From the NCBI RefSeq assembly GCF_016901835.1, contig NZ_JACJKX010000002.1, positions 124,001 to 188,000 on the forward strand: DNA of 64,000 bases, written 5' to 3'. The notes under the pieces are model-generated. The model did no database searches, was not told the origin of the DNA, and saw only the letters and a list, made by a program, of their open reading frames with translations. Below, piece after piece: positions 1 through 64,000 of this stretch. Each line of letters starts with the position of its first letter. The stretch's first letter is position 1. This stretch comes from Parasutterella secunda. Its GTDB lineage: Bacteria; Pseudomonadota; Gammaproteobacteria; Burkholderiales; Burkholderiaceae_F. A program made the translations under genes and the position numbers.

Positions 1-96
1 TATTATTCCATATTAACGATATATATACTTATTTAATTTTTATTTATTATTTGATCTAAATTAAATTACAGCTCTTTTTATGATCTTTTGTTGGCA

Positions 97-133
97 TAGA
101 AAAACCGCTCGAATTCATCACCCGAACGGTTTT
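97..133 (-). terminator. Rho-independent terminator of the M20 peptidase/lid operon
   Basis: Read on the minus strand, 11-base arms (133-123 and 111-101) pair with one G-U wobble around an 11-base loop and run into a short T tract. It lies 40 bases after the stop of the small secreted gene, so it probably ends the two-gene transcript. Confidence 0.65.
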
Positions 134-172
134 GCAGGAAGACGGTTTGATCCGCCTTCCTTAAATCAGCGA

Positions 173-598
173 TTATTTGATGGTAAAGCGCACCTGAGCC
201 GGAACGCCACCGGTCAAATCGCCGGGCTTAACACTGCGGAATGCGTTTTCAGCATCCACACCTTTCTTAACCGCAGCCTCAACCTTTTGCTTCAAGGTCG
301 CCATTTCCTTATCGTCCTTAGCATTTAAGGAAACCTTAAAGTGACCGTCGGCCGCAATAGAGTTCACGGAGTTGCCACCAGTGAAACCTGATACCACGCA
401 TTGCTTTTGCGAAGGAATTGCTTTTTCAATTTCCATGATCGCTCGGGCAGCTGCATGCACAGCATTGGTATTGCCGTATGCACCATTACTGTGTCCGCCG
501 GGCCCCTGGATATCAACGGACATCACTGTGGAGACATCGGCCATCGCCACCGAGGCAGCAAAAGAACCTAATAAAGCTACTAATAATTTTCCTTTCAT
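173..598 (-). CDS. Secreted free-standing M20-type lid (dimerisation) domain protein
   Basis: This 141-residue protein has a clear Sec signal peptide (positive MKGK start, hydrophobic core, cleavage near AMA-D at about residue 20). The mature part reads like the isolated dimerisation/lid domain of M20 peptidases. It has a GPGGHS motif (residues 32-37), NAVHAAARAI after it, GGNSVNSI (74-81), and a final helix with KKGVDAENA. No HxD, EE or other metal-binding motif of the catalytic domain is present, so it cannot be a peptidase alone. A GGAG Shine-Dalgarno lies 6 bases before the ATG. It starts 21 bases after the stop of the M20 peptidase gene, so the two are very likely co-transcribed. I infer a role as a partner, regulator or substrate-binding subunit of that peptidase. 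A decayed duplicate is possible, but the intact signal peptide, start site and reading frame argue against it. Confidence 0.8.
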   Translation of the reverse strand: MKGKLLVALLGSFAASVAMADVSTVMSVDIQGPGGHSNGAYGNTNAVHAAARAIMEIEKAIPSQKQCVVSGFTGGNSVNSIAADGHFKVSLNAKDDKEMATLKQKVEAAVKKGVDAENAFRSVKPGDLTGGVPAQVRFTIK

Positions 599-619
599 AA
601 TGTTCTCCGATGTTCCCTA

Positions 620-2317
620 TTAGTACATATCCTCTGTCGTGCGAGCGCCGATCGGATCAGCCGTCGGTCTGACCACTTCACCCGTGCTCGTATGGTATCC
701 GGCTGCCGTCAAGCCCATCAAGACCATACGGAAAATGCGTTTGCCTTCGTCTTGAGCATTACCCGGAATACCCCATTCGTTAAAGGTATGACCGCCACCG
801 TTGGCCGCCACCGTATGAACGTTGAAGTTCACCGTCGGCACGCCGACCGCAGCCGGCACATTGTCGTTCAAGCTCGAAGAATTGGTCTTCAATTCTTTGA
901 GCTTGTCAATACCGACTGTTTGAGCCGACTGCCAGTAAATTTGCGTAGCGATGTCATTGAAGTTAGCGCGTTGGTGAGCAGGACGGTCACCGAACCACAC
1001 CAATTCCATCTTCACAGCGTTCTTATCACCGGCTTTGACGCCATACTTGGCGTTTTCTTCATCCATGCCAGCCTTGAACGTCGGTTCGATTTGTTTACGA
1101 ATGGCACTCAACGGTCCTTGCGTCGGAGAACGCATGTCAACCATTAACGTGCAAGAGCGGGAACGTTCACCGGGAGCGGCCGTATCGCAGCTTGCCACAC
1201 CCACCGTGTAGGTTGTACGTTCGGCTTTCTTATCCAAATCCCAGGGCGACTTCACATCGGCAATCTTGGCAATTGCACGGGTCATGGCCATCATAGCGCT
1301 CGGTGCTTCAGCTCCGCCTTGCTTGTAGCCTGCCGGTTCCGTGTACTTGATTTCAAAGCGGTAGCTGCCCAAGTAATTGAGCGTACCCGAACCCGGACGA
1401 GTAGAGTCAGCACCGAAGTTGGCGACAAAGTTCAAGGCGTTGTTACCCTTGCCGGTATCTTGGTTATAACCGTAGAGCTGCTTCATTCCGCAGAGGTTAC
1501 CCTTACCTTCTTCACCGGTCGTACCGCAAACCCAGATGTCATACACAGGTTTGATGTTGTACTTCTTCATCATGATGGCAGCGGTCATCACACCGGTCGT
1601 ATTACCCATGGCATCGGCAAATCCGGGCACATAGATACGATAGCCGCCCTTCTTTTGAGCGTCTTCAAGACTGGCATAGCGAACGTATGCTTTCTTGTAG
1701 TTTTCGTCCTGGATAATCTTGCCGTTCTTATCGAAATGCAATTCATCCTTAAGTGCAGCTAGCTCTTGAGGAGAGGCAACAATCGGTTCCGAGGCCTTTT
1801 GTAATTTCACCGGCATGTACGGGTTGCTCTTCGGGGGCAACTTCGCCGGGTTCACTGTATCGGTATGGCCTTCGAGCAAGACTTTCGGGAATTGTCCTTT
1901 ATAGCTCTTTGCACCCTTTTCTTGAGAGTAAGTACCGGGGATACGAACGCAGACGTTGTAGACCGGCATGCCGTCTACTTTCTGGATACCAGCGCCCTTA
2001 ATAATGCCTTCGGGCGTGGTCATGATATCGCTTTTATCAAAACCCCATTCCTCAACCATACGACGGGCAAGCTCTTCAGCACGACGCATTTCATAACGGG
2101 AAGGTGAAGCAATACGCGCTACTTCCATATGAGTATTGAAACGGAATTGGGCGTTTTCATCGCTCGTGAGCTCGGTGAGCATCTTTTGCATCACGGGATC
2201 TTTATAAATTGTCTCGGCTGCCTTTTGTACATCGGTGCTCACTTGCGGCACTACAGCGTAGGCAACGCCTGTAATCATCGCAAGACCGACGGCTAATGCA
2301 CAACGAGTTTTTTGCAT
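620..2317 (-). CDS. Secreted M20 family metallopeptidase
   Basis: This 565-residue zinc peptidase of the M20 clan is predicted to be exported by a Sec signal peptide (cleavage near VAYA, about residue 21). The start at 2317 is chosen because a strong AGGAGG lies just upstream; a longer in-frame version would add 13 residues before the signal. Catalytic-domain motifs are present: GHTDTV (H151, D153), the metal-bridging Asp in GFADAMGN (about D234), the TTGEEGKG pair (about E268-E269), and GGGHTFNEW near the C-terminus (about H509). Two oddities stand out. About 80 residues separate HxD from the bridging Asp, suggesting an insertion of roughly 50. The lid region (about 315-430) lacks the usual GGH and SVN motifs, having AGYKQGG and a cysteine-bracketed segment instead. 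It probably cleaves small peptides in the periplasm. The substrate is unknown. Confidence 0.88.
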   Translation of the reverse strand: MQKTRCALAVGLAMITGVAYAVVPQVSTDVQKAAETIYKDPVMQKMLTELTSDENAQFRFNTHMEVARIASPSRYEMRRAEELARRMVEEWGFDKSDIMTTPEGIIKGAGIQKVDGMPVYNVCVRIPGTYSQEKGAKSYKGQFPKVLLEGHTDTVNPAKLPPKSNPYMPVKLQKASEPIVASPQELAALKDELHFDKNGKIIQDENYKKAYVRYASLEDAQKKGGYRIYVPGFADAMGNTTGVMTAAIMMKKYNIKPVYDIWVCGTTGEEGKGNLCGMKQLYGYNQDTGKGNNALNFVANFGADSTRPGSGTLNYLGSYRFEIKYTEPAGYKQGGAEAPSAMMAMTRAIAKIADVKSPWDLDKKAERTTYTVGVASCDTAAPGERSRSCTLMVDMRSPTQGPLSAIRKQIEPTFKAGMDEENAKYGVKAGDKNAVKMELVWFGDRPAHQRANFNDIATQIYWQSAQTVGIDKLKELKTNSSSLNDNVPAAVGVPTVNFNVHTVAANGGGHTFNEWGIPGNAQDEGKRIFRMVLMGLTAAGYHTSTGEVVRPTADPIGARTTEDMY

Positions 2318-2588
2318 AGATAACCTCCTGTTGAAAGGACCTTCGATTGGAATCATTTCTATTTTGGTCTCATTATTTTCACTTTAAAATCAGGAGAAAC
2401 GAGAGGCCGAGATCGTTCTCACGAAAACGAAATTGCGTTAAAATTCGACTTTCCTCCATCGACTTCCACTTTCAGTCAAGTATCTTTTCAATTGTTTGCC
2501 TTTTAGCAAAGAAGACACTTTTTGAACGTAGCTTTTTTTCTGACTTGGTGACACAATTGCTCCTCCCTAGGAATAACCCTAACCTCTT
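2318..2588. promoter_or_regulatory. Divergent intergenic region, M20 operon / lrgAB
   Basis: This 271-base AT-rich spacer sits between the outward-facing M20 peptidase and lrgA starts and must hold both promoters. I find no confident -35/-10 pair. The peptidase side carries a strong Shine-Dalgarno. The lrgA side has none that is convincing. Confidence 0.4.
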
Positions 2589-2945
2589 ATGCTCATTTCC
2601 ATTGTTTTATTTTTAGTGTTGCAGCTCATTGGCGAGGCCCTCTCGTACGGCTTCGGTTGGCCGATACCCGGCCCGGTTCTCGGCATGATTTTTCTGTTAA
2701 TCGGTTTTTTGGTTAAAGACGATTTGATTGAAAGAGTGCGTTTAACCGCTTCTGTTTTACTGGCTCACTTAGCACTTTTGTTTGTACCGGCAGGCGTTGG
2801 AATCGTACGTCACTGGGACAGAATTTCCGCTGAGTGGGTGGCTATTGCCGCCATTTTGGTGATCGGCACCGCAATTACCATGGTCGTCACTGCCCTTGTC
2901 ATTCAATGGAGTGCCAAACTGATGGGAGTCGATGATGACGATTGA
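2589..2945 (+). CDS. lrgA: CidA/LrgA family membrane protein
   Basis: A 118-residue, four-helix membrane protein with the family pattern: an N-terminal helix, the WPIPGPVLGMI segment after the first helix, then a short charged loop and two more helices. CidA/LrgA proteins were described as holin-like. More recent work on the family links LrgAB to uptake of small organic acids such as pyruvate. The gene overlaps lrgB by 14 bases, the classical translationally coupled pair. No clear ribosome site precedes the ATG, but the N-terminus is colinear with the family. Divergent from the M20 peptidase operon. Confidence 0.88.
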   Translation: MLISIVLFLVLQLIGEALSYGFGWPIPGPVLGMIFLLIGFLVKDDLIERVRLTASVLLAHLALLFVPAGVGIVRHWDRISAEWVAIAAILVIGTAITMVVTALVIQWSAKLMGVDDDD

Positions 2946-3666
2946 ATTGCTGTGGGGTCATTTGGCTCAAAACCCTGTTTTATGGCTCTGCCTGACTCTT
3001 TTTGCCTATCAAATCGGTATCTGGGTTTACCAAAAAAGCGGGTTTATTACTTTGTTGTCACCCTTTGTCATTGCCGTGGCCATTCTTCTTGTGATCCTAT
3101 TTGCCACCCATACCCGATATGAAACATTCTTTGCCGGAGCGCAATTTGTTCATTTTCTTCTTGGACCGGCAACTGTAGCATTGGCCGTTCCGCTTTTTGA
3201 CCAACGTCTGCGCCTGGCAAAACTTTGGGCTCCGTTGTTTATCGGTGTCACAGTGGGCTGTATTGTGGGCGTGGCCTCAACCGTCTTACTTGGCGTACTT
3301 TTTCACGCCTCTTTCGAAAGCATTATGTCCATGGCACCTAAAAGCGTGACTACGCCGATTGCTATGGGAATCTCCGAAAAAATGGGAGGTATTGCTGAGT
3401 TCACCGCCGGAATCGTCGTCTTGACCGGTATCACGGGCTCTTTGCTCGCCGGAATAATATTTAAGCTCTTCGGTATAAAAAAAGACTACATCAAAGGCTT
3501 TGCATTAGGGGTTGCTGCGCACGGCATGGGCACATCAAGAGCTTTTCAAATCAGCGATAAGGCGGGCGCCTTCTCAGGGCTTGCGATGGGATTGGCGGGT
3601 ATCGTCACGGCTTTTGTTGCACCGATGCTCGCCCCGCCTCTTCTTAATTGGTTATTAAATCAATGA
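2932..3666 (+). CDS. lrgB: CidB/LrgB family membrane protein
   Basis: A 244-residue inner-membrane protein with seven to eight hydrophobic segments and the conserved LrgB stretches (SVTTPIAMGISEKMGG, then GIVVLTGITG and AAHGMGTSRA). It is the partner of the upstream LrgA. Its first ATG lies inside the end of lrgA and a second ATG follows immediately, so the start could be three bases later. Function in this organism is not shown by sequence. Candidates are murein hydrolase/autolysis control or organic acid transport. A strong hairpin with a T tract follows the stop. Confidence 0.88.
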   Translation: MMTIELLWGHLAQNPVLWLCLTLFAYQIGIWVYQKSGFITLLSPFVIAVAILLVILFATHTRYETFFAGAQFVHFLLGPATVALAVPLFDQRLRLAKLWAPLFIGVTVGCIVGVASTVLLGVLFHASFESIMSMAPKSVTTPIAMGISEKMGGIAEFTAGIVVLTGITGSLLAGIIFKLFGIKKDYIKGFALGVAAHGMGTSRAFQISDKAGAFSGLAMGLAGIVTAFVAPMLAPPLLNWLLNQ

Positions 3667-3670
3667 CAGC

Positions 3671-3707
3671 TCGGGCCGAATCCGAAAAGGACCGGCCCGA
3701 TTTTCTT
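3671..3707 (+). terminator. Rho-independent terminator of lrgAB
   Basis: Perfect 8-base arms (3671-3678 and 3693-3700, TCGGGCCG / CGGCCCGA) are followed by TTTTCTT on the plus strand. The end overlaps the stop codon of the converging glmM gene. Confidence 0.8.
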
Positions 3708-5040
3708 AAAGCGTATCCGCAATGCTTTGAGCCAGTGATTGAGCCAACGCCTTATCATCGGCTTCAACCATTACGCGCAAAAGCGGCTCGGTTCCCGAGG
3801 GACGAATGAGGACCCGACCGCGTCCGTTGAGCTGTTCCTGGGCTGCCTGCAACGCCTTTTGCATCGGTTCATGCGACTTCCAATCAAAGCCCTTTTCAAT
3901 ACGTTTATTGATCAACACCTGAGGCAGAAGTTTCAAATCGGCTGTTAACTCAGCCAGCGTCTTATTCTGGCGTCTCATTGCAGCGAGTACCTGAAGACTG
4001 CTCACAATACCGTCTCCGGTTGTCTGACAATCGAGAACCAATAAATGCCCGGATGTTTCTCCGCCGAAAATCCAACCGTCTCGGGCTTTAAGTTGCTCGA
4101 GCACATAGCGGTCCCCGACCTTGGCGCGAACAAACTCAATTCCCAGTTCAGCAAAGCGTTTTTCAAGAGCGTAATTGGTCATCAATGTTCCGACTACCCC
4201 TTGGACTTTTTCACGCATCATGCGGTCGCGCACCATCACGTAGAGCAGTTCGTCACCGTTATAAACATGCCCGTTGGCATCGGCCATGATTAACCGATCA
4301 GCGTCCCCGTCAAGAGCAATACCCACGTCGCAGCCGCGCTCAAACACTTTCTTGGACAGAGACTCCGTGTGTGTAGCCCCCACTCCATCGTTGATATTAA
4401 AGCCATCCGGTGTATCGCCGACAGTGAAAACATCTGCCCCTAATTCATGGTAAACGGCAGGAGCCACGTGATAAGCGGCTCCGTTGGCGCAATCCACCAG
4501 GATTCTCAAGCCCTTTAAATTGACATCACTGTCGATGGTCGATTTACAAAATTCAATATAGCGGCCGGAGGCATCTTCCAGGCGCCAAGCCTTACCTAAT
4601 TCGCGGCTTTCTACGCAAGCAAAACCCTTATCGAGTTCTTCTTCAATTTCAAGCTCCACCTCATCGGGTAATTTCGCACCGGACTCTGAGAAAAATTTGA
4701 TGCCATTGTCGTGATAGGGGTTATGGCTCGCACTGATGACAACACCTGCATCGGCTCTTTGAGCTCGGGTCAAATAAGCAATGGCAGGAGTTGGAATCGG
4801 ACCGCACAACACTACATCGACTCCGGCACTGGAAAATCCAGCCTGAAGGGCCGCTTCCAACATATACCCCGATACACGTGTGTCCTTTCCGATCACTACT
4901 CGCACATGGCGTCGACCGTCAATATGTCGTCTTAACACACGACCGGCCGCTTGCCCCAACTTCAATACAAAATCCGGTGTAATCGGGGTTTCACCCACCC
5001 GACCGCGGACTCCATCCGTCCCAAAATATTTACGAGTCAT
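3706..5040 (-). CDS. glmM: Phosphoglucosamine mutase
   Basis: A 444-residue cytoplasmic enzyme that converts glucosamine-6-phosphate to glucosamine-1-phosphate on the way to UDP-GlcNAc for peptidoglycan and LPS. It starts [13 protein letters not shown] as GlmM proteins do. The phosphoserine loop is VISASHNP (about residue 105), followed by the Mg-binding DGDADR, the substrate loop GGETSGH, and the phosphate-binding [12 protein letters not shown] near the end. Full length for the family. It starts 4 bases after the folP stop, giving the common folP-glmM pair. ftsH, which often precedes folP, is not present; tRNA genes lie there instead. Confidence 0.97.
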
Positions 5041-5044
5041 AAAA

Positions 5045-5881
5045 CTATTCCTTTTGAGTTTGACTGACTGTCATACGCCAAATTGTAAACGCATCTCGCG
5101 TGGCTGCCACATCGTGAACCCGAAGTATAGAAGCTCCTCGTTGGGCGGCTAAAAGTGCACCGGTCACAGAAGATACAAGTCTGTCGTGTACTCCTCTACC
5201 TGTAACCGCTCCTAAACTGGACTTTCTGGACAATCCCACGAGTAAAGGATAAGGCAGTCGGGCAAAGCGCGCCGTATTGGCTAAAAGCGTAAAGTTTTGC
5301 TCCACTGTTTTTCCGAATCCGAATCCATAATCCAGACAAATTCGACTTGAATCAATCCCGACTTTTTCAAGCTCGGCGGCTCGATTCAACAAAAAAGATT
5401 CCACTTCTTGCAAAAGATTTTTATAGGTCGGCTTTTCTTGCATGCTCTGAGGATCGCCTTGCATATGCATCAGACAAATCCCCGCATCGGTTTCTGCCGC
5501 TGCCTGCAAAGCTCCAGGAAGACAAAGTGCACGAATATCATTAATAATGTGCGCTCCGGCTTTTACTGCCTCTTTGATTACGAGAGGTTTGCTCGTATCA
5601 ACTGAAATCGTTGCTCCGGTCGCTGCTAACGCTTCAACAACCGGGATAACTCGCCTTAATTCCTCTTTTTCGCTGACTTCTGCCGCTCCCGGACGGGTAG
5701 ACTCTCCTCCGATATCCAAAATATCGGCCCCTTCATCCAAAAGCTTCAGAGCGTGCTTTACTGCAGCGTCACAATCGTCATGCTCTCCCCCATCAGAGAA
5801 AGAATCCGGAGTCACGTTGACAATTCCCATAATCAAGGGAAATGAAAGATCAAGCTCTCGACCGGCACACAACCACTTCAT
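5045..5881 (-). CDS. folP: Dihydropteroate synthase
   Basis: Joins p-aminobenzoate to dihydropterin pyrophosphate in folate synthesis and is the sulfonamide target. With the start at 5881 it is 278 residues and begins MKWLCAG, colinear with characterised FolP proteins; an AAGAAGGG ribosome site precedes this ATG. Upstream in-frame starts (5905, 5935) have no ribosome site. Signatures: [15 protein letters not shown] (pterin/metal loop), [14 protein letters not shown], the NDI strand, and [11 protein letters not shown] for the phosphate site. First gene of the folP-glmM operon. Confidence 0.96.
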
Positions 5882-5988
5882 TGAATTGCCCTTCTTTTCA
5901 CTCATAAAATAGTTTTTGATTGTACCAACCAGCATCTCATTTGATAGAGCTAAAGATAGAGGATTTTCGAAAAAAATTGCCCAAACTA

Positions 5989-6017
5989 TTGCACTTCCGT
6001 TTTTTTTCCTGCATAAT
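5989..6017 (+). promoter_or_regulatory. Sigma70-type promoter of the tRNA cluster
   Basis: TTGCAC (5989-5994) and CATAAT (6012-6017) are separated by exactly 17 bases. The expected transcription start, about 6024, lies about 12 bases before the mature 5' end of tRNA-Pro. This is the best-formed promoter I can read in the window. Confidence 0.7.
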
Positions 6018-6035
6018 GCTGATTCGCACTTGAGG

Positions 6036-6112
6036 CGGGGCGTAGCGCAGTCCGGTAGCGCGCCTGCTTTGGGAGCAGGATGTCGGGGGTTCGAATCCCT
6101 TCGCCCCGACCA
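6036..6112 (+). tRNA. tRNA-Pro (anticodon TGG)
   Basis: A full cloverleaf can be drawn: 7-bp acceptor CGGGGCG/CGCCCCG, anticodon stem CCTGC/GCAGG with loop TTTGGGA, T arm with TTCGAAT, and an encoded CCA end. First of three tandem tRNA genes downstream of a consensus-like promoter. Confidence 0.97.
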
Positions 6113-6131
6113 CGTTTCGACAGTTGTCGAG

Positions 6132-6208
6132 CCGCCCGTAGCTCAGCTGGATAGAGCATCGGCCTTCTAAGCCGAGGGTCACAGGTTCGAATCCTGTCGG
6201 GCGGGCCA
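6132..6208 (+). tRNA. tRNA-Arg (anticodon TCT)
   Basis: Acceptor stem CCGCCCG/CGGGCGG, anticodon stem TCGGC/GCCGA with loop CTTCTAA, T stem ACAGG/CCTGT, encoded CCA. It reads AGA/AGG arginine codons. It lies 19 bases after tRNA-Pro and is presumably in the same transcript. Confidence 0.96.
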
Positions 6209-6216
6209 AGTTTGAT

Positions 6217-6293
6217 GGTGGGAATAGCTCAGTTGGTAGAGTCCCGGATTGTGATTCCGGTTGTCGTGGGTTCGAGTCCCATTTCCCACCCCA
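6217..6293 (+). tRNA. tRNA-His (anticodon GTG)
   Basis: Acceptor GTGGGAA/TTCCCAC with the extra G at -1 (6217) opposite C73, the identity element of histidine tRNAs. Anticodon stem CCGGA/TCCGG with loop TTGTGAT, encoded CCA. Last of the tandem tRNA set. Confidence 0.96.
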
Positions 6294-6375
6294 TCAACCT
6301 TCCCTTCAAACTTTCCTCCCAAAAATCCCGAATATCTTAAATTCAGTTCTATTCAAGACTGTCTTTTTGTACACA

Positions 6376-6406
6376 ACAAAAAGCCCACCGTTTTAGCGGC
6401 AGGCTT
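6376..6406 (-). terminator. Rho-independent terminator of htpX
   Basis: On the minus strand a 10-bp stem (6406-6397 with 6390-6381, two G-U pairs) with a 6-base loop runs into five Ts. It lies between the converging tRNA cluster and htpX. Confidence 0.7.
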
Positions 6407-6426
6407 AGTGTTATTCTCGTATCCGA

Positions 6427-7320
6427 TTAATTTTGCAGTTCACGAAGCGCTTTGATACGAGCTTCGATCGGGGGATGCGTTGCAAAAAGGGAACCCATTC
6501 CGCCGCTGATACCAAAACCCTTGACGTTGCCCGGCAATTCGGAAGGTTGTTGCCCTCCCAGGCGAGCCAAAGCGTTAATCATCGGTACGGGCGATCCTAA
6601 AGCTTCGGCTGCACCGGCATCCGCACGATATTCACGGTAACGCGAGAAAGCGGCCACAAGCATCGAACCCAAAAGTCCCAAGACCATATCAAGAACCAAG
6701 CTTGTGATGTAGTAACCGGCTCCAGGAGCGTCGCTTTCATTGCGCAAAATTCCACGATCCACGATATTGCCGATCACGCGTGACAAGAATACAACAAACG
6801 TGTTAATCACGCCCTGCATAAGGGTCATCGTCACCATGTCGCCGTTGGCTACGTGGCTCATTTCATGGCCTAAAACAGCCGCCACTTCTTCCTTATTCAT
6901 ACTGGCTAAAAGCCCGTCAGAGACAGCCACTAAAGAATTGTTTTTAGAGGGGCCGGTAGCAAAGGCGTTGGGCTCACCATGGTAAATGCCCACCTCCGGC
7001 ATCGCCACACCTTTGGTTTCAGCCAATTTCGCAACGGTTTGAACCAACCAACGTTCCACTTCGTTGCGCGGGTGCTCAATGTCAATCATCTGCACACCCA
7101 TAGAGTTCTTAGCGATAGTCTTACTCATCATCAAACTGATGATGGAACCGGAAAAACCGATTACTGCGGCAAAGATCAACAGCGATACATAGTTTTGACC
7201 TGCACCGGCAATTTGCGAGAAATCAACCCCGAAAAACCAGCTCACCAAATTCAAGATGATGGACAGCATCACCAAAATGGCCAAGTTGGTCAAGATGAAT
7301 AAACCGATTCGTTTAAACAT
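6427..7320 (-). CDS. htpX: Membrane zinc protease HtpX
   Basis: A 297-residue M48 family inner-membrane metalloprotease involved in quality control of membrane proteins under envelope or heat stress. Two N-terminal membrane helices (about 5-28 and 42-66) are followed by a cytoplasmic catalytic domain with HEMSH (152-156) and [13 protein letters not shown] just before it. Two more hydrophobic segments lie around 165-220. The third zinc ligand probably lies in the [14 protein letters not shown] motif. Full length. Monocistronic by context, with its own terminator and a 143-base upstream gap. Confidence 0.96.
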
Positions 7321-7420
7321 TGATGTTTCCTAGTCAATAAAGGCAATCACATGAATGTGAAGTGTACGCAATGTTGCTGTAAAGAGTGTGAAAGAAGATT
7401 CTCAAAAATGTAAATAATTA

Positions 7421-7453
7421 CAAAAAAGGCCAAGATTGAATTCTCTTGACCTT
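7421..7453 (-). terminator. Rho-independent terminator of lapB
   Basis: 10-base arms (7453-7444 and 7435-7426, one mismatch) on the minus strand are followed by a run of six Ts. Located just after the lapB stop and before the htpX promoter region. Confidence 0.7.
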
Positions 7454-7463
7454 AATTGCTTGA

Positions 7464-8618
7464 TCAAACTTCTTCCTCACGCTTGGGAGAATAACTTCCC
7501 CATGAGGAGCAACCCGGGCAAAGCCACTGAAAGCCCTTTGCCACGAACCCACAGTGAGCACAGCGGTAACGACCAGGACGGCTGACATAGGGTTTGAGCA
7601 ATGTAACGAGCAATTGAAGTTCAGTGTCTTCCGGATTGGCCTTCAGACGCAATTGAGCCAACTTTTCATACGTCCATAAGGTCGGTCGACGTATCAATTC
7701 TTCTTTCAGGAATTTTTGCGCAGCCTGCTCACCCTCACTCTTGGCAATCAAATCAAGGGCAATGGACAGCGTCTCGACTCCCGAATGATCGTCCAAAGCC
7801 CGATGAATCAAGTTCATCGCCTGTTCGTGCTGACCGATCATTTCATAGGCTTTGGCCATCTGAGCCATTACTAAAGTCAAGTGCTCTGCAGAGACTTTTT
7901 CTACCTGAGACCAATGTTCAAGAGCGGTTTTCGGATCTTCGGCAAGCATGGCCAAATCCCCTAACATAATCAATGCGCGAACACTTTTACGATCCACCTC
8001 AAGTGCTTTTTGCAGCTGCTCTTTTGCCTTATCGAATTGTTTGCCACGTATCGCCTGAACCGCCAATTCGCAATGGAAATGCCCCATTTCCATCTGGTGG
8101 TTTTCGCCTGCCTGTTTTTCCAACGTGTTGGCAATATCAATGGCCTTTTCCCACTCTTTTTCCGTGCAGTAAATCTTCAAAAGTGCACGCATGGCGTCCA
8201 AGCGGTATTCCGGTTCCTTCAACAGACGTTGAAAACTGTTTTCCGCCCGGTCATAAATACCGGCTTTCAAATAATCATTACCTAACTCAAACAAGGCCAA
8301 TGAACGTTCGTGCGTCGGCAAGTCTTCACGATTGAGCAGGTGATTGTGGATACGAACCGCTCGGTCAAATTCGCCGCGACGGCTAAAGAGATTACCCAAA
8401 GCATGGTGAAGCTCAATGGTTTCCGGGTCGAGCTTAACCACCTCGATAAAAGCATCGATTGCTTTGTCCGGCTGATCATTCAATAAAAGGTTGATCCCTT
8501 TGTAATAGGTACCGGGACGTTGCTCTTGCTCGCGTTGTCGTTGATCCAGTCCTCTAAACCACCAACCTGCAACGAAAAGCACAGGAACAACAATCAGATA
8601 CCAAAGTTCGAATTCCAT
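7464..8618 (-). CDS. lapB: LPS assembly protein LapB (YciM)
   Basis: A 384-residue inner-membrane-anchored protein that, with FtsH, controls LpxC turnover and so the rate of LPS synthesis. One N-terminal membrane helix (about 6-22) is followed by a short linker and a long run of TPR helices (about 35-340). It ends with a rubredoxin-like zinc ribbon of two CxxC pairs (CAHC and CPGC), the LapB hallmark. In many relatives lapA (yciS) precedes it and both follow ihfB; here the upstream neighbour is infA and no lapA is present. Family membership is secure. The regulatory role is taken from characterised homologues. Confidence 0.94.
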   Translation of the reverse strand: MEFELWYLIVVPVLFVAGWWFRGLDQRQREQEQRPGTYYKGINLLLNDQPDKAIDAFIEVVKLDPETIELHHALGNLFSRRGEFDRAVRIHNHLLNREDLPTHERSLALFELGNDYLKAGIYDRAENSFQRLLKEPEYRLDAMRALLKIYCTEKEWEKAIDIANTLEKQAGENHQMEMGHFHCELAVQAIRGKQFDKAKEQLQKALEVDRKSVRALIMLGDLAMLAEDPKTALEHWSQVEKVSAEHLTLVMAQMAKAYEMIGQHEQAMNLIHRALDDHSGVETLSIALDLIAKSEGEQAAQKFLKEELIRRPTLWTYEKLAQLRLKANPEDTELQLLVTLLKPYVSRPGRYRCAHCGFVAKGFQWLCPGCSSWGSYSPKREEEV

Positions 8619-8660
8619 GATGAATGATTCCGGTTAAGAATGGCTTGCGTTGATTGTACA

Positions 8661-8708
8661 CGCAAACAAAGGACGCCCGACTGACTCAGGCGTCCTGATA
8701 CATTTGCG
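8661..8708 (-). terminator. Hairpin after infA, possible terminator
   Basis: Perfect 8-base arms (8670-8677 and 8689-8696) sit inside an outer CGCAAA/TTTGCG pair (8661-8666 and 8703-8708). It lies directly after the infA stop. The T tract on the minus strand is weak, so it may be only an attenuator. Confidence 0.45.
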
Positions 8709-8719
8709 AATGCTGTGGA

Positions 8720-8986
8720 TTAACGGCGACGATTGGCACCGGCTGCGGGAGCAGCAGCGGGGCGACCTTCAATGTGACGGAAGGTAATGCGACCCTTCGT
8801 TAAATCGTAGGGAGACAATTCCAAAGAAACTTTGTCTCCGGCCAAAATGCGGATATGGTGCTTGCGCATCTTGCCATTGGTGTAAGCAACCAATTCATGA
8901 CCATTGTCAAGTTTTACACGGTAACGGGCATCGGGCAACACTTCCAGCACGACACCACTCATTTCGATCAGATCTTCTTTTGCCAT
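8720..8986 (-). CDS. infA: Translation initiation factor IF-1
   Basis: An 88-residue OB-fold (S1-like) protein that binds the ribosomal A site during initiation. [20 protein letters not shown], the [23 protein letters not shown] core and the [18 protein letters not shown] end match IF-1 throughout. The C-terminus carries an extra tail rich in Ala/Pro and ending in three arginines, as seen in a class of betaproteobacterial IF-1 proteins that often exist as a second copy besides the one in the ribosomal-protein operon. Whether a second infA exists cannot be told from this window. Confidence 0.95.
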
Positions 8987-9206
8987 AATTCCTTGCGTCT
9001 TCTAGGTTGACGCGTAAAAAAATAAAAAACGAAAGTTCGTTTTGATAAAAAATTTGTTTTGAAAACAAAAGCGAAGCGCATTTTAATGCAAAATGCGATC
9101 TCATGCGAGAGGCTTTGTCACTATTTTTTCAGAAAAAACAAACGGTTCACTGTACGTCAGCAATTTTTTTCTTTTTCGTCCATAATTGTCAGTCCGACAA
9201 GTTCAC

Positions 9207-9575
9207 GGGGGCGACCTGGTTTCGACAGGGGTCACGAAGTGGCTTGGTGCATGCCAAGGTCCAGTCACCTTGTAAATCCGCTGGAAACAAAATAAACGCC
9301 AACAATAAGCGTTTCGCTCTCGCCGCTTAATCTAGGCGAGGACCACACCGGTTTGCCTCTAGACCGGGCCGGTTCGCCGGCAGTGGTTTCATATCATACA
9401 GGCTGGATGTTCCCGAGGACGCTGCGGGAGTATCGAGACTTTAGAGCGTCTGGTTTCGTCAGAGCCTGCTAAAGGGCGTAAAGCGGAATAAGATTTTTTA
9501 AATGTTTTAGCTAAGCATGTAGATCCAGCTATGGACGATTTCTGGACGCGGGTTCAATTCCCGCCGCCTCCACCA
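9207..9575 (+). ncRNA. ssrA: Transfer-messenger RNA (tmRNA)
   Basis: The 5' end GGGGGCGACCTGGTTTCGAC and the 3' end CGCCTCCACCA form the tRNA-like acceptor (7 bp with one G-U), and the T arm GCGGG/CCCGC encloses TTCAATT. The tag reading frame resumes at GCC 9298 and gives ANNKRFALAA, stopping at TAA 9328-9330. The intervening sequence holds several GC-rich hairpins typical of the pseudoknot region. One-piece tmRNA with encoded CCA. It rescues stalled ribosomes with SmpB (not in this window). Confidence 0.97.
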
Positions 9576-9886
9576 TTGACAAATCTCATTCTTTCCAAAT
9601 AAGTCTGACAATCTCTTATTTTTCAAATGGTTAACTGAACCATTTATTTTCGAGTAACCCTCTTAAACTCCATCAGACCCCTTTTTCTTTGATTGGCAAG
9701 ATGATGGACAAAAGCAACAGATTATTCATTTGTTTTTTCTTCTGTACTCGCAAATACTACGAAACCGCAAGAGGGTGGATCCTAGAAATTGATCTGCTTT
9801 CTGTAGCTAAAACCACTTAATTTATTTTTGCTTTTTGGTCTATCAAGCAATTACTCTTAATCTGGTCTGATTTCTAGAAAAGCAAT
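9576..9886. other. 311-base spacer after ssrA with no gene seen
   Basis: I find no open reading frame with a ribosome site and no recognisable RNA. It contains one strong hairpin near ssrA (see terminator 9625-9650) and otherwise AT-rich sequence leading to the DMT transporter start. No integrase, attachment-site duplicate or ssrA 3' fragment is visible, although tmRNA genes are frequent integration targets. Confidence 0.5.
9625..9650 (+). terminator. Likely ssrA terminator
   Basis: Perfect 8-base arms (AAATGGTT 9625-9632, AACCATTT 9638-9645) with a 5-base loop, followed by ATTTT. It lies 50 bases after the tmRNA 3' end. AT-rich, so weaker than most in this window. Confidence 0.5.
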
Positions 9887-10735
9887 ATGCCTCAGTATCT
9901 TCTTGCAATGACTATCTTCGGGACAATAGGCCTGTTCGTCAAATTTATCGACTTGCCTTCCACAGTCATTGCGCTATCCCGCGGTGCTTTGGGAACTCTG
10001 TTCTTATTATTGGTATTAGCCGCTTTAAAAAAGCCCATTAATTTTGCGACCATAAGGGGCAATTTCAGACACTTGGTCATTGCCGGTGTTGCGCTGGGAC
10101 TAAACTGGATTTTTTTATTTGAGGCGTACCGATTAACCAGTGTGGCCACGGCAACGCTTGCCTATTACATGGCCCCGATCATTTTGATTCTGCTCTCCCC
10201 TGTTGTTCTTCGTGAACGCGTTCCCTTGCCAAAATGGATTTGTGTCGGTTGTGCACTTTTGGGCATGTCACTTATTTCCGGCATTTGGGAAAACTCTCAA
10301 AACATCGCCATAGAAGGTATTTCTATGGGACTGATTGCCGCTTGCTTCTACGCAGGAGTCGTCATTAACAACAAATTTTTAAAGGACCTCGATCCTTACG
10401 ACTCAACCATCGTACAGTTGACTGTAGCGGCCGTTGTGCTTTTGCCATATGTAGTCTTAACGGTTGATTTTGGTACCTTAAGCTTGGACACTACAACGAT
10501 AGGCCTAACCTTGGCAGTGGGAATTTTGCACACAGGCATTGCCTATTGGCTATATTTTTCCGCTCTGCCCAAACTTGAAGCCGCCCGCATTGCCATTTTT
10601 TCCTATATTGATCCGGCCGTTGCGATTCTTCTTTCGGTTTTCGTTCTGATGGAGCCAATAACGACTGCGGGGGTTGCCGGCGCGATCCTGATCCTGGGAG
10701 CGGCCCTTGCCTCCGAGTTTGTCGGAAAAAAGTGA
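9887..10735 (+). CDS. EamA/DMT superfamily transporter
   Basis: A 282-residue inner-membrane protein with about ten helices arranged as two EamA repeats (about 5-135 and 145-280). Family features include an RGALGTL segment in the first repeat and the closing AYWLYFSALPKLEAARIAI and YIDPAVAILLSV stretches in the second. DMT exporters of this kind move amino acids, nucleosides or related metabolites; the substrate cannot be read from sequence. Ribosome site weak. It converges on the PLP C-S lyase gene with only 70 bases between them. Confidence 0.85.
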   Translation: MPQYLLAMTIFGTIGLFVKFIDLPSTVIALSRGALGTLFLLLVLAALKKPINFATIRGNFRHLVIAGVALGLNWIFLFEAYRLTSVATATLAYYMAPIILILLSPVVLRERVPLPKWICVGCALLGMSLISGIWENSQNIAIEGISMGLIAACFYAGVVINNKFLKDLDPYDSTIVQLTVAAVVLLPYVVLTVDFGTLSLDTTTIGLTLAVGILHTGIAYWLYFSALPKLEAARIAIFSYIDPAVAILLSVFVLMEPITTAGVAGAILILGAALASEFVGKK

Positions 10736-10805
10736 CAATGAGATCCTCTTGCCATTCTTTTAAGACCAGATTTACGCCTCATCCACCGGCACTAATCAGT
10801 CGGGT

Positions 10806-11978
10806 TTAGCGGATACGGAGTTTTTCAAACGCCTGTCTCAAGTCGTCAATGAGATCATCAGGATTTTCTAAGCCTACTGCGATTCGAACCATTCGTTCAA
10901 AAGGCACAGGCGTTTGATTTCTTGTCCCATAGCTTTGAATTAAAAGACTTTCGTAGCCACCCCAAGAATAGCCTCGGCCAAAAATCTTTAACGCGTCAAT
11001 CATGGGAGCCAGTTGATTGGCGTACTGCTCTTTAAAGACCACACCGAATAAAGACGTTGCACCTTTGAAATCTCGTTTCCAAATCGGATACGAGGGGTCG
11101 GTAGGCAGAGCCGGCCACAGAACTCGTTCAACTTCATCTCGTGTCAGCAACCAATCGACAATTTTCTTTGCACTTTCCGTTGAGGCTTTGACTCGAACGC
11201 CCATCGAGTGCAGGCCACGGTAAGCGAGATAGATATCATCACAACCGGTTGTTTGACCGGTCTGCACAATTGTACGATAAGCTCGCGGCCAGGTTTCTTC
11301 GTTGCAGATCACCACGCCCATGGTGAGATCAGAGTGACCGCCGATGTATTTCGTTGCAGCATGAATAACGACATCCACACCAACCTCTAACGGTTTAAAG
11401 TAAAGCGGAGTTGCCCAGGTGTTATCAATGACACTGATCACATGATGCTCCCTGCAGGCTTTAGCGATCGCAGGAACATCAGGCATTTCAAAAGAATGTG
11501 ATCCCGGTGTTTCCATCATTAACAAAGTTGTATTGGGTTTGAAGTAGGAAGCAATATTTTCTGCAACAGAAGGCGGGAAAAATTCCACCTCCACTCCCAT
11601 TCGCTTCAAAATTTCTTCAGCGAATTCTCTTGTCGGTCCATAGATCGTATCGATAAAAAGTGCATGATCGCCTGACTTCAGAAAAGCCAAAAGAGGAATT
11701 GTGCAGGCAGCCAATCCTGAAGGGAATGCCCAGGCACCCTTAGCTTTAGGTCCCTCAAGTGCACACAAGGCTTTATAGAAAGCGTGGTGAGTGGGAGAAC
11801 CATAAGTTCCGTACGGAATCTTATCTTCAATCATGTCACGCTCGTGCATTGCACGATTGAGCATATCTTCTGCCGATTTGTGCAGAACAGTCGAGGCTCG
11901 AATGACCGGTGGATTAACGAAATCGTAATCGTCTGAAATGTGTCGACCGGCATGAACCAGTAAAGTTTCCTCACGCAT
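10806..11978 (-). CDS. metC: Cystathionine beta-lyase-type PLP enzyme
   Basis: A 390-residue PLP-dependent enzyme of the Cys/Met metabolism family, which cleaves cystathionine or cysteine to give homocysteine or sulfide, pyruvate and ammonia. The Schiff-base lysine lies in ATKYIGGHSD. The cofactor motifs YGTYGSPTHHAF and VIDNTWATPLYFKP are present, and the C-terminal SWGGYESLL is of the MetC type rather than the cystathionine gamma-synthase type. The start at 11978 (MREETLLVHAG) is colinear with the family. A longer version from 12011 adds eleven residues and cannot be excluded. Divergent from the radical SAM gene at 12156. Confidence 0.88.
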   Translation of the reverse strand: MREETLLVHAGRHISDDYDFVNPPVIRASTVLHKSAEDMLNRAMHERDMIEDKIPYGTYGSPTHHAFYKALCALEGPKAKGAWAFPSGLAACTIPLLAFLKSGDHALFIDTIYGPTREFAEEILKRMGVEVEFFPPSVAENIASYFKPNTTLLMMETPGSHSFEMPDVPAIAKACREHHVISVIDNTWATPLYFKPLEVGVDVVIHAATKYIGGHSDLTMGVVICNEETWPRAYRTIVQTGQTTGCDDIYLAYRGLHSMGVRVKASTESAKKIVDWLLTRDEVERVLWPALPTDPSYPIWKRDFKGATSLFGVVFKEQYANQLAPMIDALKIFGRGYSWGGYESLLIQSYGTRNQTPVPFERMVRIAVGLENPDDLIDDLRQAFEKLRIR

Positions 11979-12155
11979 AGCGAAATCCCAAAACTTTAGA
12001 AACCGAATCATTTTCCATCATAACCTAAACCGTACTTAAGAGTTTTCTTTTTCTTGCATTATCAACGGTGACACTCCGATCAGCCTTTTTAGAAAATACA
12101 GACGGATATTTCAGGAATAGAATGCTGGAGAAAAAACGTTAATTATTGTCTGAAC

Positions 12156-13064
12156 ATGATCTGTAACCTTTGTCCACGTCGCTGCAATACCGACCGTTCC
12201 ACGCCCCAAGGATTGAAACGAAGCATTTGTCATGCAAGCGACGATGTTGAAGTCGCTCTTGTGAGTCTGCATACATGGGAGGAGCCCATTCTTGAGGCTA
12301 AGAATGGAGCCGGCACAATCTTTTTTTCGCATTGCAATCTTCGATGCTGTTTCTGCCAAAACCATGAAATCAGCACTGAAGGGCACGGACTTAAAATTTC
12401 AACAAAGCGGTTAGCAGACATTTTTCTCGAAGAGGCTCAAAGAGGGGCTTGCTGTATTGAACTCGTCACGCCCGGTCACTACACACGCCAAATACGTGAG
12501 GCTCTGCTTGACGCTAAGGGTAGGGGGCTCAAACTTCCTGTTGTTTACAATTCAAATGCCTATGAACTGCCTGAAACACTTCGTATGCTTTCGGGCCTTG
12601 TTGATATTTTTCTTCCCGACCTGAAATATTTCGACAATCGACTGGGGGAAAAATATTCAGGAGTTTCCAAATACTTCGACTATGCTTCCGAAGCAATCCG
12701 CACAATGTTTGACATGGTGGGGCCCTGTGAGCTTGATGAGGCCGGACTTCTTCGCCGGGGACTCATCATCAGACACCTCGTATTACCCTGGCAGTGGCGC
12801 GACAGTTGCCGCTGTTTAGACTGGATTCATGAGACCTTTGACGATCAGGTCTATGTTTCCATCATGAATCAATACATGCCTCTTTTTAAAGCCTGCAGAC
12901 ACCCGGAAATCAATCGACCGCTCACAACTCTTGAATATCAAAAAGTTGTTCGTCACGCGCGGGAGATCGGGATTACAAAGGGGTTCATACAGGTAGGACG
13001 CACAGACAGTGCGAAATTCATTCCACACTTTAATGAAGAACACGTTCTTGCTGAAAATACCTGA
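12156..13064 (+). CDS. PflX-like radical SAM protein
   Basis: A 302-residue radical SAM protein. The SAM cluster motif is CNLRCCFC (C60, C64, C67; CX3CX2C). An extra N-terminal cysteine group (CNLCPRRC, residues 3-10, and C25) could hold a second Fe-S site. The rest matches the uncharacterised PflX/YgiQ-neighbour type of 'pyruvate formate-lyase activating' homologues (VTPGHYTRQI, VYNSNAYE, DIFLPDLKYFD). True PflA activates pyruvate formate-lyase by making a glycyl radical. This family lacks a proven substrate, and no glycyl-radical enzyme is nearby. No good ribosome site is visible before the ATG, but the Cys motif at residue 3 fixes the start. Confidence 0.85.
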   Translation: MICNLCPRRCNTDRSTPQGLKRSICHASDDVEVALVSLHTWEEPILEAKNGAGTIFFSHCNLRCCFCQNHEISTEGHGLKISTKRLADIFLEEAQRGACCIELVTPGHYTRQIREALLDAKGRGLKLPVVYNSNAYELPETLRMLSGLVDIFLPDLKYFDNRLGEKYSGVSKYFDYASEAIRTMFDMVGPCELDEAGLLRRGLIIRHLVLPWQWRDSCRCLDWIHETFDDQVYVSIMNQYMPLFKACRHPEINRPLTTLEYQKVVRHAREIGITKGFIQVGRTDSAKFIPHFNEEHVLAENT

Positions 13065-13072
13065 TAACGACA

Positions 13073-13107
13073 ATCTCCGATAGAGGCAATTTTTCTCTAC
13101 CGGAGAT
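13073..13107. terminator. Hairpin between converging pflX-like gene and brnQ
   Basis: ATCTCCG (13073-13079) pairs with CGGAGAT (13101-13107), with an inner AGAG/CTCT pair. It lies between two converging genes. No long T run on either strand, so it is a modest terminator candidate. Confidence 0.45.
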
Positions 13108-13127
13108 AAGTCTCATCAGTACATGCT

Positions 13128-14459
13128 TCAATTAGCTTTTGCCGGTACCAATTTCATCCAAAGCAAACCCAAGATATAACCGACTAAAGCAAACCAAATC
13201 CAACTCAATCCCAAAGTATGCATCGGGACATAGTTGACGAGGAAATTTTCCAAAGCTTCAAACTTAATGTTGGCTGTTTCCAACCCACTGATTAAAGCCA
13301 TCACAAAGGTAAAGGCCACAGTAAAGGCGTAGACACATTGCCGACCGTTAAAGAACTTATGTGTGAAAAGCAACACAATCAGCACAACAGCCAACGGGTA
13401 AATAAACATCAAAACCGGAACAGTCGAGGTAATGATTGTTTGTAACCCGAACATGCCCACGAGGAAAGAGACGATCGAGAAAACAGAAACCCAATAAATG
13501 TAGGTAAAGCGACCGGTAAGCTTTAAGAAGTAGGCTGCGCAACATGTAATCAAACCGATAGCGGTAGACAAACAGGCCAACAACACAATGACAGCCAAAA
13601 TGACCGCACCGGCATTACCGAACAAAATCTTGGCTGACTCTGCAAGAACAGGAGCACCGGTTGACTGCATGCCGATTGCCGGAACACTCTCTGCACCGAT
13701 CTTGGCAATAAAAATATAAATAAAGGCCAACAAAGCCACCGCCACGATACCGGACTTATAGACCTGTTTAGTAATCTCTGCAGGATCTGTCAAACCGCAA
13801 TCTTCACGAACGACATTAATCACCAACGTTGCAAATACGAATGCAGCAATGGCATCGAGTGTGTTATAGCCATCTAAAACCCCCTGAACAGCAGCTACCA
13901 TCGGAGTGGCGTACGCTTTAGTCGGAGCTTGAGCCTCGCCCAGCGGCGAAACAAACGATTGGACAATCAACAAAACAATGGTGAGCACCAGTGCCGGTGT
14001 GAGCAATTTACCGATACGATCGACCAACTTTTGAGGCGAAGCTGACAGCCAAAAAGAAATAAGGAAGAAGACTGCCAAGAAAATCGGCAAACCGATGCTC
14101 AAACTTTCAGGCGATAAAAAGGGACTCACTGCAATTTCAAAAGCGACCGTCCCTGTACGCGGAATAGCAAAACACGGACCGATGGCCAAATAAGCCACAA
14201 TCGTAAAAAACAATCCGTAGAGGGGATGCGCGCGGCCCGCAGCCTCTTGCAAATCACTGCAGCCTGAGTAGCCCATGGCCATCACACTCAAAAGCGGCAT
14301 ACCGACGCCCGTAATACAAAAACCGATCAAAGCGTACCAAACGTTAACTCCGGCATTCTGCCCCATTGAGGCCGGGAAAATCAGATTCCCGGCTCCAAAG
14401 AAAAGAGCAAAAAGCATTAAACCGATGGGGATATATCTCGTTGCAACTTTTTTATCCAT
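13128..14459 (-). CDS. brnQ: Branched-chain amino acid:cation symporter
   Basis: A 443-residue LIVCS family transporter with about twelve membrane helices. Family stretches include the N-terminal GLMLFALFFGAGNLIFPA, the ITGVGMPLLSVMAMGY segment, and DGYNTLDAIAAFVFATLVIN. It imports leucine, isoleucine and valine with Na+ or H+. Full length. The upstream spacer (14460-14730) is shared with the divergent DUF362 gene. Fits an organism that lives on amino acids and peptides. Confidence 0.93.
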   Translation of the reverse strand: MDKKVATRYIPIGLMLFALFFGAGNLIFPASMGQNAGVNVWYALIGFCITGVGMPLLSVMAMGYSGCSDLQEAAGRAHPLYGLFFTIVAYLAIGPCFAIPRTGTVAFEIAVSPFLSPESLSIGLPIFLAVFFLISFWLSASPQKLVDRIGKLLTPALVLTIVLLIVQSFVSPLGEAQAPTKAYATPMVAAVQGVLDGYNTLDAIAAFVFATLVINVVREDCGLTDPAEITKQVYKSGIVAVALLAFIYIFIAKIGAESVPAIGMQSTGAPVLAESAKILFGNAGAVILAVIVLLACLSTAIGLITCCAAYFLKLTGRFTYIYWVSVFSIVSFLVGMFGLQTIITSTVPVLMFIYPLAVVLIVLLFTHKFFNGRQCVYAFTVAFTFVMALISGLETANIKFEALENFLVNYVPMHTLGLSWIWFALVGYILGLLWMKLVPAKAN

Positions 14460-14730
14460 GTTTTTCTCTCTTTTATTTCATCGTGTTCTTTAATTGTATG
14501 AAGGATATGAATCTTGCCTATAAGTGAAAAAGCGTAGAAACATCATTTCTTTAAAGTGAAATAAGCTCTTCTCTTTAGGTAGTTACTATGATTTTCTGGC
14601 GAGTGAGCAGTTATTACCTGGAGAGAACCATCAACAGAAGTGGGCAATTTTGGGAAGGATTTTGAGCAAGGCAGGCAAAACAAAAATTGATAAAATTTTT
14701 TCGGTCAAACCTTTTTTAAGGGGATCAGTC

Positions 14731-15762
14731 ATGTCTGAATACAAATGCTCTCGCGGTGCTTTTTTAAAGACCATGGGAGGAGTGATGTCGGCTGCGGTTT
14801 TGAGCTCCTTATCCGGAATCGCTTCCGCACAAACTCAGGCTCCTGTCGTCGGCACTAAAAAAGTTACCTCTGACTTTAAGGGCGAAAAAGCCAAAGTGTT
14901 TTTCACCCGCCACATTGATGCCGAGCACCTCAAAAAGCTCTACGCACTGATTAACGATGAAGTTAAAGGCAAGGTTGCCATTAAGCTTCACACCGGTGAA
15001 CAACACGGTCCCAACATTTTGCCTCGTGAAATGGTTAAAGACTTCCAACAAACCATTCCTAACAGCACGATTGTTGAAACCAATACGCTGTATCACGGTG
15101 ACCGCGACACGACCGAAAAGCACCGCAAAACACTTGAAGTCAACGGATGGACCTTTTGCCCGGTTGACATCATGGACGAAGACGGTACGGTTATGCTCCC
15201 CGTCAAGGGCGGCAAACACTTTAAAGAAGTCTCCATGGGCAAGAACATCGTCAATTACGATTCCATGGTGGTTCTCACCCACTTCAAAGGCCACGCAATG
15301 GGCGGCTTCGGTGGTTCAATGAAAAACATTGCCATCGGTTGCGCTGACGGCAAAATCGGCAAAGCTCAGGTACACGCCGTCAAAGATGTGAATGCACCTT
15401 GGGATCAATGGCCGGGTAAAGAAACATTGATGGAAACAATGGCCGAATCTGCCAAAGCCGTTTGCGATCATTTCGGCAAGCACATTGTCTTTATCAATGT
15501 GATGCGCCGTATGTCCGTTGACTGCGACTGCGCAGGGTTGGCTGCTGCCGAACCCACCATTCCGGATATCGGCATGGTTGCCTCAACCGATGTTTTGGCG
15601 ATTGACCAGGCTTGCGTGGATCTGGTGTACTCCTTGGGTAAAGACAAGAACCATGACTTGGTTGAACGTATCGAGTCACGCCACGGGTTGCATCAACTGA
15701 CCGCCATGCGCGAATTGGGCATGGGTAAAGCCAACTACGAACTCGTTGACATTGATGTCTAG
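14731..15762 (+). CDS. Exported DUF362 domain protein
   Basis: A 343-residue protein with an N-terminal export signal (about 1-34, ending GIASA-Q) followed by one DUF362 domain. The start at 14731 is chosen for its AGGGGATC ribosome site and because it begins the signal directly; an upstream in-frame start adds 27 unlikely residues. The signal contains SRGAFLK, a Tat-like motif with the second arginine replaced by glycine, so Tat or Sec export are both possible. Family stretches: VLTHFKGHAMGGFGGSMKN, GCADGKIGK, and a late DCDCAGL. The ferredoxin-like extension that often accompanies DUF362 is missing. The domain's reaction is not known. A strong terminator follows. Confidence 0.82.
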   Translation: MSEYKCSRGAFLKTMGGVMSAAVLSSLSGIASAQTQAPVVGTKKVTSDFKGEKAKVFFTRHIDAEHLKKLYALINDEVKGKVAIKLHTGEQHGPNILPREMVKDFQQTIPNSTIVETNTLYHGDRDTTEKHRKTLEVNGWTFCPVDIMDEDGTVMLPVKGGKHFKEVSMGKNIVNYDSMVVLTHFKGHAMGGFGGSMKNIAIGCADGKIGKAQVHAVKDVNAPWDQWPGKETLMETMAESAKAVCDHFGKHIVFINVMRRMSVDCDCAGLAAAEPTIPDIGMVASTDVLAIDQACVDLVYSLGKDKNHDLVERIESRHGLHQLTAMRELGMGKANYELVDIDV

Positions 15763-15786
15763 AGTACTGAACTTCTAATACGTTGA

Positions 15787-15815
15787 GGGCAAGGATTTTT
15801 TCCTTGCCCTTTTTT
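15787..15815 (+). terminator. Rho-independent terminator of the DUF362 gene
   Basis: GGGCAAGGA (15787-15795) pairs with TCCTTGCCC (15801-15809) around a 5-base T loop and is followed by six Ts on the plus strand. Confidence 0.9.
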
Positions 15816-15820
15816 GTTAT

Positions 15821-16609
15821 CTACCAACCGTAGAACTCTTTGACCGTTTTCCAAGCGACCGTCTGCAGATGCTTAATATCGGCTTCTTTGAGCGGTTTTT
15901 CGCAGCCGCCCTGATACTTCAACCCTTCAGGACTCTTTTTGAAAAGCACCGAATACATCATGGCGCCATAAAGATAAGAGCCTGCTGCGCTCGGATGACT
16001 TTTATCCTCTTGGTGCATGATCAAATCCGGTCTGATCTTGAGGCTTTCAGCAAAAGCCAAACCGACAGGCAATACCATGATGTGATTGGCGTTAGCGGCT
16101 TTAATGGTTTCGTCGGCCAAGGCTCGCGTATCCTGAGGCTTATCCTGGCGAGCCCATGTAGCCACTAAAATGGGCACTGCACCGGCTTCACGAATGGTCT
16201 TGGCGTGCTCGGCCACGTATTTTTTAAACGTTGCCTGACGCTTGGCATTAATCGGCTCAGAGCTCTGTCCCTGTAAGAAAACCACATCAAACATGGGATG
16301 ACTCTTTGCATAAGGATCCATTTCCTTATCGGGCGTCAGATAGTCCTTGACGTTGTGGTAGGAAAGCATCGCTGAGCTCATCGTCAGGATTCTTGCCTTC
16401 CAAGGCTGCTTGGTTTCACGCGTCAAACCGCGCAGGTAACTGTGTACACCGCAGTTATAGAAAGAATAGGAGTTCCCGACAATAAGACCCGTTTTAGGAT
16501 TCGTGATTCCAAGGTCCGTAACTTCGGGCTTAACCGTATTTTCCAAGGCCTGAGCCGAAGTCATGGCAAAAACGGAACTGAGCAAAACAGCCGTTAATAT
16601 TTTCCTCAT
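15821..16609 (-). CDS. Secreted SGNH/GDSL-type hydrolase
   Basis: A 262-residue protein with a Sec signal peptide (about 1-21, TSAQA-L). The mature protein fits the SGNH hydrolase fold. Block I is GLIVGNSYS (nucleophile Ser in GNSYS), a DVVFLQGQSSEP strand corresponds to block III, and DKSHPSAAGSYL near the C-terminus supplies the Asp and His of block V. Such enzymes are esterases or acetylhydrolases acting on sugars, lipids or peptidoglycan; the substrate is not evident. Its ATG is 17 bases after the proA stop and has an AAGGAG site, so it very likely forms proB-proA-hydrolase. Its link with proline synthesis is unexplained. Confidence 0.8.
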   Translation of the reverse strand: MRKILTAVLLSSVFAMTSAQALENTVKPEVTDLGITNPKTGLIVGNSYSFYNCGVHSYLRGLTRETKQPWKARILTMSSAMLSYHNVKDYLTPDKEMDPYAKSHPMFDVVFLQGQSSEPINAKRQATFKKYVAEHAKTIREAGAVPILVATWARQDKPQDTRALADETIKAANANHIMVLPVGLAFAESLKIRPDLIMHQEDKSHPSAAGSYLYGAMMYSVLFKKSPEGLKYQGGCEKPLKEADIKHLQTVAWKTVKEFYGW

Positions 16610-16626
16610 TTTCTCTACTCCTTTTT

Positions 16627-17886
16627 CTAGCCTCTGATCTGGCCGTCACCGTTGACCAGATATTTGTATGAGGTCAGTTCCGGCAAGGCCATCGGTCCTC
16701 TGGCATGAAGCTTTTGGGTGCTGATGCCGATTTCTGCGCCGAAACCGAATTCGAATCCGTCGGTAAATCGGGTGGAAGCGTTCACGTAGACAACGGCAGC
16801 ATCGACTTCAGCCTGGAAACGTTTGGCGTTTTGCATATCACGCGTCACGATACATTCTGAGTGACGAGTACCGTATCGGGCGATATGACTGAGCGCTTCA
16901 TCAATACCGCTCACAATCTTAATCGACAGACGCAAATCACCGTATTCGGTTGCCCAATCCTCGTCGGTGGCCGGTTGTACTTTTTCGTCAAATTTCTGCG
17001 TTTTTTCACAACCGAAAATCGTCACACCGGCCTTAAAGAAATCGTCCAACATAGCCGGTAAGAAATTTTGCGCGACGTTTTCGTGAACCAAAAGGGTTTC
17101 CATCGCATTACAAACCGACGGGCGCTGCACCTTGGCGTTAATGGCAATCTTTCGAGCCATATCACAATCGGCCGTTTCATCGACAAACGTATGACAAACC
17201 CCCGCTCCCGTTTCGATCACAGGTACCGTGGCATTTTGAACAACCGCCTGAATCAGTCTGGCACTGCCACGAGGAATGACCACATCAACCAAACCGTTCA
17301 TGCGGATAAGCTCCGTGACGGCCTGTCGATCGGTCACATCAATAAACTGCACGGCACCGGCAGGCACCCCCTCTTTTTGTGCAGCTTCAGACAAAATTTT
17401 CGCAATCGTACGATTAGAGTGCAGTGCTTCACTGCCGCCTTTGAGCACCACAGTGTTGCCCGATTTCAGACATAAGCCGATAGCGTCGGCTGTCACATTG
17501 GGGCGAGCCTCATAGATAATCCCCACCACACCGATCGGCACACGCACCTTGGTGATGGTCAACCCATTAGGTAAAGTCGATCCACCGATTACCTCTCCCA
17601 CAGGATCTTTGAGCTGCGCGACTTGCCGCAATCCTTCTGCCATACCCGCAATTCGCTCGGGCGTCAAACGCAAACGATCCTGCATGGAGGTTTTCATCGC
17701 ATTGGCTTGCGCGCGTGCCATATCTTCTGCATTGGCCTGAAGGATTTCCTCAGCATGAGTCACTAAAGCTTGGGCCATCGCCAAAAGGGCTTTGTTTTTT
17801 TCTCCGGAGCGAAGAATACTCATGGCGACTGCTGCATCGTGTGCAGCTTGGGCTTTTTCCCTCACAAGGCTTTGTACATCAGGCAT
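16627..17886 (-). CDS. proA: Gamma-glutamyl phosphate reductase
   Basis: A 419-residue NADPH-dependent enzyme that reduces gamma-glutamyl phosphate to glutamate semialdehyde, step two of proline synthesis. It belongs to the aldehyde dehydrogenase superfamily. The catalytic cysteine lies in QRPSVCNAMETLL. Other signatures: GVVGIIYEARPNVTADA and, towards the end, VYVNASTRFTDGFEFGFGAE. Full length. It begins 9 bases after the proB stop. Confidence 0.97.
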   Translation of the reverse strand: MPDVQSLVREKAQAAHDAAVAMSILRSGEKNKALLAMAQALVTHAEEILQANAEDMARAQANAMKTSMQDRLRLTPERIAGMAEGLRQVAQLKDPVGEVIGGSTLPNGLTITKVRVPIGVVGIIYEARPNVTADAIGLCLKSGNTVVLKGGSEALHSNRTIAKILSEAAQKEGVPAGAVQFIDVTDRQAVTELIRMNGLVDVVIPRGSARLIQAVVQNATVPVIETGAGVCHTFVDETADCDMARKIAINAKVQRPSVCNAMETLLVHENVAQNFLPAMLDDFFKAGVTIFGCEKTQKFDEKVQPATDEDWATEYGDLRLSIKIVSGIDEALSHIARYGTRHSECIVTRDMQNAKRFQAEVDAAVVYVNASTRFTDGFEFGFGAEIGISTQKLHARGPMALPELTSYKYLVNGDGQIRG

Positions 17887-17895
17887 TCTTCTCTC

Positions 17896-19029
17896 CTAAT
17901 TCAAAATAACCAAATCATCCCGATGGATCACTTCATCAAAGGCTTTGTGTCCGACTCTGTCTTCGATTTCCGAAGACTGACAACCGATGATTTTCTTTAA
18001 TTCTTCGGAAGAATAGTGACAAAGCCCGCGGGCAATTTCGCGACCTTCTTTCGTGAGAACGCTCACGGTATTACCGGCCTCAAAGTCTCCCTGAACCCCA
18101 ACGATGCCGACGGGCAGAATGCTACAACCGCCCGCCTTTTTAATGGCTTTTTCGCAACCTTCATCAACCGTCACACTGCCCATGATACGGGCGCCGAACG
18201 CCAACCAGCGTTTTCTGAATTGCAGTCTGTTTTCCTTCGAAACAAAAAGTGTTCCCACCTCCTCGCCTTCCAGAATCCGGCTGATTGCGTCTTTTTCTGA
18301 ACCGGAGGCAATCACCAGATTAATACCGGAAGTGGTGGCATTTTTTGCAGCCTGGATTTTGGTAAACATGCCGCCGGTTCCGACGCTGCTGCCCGCACCA
18401 CCCGCACTGGCTTCAATCTCTGCGGTGATTTCTTCAACCCTTGAGACGAGCTTGGCATCAGGGTGAGTTTGAGGATTGGCGGTATATAACCCATCCACAT
18501 CAGACAAAATGATCACCAAATCGGCATCGACAATGCTCGCCACCAGCGCACTCATGTTGTCGTTATCGCCGATTTTCAGTTCATCGAGTGCCACCACGTC
18601 ATTTTCATTGACGATAGGAATCACGCGTTGACGGAGCAATTCCATGAAGGTGTTTCTGGCATTGGTGTAGCGATGCCGATCGATCGTTTCCATTCGGGTC
18701 AGCAACACCTGTGCAACCACCTGTCCGTATTCTGCAAAGATTTTCTCGTAGGTATGCATCAAAATGCCCTGACCGACGGCCGCAGCAGCTTGCTTACCCG
18801 GAATCGTTTTCGGTTTTTCGGGCAATCCCAGACGATCGACACCGACTGCCACAGCGCCAGACGTCACCAAAATCATTTCTTTACCCTGGTTTTGCCAATC
18901 AGCCAACTCGCGGGCAAGCTTATCAATGCGAGCAAAGTCACATTTCCCGTTGGCATGGGTAATCGTGCTTGAACCCACTTTCACCACAATTCGCTTGGCA
19001 TTTTTTAAATCTTTGCGTTCTACTAACAT
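17896..19029 (-). CDS. proB: Glutamate 5-kinase
   Basis: A 377-residue enzyme that phosphorylates glutamate to start proline synthesis; usually feedback-inhibited by proline. The amino-acid kinase domain (about 8-260) opens with RIVVKVGSSTIT and holds GDNDNMSALVA and SDVDGLYT. A C-terminal PUA domain (about 275-365) is present, as in the long ProB type. The start at 19029 has a GGAA ribosome site; the in-frame ATG ten codons earlier has none. First gene of proB-proA and probably the SGNH gene. Confidence 0.96.
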   Translation of the reverse strand: MLVERKDLKNAKRIVVKVGSSTITHANGKCDFARIDKLARELADWQNQGKEMILVTSGAVAVGVDRLGLPEKPKTIPGKQAAAAVGQGILMHTYEKIFAEYGQVVAQVLLTRMETIDRHRYTNARNTFMELLRQRVIPIVNENDVVALDELKIGDNDNMSALVASIVDADLVIILSDVDGLYTANPQTHPDAKLVSRVEEITAEIEASAGGAGSSVGTGGMFTKIQAAKNATTSGINLVIASGSEKDAISRILEGEEVGTLFVSKENRLQFRKRWLAFGARIMGSVTVDEGCEKAIKKAGGCSILPVGIVGVQGDFEAGNTVSVLTKEGREIARGLCHYSSEELKKIIGCQSSEIEDRVGHKAFDEVIHRDDLVILN

Positions 19030-19137
19030 CTTGTCTATTCCGTTAAAGGGAATTTTCATTATACGTACTGAAAGTCAGCAAAGCCCCGACCGACAGGCCG
19101 AGGCTTGCGAAGTCATGAGTCCAGATCAAAAGATATA

Positions 19138-20304
19138 TCAGTTGTTGAGGAAATCATAAGCCACCTGAACATGCGTCATGGCTCCGTTAATGAGCGCATC
19201 TTCATCCACCTTAAAGCAACCGGAGTGTTGTGCATACACGGCATCGCAAGCGGGATTGCCCACACCGAAGAGAGCCATTACACCGGGTACCTTTTGCTGG
19301 TAGTAGGCAAAGTCTTCACCGCCCATCGTTACCGGATATTCGTACAAACTGTCCTCACCCAAAATCTTTTCGGCACTTTTACGCACGTTTCGAGCCAGTT
19401 TCACATCGTTAATCGTCGGCGGAACAAGTTCCTCATAGGTCAGCGTTGCGCTGCCGCGCATGGCTTTGGCGGTTTCTTCAACCACTCGCTTCATGGCTTG
19501 CGGGAATTGCGCACGCACTTCATTGCTGAAGCAACGGGTCGTACCCGTCAATTTTGCCGAGCCCGAGACAACGTTCCAGCGCGTACCGCCTTCAATGGTG
19601 CCCACTGTCAACACTGCAGTTTCTACCGGCGAGATTTCACGGCTGACAACTGTTTGCAGATTCTGAACGATCGCCGCACTCATCACGATGGCATCGGCAC
19701 AAAGGTGCGGTGTAGCCCCGTGCCCGCCCTTACCTTGCACGTGGATTTCAAAGCGATCGCCCGAAGCCATCGTTGCGCCTTCACGAACAGAAATTTTTCC
19801 GCTCGGTATATCTGACCATACGTGCATCCCGAAGGCAACATCCACGCCTTCAAGGGCACCTTCTTCAATCATGGCACTGGCCCCTTTTCCAATTTCTTCG
19901 GCAGGTTGAAAGGCACAGACAACGGTACCGCACAGCTCATCTTTGATTTCATTGAGCATGAGAGCGGCTGTCAGAAGCATCGAAATGTGGCAATCATGCC
20001 CGCAGGCATGCATGACGCCGGGATTTTTGCTGGCAAATTCATAACCGGTTTCTTCATTAACCGTCAAGGCATCGATATCGCCGCGAAGCAAGATGGTTTT
20101 ACCTGGCTTGGCGCCCTTGATCGTAGCCAACGTTCCTGTCTTCATCCCGCATTCACGCCAGTCAATACCGTGCTTATCCAACTCCTGACGAATATGTTCT
20201 GCGGTGCCGAATTCCTCGCCGCTCACCTCCGGATAAGCGTGAAACCAACGACGCTGTTCAATAAGATAGTCGTGATATTTTTTCCCAAGTGCCTGAATAT
20301 CCAT
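19138..20304 (-). CDS. M20D family amidohydrolase
   Basis: A 388-residue cytoplasmic enzyme of the aminoacylase/hippurate hydrolase group. Metal-site motifs HACGHDCHISM and PAEEIGKGA are present, and the lid carries a normal GGHGATPH. Near the end GGEDFAYY matches M20D enzymes. These hydrolyse N-acyl or N-aryl amino acids or small amides; substrate unknown. A GAAAGGAATTC ribosome site precedes the ATG. It follows a membrane transporter gene, with a terminator-like hairpin in the 58-base gap, so expression may be partly coupled to it. Unlike the secreted M20 enzyme at 620-2317, it has no signal peptide and an intact lid. Confidence 0.92.
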   Translation of the reverse strand: MDIQALGKKYHDYLIEQRRWFHAYPEVSGEEFGTAEHIRQELDKHGIDWRECGMKTGTLATIKGAKPGKTILLRGDIDALTVNEETGYEFASKNPGVMHACGHDCHISMLLTAALMLNEIKDELCGTVVCAFQPAEEIGKGASAMIEEGALEGVDVAFGMHVWSDIPSGKISVREGATMASGDRFEIHVQGKGGHGATPHLCADAIVMSAAIVQNLQTVVSREISPVETAVLTVGTIEGGTRWNVVSGSAKLTGTTRCFSNEVRAQFPQAMKRVVEETAKAMRGSATLTYEELVPPTINDVKLARNVRKSAEKILGEDSLYEYPVTMGGEDFAYYQQKVPGVMALFGVGNPACDAVYAQHSGCFKVDEDALINGAMTHVQVAYDFLNN

Positions 20305-20320
20305 TTTGAATTCCTTTCAA

Positions 20321-20354
20321 AAAACCGTCCGGAACACCCGATGGGCTTCCGGAC
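20321..20354 (-). terminator. Intergenic terminator/attenuator between transporter and M20D gene
   Basis: Perfect 8-base arms (GTCCGGAA, 20354-20347 with 20334-20327) read on the minus strand with a 12-base loop, followed by GG and six Ts. It lies between the transporter stop and the amidohydrolase ribosome site, so it would reduce read-through into the latter. Confidence 0.7.
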
Positions 20355-20362
20355 AAAAATCA

Positions 20363-21550
20363 TCAGAACAGGTTCACAAAGAAGCCTGCCAAAATCACTG
20401 AAGTAATCGTCACTGTCACGAAGCCGCCGATGATCATGGAGGGGAACATCTTGCTCATCAGAAATTCGTGCTCTTCCTTGGTTTTAGCCATCGCCTTGCA
20501 AGTCGACTCGGTAATAATGACATTAAACGGGAAACCGTACAGTGCAGTCAGACAGTTGCAAAAACTCAAGGGGAAGGACATCTTCATCACTTTAGCGGCC
20601 ACCCAGGCAAAAATTCCCATCCCCAACACACCGATCACAATCAAGAGAATCATCGGAACAATAATGCCCATCAACATCTCTGGCGTGCAGTCCTTTAATC
20701 CGTCGAAGACAAACATCGTCAACGCAAACATCAGGATGTTAAACGAATTGCAGCGATGCAAAATATCGGGTTCCAAAAATCCCAAAGAGCAGAAAACGAC
20801 ACCGAAAATCAAAGCCCAGACCGCTCCGCTGATACCGGTGAAGCCTCCCACCATCATCGACAGCCACGCCACCATACCGATTTTGGTGAGCATCACAATG
20901 GGGCTATTGAAAGATTCCGGCAAGGCCAACGGTCCGCGGCGGTTGTCAGAGGGTAAAGAGGTGACATTTTTAACAGCCGAGACCTCATCTTTTGAAACAC
21001 GCTGACCGGCACGGTATTCTTGCAACAGTTTGGCCCCTTCGGCTTTCATAAAGATAGCCGTCAAGGGATAACCGGCAAAACCCTGCACACAATACATCGT
21101 AATGGCAAAGACCGCAGCTGAAGTCAGACCGTGATCAATGGCTGCCTGTTGCATAATAGTGGCTGCCACAATGCCACCGGTAAGCGGCGGAAGACCTGCA
21201 ACAATGTAGGCCCAATCCATAAAAAGCGGGCAAAGCAGTAAGGCTAAAATACACATACCCGCCAGACCCACTAGGCACATAACCACAGTTTTCCATTGTT
21301 CCATCAGGGTCTTTAAACTGATGACCGTACCCATGTGAACGATCAGCAGATAAATGGCCAGTGTTGCCCCGAAGGGGGTTAAATAGGAATCTTTAACCAA
21401 GTCGTAGGGAATAACGGTCCAGTAACCGACAAGCAAAATACAGGCTGAGGCAAATACTGAAGGGACCCACGCTTTGGTCCAGGTCGAAATGAGTTCGCCG
21501 ATGATCACGACGAAACCGCAGATACAAAATGCAGCAAGAAAGTTATACAT
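20363..21550 (-). CDS. Uncharacterised membrane transporter
   Basis: A 395-residue polytopic membrane protein with about ten to eleven hydrophobic segments and one central hydrophilic loop (about residues 185-215). Two glycine-rich membrane stretches are visible (LPPLTGGIVAATIMQQAA and PSMIIGGFVTVTITSVIL). The two-halves layout with GG-containing re-entrant-like segments resembles GltS-type Na+/carboxylate symporters, but I do not recognise the family with confidence. It lies upstream of an M20D amidohydrolase on the same strand, suggesting that it imports the substrate of that enzyme. The 237-base region upstream (21551-21787) holds its promoter and the ihfB terminator. Confidence 0.7.
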   Translation of the reverse strand: MYNFLAAFCICGFVVIIGELISTWTKAWVPSVFASACILLVGYWTVIPYDLVKDSYLTPFGATLAIYLLIVHMGTVISLKTLMEQWKTVVMCLVGLAGMCILALLLCPLFMDWAYIVAGLPPLTGGIVAATIMQQAAIDHGLTSAAVFAITMYCVQGFAGYPLTAIFMKAEGAKLLQEYRAGQRVSKDEVSAVKNVTSLPSDNRRGPLALPESFNSPIVMLTKIGMVAWLSMMVGGFTGISGAVWALIFGVVFCSLGFLEPDILHRCNSFNILMFALTMFVFDGLKDCTPEMLMGIIVPMILLIVIGVLGMGIFAWVAAKVMKMSFPLSFCNCLTALYGFPFNVIITESTCKAMAKTKEEHEFLMSKMFPSMIIGGFVTVTITSVILAGFFVNLF

Positions 21551-21728
21551 AATAGGCTCTTTTCAAATCAGATCAGAGAAAGCATGCAAAAAAATACATA
21601 CCTTGTTTGATTATATTTAAGCGCCTATCCCTTGATTATCAGGCTTTCTAGAGTAATTGACTTAGTTGTTGAGAATTCCTAAGGAGCTTCACCTAGGAGA
21701 ATTTCACATGTGTGTTCGGATATGGAAA

Positions 21729-21756
21729 GGGGACTCCGAAAACAATCGGAATCCCC
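21729..21756 (-). terminator. Possible ihfB terminator
   Basis: 11-base arms with one mismatch (21756-21746 and 21739-21729) read on the minus strand, 31 bases after the ihfB stop. Only a CCTTTCC tail follows, so strength is uncertain. Confidence 0.5.
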
Positions 21757-21787
21757 GTTCTGAACTTAGGTTGACGTTAGGAAACGC

Positions 21788-22099
21788 TTAGGAGTTCGGC
21801 GTCGTATTATTGGCGTCTACCCGCAAACGCATCTCCTTGCCCGCCTTAAAGTGCGGCACATACTTTGCCGGCACCACCACACTCTCGCCGCTTTTGGGAT
21901 TGCGACCCACGCGCTCGGGGCGGTAGTTCAGGCAGAAGCTGCCGAACCCGCGGATTTCGATGCGGCTGCCGGTGGCCATGGCCAAAGTCATTGCATCGAG
22001 CACCGCCTTAACGGATTCGTCAACATCTCGCGCGGACAAACGCGCGCTTTTATTTGCGAGCCGTTCAATCAGCTCGGATTTCGTCATGGCAATAACCAT
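21788..22099 (-). CDS. ihfB: Integration host factor beta subunit
   Basis: A 103-residue DNA-bending protein of the HU/IHF family that pairs with IhfA. It has the SELIERLA start helix, the IEIRGFGSF strand and the DNA-intercalating arm with GRNPKSGE. The start at 22099 is supported by GGAG six bases upstream; an internal ATG four codons later lacks this. It lies 12 bases after the rpsA stop, giving the conserved cmk-rpsA-ihfB order of proteobacteria. lapA/lapB, which often follow, are elsewhere. Confidence 0.95.
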
Positions 22100-22111
22100 G
22101 CCTATCTCCGA

Positions 22112-23806
<1,695 letters not shown>

Positions 23807-23917
23807 GTGTAAATATAAATATCAGTACTTTTGTGCAAACACAAAAAGCACCGGGTTAGAAAACCGGGCCGGCCCCATTGCCGGTTTGCCGGGCGAGTCG
23901 ACGACAGGCGTCACACT

Positions 23918-24574
23918 CTATCGGGTAAGCTCCCGGTACCACTGAAGGACCTGAGCTACCGTTGCTTCGATTGTCAACTCGGATGAGTCGAGAATCTTGG
24001 CATCTTTTGCGGGCGCAAGAGGACACACGGGTCGCTGCATATCACGGCGATCACGTTCCTCCAGATCCCGGGTAAGGGTGTCGATATTAGCAACAATTCC
24101 TTTTTCTTTCAACTGATTAAAGCGTCTTTGTGCACGAGCCTGAGCGCTCGCGGTTAAAAACACTTTAAGGGGCGCATCGGGAAAAATCACGCTACCCATA
24201 TCGCGGCCATCAGCGACGAGGCCCGGCTCACGGCGTGCCCTTTTCTGAACATCGAGCAGTGCGGCCCGAACCTTGGGCAAAGCAGCAACTTTACTGGCTG
24301 CCACTCCCACCTCTTCGGCACGGATCTTATCGGTCACATCCTCGTCGTCCAGAAAAATTCGTCCTGATTCAAATCGCGGAGCCAAAGCGCCGGCAAGCTC
24401 TCCGAGTACCTCTTCGTTGCCCAAATCGGCGTTTTCTTTAAGAGCCTTATAGGCACTCAGACGATATAACGCTCCGCTGTCTAAATAGTCAAAACCTAAG
24501 GCTGCGGCTACACGGGAAGCCACCGTACCTTTTCCTGAGGCCGTCGGCCCATCTATCGTAATTACCGGAATCAT
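23918..24574 (-). CDS. cmk: Cytidylate kinase
   Basis: A 218-residue NMP kinase that converts CMP/dCMP to the diphosphates. P-loop GPTASGKGT near the N-terminus, then FDYLDSGALYR, GRDMGSVIFPDAPLKVFLTA, and a late RDRRDMQRPVCPL lid. The start at 24574 (MIPVITIDG) is colinear with other Cmk proteins. An in-frame ATG at 24622, seven bases after the gyrA stop, would add sixteen residues and could be used by coupling to gyrA. Operon gyrA-cmk-rpsA-ihfB is plausible; serC, pheA and aroA, which often lie between gyrA and cmk, are absent. Confidence 0.94.
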   Translation of the reverse strand: MIPVITIDGPTASGKGTVASRVAAALGFDYLDSGALYRLSAYKALKENADLGNEEVLGELAGALAPRFESGRIFLDDEDVTDKIRAEEVGVAASKVAALPKVRAALLDVQKRARREPGLVADGRDMGSVIFPDAPLKVFLTASAQARAQRRFNQLKEKGIVANIDTLTRDLEERDRRDMQRPVCPLAPAKDAKILDSSELTIEATVAQVLQWYRELTR

Positions 24575-24628
24575 TTTCTCGTTTGGATAAAAAGAGCTCT
24601 CCTGACTGACAGAAGAGCTCATGAAGTA

Positions 24629-27352
24629 TTAATTGTCCTGGGGTTGCACTTCAGGCACTTCGGTTTGAACCGTCGAGGCTTGGAGGGCTTCAGAAGCCTC
24701 CTTTTCTTCCTCAGCCTTATCTTCTTCCACATCCTTTTCAGCAATGCGCTGCACTGCCACGAGACTGTCGTCCTTCAATCCGATCAACGTCACCCCTTGA
24801 GTGGCGCGCTTTAAGACCGAGATATCGGCTACCGGCGTACGAACAATCTTGCCCTTTTGTGTCAGAAGCATCACTTCATCGGCCTCATCCACCAAAGTGG
24901 CCGCCACCACCTTGCCGTTGCGCTCTGATGTTTGAATCGCAATCATACCTTTGGTACCACGGCCGTGGCGCGTGTACTCAATAACGGGGGTGCGCTTACC
25001 GAAACCGTTTTCGGTTGCCGTAAGAACCGTCTGCTCTTCGCTGTCGGCAACAAGCATGGCAATCACCTTCTGACCCTCATCGAGTGCCATACCTCGCACG
25101 CCACGAGCCTTGCGGCTTAAAACACGGACATCGGTTTCACTGAAACGAACCGCTTTACCGGCATCGGAAAAGAGCATGACATCGTGCTCGCCGTCGGTAA
25201 TGGCCACACCGATCAGGTGATCACCCTCATCGAGCATAGCGGCATTGAGTCCGGAACGACGGACATTTGCAAAGTCCTTCAGCGGAGTCTTTTTCACCAC
25301 ACCGTTGGCTGTAGCCATAAAGACAAAGTGCTGATCATCAAAGTCTTTGATCGGCAACACAACCGTGATGCGCTCGCCTTCAGCCAAGGGAACGGAATTG
25401 ATAATGGGACGACCCTTGGACGTACGAGAGCCCTCAGGCAACGCATAGACATCCAAACAATAAACACGGCCGAAATCAGAGAAGCACAAAATACGATCAT
25501 GCGAATTGGCGATAAAGAGCTGATCGATCATATCGCCTTCTTTCATGGTTGCGGCCTTCTTACCCTGTCCGCCTCGACGTTGAGCCTGATAGTCGGATAA
25601 CTGCTGACTCTTAATGTAGCCGTCACGCGTCATGGTCACCACCATTTCGCGGCGCGGAATCAAATCTCGCGGATCAAAGTTGGGGTCACCGGTCGGATCA
25701 ATTTCCGAACGACGGTCATCGCCGTACTCATTTTTAATTTCAATGAGATCGTCTTCAATAATCTGGCGGACACGATCGGGTTTAGCAAGGATATCCAGAA
25801 GGTCAGCAATCACTTCGACCACACTCTTATATTCCTGAATGATCTTGTCTTGTTCCAAACCGGTCAAGCGTTGCAGGCGCATCTGCAAAATGTTATCGGC
25901 TTGCGTTTCGGTAAGGTAATACAAACCGTCGGCTCGAAGACCGAAGGCTTCATCCAAACCTTCCGGGCGGAAGTCGGAGCGATGTTCTCCCGCTCGATTT
26001 AAAAGCTCTCCTACCAAAGCGGAATTCCAACCGCGGCTCATCAAACCGGTTTTGGCGACATCGGGTGTGGGCGCCGAGCGAATGATCGCCAGAAAATCGT
26101 CAATATTAGCCAACGCCACCGCAAGACCTTCCAAAATGTGACCGCGAGCACGGTTTTCTTTCAGGTCAAAAAGGCAACGGCGGGTCACCACCTCGCGGCG
26201 GTGCATCAAAAAGACTTCAATAATCTGCTTTAAATTCAACAGCTGGGGTTGACCGTCAACCAGGGCCACCATGTTGATGCCGAAGGAGTCCTGCAGCTGC
26301 GTGAGTTTGTAGAGGTTATTGAGCACCACATCGGCCACAACGCCTGCCTTCAGGTCAATCACTACGCGCACACCGTCTTTATCGGTTTCATCGCGAAGAT
26401 CGGAAATCCCTTCAATCTTTTTCTCGTTGATCAAATGCGCAATGCTTTCGACCAACACACGCTTATTGACCTGATACGGAATTTCATCGACCACAATACG
26501 CGTGCGGCGGCCATGATCGAATTCTTCGTAGTGCGTTTTGGCGCGCATGAGCACACGACCGCGCCCCGTACGATAGCCTTCAATCACACCCTTTAAACCG
26601 AAAATGGTTCCCCCTGTGGGGAAGTCAGGGGCCGGCACAAACTTAATCAAATCATCAACCGTAGCATCGGGGTGATTTAACAAATGCACGCAGGCATCAA
26701 TGGATTCGCGCAGGTTATGCGGAGGAATGTTGGTTGCCATACCGACAGCGATACCGGCACTGCCGTTAATGAGCAGATGCGGCAAACGGGTGGGGAGTAC
26801 TGTCGGTTCTTTTTCCGTGTTGTCGTAATTGGGAATAAAGTCAACCGTGTCCTTGCGAATGTCGGCAAGCATTTCACCGGCCAACTTCTGCAACTTCACT
26901 TCGGTGTAACGCATAGCAGCTGCAGAGTCGCCGTCGAGACTGCCGAAGTTACCCTGACCGTAAACGAGTGGATAACGAAGCGAGAAGGGCTGAGCCATAC
27001 GAACGATCGTATCGTAAGCAGCCGTATCTCCGTGCGGGTGATACTTACCGATCACATCCCCGACCACACGGGCTGACTTCTTGGTCGGACGCGAATACGT
27101 GTTACCCATCTGCTCCATGGCGTAGAGCACACGGCGGTGTACGGGCTTGAGGCCATCACGGGCATCAGGCAGCGCACGCCCCACAATCACACTCATGGCG
27201 TAATCCAGATACGCCCGCTTCATTTCCGTCTCAAGCGAAACGGGCAAAAGCTCTTGAGCGATGTTTAACATGGAACCCGGGACATTGGATTCAGTTGATT
27301 CTTCAGACGCAACGTTCTCTTCGTTATTCTTAATATCTTCGTTATCAGACAT
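24629..27352 (-). CDS. gyrA: DNA gyrase subunit A
   Basis: A 907-residue type II topoisomerase subunit that cuts and rejoins DNA while GyrB supplies ATP hydrolysis. The catalytic tyrosine is in MRYTEV (Y149). The quinolone-determining region reads [11 protein letters not shown]: Thr at the E. coli Ser83 position and Asp at 87, both common in wild-type betaproteobacteria. Six beta-propeller blades with a QRRGGQGK GyrA box make the C-terminal half. Relative to E. coli there is an acidic N-terminal extension of about 27 residues and an acidic Glu-rich tail. An internal ATG at 27271 would remove the extension, but it has no better ribosome site. Confidence 0.96.
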
Positions 27353-27568
27353 CGATTGACAATCCATCTTTGAAATTTTTAATCTGTTGATTTTATCAGG
27401 AATTTTTCAAAAATGCGCAGGTTAAAAGTCTTATTTTTCTTTTATTTTTCAATGAGTTACTCAATATCAACCTGACAATGATTCTAAAAGTCCGATGATT
27501 GACCAGAATTAGCTCCTCTAAGGCTACAATTTGGATTGATTCTTGACTGCTCAACAAAAAGGGTTTTT

Positions 27569-28879
27569 ATGCGAGTTCAAACCATTATCGAGGCCGGTTG
27601 GGTCATGCCCATGACCGACAAAGAAACGGTGCTGCCGCACCACAGCGTGCTCATCAACGACGGAAAAATCGTAGGTGTTGTTCCGACCGAAGAGGCCGGT
27701 GCAATCCAAGCCGACGAAATCGTGCGGTTACCCGATCACATTATCCTGCCCGGCTTTGTTAATGCTCACACTCATGCTCCGATGCACCTTTTGCGCGGCA
27801 TGGGGGCCGATTTGCCGTTGATGGACTGGCTGCAGACGAAGATTTGGCCGGCTGAAGGTAAGTTAATGAGTCCTGAGTTCTGTTACGAAGGCTCCCTGGT
27901 GGCAGGCGCCGAAATGATTGAATCAGGCATTACCTGCGCAAGCGATCATTATTTTTTCAGTGAAGATGTGGCTCGGGGCTTAACTCAAGCGGGCTTGAAG
28001 TGTTCCGTCTCCGGCATTGTGATCGGTTTTCCTTCCGCGATGGCAAAAAACACGGATGAGTACATTGCCTGCGCCGAAGCTTTGTTCGAACGTTTCCAAG
28101 ATAACCGTCATGTGAGGGTTACCGTCGGCCCTCACGCCCCTTACACGGTCGATGATGAGGGCCTGATTAAGGTGCGAGAACTCGCCCTAAAACACAATGC
28201 ATACATTCACATGCACGTGGATGAAACACAATCGGAAATCGAAGGCTCACTCAAACAATACGGCATGCGACCGATTCAACGCCTCGAAAAACTGGGGCTT
28301 TTAAACGAACGGTTTATTTCCGTTCATACCGTTCATGCCGATGACAGTGAGCTTGCGCTTTTAGCTCGTGCCGGAGCGAGCACCGTACACTGCCCGTGCT
28401 CCAACCTGAAATTAGCCAGCGGTTTTTCACCCGTTGCCAAGATGATGGCAATGGGCATTAACGTAGCCATGGGCACCGACGGTGTAGCCAGTAACGACAA
28501 GGTGGATCTCTTGGGCGAGACGCGGCTCGCAGCCATGCTCGGCAAAGCGGTCTGTCAGGACACTACAAAGATGAAAGTGGGCGATATGCTTTATGCTGCC
28601 ACGATGGGCGGGGCCAAAGCATTGGGTTGGAATGACCGGATCGGATCGATTGAAAAGGGCAAAGACGCCGACGTGATCGCCATCGACTTGGGCAATGTGG
28701 ACACACTGCCCATCTACGACCCGGCCTCACAACTGCTCTACAGTGCCGGACGCGAAGACATTACCCACATTTGGGTGGACGGCAAGCTTGTTGTCAAAAA
28801 ACAACAATCCGTAGGGTTACAACCGCTCACAAGAGAAAATGCACAGAAGATAACAAAAACGTGGCAGAATAGAATTTAG
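27569..28879 (+). CDS. TRZ/ATZ-type amidohydrolase, likely MTA/SAH deaminase
   Basis: A 436-residue amidohydrolase-superfamily enzyme. Metal motifs are NAHTHAPMHLLRG, a HMHVDET strand, HTVHADDSE and the final GTDGVASND. Best matched to 5-methylthioadenosine/S-adenosylhomocysteine deaminases (MtaD), which convert those adenosine thioethers to inosine forms; other aminohydrolases of purines or triazines are close. The start at 27569 has AAAGGG upstream; an earlier in-frame start adds eleven residues. Gene order next to ompA and gyrA recurs in Burkholderiales. Cytoplasmic. Confidence 0.85.
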   Translation: MRVQTIIEAGWVMPMTDKETVLPHHSVLINDGKIVGVVPTEEAGAIQADEIVRLPDHIILPGFVNAHTHAPMHLLRGMGADLPLMDWLQTKIWPAEGKLMSPEFCYEGSLVAGAEMIESGITCASDHYFFSEDVARGLTQAGLKCSVSGIVIGFPSAMAKNTDEYIACAEALFERFQDNRHVRVTVGPHAPYTVDDEGLIKVRELALKHNAYIHMHVDETQSEIEGSLKQYGMRPIQRLEKLGLLNERFISVHTVHADDSELALLARAGASTVHCPCSNLKLASGFSPVAKMMAMGINVAMGTDGVASNDKVDLLGETRLAAMLGKAVCQDTTKMKVGDMLYAATMGGAKALGWNDRIGSIEKGKDADVIAIDLGNVDTLPIYDPASQLLYSAGREDITHIWVDGKLVVKKQQSVGLQPLTRENAQKITKTWQNRI

Positions 28880-28888
28880 TTTCTGTCA

Positions 28889-28926
28889 GTGTCCCCAAAA
28901 AGCCACTCGCGAGGGCGGTGGGACAC
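28889..28926 (+). other. Hairpin in the ompA leader
   Basis: GTGTCCC (28889-28895) pairs with GGGACAC (28920-28926), with an inner GCC/GGC pairing possible. It lies 10 bases after the mtaD-like stop and 63 bases before the ompA ATG. No T tract follows, so it is more likely a structured 5' untranslated region than a terminator. Confidence 0.4.
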
Positions 28927-28988
28927 CGCTAAGACGTGTGCGGTCGTCTGTTGTTCACCGCAAAAAATCCAATTGGAGAATTTGTATT

Positions 28989-29567
28989 ATGAAAAAAACT
29001 TTAGCTTTGAGCGCCGCTTTGGCCGCCTTGCTCGCTACGAGCGGTATGGCTAGCGCCGCTGACGTGTTCCCGTACGTGAAGTCCACCACCGGTCAAACCG
29101 TGATGAGCAACTACGACCTCTGCTGGCGTACCGGCTTCTGGACACCCGCTTTGGCCGAAGGCATCGAATGCGATGCTGATATCGCCAACAGCGGCAAGAT
29201 CGTGTTGGCTGCCGACACGCTCTTTGACTTGAACAGCGCCCGCGTCAAACCCGAAGGCGTGAAGATGCTCAACGAATTGGTCGCCCGTATGTCCGGCCTT
29301 AACGTTGAAGTCGTGATGGCTACCGGTTACACCGACATCACCGGCCCGGCCACGTTCAACCAAAAGTTGAGCGAACGCCGCGCTGAAGCCGTCAAGTCCT
29401 ACATGGTCGCCCAAGGCGTGCCTGCTGACAAGATCCAAACCGAAGGCAAGGCCTCCGCTGATCCTGTCGTGACGTGCGAACAAACCGGCACGAAGGCTGA
29501 TTTGGTTGCCTGCTTGGCTCCGAACCGCCGTGCTGTTGTCGAAGTGGTCGGCACCCGCGCTCAATAA
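28989..29567 (+). CDS. ompA: OmpA family outer-membrane protein
   Basis: A 192-residue exported protein with a Sec signal (about 1-23, GMASA-A). A short N-terminal segment with a CWRTGFWTPALAEGIEC pair of cysteines is followed by an OmpA C-terminal peptidoglycan-binding domain (about 75-185; TLFDLNSARVKPEG, KLSERRAEAVKSYMVAQGV). There is no eight-strand barrel, so it is the small betaproteobacterial OmpA type. The start at 28989 has GGAG upstream. Codon use is strongly biased, indicating abundant expression. A strong terminator follows. Confidence 0.92.
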   Translation: MKKTLALSAALAALLATSGMASAADVFPYVKSTTGQTVMSNYDLCWRTGFWTPALAEGIECDADIANSGKIVLAADTLFDLNSARVKPEGVKMLNELVARMSGLNVEVVMATGYTDITGPATFNQKLSERRAEAVKSYMVAQGVPADKIQTEGKASADPVVTCEQTGTKADLVACLAPNRRAVVEVVGTRAQ

Positions 29568-29595
29568 TTGATGAGACAGTCTCATTGATTTAAAG

Positions 29596-29622
29596 GCGCC
29601 CCGGTTTTCGGGGCGCTTTTTT
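29596..29622 (+). terminator. Rho-independent terminator of ompA
   Basis: GCGCCCCG (29596-29603) and CGGGGCGC (29609-29616) form a perfect stem with a 5-base loop, followed by six Ts. Confidence 0.93.
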
Positions 29623-29688
29623 GTGCTCTGCATTCTGAGTACCTGGCAACTATCGTCCTTTCCCGTTCAAATCCTTCCGCATCATGCC

Positions 29689-30675
29689 CTAAGAACGATA
29701 AAGTTTATTTCGGTCATAAGGATGAGTGTCTTTGGGCAAACCCACCACATCGGAAATCTGTGCCTCATAAGAAGCAAAAAGTGCCTGCATTTCTTTGGCA
29801 TACCATTCAAGGAAAATACGCACTCGCTTCATGTGCCAAGCCTCACTGCTTGCGACGATAAAGCATTCGACAGGAGGCCGGAACCAGCCGGGCAAAATAG
29901 CGACCAATCGTCCCGCGAGCAAATCCTCATAAATCTGCACCAAAGGCATATCTACCGCCACGCCCATTCCTTCGAGCAAGGCATTACGAATGGCCAAAAT
30001 GTCCGTCGATCGAATACTCGATGCATAACTGACAGGCGCAGCCTTATCACCTCGGTACAGCTCCTTGGTCTCCTCACGTACCGGCCCGTTGTAGACAAGA
30101 CCGGTATGCTGACGAAGATTGACCGGATCAATCGGCATACCGTGCTTTTGAATGTAACCGGGGCTGGCAACCGGCAGATAAACATTGCGACCGCGACTCA
30201 TGTAGCAAAGTCCCGACAGGGTCGGCTCACCGGTAATGGTGGCAATATCGCACAAACCTTTTTGAACATCGTTCGGTTTAAACCCACTGAGAATTTCCAC
30301 CGTAATGCCGGGATGCAGCTCCTGAAACCGTTGCAGCAACGGAGTCAGACGCCTGGCTGCGAAGCCCGGAGCGGACGATAAACGTATATTGCCTGTCAAG
30401 GCGCTGTTGTCGTCAATCACCTTTTGCATGAGCGAATCGTGAGCTCTCAAAATTTGTCCCATGCGACGAACAACCATTTTGCCCGTATCGGAAAGTTGCA
30501 TCGGGCGCGCATTGTGCCGTATCAGATCGCAGCCGAGAGCTTTTTCCAAAGCAGCGATACTTCTGGAAACGTTGGAGACATCCACATTGAGCATGTCGGC
30601 TGCCGCCTGCAACGTTCCGGTTTTTGAAAATGCGATCAGATAGCGCCACGCCATTAAATCATCGAGTTTAGACAA
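29689..30675 (-). CDS. LysR family transcriptional regulator
   Basis: A 328-residue regulator. The N-terminal winged helix-turn-helix (about 1-62) reads TGTLQAAADMLNVDVSNVSRS, and the rest is a LysR substrate-binding domain (about 90-300). It is transcribed away from the lyase and DcuC genes, the classic arrangement of a LysR activator with its target. The 159-base divergent region contains a perfect 17-bp palindrome (30728-30744) suited to LysR binding. Inducer unknown; an N-substituted aspartate-like compound or fumarate is plausible. GC and codon use match the neighbours. Confidence 0.9.
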   Translation of the reverse strand: MSKLDDLMAWRYLIAFSKTGTLQAAADMLNVDVSNVSRSIAALEKALGCDLIRHNARPMQLSDTGKMVVRRMGQILRAHDSLMQKVIDDNSALTGNIRLSSAPGFAARRLTPLLQRFQELHPGITVEILSGFKPNDVQKGLCDIATITGEPTLSGLCYMSRGRNVYLPVASPGYIQKHGMPIDPVNLRQHTGLVYNGPVREETKELYRGDKAAPVSYASSIRSTDILAIRNALLEGMGVAVDMPLVQIYEDLLAGRLVAILPGWFRPPVECFIVASSEAWHMKRVRIFLEWYAKEMQALFASYEAQISDVVGLPKDTHPYDRNKLYRS

Positions 30676-30727
30676 GAGCGAATCCTTTTAATTTCAAAGC
30701 AGTACGAATCTTTAAATTTTGGCACAT

Positions 30728-30744
30728 TTTGCGAATTTCGCAAA
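30728..30744. promoter_or_regulatory. Perfect palindrome, probable LysR operator
   Basis: TTTGCGAATTTCGCAAA is an exact inverted repeat with a single central base. A further half-site TTTTGCG follows at 30749-30755. It sits in the gap between the divergent LysR and lyase genes, 53 bases before the LysR start codon and 90 bases before the lyase start codon. Confidence 0.6.
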
Positions 30745-30834
30745 GTTATTTTGCGTAGATTTCTTTGTTTTATTGATCCGTTCCTCTGATACTGCGACTG
30801 TAGTCCACAACGTTTTATCAGGAGTGAGCCAAAA

Positions 30835-32259
30835 ATGATTCACGACGAGTTTTATTGGATCTCTGAGATTAATAAGGCAAGCGTAGTCTCCAATCGCAGA
30901 GAAAACCTGCTCGATGAAGCCACCGCAAGACTGGCAGCACGCGGTATTGCCACCGTCGAAAAAGAGGCCGAAACGGATGCAAGTAAGCGAGTCAAAAAGT
31001 ACATCACCTACGAACCGATGGTAATTGCTGCGACGGGTCCTGAGGTGACCATTCTTCACGCCGGTCGCTCAAGCCAAGATATTCTCTCGACGATGCGCGT
31101 GGCAATTGTCCGCGAAGAGACAATGAAAATCGCCGATGCACTAGATGCCGTGATCGCCAAATTACTGTCACTTGCCGATCAACACCGTGACACGGTTGTT
31201 CCCAATTACACCAACGGCGTAGCCGCTCAACCCAACAGCTACGCCCATTATCTGCTTGGCTTTGTCGCCGCCTTGCTGCGAGATCGCGAACGCCTTAACG
31301 AATGCCTGAAGCGTTACAACGAGTGTCCGATGGGCGCAACCGTTTTAAACGGTACGGGCTGGCCCTTAAACCGGGATACCATGGCCGAATTGTTGGGTTT
31401 TGACCGTCCCCGTTTAAATGCCTTTGACTGCACATGCGAAACACCCGTGGATTTCGCACTGGAAGTCTCTGCCATTACCGCCGGCATCGGTATTCACGTG
31501 GGCTCCATGATTAACGACATCATGGTTCAGTACGCACAAAGTCGTCCCTGGATCATCCTACAAGAAGGCGGCGAAAATACCTACGTGTCGTCAGCCATGC
31601 CTCAAAAACGCAATCCCGGACTGATGAACAACTGCCGAGGTGATGCAAGCGACGTTGTCTCCGAAATGACAGCCGTCTTTACACGTGTTCATAACCTTGT
31701 CCCCGGCATGGTAGACGGAAAGAGCGTCGCGAAAAACAGCCGCATGGCAAAAAGTGCGGTCAATATGCTCGAGCGCTTCCTCAAAGTGCTCAACGCCCTG
31801 CGAATCAATCCCGATCGTGCACTTGAAGAACTCAATAGCGACTGGACGGCTTCTCAGGAAATTGCCGATCGTCTCATGCACGACCACGGCTTACCCTTCC
31901 GTATCGGCCATCACGTTGCAAGCCGTATGGTGTCGTGGGCCCGCGCCAACAACGTTTTACCCAAGGACTTCCCCTACGAACAAATGCAACGCATCTACAA
32001 GGAAGAAATCCTGGAAGAGTTCCCCGAGGGTCCGCAGGAACTTCCCATGAGCGAAGCGGAATTTTTAGATGCCCTTGATCCGAGAAAGATCATCGCCAAT
32101 CGCAAAACAAAGGGCAGCGCCGCACCCGATCAAGTTCAAGCCATGCTTGTCGAGTTCACGGAAAAGCTCAAAAAAGAACAAACCCAAACGGAAAACTTGC
32201 GCAAGCAAGTCGACGAGGCAATCAAGGATTTGGAAGCCAAGTTTGCCGCTTATCTCTGA
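30835..32259 (+). CDS. Argininosuccinate lyase/fumarase superfamily lyase
   Basis: A 474-residue enzyme of the aspartase/fumarase superfamily, closest to the argininosuccinate lyase branch. Family motifs: HAGRSSQD (75-82), AAQPNSYAHYLLG, the GWPLNRDTMAELLGFD stretch, and the signature SSAMPQKRNPG (252-262) with the flexible catalytic-serine loop. A charged, probably coiled-coil tail ends the protein. Such enzymes split a C-N bond to release fumarate. No arginine genes are nearby; instead a LysR regulator and a DcuC carrier flank it. This suggests catabolism of an N-substituted aspartate that yields fumarate. AGGAG precedes the ATG. True ArgH function cannot be excluded. Confidence 0.85.
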   Translation: MIHDEFYWISEINKASVVSNRRENLLDEATARLAARGIATVEKEAETDASKRVKKYITYEPMVIAATGPEVTILHAGRSSQDILSTMRVAIVREETMKIADALDAVIAKLLSLADQHRDTVVPNYTNGVAAQPNSYAHYLLGFVAALLRDRERLNECLKRYNECPMGATVLNGTGWPLNRDTMAELLGFDRPRLNAFDCTCETPVDFALEVSAITAGIGIHVGSMINDIMVQYAQSRPWIILQEGGENTYVSSAMPQKRNPGLMNNCRGDASDVVSEMTAVFTRVHNLVPGMVDGKSVAKNSRMAKSAVNMLERFLKVLNALRINPDRALEELNSDWTASQEIADRLMHDHGLPFRIGHHVASRMVSWARANNVLPKDFPYEQMQRIYKEEILEEFPEGPQELPMSEAEFLDALDPRKIIANRKTKGSAAPDQVQAMLVEFTEKLKKEQTQTENLRKQVDEAIKDLEAKFAAYL

Positions 32260-32289
32260 CCGCTTTCTTACCTCTAAGGAGTTTTCAAA

Positions 32290-33657
32290 ATGACTGCTGT
32301 ATTGCCTCTCATAGCCTTGATCGTTACGGTCATCGCAGGATGGGCCTTGATTAAACGCTACCAGACTCATATGGTGCTGCTCTTTGCCGGCCTGGCTATT
32401 TTGATTTGTGTGGCACTCGCTGGTTTCGGTTTTCTACCCAAAGGAGTCAAACCGTCCGGTTTCTGGCTCTTTGATATTTTTGCAACGCTCAAATCCATTG
32501 CAACCAAACAAAGTGCCGGTATCGGCTTTCTGATTATGACGGCGGGCGGCTTTGCGGCCTACATGGACCGCATCGGTGCAGCCAAGGCTCTGGTTGACGT
32601 GGCCGTTAAACCCCTGGCAGCGCTCAAAGCACCGTACCTTGTGCTTGCCTTCGGCTATATCATCGGTCAGTTGCTGGTGATCGTGATTCCGTCTGCAGCG
32701 GGCCTTGCCATGCTTCTTTTGGTGGCTCTCTTTCCGATTCTCAAAGCTGTCGGTGTTTCAGGTGCGGCGGCTGCGGCTGTGATCGGCACATCGGCCGGCA
32801 TGACCTTTGCGCCGACTGCAGGGACTGCAAGTCTGGCCGCCAAAGTGGCGAACCTTGACCCTATCATCTACCTCGTTCAGTATCAGCTTCCTCTGGCGGT
32901 TCCGACCCTCATCGTGGCCGCTGTCGCTCACTATTTCGTGCAACGCTACTACGACAAGAAAGGTGACGATCAGGTTGCTGAAACGGTGGACGTCAAAAAA
33001 GTCGAGGTGCCCACTGTTCCCAAGTGGTATGCCATCTTCCCGGTGCTGCCGATCGCTTTGCTCATCATCTTCTCCAAGCTTGTTGTCTCCTCGGTCAAAC
33101 TCGATACGATTGCCTCGCTCTTTATGGTGTGGGTCTTCGTGGTCATCGTTGAGATTATCCGTCTGCGTGATATGAAGAAGATTTTCAAAGACGCCATGGC
33201 CATGTTCCAAAGCATGGGCAAGATGTTTACCGGCATTGTGGCTCTGATTATCTGCGCAGAATTCTTCGCAACCGGTTTGAAGACTTCCGGCTTAATTGAT
33301 GTCATCATCAATTCGGCCAACGGTGTCGGCGCCGGTATGGGCGTGATGACCGTTTTGTTGACTGCGATCGTTTCTCTTGTGACGTTCCTGACGGGTTCAG
33401 GCGTCGGTGCCTATTCTTCCTTTGCCTCGCTCGCTCCGGATGTGGCTGCCGGGTTCGGCGGTTCCGTTGAAGCGCTCGTCACCCCGATGCAGTTTGCTAG
33501 CGGCATGATCCGCGCGATGAGCCCGGTGGCCGGCGTCATCATTGCCGTGTCAGGCGCAGCCGGCGTTTCGCCCATGGCAATCGTACGCCGCACGTGGATT
33601 CCGATGGTATTGGGACTGATTGCAACATTGGTCTTTAACCAAATTTTCTTCGGTTAA
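32290..33657 (+). CDS. DcuC-type anaerobic C4-dicarboxylate transporter
   Basis: A 455-residue inner-membrane carrier with about twelve helices. DcuC-like stretches include GFLIMTAGGFAAYMDRIGAA, the IGTSAGMTFAPTAGTASL segment in the middle, and the ILFLTGSGVGAYSS-like region FLTGSGVGAYSSFASL. DcuC proteins exchange or export succinate and fumarate under anaerobic conditions. It starts 30 bases after the lyase stop with an AAGGAG site, so the two form an operon under the divergent LysR. Export of a C4-dicarboxylate product or import of the lyase substrate are both possible. Confidence 0.88.
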   Translation: MTAVLPLIALIVTVIAGWALIKRYQTHMVLLFAGLAILICVALAGFGFLPKGVKPSGFWLFDIFATLKSIATKQSAGIGFLIMTAGGFAAYMDRIGAAKALVDVAVKPLAALKAPYLVLAFGYIIGQLLVIVIPSAAGLAMLLLVALFPILKAVGVSGAAAAAVIGTSAGMTFAPTAGTASLAAKVANLDPIIYLVQYQLPLAVPTLIVAAVAHYFVQRYYDKKGDDQVAETVDVKKVEVPTVPKWYAIFPVLPIALLIIFSKLVVSSVKLDTIASLFMVWVFVVIVEIIRLRDMKKIFKDAMAMFQSMGKMFTGIVALIICAEFFATGLKTSGLIDVIINSANGVGAGMGVMTVLLTAIVSLVTFLTGSGVGAYSSFASLAPDVAAGFGGSVEALVTPMQFASGMIRAMSPVAGVIIAVSGAAGVSPMAIVRRTWIPMVLGLIATLVFNQIFFG

Positions 33658-33680
33658 TTAACGACTTCATTTGCTCCCTT

Positions 33681-33713
33681 GGCCCGCAGTCCAGAGATTG
33701 CGGGCCTTTTTTT
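33681..33713 (+). terminator. Rho-independent terminator of lyase-dcuC operon
   Basis: GGCCCGCA (33681-33688) and TGCGGGCC (33699-33706) form a perfect stem followed by seven Ts. Confidence 0.93.
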
Positions 33714-33793
33714 AATCCATACACGTGCTGAGAATCTCTAAAATGACAAATCGAGATTGAACAGACAGTTTTTAGACTTTTCAAGGAATGCCT

Positions 33794-34453
33794 ATGCCGT
33801 TGATCCTTTTTGATTTGGATGGCACGTTGGTTGACAGTGCTCCGGATCTGTGCGCCTCACTGAATCGTTTGAGAGTTCTGGAGCACCTCGATCCCCTTCC
33901 CTTTGATACCCTTCGGGAGTTTGCCGGTTCCGGCGCTCGGGGCTTATTAAAAATCGGCTTTAACATTACCCCGGAACACGAGCGTTTTAACGAATTAAAA
34001 GAGCGTTTCTTAAGTGATTACCAAGAACACTGTGCGGAAAAAGTTCACTGTTTCGACGGCGTGCCTGAACTGCTTGATGCACTTGAAAATCACGGCTGGC
34101 AGTGGGGTGTCGTCACCAATAAATTTCAATGTTTCACCGATCCCATTCTCAAAAAACTCAATCTTTTCGATCGAGCAAGCGTTATTGTGAGCGGAGATGC
34201 CACAGGAAAACTTAAACCGAAGCCCGACAACATGCTCATTGCGCTTGAGCATTGTCAAGCCGATCCCAAACAAACTCCGTACGTCGGCGATGATATCCGC
34301 GACTGCAAAGTTGCTCGTCTGCTCGGTATGCCGTTTGCTGCTGCAGCTTGGGGATATTTACGACAGGACTTTCCCATCAGTGGTTGGGATACCGATATCG
34401 TTGCCCGTCACCCGAAAGAACTTTTGCCCTGGATTTTGAAACTCGACCTTTAG
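33794..34453 (+). CDS. gph: Phosphoglycolate phosphatase-type HAD hydrolase
   Basis: A 219-residue HAD-superfamily phosphatase. DLDGTLVDSAPDL holds the nucleophile Asp, VVTNKFQ is motif II, KPKPDNML carries the motif III lysine, and YVGDDIRDCK is motif IV. It removes phosphate from 2-phosphoglycolate formed by DNA repair. The start at 33794 is chosen because AAGGA (33783-33787) is seven bases away; the ATG two codons earlier overlaps that site. Cytoplasmic. The strand and order next to ompA resemble related Burkholderiales. Confidence 0.9.
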   Translation: MPLILFDLDGTLVDSAPDLCASLNRLRVLEHLDPLPFDTLREFAGSGARGLLKIGFNITPEHERFNELKERFLSDYQEHCAEKVHCFDGVPELLDALENHGWQWGVVTNKFQCFTDPILKKLNLFDRASVIVSGDATGKLKPKPDNMLIALEHCQADPKQTPYVGDDIRDCKVARLLGMPFAAAAWGYLRQDFPISGWDTDIVARHPKELLPWILKLDL

Positions 34454-34536
34454 CACTCGCTTTAAGCTTGAAGCAATATTTCTGCACTACAATGCTTGCC
34501 GTACCCAAAATGATTCAGGGTAATTACGAACAATAT

Positions 34537-34585
34537 TAGGGAAAACGATAACTTTTTCGGTCATCTTTTATCGTTTCATTCCCTA
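34537..34585 (+). promoter_or_regulatory. Long hairpin in the hemG upstream region
   Basis: TAGGGAA plus AACGATAA (34537-34551) pairs with TTATCGTT (34568-34575) and TTCCCTA (34579-34585), giving a 15-bp stem with one 3-base bulge and a 16-base loop. It lies between gph and hemG, before a second, perfect hairpin. No T run follows directly. Confidence 0.5.
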
Positions 34586-34603
34586 TAGGCTTTGCATTTG
34601 TCT

Positions 34604-34637
34604 TTTTTCGCCCGACTGTATGCACTCGGGCGAAAAA
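34604..34637 (+). promoter_or_regulatory. Perfect 12-bp hairpin next to the hemG ribosome site
   Basis: TTTTTCGCCCGA (34604-34615) and TCGGGCGAAAAA (34626-34637) pair perfectly around a 10-base loop. The stem ends four bases before the TAGGAG ribosome site (34641-34646) of hemG. If transcribed it would place a stable stem beside the initiation region. Confidence 0.55.
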
Positions 34638-34652
34638 CAGTAGGAGAAAAAC

Positions 34653-35189
34653 ATGAAATCTGTGCTCGTGCTCTATCACAGCCGCAGCGGACACACCGCC
34701 CGTGTGGCTCGTCGCATTTGGGAAACGGTGATCGCCGAAGGCAACCAAGCCGACATGATGAGCGTGATGGAAGCGGACCGTGAAGGTGTGCAATGGGACA
34801 AGTATGATCTCTTTATCGTGGGTTGCCCTGTGCTTTACGGTACCTATCCCAAGGTGTTCTACAACTTCCTGGCCAAGTTCAAGAATGAGCTCGATGCCAA
34901 GCCGCACAGTTTCTTCAACGTATCGGTTGTTGCCCGCACGCCGATTAAGGCTACGCCCGAAGGCAACCGTTACATGCAAAAGTTCCTCCAAAATTCGCCT
35001 TGGAAACCCCGTGATGTGAAGTGCATCGCCGGTAAGGTGGACTACCCCAACTGGGGCTGGTTGGATGCGAAGATGATTCAACTCATCATGAAGATGACAA
35101 AGGGCCCGACGTCTATGGATGCCGTGATCGACTACACGGACTGGGAAGACGTCAAGAGCTACGCTCGTCACTGCCTGACGCTCAGCTAA
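34653..35189 (+). CDS. hemG: Protoporphyrinogen IX dehydrogenase (HemG, flavodoxin type)
   Basis: A 178-residue flavodoxin-fold, FMN-binding enzyme that oxidises protoporphyrinogen IX to protoporphyrin IX, passing electrons to quinones, and works without oxygen. LYHSRSGHTARVA is the FMN phosphate loop. The long insert with ATPEGNRYMQKFLQNSPWKP and the WLDAKMIQLIMKMTKGPTS segment are specific to HemG and absent from plain flavodoxins. Full length. Good TAGGAG site. Preceded by two stable hairpins and followed by a terminator, so probably a single-gene transcript. Confidence 0.92.
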   Translation: MKSVLVLYHSRSGHTARVARRIWETVIAEGNQADMMSVMEADREGVQWDKYDLFIVGCPVLYGTYPKVFYNFLAKFKNELDAKPHSFFNVSVVARTPIKATPEGNRYMQKFLQNSPWKPRDVKCIAGKVDYPNWGWLDAKMIQLIMKMTKGPTSMDAVIDYTDWEDVKSYARHCLTLS

Positions 35190-35213
35190 TCTCGCATCAC
35201 ATTGAAAATTAGG

Positions 35214-35245
35214 GAAAATCGCTCCACTGCGGGCGATTTTCTTTG
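35214..35245 (+). terminator. Rho-independent terminator of hemG
   Basis: GAAAATCGC (35214-35222) and GCGATTTTC (35233-35241) form a perfect 9-bp stem, followed by TTTG. Confidence 0.75.
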
Positions 35246-35289
35246 TTTAAAATATAAGTTTCTGTTTATAAAAATTGGACTCTATCAAG

Positions 35290-36972
35290 ATGACCGAATT
35301 TCCTTGGATTGCCAAGTATCCGAAAGGCGTTCCTGCCCGGATTGACCCTGACCGCGTTGCCAATATTCCGGCCTTGCTTGACGGTATTGCCGAAAAGCAT
35401 CCGAATGCCCCGGTCTTCACCAACATGGGTGTGACGCTCACCGCTAAAGAATCTCAATCGCTTTCCTGCGACTTAGCCGGTTACTTACAATCACTGCCCG
35501 GCATGCAAAAAGGTGACCGTGTCGCCATCATGATGCCGAACCTTTTGCAGTATCCGATTGCCCTTTTTGCCATTTTGCGTGCGGGCTTCATCGTCGTAAA
35601 CGTCAATCCGCTTTACACTGCGCGAGAGCTCGAACACCAACTCAAAGACTCCGGCGCCAAGGCGATCATCATTATCGAAAACTTTGCCAAGACACTGGAA
35701 CGCGTCCTCACGCACACACCGGTCAAACATATCATCACGACTCAAGTGGGTGACCTCTTCCCCTTCATGAAGCGCACGATTGTCAACACGGTTGTCAAGC
35801 ACGTGAAAAAGATGGTGCCTGAATGGCACTTGCCGGGTGCTGTCGATTTTCGTCAGGCACTGGCTATCGGTCATCGCAAGGGTTTCAGTCCGGTTGAAAT
35901 TTCCAATGAAGATGTGGCTCTTTTGCAATACACGGGCGGCACCACAGGCGTTTCCAAAGGCGCAATGCTTACGCACCGCAACGTTTTAGCCAATGTGGAG
36001 CAAACCGGTCACTGGATCAGCGTCTCATTTAAAGAATGTGAAGAAGTGGCTATGTGCGCACTGCCCCTTTATCACATCTTTGCCTTCACGGCGACGTTAG
36101 CCTTCTTAAATTGGACTGCCCGTAGCGTGTTAATCACCAATCCCCGCGACATCAAGGGACTGGTCAATGAATGCAAGCACTGGAAGTTTTCGGTTTACAC
36201 CGGTGTGAACACACTCTACAACGCCCTTTTGAATAATCCCGAGTTTGCCTCCGTGGATTTCTCGCGCCTTAAGATGGCCGTAGCCGGCGGCACCCAGATT
36301 CAAAAAGTGGTTGCCGAGCGTTGGAAGAAAACCACCGGTATCGGCATTTTGGAAGCCTACGGTCTGACTGAAGCCTCGCCCGGCGTTTGCGGTAATTTGC
36401 CTGACGCCCCTTGGGACGGCTCTGTGGGCTACCCGTTACCGAACACCGAAGTGACGATCCGCGGTGACGGTTTTAAAGATTTAGGCCTCTGTTCCGGCCC
36501 CGAAGACATTGATACGCACACAGGCGAAATTTGTGTCAAGGGTCCGCAGGTGATGCGCGGCTATTGGAACCGTCCTGAAGAAACAGCAGGTGTTTTCCGT
36601 GACGGTTGGCTTCGTACGGGTGACGTGGGTCATATGGATGCCGACGGTAAGATCACTATTACCGACCGCAAAAAGGACATGATTCTGGTCTCGGGCTTTA
36701 ATGTCTACCCCAACGAGGTTGAAAGTGTCATCGCTTCTATGCCCGGCGTGCTCGAGTGCGGCGTGGTGGGTGTCCCGCATGAACGCTCCGGTGAAACGGT
36801 CAAAGCCGTGATCGTTTTGAAAGATCCCTCCATTACCAAGGAAGACGTACAGAAATACTGCCGTACACAGTTAACGGGCTACAAGATCCCCAAACAAATT
36901 ATTTTTGTGGACTCCTTGCCCAAGACCGCCGTCGGCAAGATCCTCAGACGTGAATTAAAAGACATCGTCTAA
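35290..36972 (+). CDS. fadD: Long-chain fatty acid-CoA ligase
   Basis: A 560-residue acyl-activating enzyme of the ANL superfamily: fatty acid + ATP + CoA gives acyl-CoA. Motifs: P-loop YTGGTTGVSKGAMLTH, AYGLTEASPG, TGDVGHMDADG, and the C-terminal KTAVGKILRRELK with the catalytic lysine. The start at 35290 is an ATG; the open frame extends to a TTG at 35275 without a ribosome site. Full length for FadD. Membrane-associated in the cytoplasm. A clear terminator follows. Fatty acids may be used for membrane lipid synthesis (plsC lies elsewhere in the window) rather than oxidation. Confidence 0.92.
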   Translation: MTEFPWIAKYPKGVPARIDPDRVANIPALLDGIAEKHPNAPVFTNMGVTLTAKESQSLSCDLAGYLQSLPGMQKGDRVAIMMPNLLQYPIALFAILRAGFIVVNVNPLYTARELEHQLKDSGAKAIIIIENFAKTLERVLTHTPVKHIITTQVGDLFPFMKRTIVNTVVKHVKKMVPEWHLPGAVDFRQALAIGHRKGFSPVEISNEDVALLQYTGGTTGVSKGAMLTHRNVLANVEQTGHWISVSFKECEEVAMCALPLYHIFAFTATLAFLNWTARSVLITNPRDIKGLVNECKHWKFSVYTGVNTLYNALLNNPEFASVDFSRLKMAVAGGTQIQKVVAERWKKTTGIGILEAYGLTEASPGVCGNLPDAPWDGSVGYPLPNTEVTIRGDGFKDLGLCSGPEDIDTHTGEICVKGPQVMRGYWNRPEETAGVFRDGWLRTGDVGHMDADGKITITDRKKDMILVSGFNVYPNEVESVIASMPGVLECGVVGVPHERSGETVKAVIVLKDPSITKEDVQKYCRTQLTGYKIPKQIIFVDSLPKTAVGKILRRELKDIV

Positions 36973-36984
36973 GGCGTCTGCATC

Positions 36985-37020
36985 GGAGTGTTGGGAAAAT
37001 TCTTCCCACACTCCGTTTTC
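36985..37020 (+). terminator. Rho-independent terminator of fadD
   Basis: GGAGTG-T-TGGGAA (36985-36997) pairs with TTCCCA-CACTCC (37003-37014) with one bulged base, followed by GTTTTC and further Ts. Confidence 0.85.
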
Positions 37021-37282
37021 TTTTTTACAACTTCAAATTTAGTTTAACTTCTCACGAGTCAGAAGAGCCTTTTTTCACTTCCAAAAAAGGACTCGTTCTC
37101 GACACTCAATACAAGCAAACAACCGCAGTACCTTCCGTTGAGATAGATCCTTAGCAAGGCGTAAAACCTATTTTGTTCAATAGATTGAACAATTTTAAAT
37201 AATTTCGTTCAATGCATTAGACAAAAATTAAGTATTTTGTTTAATATATCAAACAAATTTCATTTCTTTTAAAGGTCTTTGC
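37015..37282. other. AT-rich spacer before the AAA ATPase
   Basis: The 310-base gap between fadD and the ATPase holds the fadD terminator at its left end, about 140 bases with nothing I recognise, and then three phased 20-bp palindromes (37173-37256, listed separately). Base composition turns sharply AT-rich about 100 bases before the ATPase gene. Confidence 0.5.
37173..37256. promoter_or_regulatory. Three phased 20-bp palindromes (operator array)
   Basis: Units at 37173-37192 (TTGTTCAATAGATTGAACAA, perfect palindrome), 37205-37224 (TCGTTCAATGCATTAGACAA, imperfect) and 37237-37256 (TTGTTTAATATATCAAACAA, one arm mismatch). Start-to-start spacing is exactly 32 bases twice, about three helical turns, with 12-base spacers. 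The last unit ends 26 bases before the ATPase ATG. This looks like a cooperative repressor-binding array. No regulator gene lies beside it. Confidence 0.75.
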
Positions 37283-38569
37283 ATGATTAATCCCAATCTT
37301 TTGCGTCAAATTCTTTTAGATAACAGGGAGTTGGTTGAATCAAAGACAACTTTTCCCCGTGAAATTCAGATTGATTCCTTTCCTCGTTGTGTTTTAGTTG
37401 GTGTACGACGTTGTGGAAAATCGTATTTGTTGTACCAAAAAATACAACAATTACTGGCACAAGGTAAAACTTGGGATGAAATGCTGTATTTGAATTTCGA
37501 GGATGAACGCTTGTTGGGATTTGATGTTTCAGACTTCAACCAAATCCTGTCTGTACAGGCAGAACTCAGCGGTCGCAGGGCATTACCGATCCTGTTTCTG
37601 GATGAAATTCAATTGATTGATGGATGGGAAAAATTTGCTCGTCGTATGGCCGATGCAGGGGCTCAGATTTATATCACCGGTTCAAATGCAAAAATGTTAA
37701 GCGTCGATGTAGCCGCTGCACTGGGGGGACGTTTTTTCACAATTAACGTCTATCCCATGAATTTCTCTGAATTTTTGAACACTAAAAATGTTAAAGCGAC
37801 TCCAAAAGATGTTCTATCAACAGTCGGCGGCGCACTCATTCGGCGAGAGTTTGATTCTTTCTTCCGATATGGCGGATTCCCTGAATGCTTAAACCTCGAC
37901 AACAAACTGGAATATCTGAATATTCTTTTCCAAAAAATTTATTTGGGTGACATTGCTGTCCGCAATAAAGTCAGTAATGTCTTTCCCTTGAGGATTTTGT
38001 TAAAAAAAATCGCCGAAAGCATCGGTCAATCGGTGTCATATTCACGACTCACCAACATCGTGACCTCTTGTGGCGTAAAGATTGCAAAAAACACTTGCAT
38101 TAACTATGTACAGTATGCGATTGACTCCTGTTTGATTTTCTCGGTTAAAAATATAGTTGGCAAACTTCAGGATCGAGAAGGCAAACAAAAATTCTTTTTT
38201 GTTGATAACGGAATTGTTGAGCTATTAAATACCGATCCTACAGCCGATCAGCTTGAAAACCTTGTTGCCATTGAGTTGAGACGTCGATACGGCGATGATG
38301 ATGCGGTGTTTTTTTATCAAAGGGATGTTGAAGTTGATTTTTATGTTCCTAAAACTCAAGTAGCCATTCAAGTCTGTGTCCATCTTGATTTAGATCCGAA
38401 GACGATGAGGCGAGAGCTCAGCGCCTTTGAAAAAATGAGTAAAGAACTTCCAATTACCCGTCGAATCGTCATTACTCTGGATGAAGAAAAAACAATAGAG
38501 ACAGATACAGATTTAATTGAAATTATCCCTATTTGGAAATGGCTCTTGATGTGCGATCGGGTACTTTAG
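37283..38569 (+). CDS. AAA-type ATPase with DUF4143 domain
   Basis: A 428-residue orphan ATPase. Walker A is GVRRCGKS (40-47) and Walker B is ILFLDE (103-108), followed by a sensor-like ITGSNAKML. The C-terminal DUF4143 part (about 210-420) ends in a PD-(D/E)XK-like arrangement: a glutamate helix (about 325-331), EVDF (350-353) and AIQVC (361-365). In this family nuclease activity is unproven, and here the final lysine is replaced. Codon use is clearly more AT-rich than the neighbours, and it sits alone between terminators, suggesting horizontal gain. AAAGG precedes the ATG. Role unknown. Confidence 0.85.
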   Translation: MINPNLLRQILLDNRELVESKTTFPREIQIDSFPRCVLVGVRRCGKSYLLYQKIQQLLAQGKTWDEMLYLNFEDERLLGFDVSDFNQILSVQAELSGRRALPILFLDEIQLIDGWEKFARRMADAGAQIYITGSNAKMLSVDVAAALGGRFFTINVYPMNFSEFLNTKNVKATPKDVLSTVGGALIRREFDSFFRYGGFPECLNLDNKLEYLNILFQKIYLGDIAVRNKVSNVFPLRILLKKIAESIGQSVSYSRLTNIVTSCGVKIAKNTCINYVQYAIDSCLIFSVKNIVGKLQDREGKQKFFFVDNGIVELLNTDPTADQLENLVAIELRRRYGDDDAVFFYQRDVEVDFYVPKTQVAIQVCVHLDLDPKTMRRELSAFEKMSKELPITRRIVITLDEEKTIETDTDLIEIIPIWKWLLMCDRVL

Positions 38570-38654
38570 CTCACAAACGAAAACGCTTACAAAGGTCCTG
38601 CTTATCCGTTCCGATTCTCAGCATAGAATACGAGTAACGCTTGCCCGGCTCCTA

Positions 38655-38688
38655 TAAAAAAGGCGATTGACTCCTTAGCCGATCGCCT
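38655..38688 (-). terminator. Rho-independent terminator of terC
   Basis: AGGCGAT/ATCGCCT arms (38688-38682 with 38667-38661) read on the minus strand with a 14-base loop, then a T run. It lies between the converging ATPase and terC genes and may also act weakly on the plus strand. Confidence 0.75.
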
Positions 38689-38712
38689 CTTTAGTATTAA
38701 TGAGATAAGAGA

Positions 38713-39426
38713 TTAACTGCTTATCTTTTTGGCCTTTTGTTTATTGACCCACATTTTGGCTATCAGCACCACCAATATGGCGCCTACCACACAAGCCGTG
38801 TAGTGAACGACGTTGGTTTGCGGGATGTGTTCGGCCATAAAGATATCGCTCACGACCAGACCGCCGCCGATCCAACCCAAAAGCGCGCCACCAAAGGTTA
38901 CGATGATGGGGAATCGGTCAAACAGCTTCAGAATAATCTGACTGCCGAAAACGATGAAGGGAACGCTCACGACCAAACCGAATATGATCAAAAGGGTTTG
39001 ATGATGTTCGTGAGCGGCTTGCGCAGCACCCGCAATTCCGATCACATTGTCGATACTCATCACAAGGTCAGCCACAATAATCGTTTTAATGGCAGACAAA
39101 ACTTTGGTGCTGGCCTCGATATGTTTATCCTCTTCATCGTGCGGGATCAACAACTTCACACCGATCCAGATCAAAAGAAGACCGGCCACCACCTTCAGGA
39201 GCGGCAACTGCAACAAATACACCGCACAGGTAATCAGAACCACACGCAAAGCGATAGCACCGAATACACCCCAGAAAATACCCTGACGGCGCTGCTTGGG
39301 TTCGAGATTACGGCACGCTAAAGCGATCACCACCGCATTGTCGCCACCCAACAAAATATCAATCATGATGATCTGAGCCACGGCACCCCAGTGCATCGTT
39401 GTAATAAGCTCGGTCAACCATTCCAT
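38713..39426 (-). CDS. TerC family integral membrane protein
   Basis: A 237-residue membrane protein with seven predicted helices. Conserved acidic membrane motifs are IDILLGGDNAVVIALACR near the N-terminus and DLVMSIDNVIGIAGAA in the middle, typical of TerC/YjbE-like proteins. Members have been linked to manganese or calcium homeostasis and, in some operons, tellurite resistance; no ter operon is near. A purine-rich AGGAAAAAAG lies before the ATG. Full length for the short TerC type. Function here is an inference from the family only. Confidence 0.88.
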   Translation of the reverse strand: MEWLTELITTMHWGAVAQIIMIDILLGGDNAVVIALACRNLEPKQRRQGIFWGVFGAIALRVVLITCAVYLLQLPLLKVVAGLLLIWIGVKLLIPHDEEDKHIEASTKVLSAIKTIIVADLVMSIDNVIGIAGAAQAAHEHHQTLLIIFGLVVSVPFIVFGSQIILKLFDRFPIIVTFGGALLGWIGGGLVVSDIFMAEHIPQTNVVHYTACVVGAILVVLIAKMWVNKQKAKKISS

Positions 39427-39524
39427 AATGTCTTTTTTCCTCTATCAAAAACGAGACCGTTAAAGTTTAAGCGATTTTTGTTAACTCAACGTTATGATTT
39501 TCAAATTGTTCACATTTTTTGGCG

Positions 39525-40385
39525 TCAGAGTTTTTCGGGCTGAAGCGACAAAAACTTTTTAGAGCAATAAATCGGCGCATAGGGCGCAGCCTGAGTAATG
39601 GAAATCAACCCTTCGCGTGAAAGCTCCAAAATCGCCAAAAAGCTCACCACCCGCTCCTGCATTGTCAGGTGGTCCTGAACCAATTCTTCAAAACTGACAA
39701 ACCGATCTTTTTCCACACGCCTGATAATTGCTGACATGAATTCATGAATGGATAATTCCTGTCTGGAGACGGTGTGGTTGATCTTTAAATCGGCATTTTT
39801 AACGACGGCAAGCCAAACCCTCGCCAATTCCTGAGGCAAAACCTCGGGCTCGGGCTGCTCTTCTTCATCAATTGCCACAAACCCACGCCAAAAACCGTCG
39901 CCCATCGTCGGTAACGCATTAAGTAACTGCGCCGCCACCTGAATTTTTTCGTATTCAGCCACTTCCCGAAGAATACGTGCTGTGGGGTCCTCTTCCTCTT
40001 CACCGTCTTCGCTCACGGGCACAGGCAACAGCAATCGGCTTTTAATCATCATGAGGTCGGCTGCCATCACCAGGTAGTCGCTTGCCAACTCCATGTTCTG
40101 CGCACGAATCTGCTCCACATACTCCATGTATTGATCGGTCACGGCTGCTACCGAAATTTCATTGAGGTCAAGCCGTTGCTTACGAATCAGGTAAAGCAAA
40201 AGGTCAAAGGGCCCCTCAAAGGACTCTAAAAAGAGTTTGAGTGCATCAGGCGGAATATAGAGATCGTCAGGAAAATGTAAGAGCGGCTCGCCTTTTAAGC
40301 GAGCCACCGCCACGACATCTTCAATCGAAGGTGTCGTATCGGGAATCAATTCAGGTGCCACGTCAATGAGCGCATTAGGATTCAC
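39525..40385 (-). CDS. scpA: Segregation and condensation protein A
   Basis: A 286-residue kleisin that bridges the SMC dimer and ScpB in chromosome condensation. ESFEGPFDLLLYLIRKQRLD begins the conserved N-terminal domain; a middle acidic stretch (EDGEEEEDP) and a winged-helix-like C-terminus follow. The start codon is GTG at 40385 with GAGA upstream. scpB is not adjacent. It lies 64 bases downstream of the malic enzyme gene, with a GC-rich hairpin between them. Confidence 0.93.
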   Translation of the reverse strand: MNPNALIDVAPELIPDTTPSIEDVVAVARLKGEPLLHFPDDLYIPPDALKLFLESFEGPFDLLLYLIRKQRLDLNEISVAAVTDQYMEYVEQIRAQNMELASDYLVMAADLMMIKSRLLLPVPVSEDGEEEEDPTARILREVAEYEKIQVAAQLLNALPTMGDGFWRGFVAIDEEEQPEPEVLPQELARVWLAVVKNADLKINHTVSRQELSIHEFMSAIIRRVEKDRFVSFEELVQDHLTMQERVVSFLAILELSREGLISITQAAPYAPIYCSKKFLSLQPEKL

Positions 40386-40403
40386 AATCGATCTCTATTG
40401 AGA

Positions 40404-40426
40404 CGGGCGGGGACAAGCCCCGCCCG
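40404..40426 (-). terminator. GC-rich hairpin after malic enzyme gene
   Basis: CGGGCGGGG (40404-40412) and CCCCGCCCG (40418-40426) make a perfect 9-bp stem with a 5-base loop between maeA and scpA. No T run follows on the minus strand, so it may act as an mRNA-stabilising or attenuating element. Confidence 0.45.
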
Positions 40427-40449
40427 AGAAGTTATGAGCCTAAAAAGGA

Positions 40450-42069
40450 TCAGTAACCCGGCGTATACATGCTCGCCTTAATAGCTGCAGGCAAATCCTG
40501 CGGTTTTTCGCCGCATGCCAAGCCCTTTTCGTAAGCGTATTCGGCCACAGCCACTGCAATAGCTTCCGAAATTGGACGAATATCGCTCAAGGACGGGTAG
40601 AGACTGCCGCGTTCAAGGTCTTCTTCGCTGACCAATTCAGCAAGCTTTCTGGCCGCAGCGAGGAACATGCCGGTAGGCATAGTCTTCGCTTTCACAAAGG
40701 TGGCTGCGCGTCCTAAAGCCGGGAACACATAGGAGTTGTTACCTTGACGGGGAACAAAGGTCTTACCGTTGTAATTAACCACATCAAAAGGCGAACCGGA
40801 AGCAAAAAGCGCACGACCGTTGGAGAACTGATAAGCCATTTCAGCTGTGCATTCAGCCTTGGAGGTCGGATTCGACAATGCAAACACGATCGGACGTTCG
40901 TTAATGGCGCTCATTTCACCGATTACCATGGAATTGAACGCATTTTGCTGAGCGGCCACGCCGACAATAGCTGTCGGGCGCAACTGTTGAATCGCCTGCA
41001 GGAAGCTTTCCGCAGGTTGTGCTTCGTGGGCAAACTGACGCTTATGAGCGGAAAGATCCGTTCTTTGAGCAATGACCAAACCCTTGGAGTCAAAAAGGTA
41101 GCAGCGCTTACGGGCTTCTTCAATCGGCATACCTTCTTCATCGGCAATGGCTTCGGCAATCAGGTTGGCAATACCGGTTGCGGCTTCGCCCGCGCCCAAA
41201 AAGAGCACGCGTTGATCGGCAAGTTTCCCACCCGTCACACGCATGGCGGAGTAAAAACCCGTTAATGCCACACAGGCCGTGCCTTGAATGTCGTCGTTAA
41301 AGCAAAGGCTCTTATCTTTCCAACGGGCAAGCAGGCGGAACGCATTGGCGTTACCGAAATCTTCAAACTGAATGAGCACATTGGGCCAACGCTTGCGAGC
41401 CGCTACCATAAACTCATCGATCAGTTCGTCGTAGGCCGCACCCGACACACGTTCCTGACGCAAGCCCATGTAAAGGGGATCGGCGAGGTAGGCAGGATTG
41501 TTGGTGCCCACGTCAATGACTACAGGCAACGTTTTTTCCGGTGCGACGCCTGCGCAAGCGGTATAAAGAGCGAGTTTGCCGACGGGAATACCCATGCCGT
41601 TGACGCCTTGGTCACCCAGGCCCAAAATGCGTTGACCGTCGGTCACCACAATCACCTCAACGTCATCTTGTTTGACGTTGTCCAAAATCTTACCAATCTG
41701 GCCCTTTTCCTTCACAGAGATGAACAGTCCGCGCGCCTGCAGAAAGTTGTGACTGAACTTCTGACAAGCTTCACCCACCGTCGGCGTATAGATGATGGGC
41801 ATCACTTCTTCGATGTTGTCACAGACCACTTTGAAAAAGAGCGTTTCATTGGTGTTATGCAACGCATCCAGATAGAAGTAACGTTGGATGGGCATGGGGA
41901 ACGTACGCATGAAGGCGACCGCACGACGAGCCTGCTCTTCGAGCGTTTCCACGCGAGCGGGTAAGAACCCTCTCACTCCCAATTGGTCTCTTTGCTCTTC
42001 GGTAAAAGCCGAACCACGATTTTGAAGCGGATCACGCAGGATATCCTGCCCACAACGAGAACAAGTCAT
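40450..42069 (-). CDS. maeA: NAD-dependent malic enzyme
   Basis: A 539-residue enzyme that oxidatively decarboxylates malate to pyruvate. It follows the SfcA/MaeA layout: NRGSAFTEEQRDQLGVRGFLP, the DALHNTNETLF stretch, VIYTPTVGEACQKFS, VTDGQRILGLGDQGVNGMGI, the metal-binding FEDFGNANAF and FNDDIQGTA, and the NAD fold FLGAGEAATGIANL. The N-terminus is odd: MTCSRCG gives a CxxC pair not found in E. coli MaeA. Together with DcuC and the fumarate-yielding lyase it fits C4-dicarboxylate use. Cytoplasmic, single gene. Confidence 0.94.
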   Translation of the reverse strand: MTCSRCGQDILRDPLQNRGSAFTEEQRDQLGVRGFLPARVETLEEQARRAVAFMRTFPMPIQRYFYLDALHNTNETLFFKVVCDNIEEVMPIIYTPTVGEACQKFSHNFLQARGLFISVKEKGQIGKILDNVKQDDVEVIVVTDGQRILGLGDQGVNGMGIPVGKLALYTACAGVAPEKTLPVVIDVGTNNPAYLADPLYMGLRQERVSGAAYDELIDEFMVAARKRWPNVLIQFEDFGNANAFRLLARWKDKSLCFNDDIQGTACVALTGFYSAMRVTGGKLADQRVLFLGAGEAATGIANLIAEAIADEEGMPIEEARKRCYLFDSKGLVIAQRTDLSAHKRQFAHEAQPAESFLQAIQQLRPTAIVGVAAQQNAFNSMVIGEMSAINERPIVFALSNPTSKAECTAEMAYQFSNGRALFASGSPFDVVNYNGKTFVPRQGNNSYVFPALGRAATFVKAKTMPTGMFLAAARKLAELVSEEDLERGSLYPSLSDIRPISEAIAVAVAEYAYEKGLACGEKPQDLPAAIKASMYTPGY

Positions 42070-42143
42070 TTTGAAGTATCTCTAAAGAAAAAACGAGGAC
42101 CATTCCTCAGGATAAAAATCAGTCTAATTGTAATCCTTAACGC

Positions 42144-42824
42144 TTAACCGAGTTTTTGAATCTGTGCCAAACGATCTTTGGCTGTTTTAACAGAGTCGGA
42201 CTTCGGGTAGCGCTTAATCAGCGTGTTGAGCGTCTTTTTCGCCTCATCAATCTGGCCTTCGCTCAATTCCGCAGAAGACTTCATCAAAAGGGCTTCCGGG
42301 GCCTTAGCAGATCGCGGATAGACTCGATAGAGATTATTGGTCACCGTGATCGTGCTCTTAAAGTCATTGAGCGAGTAGTAAGAACTTGCACGCCAATAGT
42401 CCACATCGGCCATATAAGCCGATTTGGGCCAAGTCTTTTTAAAGGTATTGAGGGCTTTTAAGCAACCGCTGAAATCGCGCTTTTGAAAAAGTGCAATCGC
42501 ATTTTCAAAGTCACGCCGTTCGGCAGGCTTGACGCTGATCACCCTACCGTTTAATTCCACCCGTGCGGGCTCGACTTCGATCAGGCGCTTATCCATCGTT
42601 TCGACCTGACGGGTGAGTTCCTGCATCTGGCCGATCATGCGCTGATTTTCCGAGCGAAGCGCTTCAACCTGAGTCATCAGATCAACCTGAGCGCGTTGAC
42701 TCGCCTTTAACTGTTCACGCAATTCCAAAATGGCGGTTCTTGCTTCATCATCGGCAAACGCCCACGCAGCGCTTGTCTGCGCTGCGAGCGCCACCATCAT
42801 CGCTACCACTAGTGTCCGACGCAT
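42144..42824 (-). CDS. cpoB: Cell division coordinator CpoB
   Basis: A 226-residue periplasmic protein with a signal peptide (cleaved near AWAFA, about residue 24), an N-terminal coiled-coil (about 28-85) and C-terminal TPR repeats (about 105-225). CpoB (YbgF) links the Tol-Pal system to septal peptidoglycan synthesis. It is the last gene of tolB-pal-cpoB, separated from pal by 72 bases that hold a short GC-rich hairpin. AAGGACAAT precedes the ATG. Confidence 0.93.
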   Translation of the reverse strand: MRRTLVVAMMVALAAQTSAAWAFADDEARTAILELREQLKASQRAQVDLMTQVEALRSENQRMIGQMQELTRQVETMDKRLIEVEPARVELNGRVISVKPAERRDFENAIALFQKRDFSGCLKALNTFKKTWPKSAYMADVDYWRASSYYSLNDFKSTITVTNNLYRVYPRSAKAPEALLMKSSAELSEGQIDEAKKTLNTLIKRYPKSDSVKTAKDRLAQIQKLG

Positions 42825-42862
42825 ATTGTCCTTATTCGTTTCAGTTCCCGATAAAACAGAAG

Positions 42863-42881
42863 GCGCCCGTCATCCGGGCGC
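42863..42881 (-). terminator. Hairpin between pal and cpoB
   Basis: GCGCCCG (42863-42869) and CGGGCGC (42875-42881) pair perfectly around a 5-base loop, just after the pal stop. The following T content is low, so partial termination or mRNA end protection is likely. Confidence 0.5.
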
Positions 42882-42896
42882 TTATCTTCCCTTTAA

Positions 42897-43373
42897 TTAC
42901 TTCGTGCGATAGATAATGTCTACGCGACGGTTTTGTTGGTAAGACTCTTCGTCATGGCCCAACGCACGGGGACGTTCCTTACCGAAGCTCACGCTTTCCA
43001 TACGGTCGGCCGGGACACCCAACAGTTGCAGACGGTTTTCAACGCTGTCGCTACGCTTTTGACCGAGGGCGAGATTGTATTCACGACCTCCGCGTTCATC
43101 GGTGTTGCCTTCGAGCACAACGGTAGCGCTCGGATGCGTAGCCAGGTACTGAGCGTGCGCTTCGATCATGGCTTGCGACTCGGCAGGAACCGTGTAGCTA
43201 TCAAAAGCAAAGTAAATGCTTTGCTGGCTCAAGGGCGAATTCGGATTGGAGAACGGATCGCCCGCATACTGAGCATCCGGTCCGTTGGGGTTTAAGTCCA
43301 CGGAGGAGCAGCCCGTCAAAAGGGCACCGGCCAAACCCAAACTCACCAACAAAATTTTGCTTTTCAATTGCAT
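42897..43373 (-). CDS. pal: Peptidoglycan-associated lipoprotein Pal
   Basis: A 158-residue outer-membrane lipoprotein. The lipobox is LLTGC (Cys at about 22), followed by a short linker and an OmpA-like peptidoglycan-binding domain (about 50-158; YFAFDSYTVPAE, GNTDERGGREYNLALGQKRS). Pal anchors the outer membrane to the wall and works with TolB. GGAG precedes the ATG. It lies 28 bases after the tolB stop. Confidence 0.96.
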   Translation of the reverse strand: MQLKSKILLVSLGLAGALLTGCSSVDLNPNGPDAQYAGDPFSNPNSPLSQQSIYFAFDSYTVPAESQAMIEAHAQYLATHPSATVVLEGNTDERGGREYNLALGQKRSDSVENRLQLLGVPADRMESVSFGKERPRALGHDEESYQQNRRVDIIYRTK

Positions 43374-43401
43374 TTAAAACTCCATTAATTTTTTATCGAA
43401 T

Positions 43402-44688
43402 TTATTTCAAAAGCGGTCCCCAAGAGGGTTCACGAATATCCCCTCTTTGACCGGTCAGACGGGTTCTTACCCGACCGTCCAGACTCACGGTCGCCAACAC
43501 GCCGCGGCCGGCCTCTTCGGTGGCGTACACCAAAATCTTGCCGTTAGGCGCAAAGGTGGGAGACTCGTCTCGCACCGTATCGGTCAAAACCAACTGAGTA
43601 CCCGTTAAGAGATCCAAAAGCGTCACACGGAACGCGCCGTTAAAACGGGAAATAAAGGCGAGTTTATCGCCCTTGGGGCTGACCGCGGGGCTGATCGCGT
43701 ACTCGGTACTGTAGGTCACACGCTCGGCAGAGCCTCCTGCCACAGGTTGGCGATAGATCTGGGGCGAGCCCCCGCGATCGGACGTGAAATAAACGTACTG
43801 ACCGTCGGGACTGAAGACCGGCTCAGTATCAATGCCTTGGCTGTGGGTAAAGCGTCTGACATTGGTGCCGTTTGTACTCATGAGGTAAATGTGCGTGCCG
43901 CCTCCCATGGAAAGCGCCACAGCCATCGTTTTACCGTCGGGGCTGAAAGCAGGAGCCGAATTGTTGCCCTTAAAGCTTGCGATGAGGCGCCGCTCGCCCG
44001 AGCGGACGTCGTGCAGATAAATCACGGGCTTATTGGCTTCAAAAGAGACGTAGGTCAAAAGCAATCCGTTCGGTGCCCACATCGGTGAGATGATGGACTG
44101 ATTGCTCTGAAGAGCCGTCTGGGGATTTTCCCCGTCGCAGTCGCTTACCACCAACTCATAAGATTGCGGGCCACGTTGCAAAACATACGCCAAACGCGAT
44201 GCAAAGATACCGCTCTCGCCTGTGAGTCTTTCATAGATCGCGTCGGCAATGCGGTGAGCGGTCAGACGCAGGTCTCCAGTGCTGGCCACAAACTGCTTTT
44301 CATCAATAATCTTATTTTCCGCAGTTCCGAAGAGCTGATAGTTGATGCTAAAGCGCGTATCGGCAAGCTTTTCAATCGAGCCCATCACAAGAGCGGTAGC
44401 ACCCATCGTTTTCCAGAAGTCCGCACGAGGTTTTTGCAAATCCTCGGCAGGCAACTCACCCATTATCTTGAGTGCACGAAAAGCCCCGCTTCTTTCGAGG
44501 TCCGCGGTGATAACCGCGGATAAATCCAGCGGCGAGTCATTGGTTCCCTGAAATCGGGGGATGGCAATCGGCATTTGATTGGCACCCACCCCCGTAATTT
44601 CAATGCGAAGTTGAGCCCAGGCAGGCAAGCTTACCCCGGAGGCAAGGCCCGCGCCCGCGGCCAATAACGTTCGACGGTTAATCTGCAT
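43402..44688 (-). CDS. tolB: Tol-Pal system protein TolB
   Basis: A 428-residue periplasmic protein with an N-terminal alpha/beta domain (about 25-160) and a six-bladed beta propeller of repeats such as APAFSPDGKTMAVALS and EPVFSPDGQYVYFTSDR. Together they mediate contact between Pal and TolA. The start is the ATG at 44688 with AAGGG upstream; the two extra codons upstream begin with TTG. The signal reads MQINRRTLLAAG...LPAWA, with twin arginines as in Tat signals, unlike most TolB proteins. tolQ, tolR and tolA do not precede it; purH does. Confidence 0.95.
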   Translation of the reverse strand: MQINRRTLLAAGAGLASGVSLPAWAQLRIEITGVGANQMPIAIPRFQGTNDSPLDLSAVITADLERSGAFRALKIMGELPAEDLQKPRADFWKTMGATALVMGSIEKLADTRFSINYQLFGTAENKIIDEKQFVASTGDLRLTAHRIADAIYERLTGESGIFASRLAYVLQRGPQSYELVVSDCDGENPQTALQSNQSIISPMWAPNGLLLTYVSFEANKPVIYLHDVRSGERRLIASFKGNNSAPAFSPDGKTMAVALSMGGGTHIYLMSTNGTNVRRFTHSQGIDTEPVFSPDGQYVYFTSDRGGSPQIYRQPVAGGSAERVTYSTEYAISPAVSPKGDKLAFISRFNGAFRVTLLDLLTGTQLVLTDTVRDESPTFAPNGKILVYATEEAGRGVLATVSLDGRVRTRLTGQRGDIREPSWGPLLK

Positions 44689-44753
44689 GATCAATCCCTT
44701 AAAACGGGTATCACAAAAATTGAACTAAAGTGCTTTGATTCTAAAGCAAAAGC

Positions 44754-44778
44754 GGCGCCAGTCTCATCGATTGGCGCC
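44754..44778 (-). terminator. Rho-independent terminator of purH
   Basis: GGCGCCA (44754-44760) and TGGCGCC (44772-44778) form a perfect stem with an 11-base loop. On the minus strand GCTTTTGCTTT follows. It separates purH from tolB. Confidence 0.65.
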
Positions 44779-44821
44779 CATTTTTTCGATTGGTTACGAT
44801 TGACGCAACCGCTCGAATCAA

Positions 44822-46375
44822 TTAATGACGGAAGTGGCGTTCCCCGGTAAAGACCATGACCACACCGCGTTCATCGGCGGCTTGAATCACTTCTTCATCA
44901 CGGATGGAGCCGCCCGGCTGAATCACGCAGCTTGCGCCGGCATCGACCACCACATCCAACCCGTCTCTGAACGGGAAAAAGGCGTCGCTGGCCACTGCCG
45001 TGTCTTTCAAGCTTAAGCCTGCTTCTTCAGCCTTAATGGAAGCAATGCGGGCCGAATCCACACGGCTCATTTGACCGGCACCCACACCCATCGTCATGCC
45101 GTCCTTGGCAAAAACGATCGTGTTGGACTTCACAAACTTCGCTACACGCCAGGCAAAAAGCATGTCCTTGAGCTGTTGAGCGGTGGGTTGTTTCTTCGTG
45201 ACCACGCGAAGCGCTTCTTCGGAGACAATCTGCAAATCAGGCGTTTGCACCAAAAGGCCGCCGCCCACGCGCTTGAATTCATAGTCGTTGTGGTCTTCAC
45301 CCATTTCAATCGTAAGAAGCCGCAAATTGGGTTTCTTTTCCAAAATGGCGAGTGCCCCCTCATCGAAAGCCGGTGCCATGATGACTTCTGCAAACTGCTT
45401 GGAAATCATCTCAGCACATGCAGCGGTCACTGTCGTGTTAAAGGCCAGGATGCCGCCGAAGGCGCTCTTGGAATCGGTCTTAAAAGCCTTGGCGTAAGCT
45501 TCGGCGCTGTCAGCACCCACGGCCACGCCGCAGGGATTGGCGTGCTTGATGATGACGCAGGCCGGTTCCTTAAATTGACGCACGGCTTCCCAAGCAGCGT
45601 CGCTGTCGGCAATGTTGTTGTAGGAGAGAGCCTTGCCATGCAGTTGCTTGTAGCTTGCAAGCAAACCTTTACCCACGCAGACTTCACGGTAGAAAGCGGC
45701 TTTCTGGTGCGGATTTTCACCGTAGCGCATATCCTGAACCTTCACGAATTGACGGGTGAAGCTTTCCGGGAAGTCTTTCTTTTGGAAGTCTTCATCGAGC
45801 GAGGTGAGGTAGTTGGAAATCATGGCGTCGTAACGGGCCGTATGACAGAAAACTTTCTTAGCCAAACGAAGGCGGGTGGCGGCACTGACTTCACCTTTTT
45901 CTTTCAATTCAGCCAAAACGCCTGCGTAATCGGCGGGATCGACAACCACCGCTACGCTTTCATGGTTTTTCGCTGCTGCACGAATCATCGTCGGACCGCC
46001 GATGTCGATATTTTCGATCGCGTCTTCGAACGTGCAATCGGGCTTGGCGATCGTGGCTTCAAAGGGATAAAGGTTCACAACCACGATGTCGATGGGATCA
46101 ATACCGTGGTCGGCCAAAGCCTTCATGTGAGCCGGATCCGGACGGCGGGCAAGGAGCCCCGCGTGAATCTTCGGATTCAAGGTCTTCACGCGACCGTCGA
46201 GCATTTCAGGAAAGCCCGTGTAATCGGCCACTTCCTGCACGGGGATGCCGGCTTCGGCAATCATCTTGGCCGTGCCGCCCGTCGAGAGTAAGTGATAGCC
46301 CAGGGCGGCAAGTTCACGGGCGAACTCCACCACTCCGGTCTTATCCGAAACACTCAATAAAGCTTGTTTACGCAT
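44822..46375 (-). CDS. purH: Bifunctional AICAR transformylase/IMP cyclohydrolase
   Basis: A 517-residue enzyme for the last two steps of IMP synthesis. The N-terminal MGS-like cyclohydrolase domain (about 1-195; [30 protein letters not shown]) joins a C-terminal AICAR formyltransferase domain (about 200-517; [24 protein letters not shown]). AAGGACAATTC lies before the ATG. Followed by a terminator and preceded by dusB-fis on the same strand with a 68-base gap, an arrangement (dusB-fis-purH) common in proteobacteria. Confidence 0.97.
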
Positions 46376-46443
46376 AATGAATTGTCCTTATAAATAAAAT
46401 TGAAAAAAATAAAAAAACAAAATCCGTACGACCCGGCGTTTTA

Positions 46444-46704
46444 TCAGCCGAGCTTATAAAACTGCAACTTCTTGTGCAGCGTGTTGCGATTGATTCCCAA
46501 GAGCTGCGCGGCGGCGCACTTATTGTGCCCGGTGCGCTTCATGGCGAATTCCAGCAAAGGCTTTTCCACCGCCTGAATAACCATCGGGTAGAGCTCGTGG
46601 TGGGGACGCATCCCGTCGAGCGTGTCAAAATAGGCCTGTAAATTACGAATCACGGCTGCCTCAAGCGACTCATCGCGGATGGCATCGGACGTCTGAGACA
46701 TCAT
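46444..46704 (-). CDS. fis: DNA-binding protein Fis
   Basis: An 86-residue nucleoid protein that bends DNA and controls rRNA and growth-phase genes. The C-terminal helix-turn-helix reads KCAAAQLLGINRNTLHKKLQFY, and the four-helix dimer core precedes it. The start at 46704 is chosen by length (Fis of betaproteobacteria is short); an ATG at 46752 would give 102 residues. Neither has a strong ribosome site. The longer open frame overlaps the end of dusB region, consistent with the usual dusB-fis operon and coupled translation. Confidence 0.92.
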   Translation of the reverse strand: MMSQTSDAIRDESLEAAVIRNLQAYFDTLDGMRPHHELYPMVIQAVEKPLLEFAMKRTGHNKCAAAQLLGINRNTLHKKLQFYKLG

Positions 46705-46785
46705 CGGATTCTCAGTCAGGACCTCTTGTTTTTTGATTGTATCGGAAACCATATCAACGAACACAAAATCAGAGAGAAAAGTCAA

Positions 46786-47769
46786 TCAAAGCCATCCTTG
46801 GACGGCAAAATAGTCTTGCAAAAGCTTACCCTGAGTACGGGCATCACCTGCTTGGCAAATTTGAGCCCTCACGGTTTCAAAACCGCTCCAGCCCGTGAGA
46901 TACCAAAGCAGGTGCTTTCGAAAAGTCATCACGGCTACGGGCTCTTCGTAGCACTCAAAATGCCACCGCCAGTGCCTTAAAATCGCCTGCACCTTCTCCT
47001 CTTGGGTGGTGGCTCGGACGCATCCATTTTCAAGCGCCTCTTTTATTTCTTTAAAAAGCCACGGGTGGCCGAGTGCGGCGCGGCCGATCATCACGGCTGC
47101 CGCCCCCGTATATTGCAACACAGCTCGGGCACGGTTGGCATCGGTAATGTCCCCGTTTGCCACAACCGGTATCGCTACCGTTCGTGCCACTTGGGCAATC
47201 GTGTCATACTCAACAGAGCTGTCAAAGCCGCCTGTGCGCGTTCTGCCATGAATCGTAACCATCGCAAAACCGGCCTTTTGAGCAGTCTGCGCAAAGGTAA
47301 GTGCGTTTTTATGCGCTTCATCCCAACCTGTGCGACACTTCAAAGTGACCGGCACTCCGCACTCCTTTGAGACCTCACCCAGTACCGAAAGAATTTCAAG
47401 CGCCAAGGGCTCTTCTTTCATCAAAGCCGAACCGCAGGCAACATTGCAGACCTTTTTAGCAGGGCACCCCATATTGAAATCCACCACCTGGGCACCGGCT
47501 TCACAGGCCCAGTAAAAAGCGTCTTTTAAAGCCGCGGGATCCGCTCCTAAAAGCTGCACCGCACGGGGCGCTTCATCGTCAAAAAACTTCACCCTTGCCA
47601 GTGTTTTTCGACTTTTTCTCAGTTGGGCCGCGCTCGCCACCATCTCTCCTACCGCATAGTCCGCCCCGAACTCCCGGCAAAGACGCCTGAAAGGTGCATC
47701 GGTGACTCCGGCCATCGGTGCTAAAAAAAGAGAGCCCTCTATGCGATACCGCCCCAGATTGATTCCCAT
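46786..47769 (-). CDS. dusB: tRNA-dihydrouridine synthase B
   Basis: A 327-residue FMN enzyme that reduces uridines in the tRNA D loop. TIM-barrel motifs: LAPMAGVTDAPFRRLCREFG, NMGCPAKKVCNVACGSALM with the catalytic cysteine, TLKCRTGWD, HGRTRTG and VVANGDITD. A C-terminal helical tRNA-binding part ends the protein. First gene of dusB-fis. Its upstream 143-base gap must hold the growth-phase promoter for fis known from other bacteria; no clear motif was read. Confidence 0.95.
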   Translation of the reverse strand: MGINLGRYRIEGSLFLAPMAGVTDAPFRRLCREFGADYAVGEMVASAAQLRKSRKTLARVKFFDDEAPRAVQLLGADPAALKDAFYWACEAGAQVVDFNMGCPAKKVCNVACGSALMKEEPLALEILSVLGEVSKECGVPVTLKCRTGWDEAHKNALTFAQTAQKAGFAMVTIHGRTRTGGFDSSVEYDTIAQVARTVAIPVVANGDITDANRARAVLQYTGAAAVMIGRAALGHPWLFKEIKEALENGCVRATTQEEKVQAILRHWRWHFECYEEPVAVMTFRKHLLWYLTGWSGFETVRAQICQAGDARTQGKLLQDYFAVQGWL

Positions 47770-47912
47770 CGGAAAATTTCTCTAAAAATACTCCGGCACT
47801 TTTGCGAGACAATGACATCATTGTAACGAGAGTGCCTACTTTTTGAGCAATTTCTGCTCTTTGTCTGATTCAAAACAAAGTTCTGGCCGAAAATATCTGA
47901 GCCCGACTCTAC

Positions 47913-48632
47913 CTATTGTGTTTTCTTTGAAAAATTCAACGACTTAGCTTCACGCTGAGCTAATTTTTCAAGCGCCTCAGGGGTTCCCACATTTTCCCAA
48001 AAACCGTTAAAAACTTCCCCGGTTACGCGTCCCTCATCAATGAAACGGTAAAACCACGGGAAAAGTTTGGAAAACACCACGGGCACCTCTTTAAAAAGGC
48101 TCGGAGAAAAAAGACCGATACTCGAATAGGTGTAAGAGCGATTCACCCGAGTCACTTTTCCGTCAACAAGTCCCATGTCCCCTTCGGGATGAAAATCGGG
48201 ATTAGGAACCAGGACCAAGTGAGCCAAAGCATCCCCCTCTCGAATTCTTTGAGCAGGTTCACCTAAAAGTGTGGCGAAATCAAAGTCGGTTGCGATATCG
48301 CCCGCCACCACAATAAAGGGTTCTTTGCCGTCAGACAGTAGCGGCAAAGCCTTGGCAATCCCGCCCAGGGTTTCGAGCGACTCGTCGTAATTTTTCCCTT
48401 CAACCGAGTAGGCAATGCGGGCACCGCGATAGTACTGTCCCAGTGCGGGCAAAAAAGTGTTGGATAAGTGCGCCGTGTTGATAACTACATCGGTAATCCC
48501 CGCACGCACCAAGGCATCAATAGGCCAGTCAATCAGGCGACGGGAGCCTGCCATCAACAATGGCTTTGGTAACACATCGGTAAGAGGCCTCATTCGCTTG
48601 CCGCGGCCTGCCGCTAGAATCATTGCCCGCAC
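47913..48632 (-). CDS. murU: N-acetylmuramate alpha-1-phosphate uridylyltransferase (MurU)
   Basis: A 239-residue sugar-1-phosphate nucleotidyltransferase. LAAGRGKRMRPLTDVLPKPLL is the nucleotide-binding signature and VAGDIATDFD is the metal-site motif. With AmgK it returns MurNAc to UDP-MurNAc, bypassing de novo synthesis and reducing fosfomycin sensitivity. The start is the GTG at 48632: GGAG (48639-48642) lies six bases away and overlaps the amgK stop codon, and the protein then begins MRAMILAAG as relatives do. Coupled to amgK. Confidence 0.9.
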   Translation of the reverse strand: MRAMILAAGRGKRMRPLTDVLPKPLLMAGSRRLIDWPIDALVRAGITDVVINTAHLSNTFLPALGQYYRGARIAYSVEGKNYDESLETLGGIAKALPLLSDGKEPFIVVAGDIATDFDFATLLGEPAQRIREGDALAHLVLVPNPDFHPEGDMGLVDGKVTRVNRSYTYSSIGLFSPSLFKEVPVVFSKLFPWFYRFIDEGRVTGEVFNGFWENVGTPEALEKLAQREAKSLNFSKKTQ

Positions 48633-48641
48633 GGTCAACTC

Positions 48642-49652
48642 CTAAAACGTATAGCCGTACTTAGGCACACAGTCTTCAATCTGATCAATCAGGAAAAGCA
48701 GGGCCTTCAATTCATCGTAGCGGTGCGCGGTCTGCCTGACGTAGTTGATAAAGCGCGGGGTATCGGCAAGATACTTTTCCTTGCCGTCGCGATAATTCAA
48801 CCGCGCAAAAATCCCCAAAATCTTTAAGTGCCGCTGCAGTCCCATCCATTCCACATCTTTCCAAAAGATTCCAAAATCTTCCGGCACGGGAATGCCTGCA
48901 CTGCGAGCCTTCTCCCAGTAACGGATCGTCATATCGATCACAAACGTTTCGTTCCAGCTGATAAACGCATCACGTAAAAGCGAAGCAATATCGTAGGAAA
49001 CCGGACCGTAGACCGCGTCCTGATAATCGAGAATCCCGGGGCCGCCCGAAGCCATGGGCATCAGGTTACGTGGCATGTAGTCGCGATGAACAAAGACCTT
49101 GGCCTGGGCCAAATTATTTTGAAGAATGCGCTCAAAACATACTTTTAACAAAGCGCTTTGTCTTTCATCGAGCGTTTTACCGCGATGTTTACTGATATAC
49201 CATTCAGGAAACAGATTGAGTTCGCGTGTTAAAAGGGCACGGTCATACTCGGGCAACACGCCGGGCTCAGAAATACTTTGCCACTGAACCAATGCGTCAA
49301 TAGCCTTACCCATTAATTCGCGGGCATTATCTTCGTTTAAAACATTGAGATAAGTCTTCTCTCCCAAATCCGTTAAGAGCAAAAAGCCCTTTTCGACACT
49401 TTGCTCGTAGATATGGGGCACCGTGAGTTTGGCTTTTTCAAATAACGAGGTCACGCAAATAAAGGGACGAACGTCCTCATGATCGGTCGGCGCATCCATC
49501 ACGATATAGGTTTTGCCGTCACGGTCGGCCACTCTGAAGTAGCTTCGAAAGCCCGCATCCGTGCTGGCCGGTTTTTCCGTTGAAAGATCCAGATTGTATC
49601 GTTCGGCAATCGAACCCAACCATTCATGGCGTTCATTTTGACGTTCGGTCAT
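48642..49652 (-). CDS. amgK: N-acetylmuramate/N-acetylglucosamine anomeric kinase (AmgK)
   Basis: A 336-residue kinase of the aminoglycoside phosphotransferase (APH) fold. The catalytic loop is VFVHRDYMPRNLM and the metal motif is ILDYQDAVYGP. It phosphorylates the anomeric carbon of MurNAc or GlcNAc in peptidoglycan recycling. Strong GGGGG ribosome site before the ATG. It is divergent from lptD, the arrangement seen in Pseudomonas and many betaproteobacteria, and runs directly into murU. The 120-base gap to lptD holds both promoters. Confidence 0.92.
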   Translation of the reverse strand: MTERQNERHEWLGSIAERYNLDLSTEKPASTDAGFRSYFRVADRDGKTYIVMDAPTDHEDVRPFICVTSLFEKAKLTVPHIYEQSVEKGFLLLTDLGEKTYLNVLNEDNARELMGKAIDALVQWQSISEPGVLPEYDRALLTRELNLFPEWYISKHRGKTLDERQSALLKVCFERILQNNLAQAKVFVHRDYMPRNLMPMASGGPGILDYQDAVYGPVSYDIASLLRDAFISWNETFVIDMTIRYWEKARSAGIPVPEDFGIFWKDVEWMGLQRHLKILGIFARLNYRDGKEKYLADTPRFINYVRQTAHRYDELKALLFLIDQIEDCVPKYGYTF

Positions 49653-49772
49653 GCATCCCCCGATGATTTCTTACAAATTCCTGGGCGAAATTATGACACG
49701 ATGCAACAAGAGCGCCAAACGCTTCCGCTATAATGGGCGAAAACTGTTTGACAAACCTAATTCATTCATTTC

Positions 49773-52127
49773 ATGTCGGATTTTTCCAAGACTACCCGCA
49801 AGGGGCTGCCGGCACTCAAAATGCTGAGCCTGGCTTGTGCGCTTGCCTGCGCAAGCTACGCTCATGCGCAGGCCAGTGACGCCGTGCGTCTTCGTACCGC
49901 AAGCTCCTTGAGTGACTCCTCTCAGCTTGTCAACGAAAACAGTGCAAGCTTTATTTCGGCCGACCAAATGGAAACGACCGATGACGAGATTATTCTGCGT
50001 GGTGACGCTGAGGTTCGTCGTGCCCGCACGCTCATTCGCGGTGACAATATTACCTACACCCAATCGTCCGATACCGTAGACGTTCAGGGTAACGCCGTGG
50101 TGCTTCGCGACGGCGTGCGTTTTGCGGGCCCCGAGCTCAACTACCAGATTGAAACCCAAACGGGCGAAATGCAGGACGCAAGCTACGAGTATCCGGCCCG
50201 GCGCATTCAAGGTAAAAGTAAATACGCCCGATTTGAAAGCGGCGAATCCACTCAATTGCGTCAAGCCACTTTGTCAACCTGCAAACCCGGCAGCAAAGCC
50301 TGGTGGATTGAAGCCGATACGCTCACCATCGATGAAACGACCAACATGGCCACGGCCCATGATATGAGTTTTCACTTGGCGGGCTTGCCGGTGATGGGCC
50401 TGCCCTATGCGTTTTTCCCGGTCGGCACCGACCGTCAAAGCGGTCTTTTGACGCCTACGATCGGCATGAGTTCCGAGTTGGGTCTTGATTATGCACAGCC
50501 CATCTATTGGAACATTGCACCGAACTACGACTACACCTTTACGCCACGCCTCGTCACCCGCCACGGCATTATTCTCGGAAACGAATTCCGATTCCTGACT
50601 CCCAACATGGGTGCCACGATGGTCTACGACTACATGCCGCATGACCGCCGTGAAGGCGACAGCCGTTACGGTGCAAAGGTTGACGGTTGGGCGAAGTGGA
50701 ACGACATTAACTTCAAAGCCAATTACAACAAAGTCAGCGACGGTGACTACCTCGATGACTTCTCAGGCGAATTTAACGAAAGCGACGAATCCGTTTTGCC
50801 GCAAGACCTCTCGATGAGTTACGGCAAAGACTTCTGGAATGCATCCTTGAGCGTACGCAAAAATCAAGTCCTTGACCGTACCGACCACGATCCGGTTGAC
50901 AGACCTTATGAAAAGGTTCCGGAATTCCGTTGGAGCGCCTACTACGCCGACTTCCACGGCTTTGAAATTTCAAGCACTTTGGAAGCGACGCGCTTTAAGC
51001 ATCAGGAAGAAGACTATAAGCCCGAGGGCGATCGCTTCTATATGAACCACTCCATCGCCTACCCGATGAGGGGTGCCGCCTGGTTCATTACCCCGAAGGC
51101 CATGATTACGGGCGTTTCCTATAACCTCACAGGTTTAGAAAATCTCAATAAGGGGTTCCAGGATTTCGTGGGCTATGAAAAGCACTCCAGTTTCACTGTC
51201 CCAACTTTCAGCTTGGATAGCGGTCTTATTTTCGAGCGCGATACCTCCTGGTTCGGCAGTGACGCCACTCAAACGTTTGAACCGCGACTTTTCTACGTCT
51301 ACACCCCCTATCGTGACCAAAGTCACATGCCGGTTTTTGATAGCTCCTACGCAGATTTGAGTTTCGGCAGTTTCTTCCTGGAAAACGAGTTCACGGGTCA
51401 TGACCGAGTATCCGAAGCCAATCAGTTGTCACTTATTTTGACCTCTCGCTATTTGGATCGCAAAACCGGTTTTGAATGGTTGCGTGCCTCCATCGGCCAA
51501 CGCTTTTACTTCTCTGACCAGAACGTAGGGTTAAATAAGTACACCATTAACGATTGGTACAGATATCGCTATTTGAAAGCCGAAGGTATCAATGAAGACC
51601 GAAAGAGCGACTATCTGGCAAACGTCACAGCCCATTTAACCAAAGACGTGACGTTCTCGACCACGGCGCAGTATTCCACCACCGAGACGCGTATCACGCG
51701 TATGAACGCCGGTATCCGTTGGCAGCCCAAACCCTCCTCAGTTGTGGGTCTTTACTATCGCTTCGACGATTTGAAGACCACGCCGGAAGTGGACCGCATC
51801 CGTCAGATTGACTTCGGTGTGCAGTGGCCGCTCAGTAACTCCTTCTATGGTTTAGCCCGCTACAACTACGACTTGGATGCCGGCAAAACCGTTGATGCCA
51901 TCGCCGGTGTCGAATACGCTGCAGACTGCTGGGCTTTGCGCTTTGTGGGCCAGAAGGTGCTCGACAGCGAAGACAAATACGATTACCGATTCTATGTTCA
52001 ACTGGAGTTGACCGGATTGGGCGGCATCGGTTCCGATCCTCTTGAAACCTTGCGTCGTGCCATCCCGGGCTATCGACCTGTTACCGATCAACCCGGCGCA
52101 GCCGGACTGTATGACTACTATGAATAA
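49773..52127 (+). CDS. lptD: LPS-assembly outer-membrane protein LptD
   Basis: A 784-residue outer-membrane protein that inserts LPS into the outer leaflet with LptE. A signal peptide (about 1-33, SYAHA-Q) is followed by an OstA/LptA-like jelly-roll domain (about 45-185) and a large C-terminal beta barrel (about 220-784) with alternating aromatic strands. Cysteines are present at about 169 (STCKPGSK) and near the C-terminus (AADCWALR) and could form the inter-domain disulfide. No clear ribosome site. Its 3' end overlaps the start of surA by 17 bases. Confidence 0.95.
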   Translation: MSDFSKTTRKGLPALKMLSLACALACASYAHAQASDAVRLRTASSLSDSSQLVNENSASFISADQMETTDDEIILRGDAEVRRARTLIRGDNITYTQSSDTVDVQGNAVVLRDGVRFAGPELNYQIETQTGEMQDASYEYPARRIQGKSKYARFESGESTQLRQATLSTCKPGSKAWWIEADTLTIDETTNMATAHDMSFHLAGLPVMGLPYAFFPVGTDRQSGLLTPTIGMSSELGLDYAQPIYWNIAPNYDYTFTPRLVTRHGIILGNEFRFLTPNMGATMVYDYMPHDRREGDSRYGAKVDGWAKWNDINFKANYNKVSDGDYLDDFSGEFNESDESVLPQDLSMSYGKDFWNASLSVRKNQVLDRTDHDPVDRPYEKVPEFRWSAYYADFHGFEISSTLEATRFKHQEEDYKPEGDRFYMNHSIAYPMRGAAWFITPKAMITGVSYNLTGLENLNKGFQDFVGYEKHSSFTVPTFSLDSGLIFERDTSWFGSDATQTFEPRLFYVYTPYRDQSHMPVFDSSYADLSFGSFFLENEFTGHDRVSEANQLSLILTSRYLDRKTGFEWLRASIGQRFYFSDQNVGLNKYTINDWYRYRYLKAEGINEDRKSDYLANVTAHLTKDVTFSTTAQYSTTETRITRMNAGIRWQPKPSSVVGLYYRFDDLKTTPEVDRIRQIDFGVQWPLSNSFYGLARYNYDLDAGKTVDAIAGVEYAADCWALRFVGQKVLDSEDKYDYRFYVQLELTGLGGIGSDPLETLRRAIPGYRPVTDQPGAAGLYDYYE

Positions 52128-53457
52128 GATGAAATGCATGGCGTTGCTTGCCGCCTTCTCTGCAAGCGTTTGTATGGCTCAAACGAAGGCTGATTCCTCC
52201 CAGGCACCGGCCCCTCAGGTGCTCAATGCCGTCGTAGCCGTAGTCAATAACGATGTGATCACGACGGGGGAACTGGCTGAGCGCGCTCACTCGGCAGCAC
52301 TCAACCTTCGCCGTCAAAAAATTCAATTGCCCCCGATGCCGCAGCTGCGCGCTCAGGTTCTTGAACAATTAATCCTTGAACGCGCCATTGCTCAACGTGC
52401 ACGCGAAACCGGTATCCGAGTCGATGACGGTGTGGTTAATGCCACGATCGAGCAGATCGCTCAACAAAATAAGATTTCAGTAGCTGAACTTCGCCGCCGT
52501 TTGTCTTTAGATGGCGTCACTTTCCCGCAATTCCGAGAAGAAATTCGCTCTCAAATCATCACGCAACGCTTGCGTGAACGTGAAGTGGATGAAGAAATCA
52601 AGATTCCTGAAAGCGAAATCGATGCCTTTTTGGCCGATCAAGCAGGCTACAACATCAATGATACGATCGAATACGACGTGTCTCATATCTGGATTCCGAC
52701 CTCTGAAGGGATGAGCTCAGAAGAGTTGCGCGCTGCCCACAATACGGCTGAAGATATCCTCGAGCGTGCCCAAGACGGTGAAGACTTCGGTCAGTTGGCC
52801 GCCAGCTACTCCAAAGCTAGCGATGCTTTAGAAGGCGGCAATCTCGGTTGGAGAACGCTCTCACAGATGCCGACTGCTCTGGCTTCTGCCGTGCGTGACG
52901 CTCGCCAAGAGTCCTCCCGCATTGCCATGAATGTGAGCTCTGACGGCTACTACATCGTCAAAGTCAACGGTCGACGCGACGGCGTGAAAACGAAACTGGC
53001 TGGCGGCCCTGTCACCCAAACGCACGCCCGCCACATTTTGATGGCTGTCACCCCGGTCACCGATGAAGCTACGGTTCTTAACCGCTTAAACGACATCCGT
53101 AACCGTTTGGTCAACAACAAAGAAGATTTTGCAACGCTCGCCCGTCTGCACTCCGTGGACGGCTCAGCCACCCGAGGCGGTGACCTTGGTTGGTTGCACC
53201 CGGGCGATACGGTACCTGCGTTTGAAGCGGCCATGAATAAGCTTCAACCCGGCGAAGTGAGCCAACCGATCAAAACTCAGTACGGCTACCACCTCATCCA
53301 AGTCGTGGATCGCCGCGAAGAGGCGATGGACGCCGAGCGCATGCGCTTTATGGCCCGTCAGATTCTGCGTCAGCGCAAACTGGCTGAAGCAACGGCTACC
53401 TGGCAGCGTGAACTGCGTGACCGTGCTTACGTTGAAATTCGTCGCGACGAGCTCTAA
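52111..53457 (+). CDS. surA: Periplasmic chaperone and peptidyl-prolyl isomerase SurA
   Basis: A 448-residue chaperone for outer-membrane proteins such as LptD and OmpA. A signal peptide (about 1-23, SVCMA-Q) is followed by the SurA N-terminal domain (about 38-165) and two parvulin domains (about 180-290 and 300-405; HARHILMAV, GGDLGWLHPGDTVPAFE). The start at 52111, inside the lptD end, has CGGA five bases upstream; ATGs at 52120 and 52129 are alternatives. lptD-surA-rsmA is conserved, but pdxA, usual between surA and rsmA, is absent. Confidence 0.94.
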   Translation: MTTMNKMKCMALLAAFSASVCMAQTKADSSQAPAPQVLNAVVAVVNNDVITTGELAERAHSAALNLRRQKIQLPPMPQLRAQVLEQLILERAIAQRARETGIRVDDGVVNATIEQIAQQNKISVAELRRRLSLDGVTFPQFREEIRSQIITQRLREREVDEEIKIPESEIDAFLADQAGYNINDTIEYDVSHIWIPTSEGMSSEELRAAHNTAEDILERAQDGEDFGQLAASYSKASDALEGGNLGWRTLSQMPTALASAVRDARQESSRIAMNVSSDGYYIVKVNGRRDGVKTKLAGGPVTQTHARHILMAVTPVTDEATVLNRLNDIRNRLVNNKEDFATLARLHSVDGSATRGGDLGWLHPGDTVPAFEAAMNKLQPGEVSQPIKTQYGYHLIQVVDRREEAMDAERMRFMARQILRQRKLAEATATWQRELRDRAYVEIRRDEL

Positions 53458-53471
53458 GGGGTAAATCTTTC

Positions 53472-54251
53472 ATGCAAAACGGTTTAGCCGGCCATCGGGC
53501 AAGAAAGCGTTTCGGGCAGAACTTTCTGCACGATGAGCATTGGATTGAGCGTATCGCCCGCACAATAGACCCAAAACCCGAAGACACCATTGTCGAAATC
53601 GGACCGGGTCAGGCAGCGCTCACCCGAAAAATGATTGCCGGAGCCGGTTACGCCACAGCGGTTGAGATCGATCGTGATCTCGCCGCATGGCTAAAAGAGA
53701 CCTTTCCCGATACGCTCACGCTCATTGAAGCCGATGCACTCAAACTTGATTGGACCCAGGTGCATCCTGATGCGAGGCTGCGTGTGGTCGGCAACCTCCC
53801 CTACAACATCTCTAGCCCCCTGCTCTTTCACCTGATGACGGTCGCTGACCGCGTGATCGATCAGCACTTCATGCTTCAAAAAGAGGTGGTTGATCGCATG
53901 GTGGCTGCCCCCGGCAGCAAAGTCTATGGCAGACTCTCGGTGATGCTTCAGTATCGCTATCGTATGCAAAAGATGTTTGATGTGCCGCCGGGTGCCTTTA
54001 CGCCTGCCCCTAAAGTCACAAGCTCCATCGTGCGCATGATTCCGAAAAATCGTGATGAGATGCCCCCTGTCAACTGGGAGCGTTTTTCTGAAATTGTCGC
54101 GGCGGCTTTTAATCAGCGCCGCAAGACCCTTCGCAATGCACTCGGCAAATTACTCACCGAAGAGCAAATAAAAAGCGTGGGCGTGGATCCTACGCTACGC
54201 GCTGAGGCTCTCGATGTGGCAGCCTTTGTAAAGCTTGCCAATATCGCCTAA
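53472..54251 (+). CDS. rsmA: 16S rRNA dimethyladenosine transferase
   Basis: A 259-residue SAM-dependent methyltransferase that dimethylates two adjacent adenosines near the 3' end of 16S rRNA (KsgA). Motifs: RKRFGQNFLHD, VEIGPGQAALT for SAM binding, the NLPYNISSPLL motif IV, and a C-terminal helical domain with FNQRRKTLRNAL. AAGGGG precedes the ATG, 14 bases after surA. Its 3' end overlaps the converging ygjP-like gene by four bases. Confidence 0.96.
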   Translation: MQNGLAGHRARKRFGQNFLHDEHWIERIARTIDPKPEDTIVEIGPGQAALTRKMIAGAGYATAVEIDRDLAAWLKETFPDTLTLIEADALKLDWTQVHPDARLRVVGNLPYNISSPLLFHLMTVADRVIDQHFMLQKEVVDRMVAAPGSKVYGRLSVMLQYRYRMQKMFDVPPGAFTPAPKVTSSIVRMIPKNRDEMPPVNWERFSEIVAAAFNQRRKTLRNALGKLLTEEQIKSVGVDPTLRAEALDVAAFVKLANIA

Positions 54252-55096
54252 AACGGCAACATCGGCATGTACACGCCTTTGAGGGCCCGTCGGGCCCTTT
54301 CATAATCCGGATAAATCTCTCCCACCCGCTTCCAGAATCGGTCACTGTGGTTCATTTCATCAAGATGGGCCAATTCATGCGCAATCACATAGTCAATTAA
54401 GTGTGGATCCAGATGAATCAAGCGCCAATTCAGTCTGATGCGGCGATCGGCACTGCAGGAGCCCCAGCGCCCCTTTGCGCTCGATAAACCCCAACCGCTG
54501 AAACTCACTAATGCATGACCGGCTATCGTCTGAATACGGTCGCCTAGATAGCGTTCTGCCTCTTTCTTAAACCAGACCTGCACCCAGTCTTTAACCCGCT
54601 CTTCCTGCGTGTTTTTAGCAGTATTGACAATCAATTCCCAAGCGTGAGCGCCTTCAGAAAAGAAGACGGACTTTGCCGCAGGATCCAGGCGCAATGTTAG
54701 TGGGCGTCCTAAATAAGGAAGTTGCGCACCGTCGACAAAGCGCACACTCTGCATACCGACTTCTTTTTGCCAACGCTCAAATTCAGCGAGTTTCTTTTGA
54801 ATCCAGCCCTCTTTTTGCTGAAGCATCTTCTCAATTTCAGCAACCGAAACCCAGCGTGGTGCTCTGACTGTCAAGCCTCTCTCATCGATTATGAAACCCA
54901 CGCTTTTGCGTTTGGCGCGCTCGAGCCGATAGTTCACAACGGGCGTTAACTCAAAATCCTTTTTTCCCACCGAAGGCTCTTTGGACAAATGAGAAGACCC
55001 GTCGGACTCCTGAGGCTCTTTTTTCTTCACCTCACGGATCGCCGATTTGGCCTCATTGAGCCAATCTTGGAAAAAATCAAACGCCAATTGCTTCAC
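54248..55096 (-). CDS. YgjP-like M48-type metallopeptidase
   Basis: A 282-residue protein with the YgjP/DUF45 metallopeptidase domain in the C-terminal two thirds. The zinc motif is HELAHLDEMNHSDRFW (HExxH plus a downstream His). The N-terminal 60 residues are charged and less conserved. The start is taken as GTG at 55096 because AAGGAC lies seven bases upstream; the frame runs on to a TTG at 55120 without a site. It follows plsC with the ribosome site overlapping the plsC stop, so they are coupled. Substrate unknown. Confidence 0.85.
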   Translation of the reverse strand: MKQLAFDFFQDWLNEAKSAIREVKKKEPQESDGSSHLSKEPSVGKKDFELTPVVNYRLERAKRKSVGFIIDERGLTVRAPRWVSVAEIEKMLQQKEGWIQKKLAEFERWQKEVGMQSVRFVDGAQLPYLGRPLTLRLDPAAKSVFFSEGAHAWELIVNTAKNTQEERVKDWVQVWFKKEAERYLGDRIQTIAGHALVSFSGWGLSSAKGRWGSCSADRRIRLNWRLIHLDPHLIDYVIAHELAHLDEMNHSDRFWKRVGEIYPDYERARRALKGVYMPMLPF

Positions 55097-55106
55097 GAAA
55101 TTGTCC

Positions 55107-55865
55107 TTACGGTTTTTCAAATTCGTTAGTGACCTTACTGCCGTAGAGCTCTGGTGAAATCACGTGCATTTCGCCTTCGATCCAGGCCACTAATTCTTCC
55201 TGCACCGCCTCAAACGTTCGCCCTTCGGTTTTAATCATCGGACCGACCGACAAGGTGATCAAACCCGGTGTTTTGGAAATCGAATTTCTGGGCCAGCATT
55301 CACCGGAATTAAGTGCAATGGGAATAATCGGCGTACCCGTCGCTACGGCAAAACGGGCGCCGCCAGATTTGTAGTGCGTTTTCTGTCCCGGGGCCGTGCG
55401 GGTACCTTCCGGAAACATGGCAAGCCACCATCCCTTATTGAGAAACTCTTTACCCTGCTTCATAAATTGCTCATAGGCCCGGGAACCTTTTTTGCGGTCA
55501 ATGGCCATCATGTGCAAGGTGGCAAGGGCTTGACCGAACACCGGCACGTAATGCAATTCCTTTTTATACACAAAGCTTGTCCGATGCGGGATGACTGAAC
55601 CCAAAGCGAAAATATCCCAGGCAGATTGGTGCTTGGAGAGCACCAGAACCGACGTGCCGTCCCTGGGGAAATTTTCCAGACCCTTAAATTGATAGCGCAT
55701 GCCGCAAATGACTTCTCCCATCTTGAGCATAAAGCGCGCCCAGTTCATCGCGAAACGGTAGCGAAAGGCAAGGGATGCCGGATACAAAATGATGAGCACA
55801 ATAGCCAACGGCACAAGTGTCACCGCTAAAACCAGGTAGTAAATCCAACCTCGGATCGTTGACAT
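55107..55865 (-). CDS. plsC: 1-acyl-sn-glycerol-3-phosphate acyltransferase
   Basis: A 252-residue inner-membrane acyltransferase that makes phosphatidic acid from lysophosphatidic acid. An N-terminal membrane helix (about 7-33) is followed by the catalytic SKHQSAWD (the H-x4-D motif), the VYKKEL and DRKKGSRA segments, and FPEGTRTAPG for glycerol-phosphate binding. Downstream of glyS in the Burkholderiales cluster lnt-glyQ-glyS-plsC-ygjP; gmhB, often between glyS and plsC, is absent. Confidence 0.93.
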   Translation of the reverse strand: MSTIRGWIYYLVLAVTLVPLAIVLIILYPASLAFRYRFAMNWARFMLKMGEVICGMRYQFKGLENFPRDGTSVLVLSKHQSAWDIFALGSVIPHRTSFVYKKELHYVPVFGQALATLHMMAIDRKKGSRAYEQFMKQGKEFLNKGWWLAMFPEGTRTAPGQKTHYKSGGARFAVATGTPIIPIALNSGECWPRNSISKTPGLITLSVGPMIKTEGRTFEAVQEELVAWIEGEMHVISPELYGSKVTNEFEKP

Positions 55866-55934
55866 AGTTGATTCCCAATACGCGAAAGGCCCCGTTACGG
55901 AGCCTTTCGCTTGAAGTGATTCTCTAAAGAAAAA

Positions 55935-58025
55935 CTACTTTGCTAAGCGCGAAAGCTCAGCCACCATGTTCATTGTACGATGTAAACGCCACAGTAGGGC
56001 CAAACGATTGGCACGTACACGGGCGTCTTCAACATTGACCATGACGTCTTCAAAGAAACAGTCAACCGGTGCTTTCATGGGAGCTAGTCCCTTTAAAAGA
56101 TCCGTGTAGTGACCGGCTTCGTAGTGAGCCTTAGCTTTGGGTTCAGCCACACACAGTGCTTCGTACAAAGCTTTTTCTGCTTCGGAATCAAAAAGCGCCA
56201 CATCCACCACATCGGTTTCAGGAACGGTCTTCTTAAGGATATTACCGATACGCTTATTGGCTGCAGCCAAGGCTTCGGCTTCAGGCAATTGAGCAAAAGC
56301 ACGAACAGCCTGAAGTCTGGCGGGGACATCGAGCACCATCGTCGGGTGCGTTGCAAGCACCGCATCAACCTCTTGAGCGCTATAGCCCTTGTCCTTAAAC
56401 ATCACGCGCAGACGATCTTCAAAGAAGGCGAGAAGCTCATCTCGGGCGTCCCTAACGTTTGCGACTTCCTTCATCGCTTCGTAGCCGATGTTAACAAGGT
56501 CAGTGATTGCCACGTTGAGATTCTTTTCAATCAACATGCGCAAAACACCTAAGGCGTGACGACGAAGCGCAAACGGATCCTTATCACCCGTGGGCATCTG
56601 ACCGATACCGAAAAGGCCCGAAAGGGTTTCAAGCTTATCGGCTAAAGCCACAGCCAAGCTAACGGGCGTAGAGGGTAAGGCGTCACCCGCAAAGCGCGGT
56701 TGATAGTGCTCACGAATAGCAAGCGCCACTTCTTCATCTTCCCCGTCATGCAAAGCGTAGTATTCGCCCATAATGCCTTGCAATTCCGGGAATTCTCCGA
56801 CCATCAGGGTTAAGAGGTCAACTTTGGCCAACTGGGCAGCACGCACGGCTTGATCACGGTTGGCTCCGATCAAGTCAGCAACCTTAGCGGCAATGGCTTT
56901 AACGCGTTCCACGCGTTCGGCCTGGGTACCGAGTTTATTGTGGTAAACCACATTCTTTAAAAGCGGAATGCGGCTTTCAAGCGTTTGCAGTTTATCCTGA
57001 TCGTAGAAGAACTTGGCGTCCGCTAAACGAGCGCGCACCACACGGGCGTTACCGGCGCTGATCGCATCGCCTCCGTCCTTGGCTTTCAATTGAGACACAA
57101 GGAAGAAGCGATTCATCAAACGACCCTTTTCGTCCTGCACGGCAAAATACTTTTGATTTTGCTGCATCGTGAGAATCAGGCATTCCTGCGGCACTTTGAG
57201 GAATTCTTCTTCAAAGCTTGATTCATAAATCACAGGCCACTCGGTGAGCGCCGTGACTTCATCGATCAAATCTTCAGGCATGATGGCTTCGCCATGGATC
57301 GCACGGGCGCCTTCAACCACATCGTGCACGATCTTTTCACGGCGCTTGGCAAAAGAAGGCATAACCTTGGCTTCGGTCATCATCTGCTCTTCATAACCGT
57401 CAGCGCTCTTAATGGCAATCAATTCATGCGTGTGGAAGCGATGGCCGCTAGTCAATCGGTCGGCTTTGAGTCCCAAAAGGGACACGGGCACCACGTCTTC
57501 ACCGTAGAGCACCACCAAGTGCTTGGCCGGGCGCACGAAAGACACCGTCGTTTCACCATCAGCCAATTGGTAATGCATCACCTTCGGAATCGGCAGATTA
57601 AAGGCTGCAGCTTCCAAAGCGGTTTGAAGGCCATGGGCCAATTCAACACCGGGGCGAATGCCTTCGTAGAAGAGCTGTACGTTTTTGCCGTCATCGACTT
57701 GCTTTAAGCTCTTGACATCGGCATCAATCCCCAGGGCTTTCATCTTCTTTAAAAGCGCGGGGGTAGCGTTACCCTCGGCATCCAAACCCACCTTTACGGG
57801 AACGAGCTTTTGCTTAAAGGCTTCATCGGGAGATTTGGCCAAAACGTTCGTCACCAAAGCGGCGAGGCGGCGTGGAGAGCCGTAAACCGTCGTTCGGCTG
57901 CCGTCGGCCAAAAAGTGCTGAGAGGCTAAGCTCTTCGTCAAGTTCTGCGCAAACGCTTCGGAGAGTTTTTTAAGAGCCTTCGGCGGCAACTCTTCGGTTT
58001 GCAATTCCACTAACAAACTGGTCAT
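55935..58025 (-). CDS. glyS: Glycine-tRNA ligase beta subunit
   Basis: A 696-residue beta subunit of the heterotetrameric glycyl-tRNA synthetase; it binds tRNA and supports the alpha subunit. It starts SLLVELQTEELPPKAL, contains the TSGHRFHTH and MPEDLIDEVTALTEWPV stretches, an HD-like region, and a C-terminal anticodon-binding DALR-type domain (about 590-690). Full length. It begins 14 bases after the glyQ stop. Confidence 0.97.
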   Translation of the reverse strand: MTSLLVELQTEELPPKALKKLSEAFAQNLTKSLASQHFLADGSRTTVYGSPRRLAALVTNVLAKSPDEAFKQKLVPVKVGLDAEGNATPALLKKMKALGIDADVKSLKQVDDGKNVQLFYEGIRPGVELAHGLQTALEAAAFNLPIPKVMHYQLADGETTVSFVRPAKHLVVLYGEDVVPVSLLGLKADRLTSGHRFHTHELIAIKSADGYEEQMMTEAKVMPSFAKRREKIVHDVVEGARAIHGEAIMPEDLIDEVTALTEWPVIYESSFEEEFLKVPQECLILTMQQNQKYFAVQDEKGRLMNRFFLVSQLKAKDGGDAISAGNARVVRARLADAKFFYDQDKLQTLESRIPLLKNVVYHNKLGTQAERVERVKAIAAKVADLIGANRDQAVRAAQLAKVDLLTLMVGEFPELQGIMGEYYALHDGEDEEVALAIREHYQPRFAGDALPSTPVSLAVALADKLETLSGLFGIGQMPTGDKDPFALRRHALGVLRMLIEKNLNVAITDLVNIGYEAMKEVANVRDARDELLAFFEDRLRVMFKDKGYSAQEVDAVLATHPTMVLDVPARLQAVRAFAQLPEAEALAAANKRIGNILKKTVPETDVVDVALFDSEAEKALYEALCVAEPKAKAHYEAGHYTDLLKGLAPMKAPVDCFFEDVMVNVEDARVRANRLALLWRLHRTMNMVAELSRLAK

Positions 58026-58039
58026 TTTTCTCTAGCCCC

Positions 58040-58945
58040 TTAGGAATTCTTTTTCAACATCGGGAAGCCCAAACGTTCGCGGGCATCGTAGTAGCTTTGT
58101 GCCACCGAGCGGCTGATCGTACGGATACGGGCAATGTAAGCGGCGCGTTCGGTCACGCTGATGGCGCCACGGGCGTCCAACAGGTTAAACGTGTGACCGG
58201 CTTTGAGCACCATTTCATAGGCGGGAAGCGCAAGATTCAAATCCATCAGACGCTTGGCTTCGCTTTCGAAATAGTCAAACTGGTGCAAAAGTTTCACGGG
58301 ATCACTTGCTTCAAAGTTGTAGTGACTTTGTTCGACTTCGTTTTGATGGAACACGTCACCATAGGTGAGCGTACGGGTCGAGCCGTCAGCGTCTTGCCAA
58401 CGCGTGTACACCAAGTCAAAAACGTTGTCGCAGTTTTGCAGGTACATCGTCAAACGTTCAAGACCGTAGGTGATTTCACCGGTGATCGGCTTGCATTCCA
58501 AACCGCCCACTTGTTGGAAGTAGGTAAACTGCGTCACTTCCATGCCGTTCATCCAGATTTCCCAGCCCAAGCCCCAGGCACCCAAGGTCGGGTTTTCCCA
58601 GTTGTCTTCGACAAAACGGATGTCGTTCACTTCCGTGTCAATGCCAAGCGCACGAAGGCTGCCCAAGTACAAATCCACGATGTTGGTGGGAGCGGGCTTG
58701 AGCACCACCTGGAATTGATGGTGTTGATGCAAACGATTAGGATTTTCGCCATAACGGGCGTCTTTCGGACGACGAGAGGGCTGCACGTAAGCGGCGCGCC
58801 ACGGCTCCGGCCCCAACGCTCTTAAAAAGGTTGCCGTATGAGATGTACCGGCACCCACTTCCATATCAATCGGTTGCAAAAGGGCGCAACCCTGTTGATT
58901 CCAATACTGCTGCAAACGCAGGATGACTTCCTGAAATGTAATCAT
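58040..58945 (-). CDS. glyQ: Glycine-tRNA ligase alpha subunit
   Basis: A 301-residue catalytic alpha subunit that activates glycine with [23 protein letters not shown] is the typical start; [35 protein letters not shown] and [16 protein letters not shown] follow. It forms a coupled pair with glyS and follows lnt with a 63-base gap. Confidence 0.98.
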
Positions 58946-59008
58946 CGGTTAGATCCAAAAATTGAGAAATCGGTTAAAAGGCGATTGAGCCCTGAAAATT
59001 GTTTAATT

Positions 59009-60544
59009 TTAGTCCTTTTGCCTGCGCTTTTCGGCAAATGTGCAAATAAAAGCACCTAATAACATCAAAATTGATAAAAGAACGGCCGGCCAATTGCCCC
59101 ATTTCACAAAGGGCGTGGCTTCTCCCTTCATCGTAGTAACCTTCACATCGAGCGTTGCCTCGATATCGGTGGCAAGGCTCTTGACGATTTGTCCGTGCTC
59201 ATTAACCAAGGCAGTACTGCCGCTATTGGTGACGCTTAACACCGGGCGGGCCGTTTCCAGTGCCCGCATCTGAGAGATCTGCAGGTGCTGAGCCGAGGCT
59301 TTTTCAGGCCCGAACCACTTCAAGTTCGAGAGGTTAATCAAAAGTTCGGGCGAGGCACCGCTCCAGGCTTCAATCCACTCGCTACCGAAGAGGTTTTCGT
59401 AACACAGATTGACGGCAGCCGTGTGGCCCGCAAAATTCATGGTCAACGCAGAGGTCTCGCCTCGGGCCAAGTCTGTCATCGGAATGCGCATCGAATCAAT
59501 AAACCAACGGAAACCCCATGGCACAAATTCTCCGAAGGGTACTAAGTGACGTTTTTTATACAATGACATTTCCCCTTGGGGATCCAAGGCAATCGCAGCG
59601 TTACTGTAGCGCCCCTCTTCCAACCAGAAGGCGTTAAAAAGAAGCGACTTATTTTCCGTTTTGACCCAATTAATGAGTCTGTCTTGTTGGGCCTTGGGAA
59701 ATTGCTGCCAAGCCAAGGGATAAGCGGACTCAGGCAAAATCACAGCGTCCACCGCAGTCCTTTCAACCGAGACGTTATCGAGATAGAAATAAATTTCATC
59801 GAAACGCTCGCTCATCGATTGTTGCAAAAGGCGAGGCTCCAAATTGGGCTGCACGAGACGCACATTGATGTCGCCTGCGGGCTCACTCCAAACGATTTCT
59901 TTTCCTGCCATGGAAAGCAGCAAAATAGAGAAAATGGTAATGACACAAGAGGCGATATAAATCCAGTTACCGCGAAGTGTCCAAATAGCGGCCAGAAGGC
60001 CTGCCACCGTGGACATCCCTAAAAGCACCCCGAAACTGCCGATAAAGGGCGCAAGACCCGCAAAAGGCCAATCGATCATGGTGTAGGCAGGATTTAACCA
60101 CGGAAAGCCCGTCAATACCCAGCCTCGCAACCACTCAAAGAAGGTAAACGCTGCAGGCAGCGCCAGGGCCATGCGCAAAATGGGATTGGGAATAAATTTC
60201 ACCACGAGAACAAAGGCTGCGGTGGGAAAAAGCGCAAGTGCCAAAGAAAAAACTGACGTAGTCACATAGGTCCACTCAAGGGGCATGTAGCCATAGTGAT
60301 ACATGCTGAAATAGACCCAATTGATGCCGCTTACAAACCATCCGAAACCAAAGGCCATACTCCAAAGTGCAGCGTGAGAGACTTTTTCACTGACGCTTAC
60401 CAAATAGAAAATCACAATGAGTGCGGCAAACGCAAACATGGGTTCGTTGGCCGGTGCAAAGGCGCTCGCAAGCGACACGCCGCTTGCGAAACTCAAGACA
60501 AGGCGATAAAGATAGTACTTTTGAGTGGGTGATAACAACATCAT
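59009..60544 (-). CDS. lnt: Apolipoprotein N-acyltransferase
   Basis: A 511-residue inner-membrane enzyme that adds the third acyl chain to lipoproteins such as Pal. About six N-terminal membrane helices (to about 210) are followed by a periplasmic carbon-nitrogen hydrolase domain (about 225-475) with the Glu of LPESAYPL, a catalytic Lys region at LYKKRHLVPFGEFVP and the Cys of NLCYENLFG. One C-terminal helix closes it. It starts a few bases after corC; the two adjacent ATGs make the exact start uncertain by one codon. Confidence 0.95.
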   Translation of the reverse strand: MMLLSPTQKYYLYRLVLSFASGVSLASAFAPANEPMFAFAALIVIFYLVSVSEKVSHAALWSMAFGFGWFVSGINWVYFSMYHYGYMPLEWTYVTTSVFSLALALFPTAAFVLVVKFIPNPILRMALALPAAFTFFEWLRGWVLTGFPWLNPAYTMIDWPFAGLAPFIGSFGVLLGMSTVAGLLAAIWTLRGNWIYIASCVITIFSILLLSMAGKEIVWSEPAGDINVRLVQPNLEPRLLQQSMSERFDEIYFYLDNVSVERTAVDAVILPESAYPLAWQQFPKAQQDRLINWVKTENKSLLFNAFWLEEGRYSNAAIALDPQGEMSLYKKRHLVPFGEFVPWGFRWFIDSMRIPMTDLARGETSALTMNFAGHTAAVNLCYENLFGSEWIEAWSGASPELLINLSNLKWFGPEKASAQHLQISQMRALETARPVLSVTNSGSTALVNEHGQIVKSLATDIEATLDVKVTTMKGEATPFVKWGNWPAVLLSILMLLGAFICTFAEKRRQKD

Positions 60545-60546
60545 TT

Positions 60547-61425
60547 TTATTCTTTTTTAGCGGGGTCGGTCGTGGGAAGTTTTTCCACTTTCAGCAAACG
60601 AACCTGACGTTCGTCTGCTCGCAAAACCGTAAATCGGAAGCCTTCAATCACCACCGTTTCACCGATCTTAGGCATATGCTCCAAGCGGTCGGCAATCAAG
60701 CCGCCGATTGTCTCACAGTGGCAGTCTTCATCGGTATTGATTTCAGTCGCGAAAAAGTTATTGAATTGTTCAATTTCCGTGAGTGCCTTCACTCGCCAGC
60801 AGCCGTGCTTGGGATCTTCCAGAATATTGTCAGCGTCTTCGTCCACTTCATCAAATTCGTCGTCGATTTCGCCCACAATCTGCTCGAGCACGTCTTCAAT
60901 GGTGATAAGGCCCGAGACGCTGCCAAACTCATCCACGACAATGGCCATATGGTTGTGTTCGAGTTTAAAGTCCCGCAACAGGTCGTTAAGCGGCATACTT
61001 TCGGGAATAAATTTCACCGCACGAAGATGGTCCTTGGCTTTAAAGTTCGGATCAACCAATACCCGCAAAATGGTTTTGGCGTGCAAAATACCGATCACAT
61101 TATCCCGGTCTCCGTCCATAATGACCGGAAAACGTGAGTGGCCGGCTTCGATCATCTGCGGCAGCCACACATCTTTACTCTCGCTTAAATCCACCACCTG
61201 CATCTGAGAGCGCGGCACCATTAAATCACACGCTCTCAAGTTATAAAACTGCATGACGCCTTCCATCATTTTCAAGGCGGAATCGTCAATCAGCTTCTGT
61301 TCATTGGCTTCGTGGAGCGTATCGATGAAGTCTTCGCGTGTGGGGCGGTGAAAGACGCCGGAGATGCGTTCAAAAAAAGTGCGGTGTTTGGTTGCAGTCG
61401 CTTTAAGCGGGGGTTCTGTACTCAT
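60547..61425 (-). CDS. corC: CorC family CBS-domain protein (YbeX)
   Basis: A 292-residue cytoplasmic protein with two CBS domains (about 70-185; MVPRSQMQVVDL, GILHAKTILRVL, EHNHMAIVVDEFGSVSGLITIEDVLEQIVGEI) and a C-terminal CorC/HlyC transporter-associated domain (about 205-285). CorC (YbeX) has been tied to Mg2+/Co2+ efflux and, more recently, ribosome metabolism. Conserved order phoH-ybeY-corC-lnt, but here separated from ybeY by 192 bases with a hairpin. Confidence 0.94.
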   Translation of the reverse strand: MSTEPPLKATATKHRTFFERISGVFHRPTREDFIDTLHEANEQKLIDDSALKMMEGVMQFYNLRACDLMVPRSQMQVVDLSESKDVWLPQMIEAGHSRFPVIMDGDRDNVIGILHAKTILRVLVDPNFKAKDHLRAVKFIPESMPLNDLLRDFKLEHNHMAIVVDEFGSVSGLITIEDVLEQIVGEIDDEFDEVDEDADNILEDPKHGCWRVKALTEIEQFNNFFATEINTDEDCHCETIGGLIADRLEHMPKIGETVVIEGFRFTVLRADERQVRLLKVEKLPTTDPAKKE

Positions 61426-61539
61426 GTAGATTAAAATAATTAAACAACAAGAAAGTTAATGTTATCAGGGTTTTGCCTTCATTGCTTTATTCATAGCCTC
61501 TAAGTCACGACAAAACCTGAAGATTTCTAAGCGTTAAAG

Positions 61540-61574
61540 ACCCGACAAAAACACCATTCGGGATTTTGTCGGGT
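61540..61574 (-). terminator. Hairpin terminating ybeY transcripts
   Basis: Perfect 11-base arms (ACCCGACAAAA 61540-61550, TTTTGTCGGGT 61564-61574) with a 13-base loop; CTTTAAC follows on the minus strand. It lies 44 bases after the ybeY stop and before corC, so corC-lnt probably also use their own promoter. Confidence 0.6.
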
Positions 61575-61617
61575 AAGCTCATACCGGTAGTTGGTTCAAA
61601 ATTCTCTGAATGCTTTT

Positions 61618-62094
61618 CTAAAATTCCAGCTTCAGCTTTTTCCCTTTTAAGAGAATCCGGTCTTCGTAGGGATTTTTGAAACCTAACTTCAAAAGCGCAC
61701 CGATTTCTTTATCTTCCATCACGTTGGCATCGGCATACTCCATGTGGTCATAGCCGTGAGCATGCAGTGTCCCGTGAATAAGTAAGTGCGCTAAATGTTC
61801 GTCAAAGGACTTATTCTGGGCTTTGGACTCTTTAATGAGAACCGGCACACAAATGACCAAATCCGCGATCGCCACAGGCTCGTGTTGATAGTCAAATGTC
61901 AACACATTGGTCGCATAGTCTTTGTGGCGATACTGAGCGTTCATGGCGCGCCCTTCTTCTTCGCCCACAAACATCACGTTTAATTCTGTGTCACGCTCAA
62001 TAGCGGCCTTCACCCACTTTTTCATCTTTTTGGTCGAAGGAAGCTTAAAGTCACCGTGTTCAAAGATGTTAAATTGCAGTTTCTTTTTCGACAT
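61618..62094 (-). CDS. ybeY: Endoribonuclease YbeY
   Basis: A 158-residue zinc-dependent RNase needed for 16S rRNA 3' maturation and 70S quality control. The zinc motif is HGTLHAHGYDH (H3) in the C-terminal half, preceded by NVLTFDYQ and the DLVICVPVL strand. Full length, GAGGAC ribosome site. It begins two bases after the phoH stop, so translation is coupled. Confidence 0.96.
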   Translation of the reverse strand: MSKKKLQFNIFEHGDFKLPSTKKMKKWVKAAIERDTELNVMFVGEEEGRAMNAQYRHKDYATNVLTFDYQHEPVAIADLVICVPVLIKESKAQNKSFDEHLAHLLIHGTLHAHGYDHMEYADANVMEDKEIGALLKLGFKNPYEDRILLKGKKLKLEF

Positions 62095-62096
62095 GG

Positions 62097-63089
62097 TTAT
62101 TTGTCCTCTTTGGCAAGTTTCGCCAACTGCCTTTTCTCATCAGCTTTAGCGTACGCCTCAACGATACGGGCGACAAGTGGGTGACGAACAACGTCGCTTG
62201 CGGTGAAATACGTCATCGCAATCCCACGGACTCCGGCTAAAACATTTTGAGCTTCGACAAGCCCCGAGCGTGTACCACGAGGCAGGTCAATTTGCGTGAC
62301 GTCTCCCGTGATCACCGCCTTGGAGCCGAACCCGATGCGGGTTAAAAACATCTTCATTTGCTCAGGCGTCGTGTTTTGCGCTTCATCCAAGATCACAAAC
62401 GCATTGTTTAAGGTGCGTCCACGCATATAAGCCAAGGGCGCAATTTCAATCGTCTGACGCTCAAGAAGCCTTTGGGTTTTATCAAAGCCCAAGAGATCAA
62501 AAAGAGCATCGTAAAGGGGCCTCAGATAGGGATCCACTTTCTGGGAGAGGTCTCCGGGCAAGAACCCCAAGCGTTCCCCGGCTTCTACGGCAGGGCGCGT
62601 GAGAATAATGCGCTCGACGCGATCTCTTTCATAGGCATCAACGGCTGCTGCGACCGCCAGATACGTTTTACCGGTACCGGCGGGACCTATACCGAACGCA
62701 ATATCGTTATCCAGAATCGACTGAATGTAGTCATTTTGCCGAGGGGTTCTGCCTTGAAGCTCACGTCGCTTGGTGTGCAGCACCGGCGTGGTCGGAGAAT
62801 CTCCGTCCACCTTTTTGGCATTTTCTCCGACAAAAAAGAGCTGCACATCATCGGTTGTCAATTCCTCTGCACTGCTTTCAGCGCGAAGTGCCAATGTCTG
62901 GAGAGCATTTAAGGCTTCACGGGCTTTGTCTGCGTCGCCTGCAATCCGAAATTGATTGTTTCGACGAGAAATCGAGACGTCCAAAATCACTTCAATCTGG
63001 CGCAAATTGGCATCCATCGGCCCCACGAGACTCGCTAGGGCCGTGTTGCTTAAATCCAAATTGAGTGACAAAACTTTTTCTTCAGCCAT
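62097..63089 (-). CDS. phoH: PhoH-like ATPase (YbeZ)
   Basis: A 330-residue cytoplasmic ATPase of the PhoH family. An N-terminal domain (about 1-110) precedes the P-loop domain with GPAGTGKTYLAVA and the Walker B-like NAFVILDEAQNTTPEQMKM. It is the partner gene of ybeY and is thought to act in RNA handling. The start is the ATG at 63089; the frame runs to a TTG two codons earlier. It starts 9 bases after the miaB stop. Confidence 0.95.
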   Translation of the reverse strand: MAEEKVLSLNLDLSNTALASLVGPMDANLRQIEVILDVSISRRNNQFRIAGDADKAREALNALQTLALRAESSAEELTTDDVQLFFVGENAKKVDGDSPTTPVLHTKRRELQGRTPRQNDYIQSILDNDIAFGIGPAGTGKTYLAVAAAVDAYERDRVERIILTRPAVEAGERLGFLPGDLSQKVDPYLRPLYDALFDLLGFDKTQRLLERQTIEIAPLAYMRGRTLNNAFVILDEAQNTTPEQMKMFLTRIGFGSKAVITGDVTQIDLPRGTRSGLVEAQNVLAGVRGIAMTYFTASDVVRHPLVARIVEAYAKADEKRQLAKLAKEDK

Positions 63090-63098
63090 TTTCAATTC

Positions 63099-64000
63099 TT
63101 ATACCCGTTCACCCAAAAGCGTATGGGGATTGACTTCCGTGATTCTCACGTTCACCATCGTGTCTGTAAGAGACTCATCGCCCACAAAATTGACAATACG
63201 GTTATTGTCGGTGCGAGCGGCCATCATGCCGCGACCGCGACGAGAGGGGCCAATTACCAACACGCGCTGCACAGTCCCCAACATGGATTGGGCAATTTCC
63301 GTGGCCTTGGCATCGTTTTTCACCTGAAGAATCTGCAGGCGCTTTAATTTCACCTCTTGAGGCGTATCGTCTTTTAAATACGCGGCAGGCGTCCCCGGTC
63401 GACGGCTGTAAACAAAGGAGAAGCTTGCATCAAAACCCACATCGTCCATGAGTTTTAATGTGGCTTGGAAATCTTCTTCGGTTTCGCCGGGGAACCCCAC
63501 GATGATATCGGTGGCAATCGAAATATCCGGGCGAATCGCCTTTAAGCGTCGAATAATGGACTTATATTCAAGCACCGTGTAGCCGCGCTTCATCGCAGCC
63601 AAAATGCGATCACTTCCGGACTGCACGGGCAAATGCACGTGATTGACCAGCTTGTCAATCTTGCCGTACGCATCAATCAAACGCTGAGTAAATTCTTTGG
63701 GGTGAGAAGTGGTGTAGCGAATGCGTTCAATGCCATCAATTTCAGCCACATATTCCAGCAACATCGCAAAGTCTGCGATGTCACCGTCGGGCGTTTCTCC
63801 CCGATAGGCATTGACATTTTGTCCCAAAAGCGTCACTTCTTTAACGCCTTGAGCAGCAAGCTTTGCAACCTCAATTAACACATCAGCCATGGGGCGAGAG
63901 ATTTCTTCGCCGCGGGTGTAGGGCACCACACAGTAGGAGCAATATTTGCTGCAGCCTTCCATGATGGAAACGAAGGCCGTAGCACCTCGGGCCTTGGGTT
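63099..64000 (-). CDS. miaB: tRNA-2-methylthio-N6-isopentenyladenosine synthase, 3' part
   Basis: About 300 residues of the C-terminal part of MiaB; the gene runs off the right edge of the window. The radical SAM cluster reads CSKYCSYC, just inside the edge and preceded in frame by the usual AFVSI segment, then [13 protein letters not shown] and [15 protein letters not shown] domain (about the last 65 residues) ends it, carrying [16 protein letters not shown]. It adds a methylthio group to i6A37 in tRNA. First visible gene of the miaB-phoH-ybeY set. The N-terminal half with the second Fe-S cluster is not in view. Confidence 0.96.

Follow-up and report, generated by a model that had tools for sequence, protein, structure and literature searches.

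A putatively secreted, free-standing M20 lid domain encoded beside a lid-reduced M20 peptidase in Sutterellaceae: a putative two-gene metallopeptidase

In the window (the whole stretch of 64,000 nucleotides that was analysed, G000:C2:124001-188000, from a genome assembly of 1.98 Mb in 73 contigs), a gene for a metallopeptidase of family M20 is followed by a short gene for what looks like the lid of such an enzyme (Table 1). This raises the question of whether the two genes encode separate proteins or the two parts of a single enzyme, in which a free lid supplies residues that the peptidase has lost. The original prediction inferred a split system in which the small protein may supply the lid histidine in trans, and this is supported by the conservation of the pair and by the reciprocal loss of motifs, with no activity or complex having been shown. 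No earlier description of such a two-part arrangement in this very common enzyme family was found; a literature search, which could not reach most subscription journals, returned no description of a free-standing M20 lid.

Table 1. Positions of the features of the peptidase/lid locus in the window.
Feature	Position	Strand	Details
Secreted M20 metallopeptidase gene	620..2317	minus	565 aa from ATG at 2317; signal peptide 1-21 (ends AYA)
Peptidase's own degenerate lid, about residues 316-446	980..1372	minus	Arg396 (DMRS) and Arg445 (GDRP) kept; GGHS and VN gone
Intergenic 21 nt	599..619	minus	Shine-Dalgarno-like GGAG; in frame with both genes, closed by stops
Free lid gene	173..598	minus	141 aa: signal peptide 1-20 (ends AMA) and 121-residue lid with His36, His48, Asn79
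GPGGHS, residues 32-37	488..505	minus	Includes His36, putative trans-acting oxyanion-hole histidine; His in 22/22 free lids
GGNSVNS, residues 74-80	359..379	minus	Includes Asn79, putative trans-acting substrate-binding asparagine; Asn in 22/22 free lids

By domain similarity and motif order, the small protein belongs to the M20 dimerisation/lid domain (PF07687). It matches the M20_dimer profile with an E-value of 1.1e-9 and 38.6 bits (cut-off 21) over 92 of 107 positions, and its sole match among the PDB sequences at E-values up to 10 is the lid of the poly(Asp) hydrolase 7ljh (E 5e-14). The earlier reading of the 141-residue protein as a signal peptide followed by an isolated M20 lid is borne out by both comparisons, neither of which pointed to a non-M20 fold. 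In all 22 copies found in the family, the free lid is a short open reading frame of its own that is not inserted in an M20 catalytic domain, and GPGGHS or APGGHS comes first and GGxxVNxI second; the other matches of the family search, among the matches listed, are open frames of at least 291 residues. The alignment of 21 copies has 30 invariant positions, and the loops bearing the histidine and the asparagine are the best-conserved stretches. The signal peptides of both proteins and their cleavage sites were assigned by eye, without a predictor, and export and a periplasmic location are inferred. Cleavage after AMA and AYA would give mature masses of 12.5 kDa for the lid and 59.7 kDa for the peptidase.

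The large protein is a member of peptidase family M20 by the similarity of its catalytic domain, with a marginal match to PF01546 (E 1.5e-5, 25.5 bits against a cut-off of 24.6) and with matches to 7ljh in sequence (E 2.6e-18) and in structure. The metal and catalytic residues are intact: His151, Asp153, Asp235, Glu269, Glu270, Asp304 and His510 are invariant in the 20 aligned peptidases (from which a truncated copy, in G052, was excluded) and align with identical residues in 13 of 13 single-chain M20 proteins. Because one of the metal ligands is Asp304 (20/20) and not Glu, an activity like that of aminopeptidases or dipeptidases is likely by analogy, the activity itself being unmeasured; in the part of the source that was available, Asp at the third M20 metal position is described as typical of aminopeptidases and dipeptidases rather than of aminoacylases and carboxypeptidases (PMC6271292). 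The peptidase's own lid is degenerate. AGYKQGG (AGYKQ) stands at the place of GPGGHS, and the place of GGTTVNSI is flanked by Cys377 and Cys389 (window 1151-1189), which are invariant in 20/20 peptidases; the alignment confirms both the replaced GGHS and the cysteine-bracketed segment that had been read from the 565-residue sequence.

Some further features of the peptidase were observed. The two cysteines possibly form a disulfide that substitutes for the lost loop. The segment between Asp153 and Asp235 (window 1628-1846) is 57 residues longer than in 13 of 13 aligned single-chain M20 proteins (82 versus 25). An alternative in-frame ATG upstream, at 2356, would give a peptidase of 578 residues.

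The two open reading frames and the 21-nucleotide spacing between peptidase stop and lid ATG are as originally described; the peptidase stop TAA at 620-622 is followed by a second stop, TAG, before the lid ATG. Across the copies, the intergenic distance ranges from about 9 to 28 nt, and GGAG is present in the gap in 15 of the 20 copies listed. Read-through fusion was rejected as biology, since a common frame exists in only 10 of the 20 copies measured and both genes carry a start and a signal peptide of their own. A PepV-type doubled lid in one chain was not found either, the lid modules being two open reading frames split by stop codons. Divergent from the pair, on the plus strand at window 2589-3666, genes for LrgA (PF03788, E 5.8e-28) and LrgB (PF04172, E 2.6e-75) are located.

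The role of the lid has been studied in several M20 enzymes, and the following is taken from the parts of three papers that were available. In carboxypeptidase G2 (CPG2), Arg288 of one monomer's lid contacts His229 and Asn275 of the other monomer's, and Arg324 of the small domain is also named (PMC6271292). The lid histidine helps to build the oxyanion hole in the opposing protomer (PMC10699109). Mutation of the lid residue His206 of Acy1 to alanine leaves the enzyme nearly inactive (cited in PMC4012986). DapE without its lid is inactive, a loss that was put down chiefly to disorder of loop V, the role of His194 being called unconfirmed (PMC4012986). In PepD, mutation of the His does not lower the activity, mutation of the Asn leaves about half and mutation of the Arg leaves none (PMC6271292). 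Since the His and Asn mutants of PepD keep activity and loss of the Arg abolishes it, the residues supplied by a free lid need not, by analogy, be essential in every M20 enzyme.

These residues can be placed on the proteins of this study by their spacing. For comparison, 23 single-chain M20 proteins were taken from these genomes and related ones, after the antisense frame can_L065_11 had been taken out before counting (24 to 23). The CPG2 intervals of 46 and 13 fit this set, in which the first interval is 46 in 17/23 and 47 in 6/23 and the second is 13 in 23/23. Because of this match, the histidine of GGHS is taken as CPG2 229, the asparagine of VN as 275 and the arginine of DMR as 288, an assignment made on the alignment; that the arginine of GxRP corresponds to Arg324 is a weaker inference.

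All four residues are present in 23 of the 23 single-chain proteins. The GGHS histidine is found in 22/22 free lids and 0/20 peptidases, and the VN asparagine in 22/22 free lids and 2/20 peptidases, where it is a chance Asn that falls in the aligned column, within the loop of L053 and L054 and outside a VN motif. The peptidases thus lack a complete M20 lid, and the lid histidine, whose presence would have spoken against the original prediction, is absent in 20/20. The arginines are distributed the other way around, that of DMR being present in 1/22 free lids and 20/20 peptidases and that of GxRP in 0/22 and 20/20. As read from the alignments, the observed split is complementary, with the putatively trans-acting His and Asn on the free lid and the putatively cis-acting Arg pair on the peptidase. 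This goes beyond what had been predicted: the asparagine appears to be split off too, and both arginines of the peptidase's own lid to stay with the peptidase. The split would follow, by analogy, the cis/trans division of the CPG2 dimer. Completion in trans is indicated because a lid-only partner needs no cis-acting Arg, and its enzyme needs no trans-acting His and Asn of its own.

The four diagnostic residues were picked after the CPG2 literature had been consulted, and a count over 37 columns serves as a less selective version. These columns are the positions of the lid region that are at least 90% conserved in the single-chain set, with a bar of 90% for 'kept'. The free lid alone keeps 12 of them, the peptidase alone another 12, and both keep five; the remaining eight are kept by neither or in part, and two of the 12 lid-only columns can still be seen in 16/20 and 17/20 peptidases. 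The columns retained by the free lid sit in two loops, GPGGHS...H and GGxxVNxI, which by analogy would bear the residues acting in the active site of the partner. Those retained by the peptidase include the two Arg positions and the segments that connect the lid to the catalytic domain. Common descent links the 20 peptidases, and likewise the 22 lids, so that their counts do not represent independent events. In addition, the 23 single-chain rows were retrieved through their resemblance to lid or peptidase, which biases them toward motif-bearing sequences. Alignment A2 has 21 lid rows, as the G034 lid, with a run of N in its signal peptide, is counted among the 22 and is absent from A2; the row of L053 begins one codon before its ATG.

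In Sutterellaceae the two genes form a conserved unit. In a search-based survey of 67 family genomes, 21 genomes carry the free lid, in 22 copies (E at most 4.8e-28, the next match being at 3.8e-13), and 20 carry the peptidase, in 21 copies (E at most 1.0e-51, with the next match at 2.5e-28). The observed adjacency is complete: the free lid lies directly downstream, on the same strand, of 21/21 peptidase copies, one of them truncated, in five genera. A scan of genome contigs that finds close relatives only gave six loci, all with the pair. The close relatives that bear names are two Candidatus Aphodousia species, Sutterella sp. UBA1442, Parasutterella secunda ET73 and Turicimonas muris YL45; the last two, in which the pair occurs, are strains of gut bacteria and are placed in Sutterellaceae in the NCBI taxonomy. 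For nine rows of the genus, the median dN/dS is 0.084 for the lid (20 usable of 36 pairs) and 0.047 for the peptidase (28 of 36), rough values with synonymous sites near saturation. Since it is conserved in 20 genomes with low dN/dS, the pair is conserved far beyond chance, and the survey that had been proposed as a check finds it not decaying in relatives.

Some genomes deviate from the simple pattern. In G052 (L079:6171-7002, G052:C562), an intact lid stands beside a peptidase cut to its C-terminal 139 residues; the similarity to the peptidase begins abruptly at 7002, by deletion, insertion or misassembly. G003 has two complete pairs (L080:1586-3727 and L042), with peptidases 82% and 87% identical to that of the window, and contamination of the assembly is not excluded.

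Outside the family, no free lid was found with profile A2 in 399 genomes of the order (E up to 1e-15), 398 of the phylum (1e-17) or 369 of the class (1e-18), where all other matches are frames of at least 419 residues. These sets are samples that partly overlap, and only the best 10 or 11 candidates per genome were scored, so that a weak free lid could escape. No unsplit close ancestor was found, because the peptidase profile A1 matched only the window's own genome among 398 phylum genomes at E up to 1e-35 (best three candidates per genome scored). The poly(aspartic acid) hydrolase PahZ2 (7ljh) is the best PDB match of both parts and therefore suggests, without proof and at the level of sequence, that both descend from a single ancestral gene through duplication followed by reduction.

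The association of the two proteins was approached by structure prediction. As a device for folding, a read-through chain of 714 residues was used, the frames being in phase, and modeled with AlphaFold2 from 44 aligned sequences, ten of them paired. The fusion model has a pTM of 0.79, with a well-folded lid (block means 73 to 96) and a poorly predicted linker and signal peptides. The peptidase alone reaches 0.90, from which about 0.74 would be expected for the fusion if the lid floated freely. Since 0.79 compares with about 0.74, the lid seems to be placed to some degree on the peptidase in the model; this is weak support, and the distance between His36 and the metals is not resolved. The effective error of lid placement would be about 10-13 Å if the peptidase part is equally good in both models, which is middling confidence. 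In a structural search, the best match of the model is 7ljh (Z 29.8, 398 aligned, rmsd 4.1), and Foldseek and VIA-align place the catalytic chain among M20 and M28-type peptidases, in single-chain alignments in which the interface is not visible.

We consider it probable that the two proteins form an obligate heterodimer, with the free lid substituting for the second subunit to complete a single active site; binding and activity are untested, and the complex and its geometry are inferred. The two genes would then encode one periplasmic enzyme. Its large subunit would combine a complete di-metal catalytic domain with a reduced lid that acts as docking platform and supplier of the cis-acting arginines. 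Equipped with its own signal peptide, the small subunit would stand in for the lid of the second protomer of an M20 homodimer and put His36, for the oxyanion hole, and Asn79, for substrate binding, into the active site of the large subunit. Such a complex of 'one and a half' subunits would contain a single active site where the homodimer contains two, and only after export, on being joined by the lid, would the peptidase become active, a dependence that is also inferred. That the lid is a dissociable secreted subunit, making this an exported two-component peptidase that is switched on only when the lid arrives, is possible and is offered only tentatively.

The tight co-occurrence and the gene order would equally suit a regulator, and a free lid that binds the lid or cleft of the peptidase, keeping it inactive until a signal or proteolysis removes the lid, could find a binding site in the peptidase's degenerate lid. 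The switch or inhibitor alternatives that had been raised along with the supply of the histidine cannot be ruled out, but agree less well with the conservation: an inhibitor has no obvious need for His36, Asn79 and GGxxVNxI that are invariant in 22/22 copies, and its target would not be expected to lose exactly those residues and yet keep its full metal site. We regard this explanation as unlikely. A helper in folding or assembly, giving the peptidase stability or preventing its homodimerisation while adding no catalytic residues, would agree with M20 lids being dimerisation modules and with the emphasis of the DapE authors, in the part of their study available, on the ordering of an active-site loop by the lid over supplied residues (PMC4012986). 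It leaves unexplained why the His- and Asn-bearing loops are conserved best, and seems quite unlikely.

One genome, G010, has a free lid (L078:8581-8991, G010:C21) with all motifs kept and without such a peptidase, either in the 18 kb around the lid or among the peptidase matches of the genome. Because of this case, the lid can persist alone, at least for a while. The G010 lid adjoins a truncated arylsulfotransferase open reading frame that covers only the last part of the Pfam profile (277-373 of 374). The case agrees with a lid that works with other M20 enzymes or alone and is adjacent to the peptidase for co-expression only, and the window's genome does contain five further M20 loci. However, these five keep their own GGHS and VN and have no obvious signal peptide, as judged by eye, 21 of 22 lids directly follow this peptidase, and the G010 lid, beside a truncated gene, may be a remnant; a different partner is very unlikely. 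As a fragment of a family domain, the small gene might be read as a decaying, functionless piece of an M20 gene, but this is hardly tenable, being contradicted by its conservation with the peptidase in five genera, its median dN/dS and invariant positions given above, and its own start, signal peptide and Shine-Dalgarno-like site.

The inferred heterodimer can be compared with known M20 architectures. PahZ2 shows GPGGHS, SVNS and DMRS in its matched sequence, but is one chain of 425 residues with a complete lid, whereas the peptidase of the pair has lost GGHS and VN, which a separate protein carries. Homodimeric enzymes such as CPG2, DapE and aminoacylase-1 share the di-metal catalytic domain and the lid, and consist of two identical chains with two active sites, in contrast to one catalytic chain and one lid-only chain, as inferred here. 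The p-aminobenzoyl-glutamate hydrolase AbgA/AbgB is an M20 enzyme formed by two different gene products; both are full-length M20 chains, and unlike in the pair there is no lid-only partner. In monomeric members, the lid is structurally a doubled dimerisation domain, as far as the available part of the source goes (PMC10699109). In enzymes of the PepV type, two lid modules serve one catalytic domain. In PepV both modules are in one chain, whereas in the pair the second module is a separate secreted protein.

The catalytic role of the M20 lid was still being worked out in the DapE study, in the part that was available (PMC4012986). The pair separates the two jobs of the lid, with the putative cis-acting residues on the catalytic chain and the putative trans-acting residues on the small protein, and would offer a natural system in which lid function can be tested by mixing; the small protein may be able to turn the peptidase on. 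It also shows a possible route from a homodimer to a minimal heterodimer by reciprocal loss. Should the tentative reading of a dissociable lid subunit hold, M20 enzymes would have a third quaternary solution in addition to the homodimer and the doubled-lid monomer, and the pair would exemplify a homodimeric enzyme in which one subunit has been pared down to the single domain required by the other.
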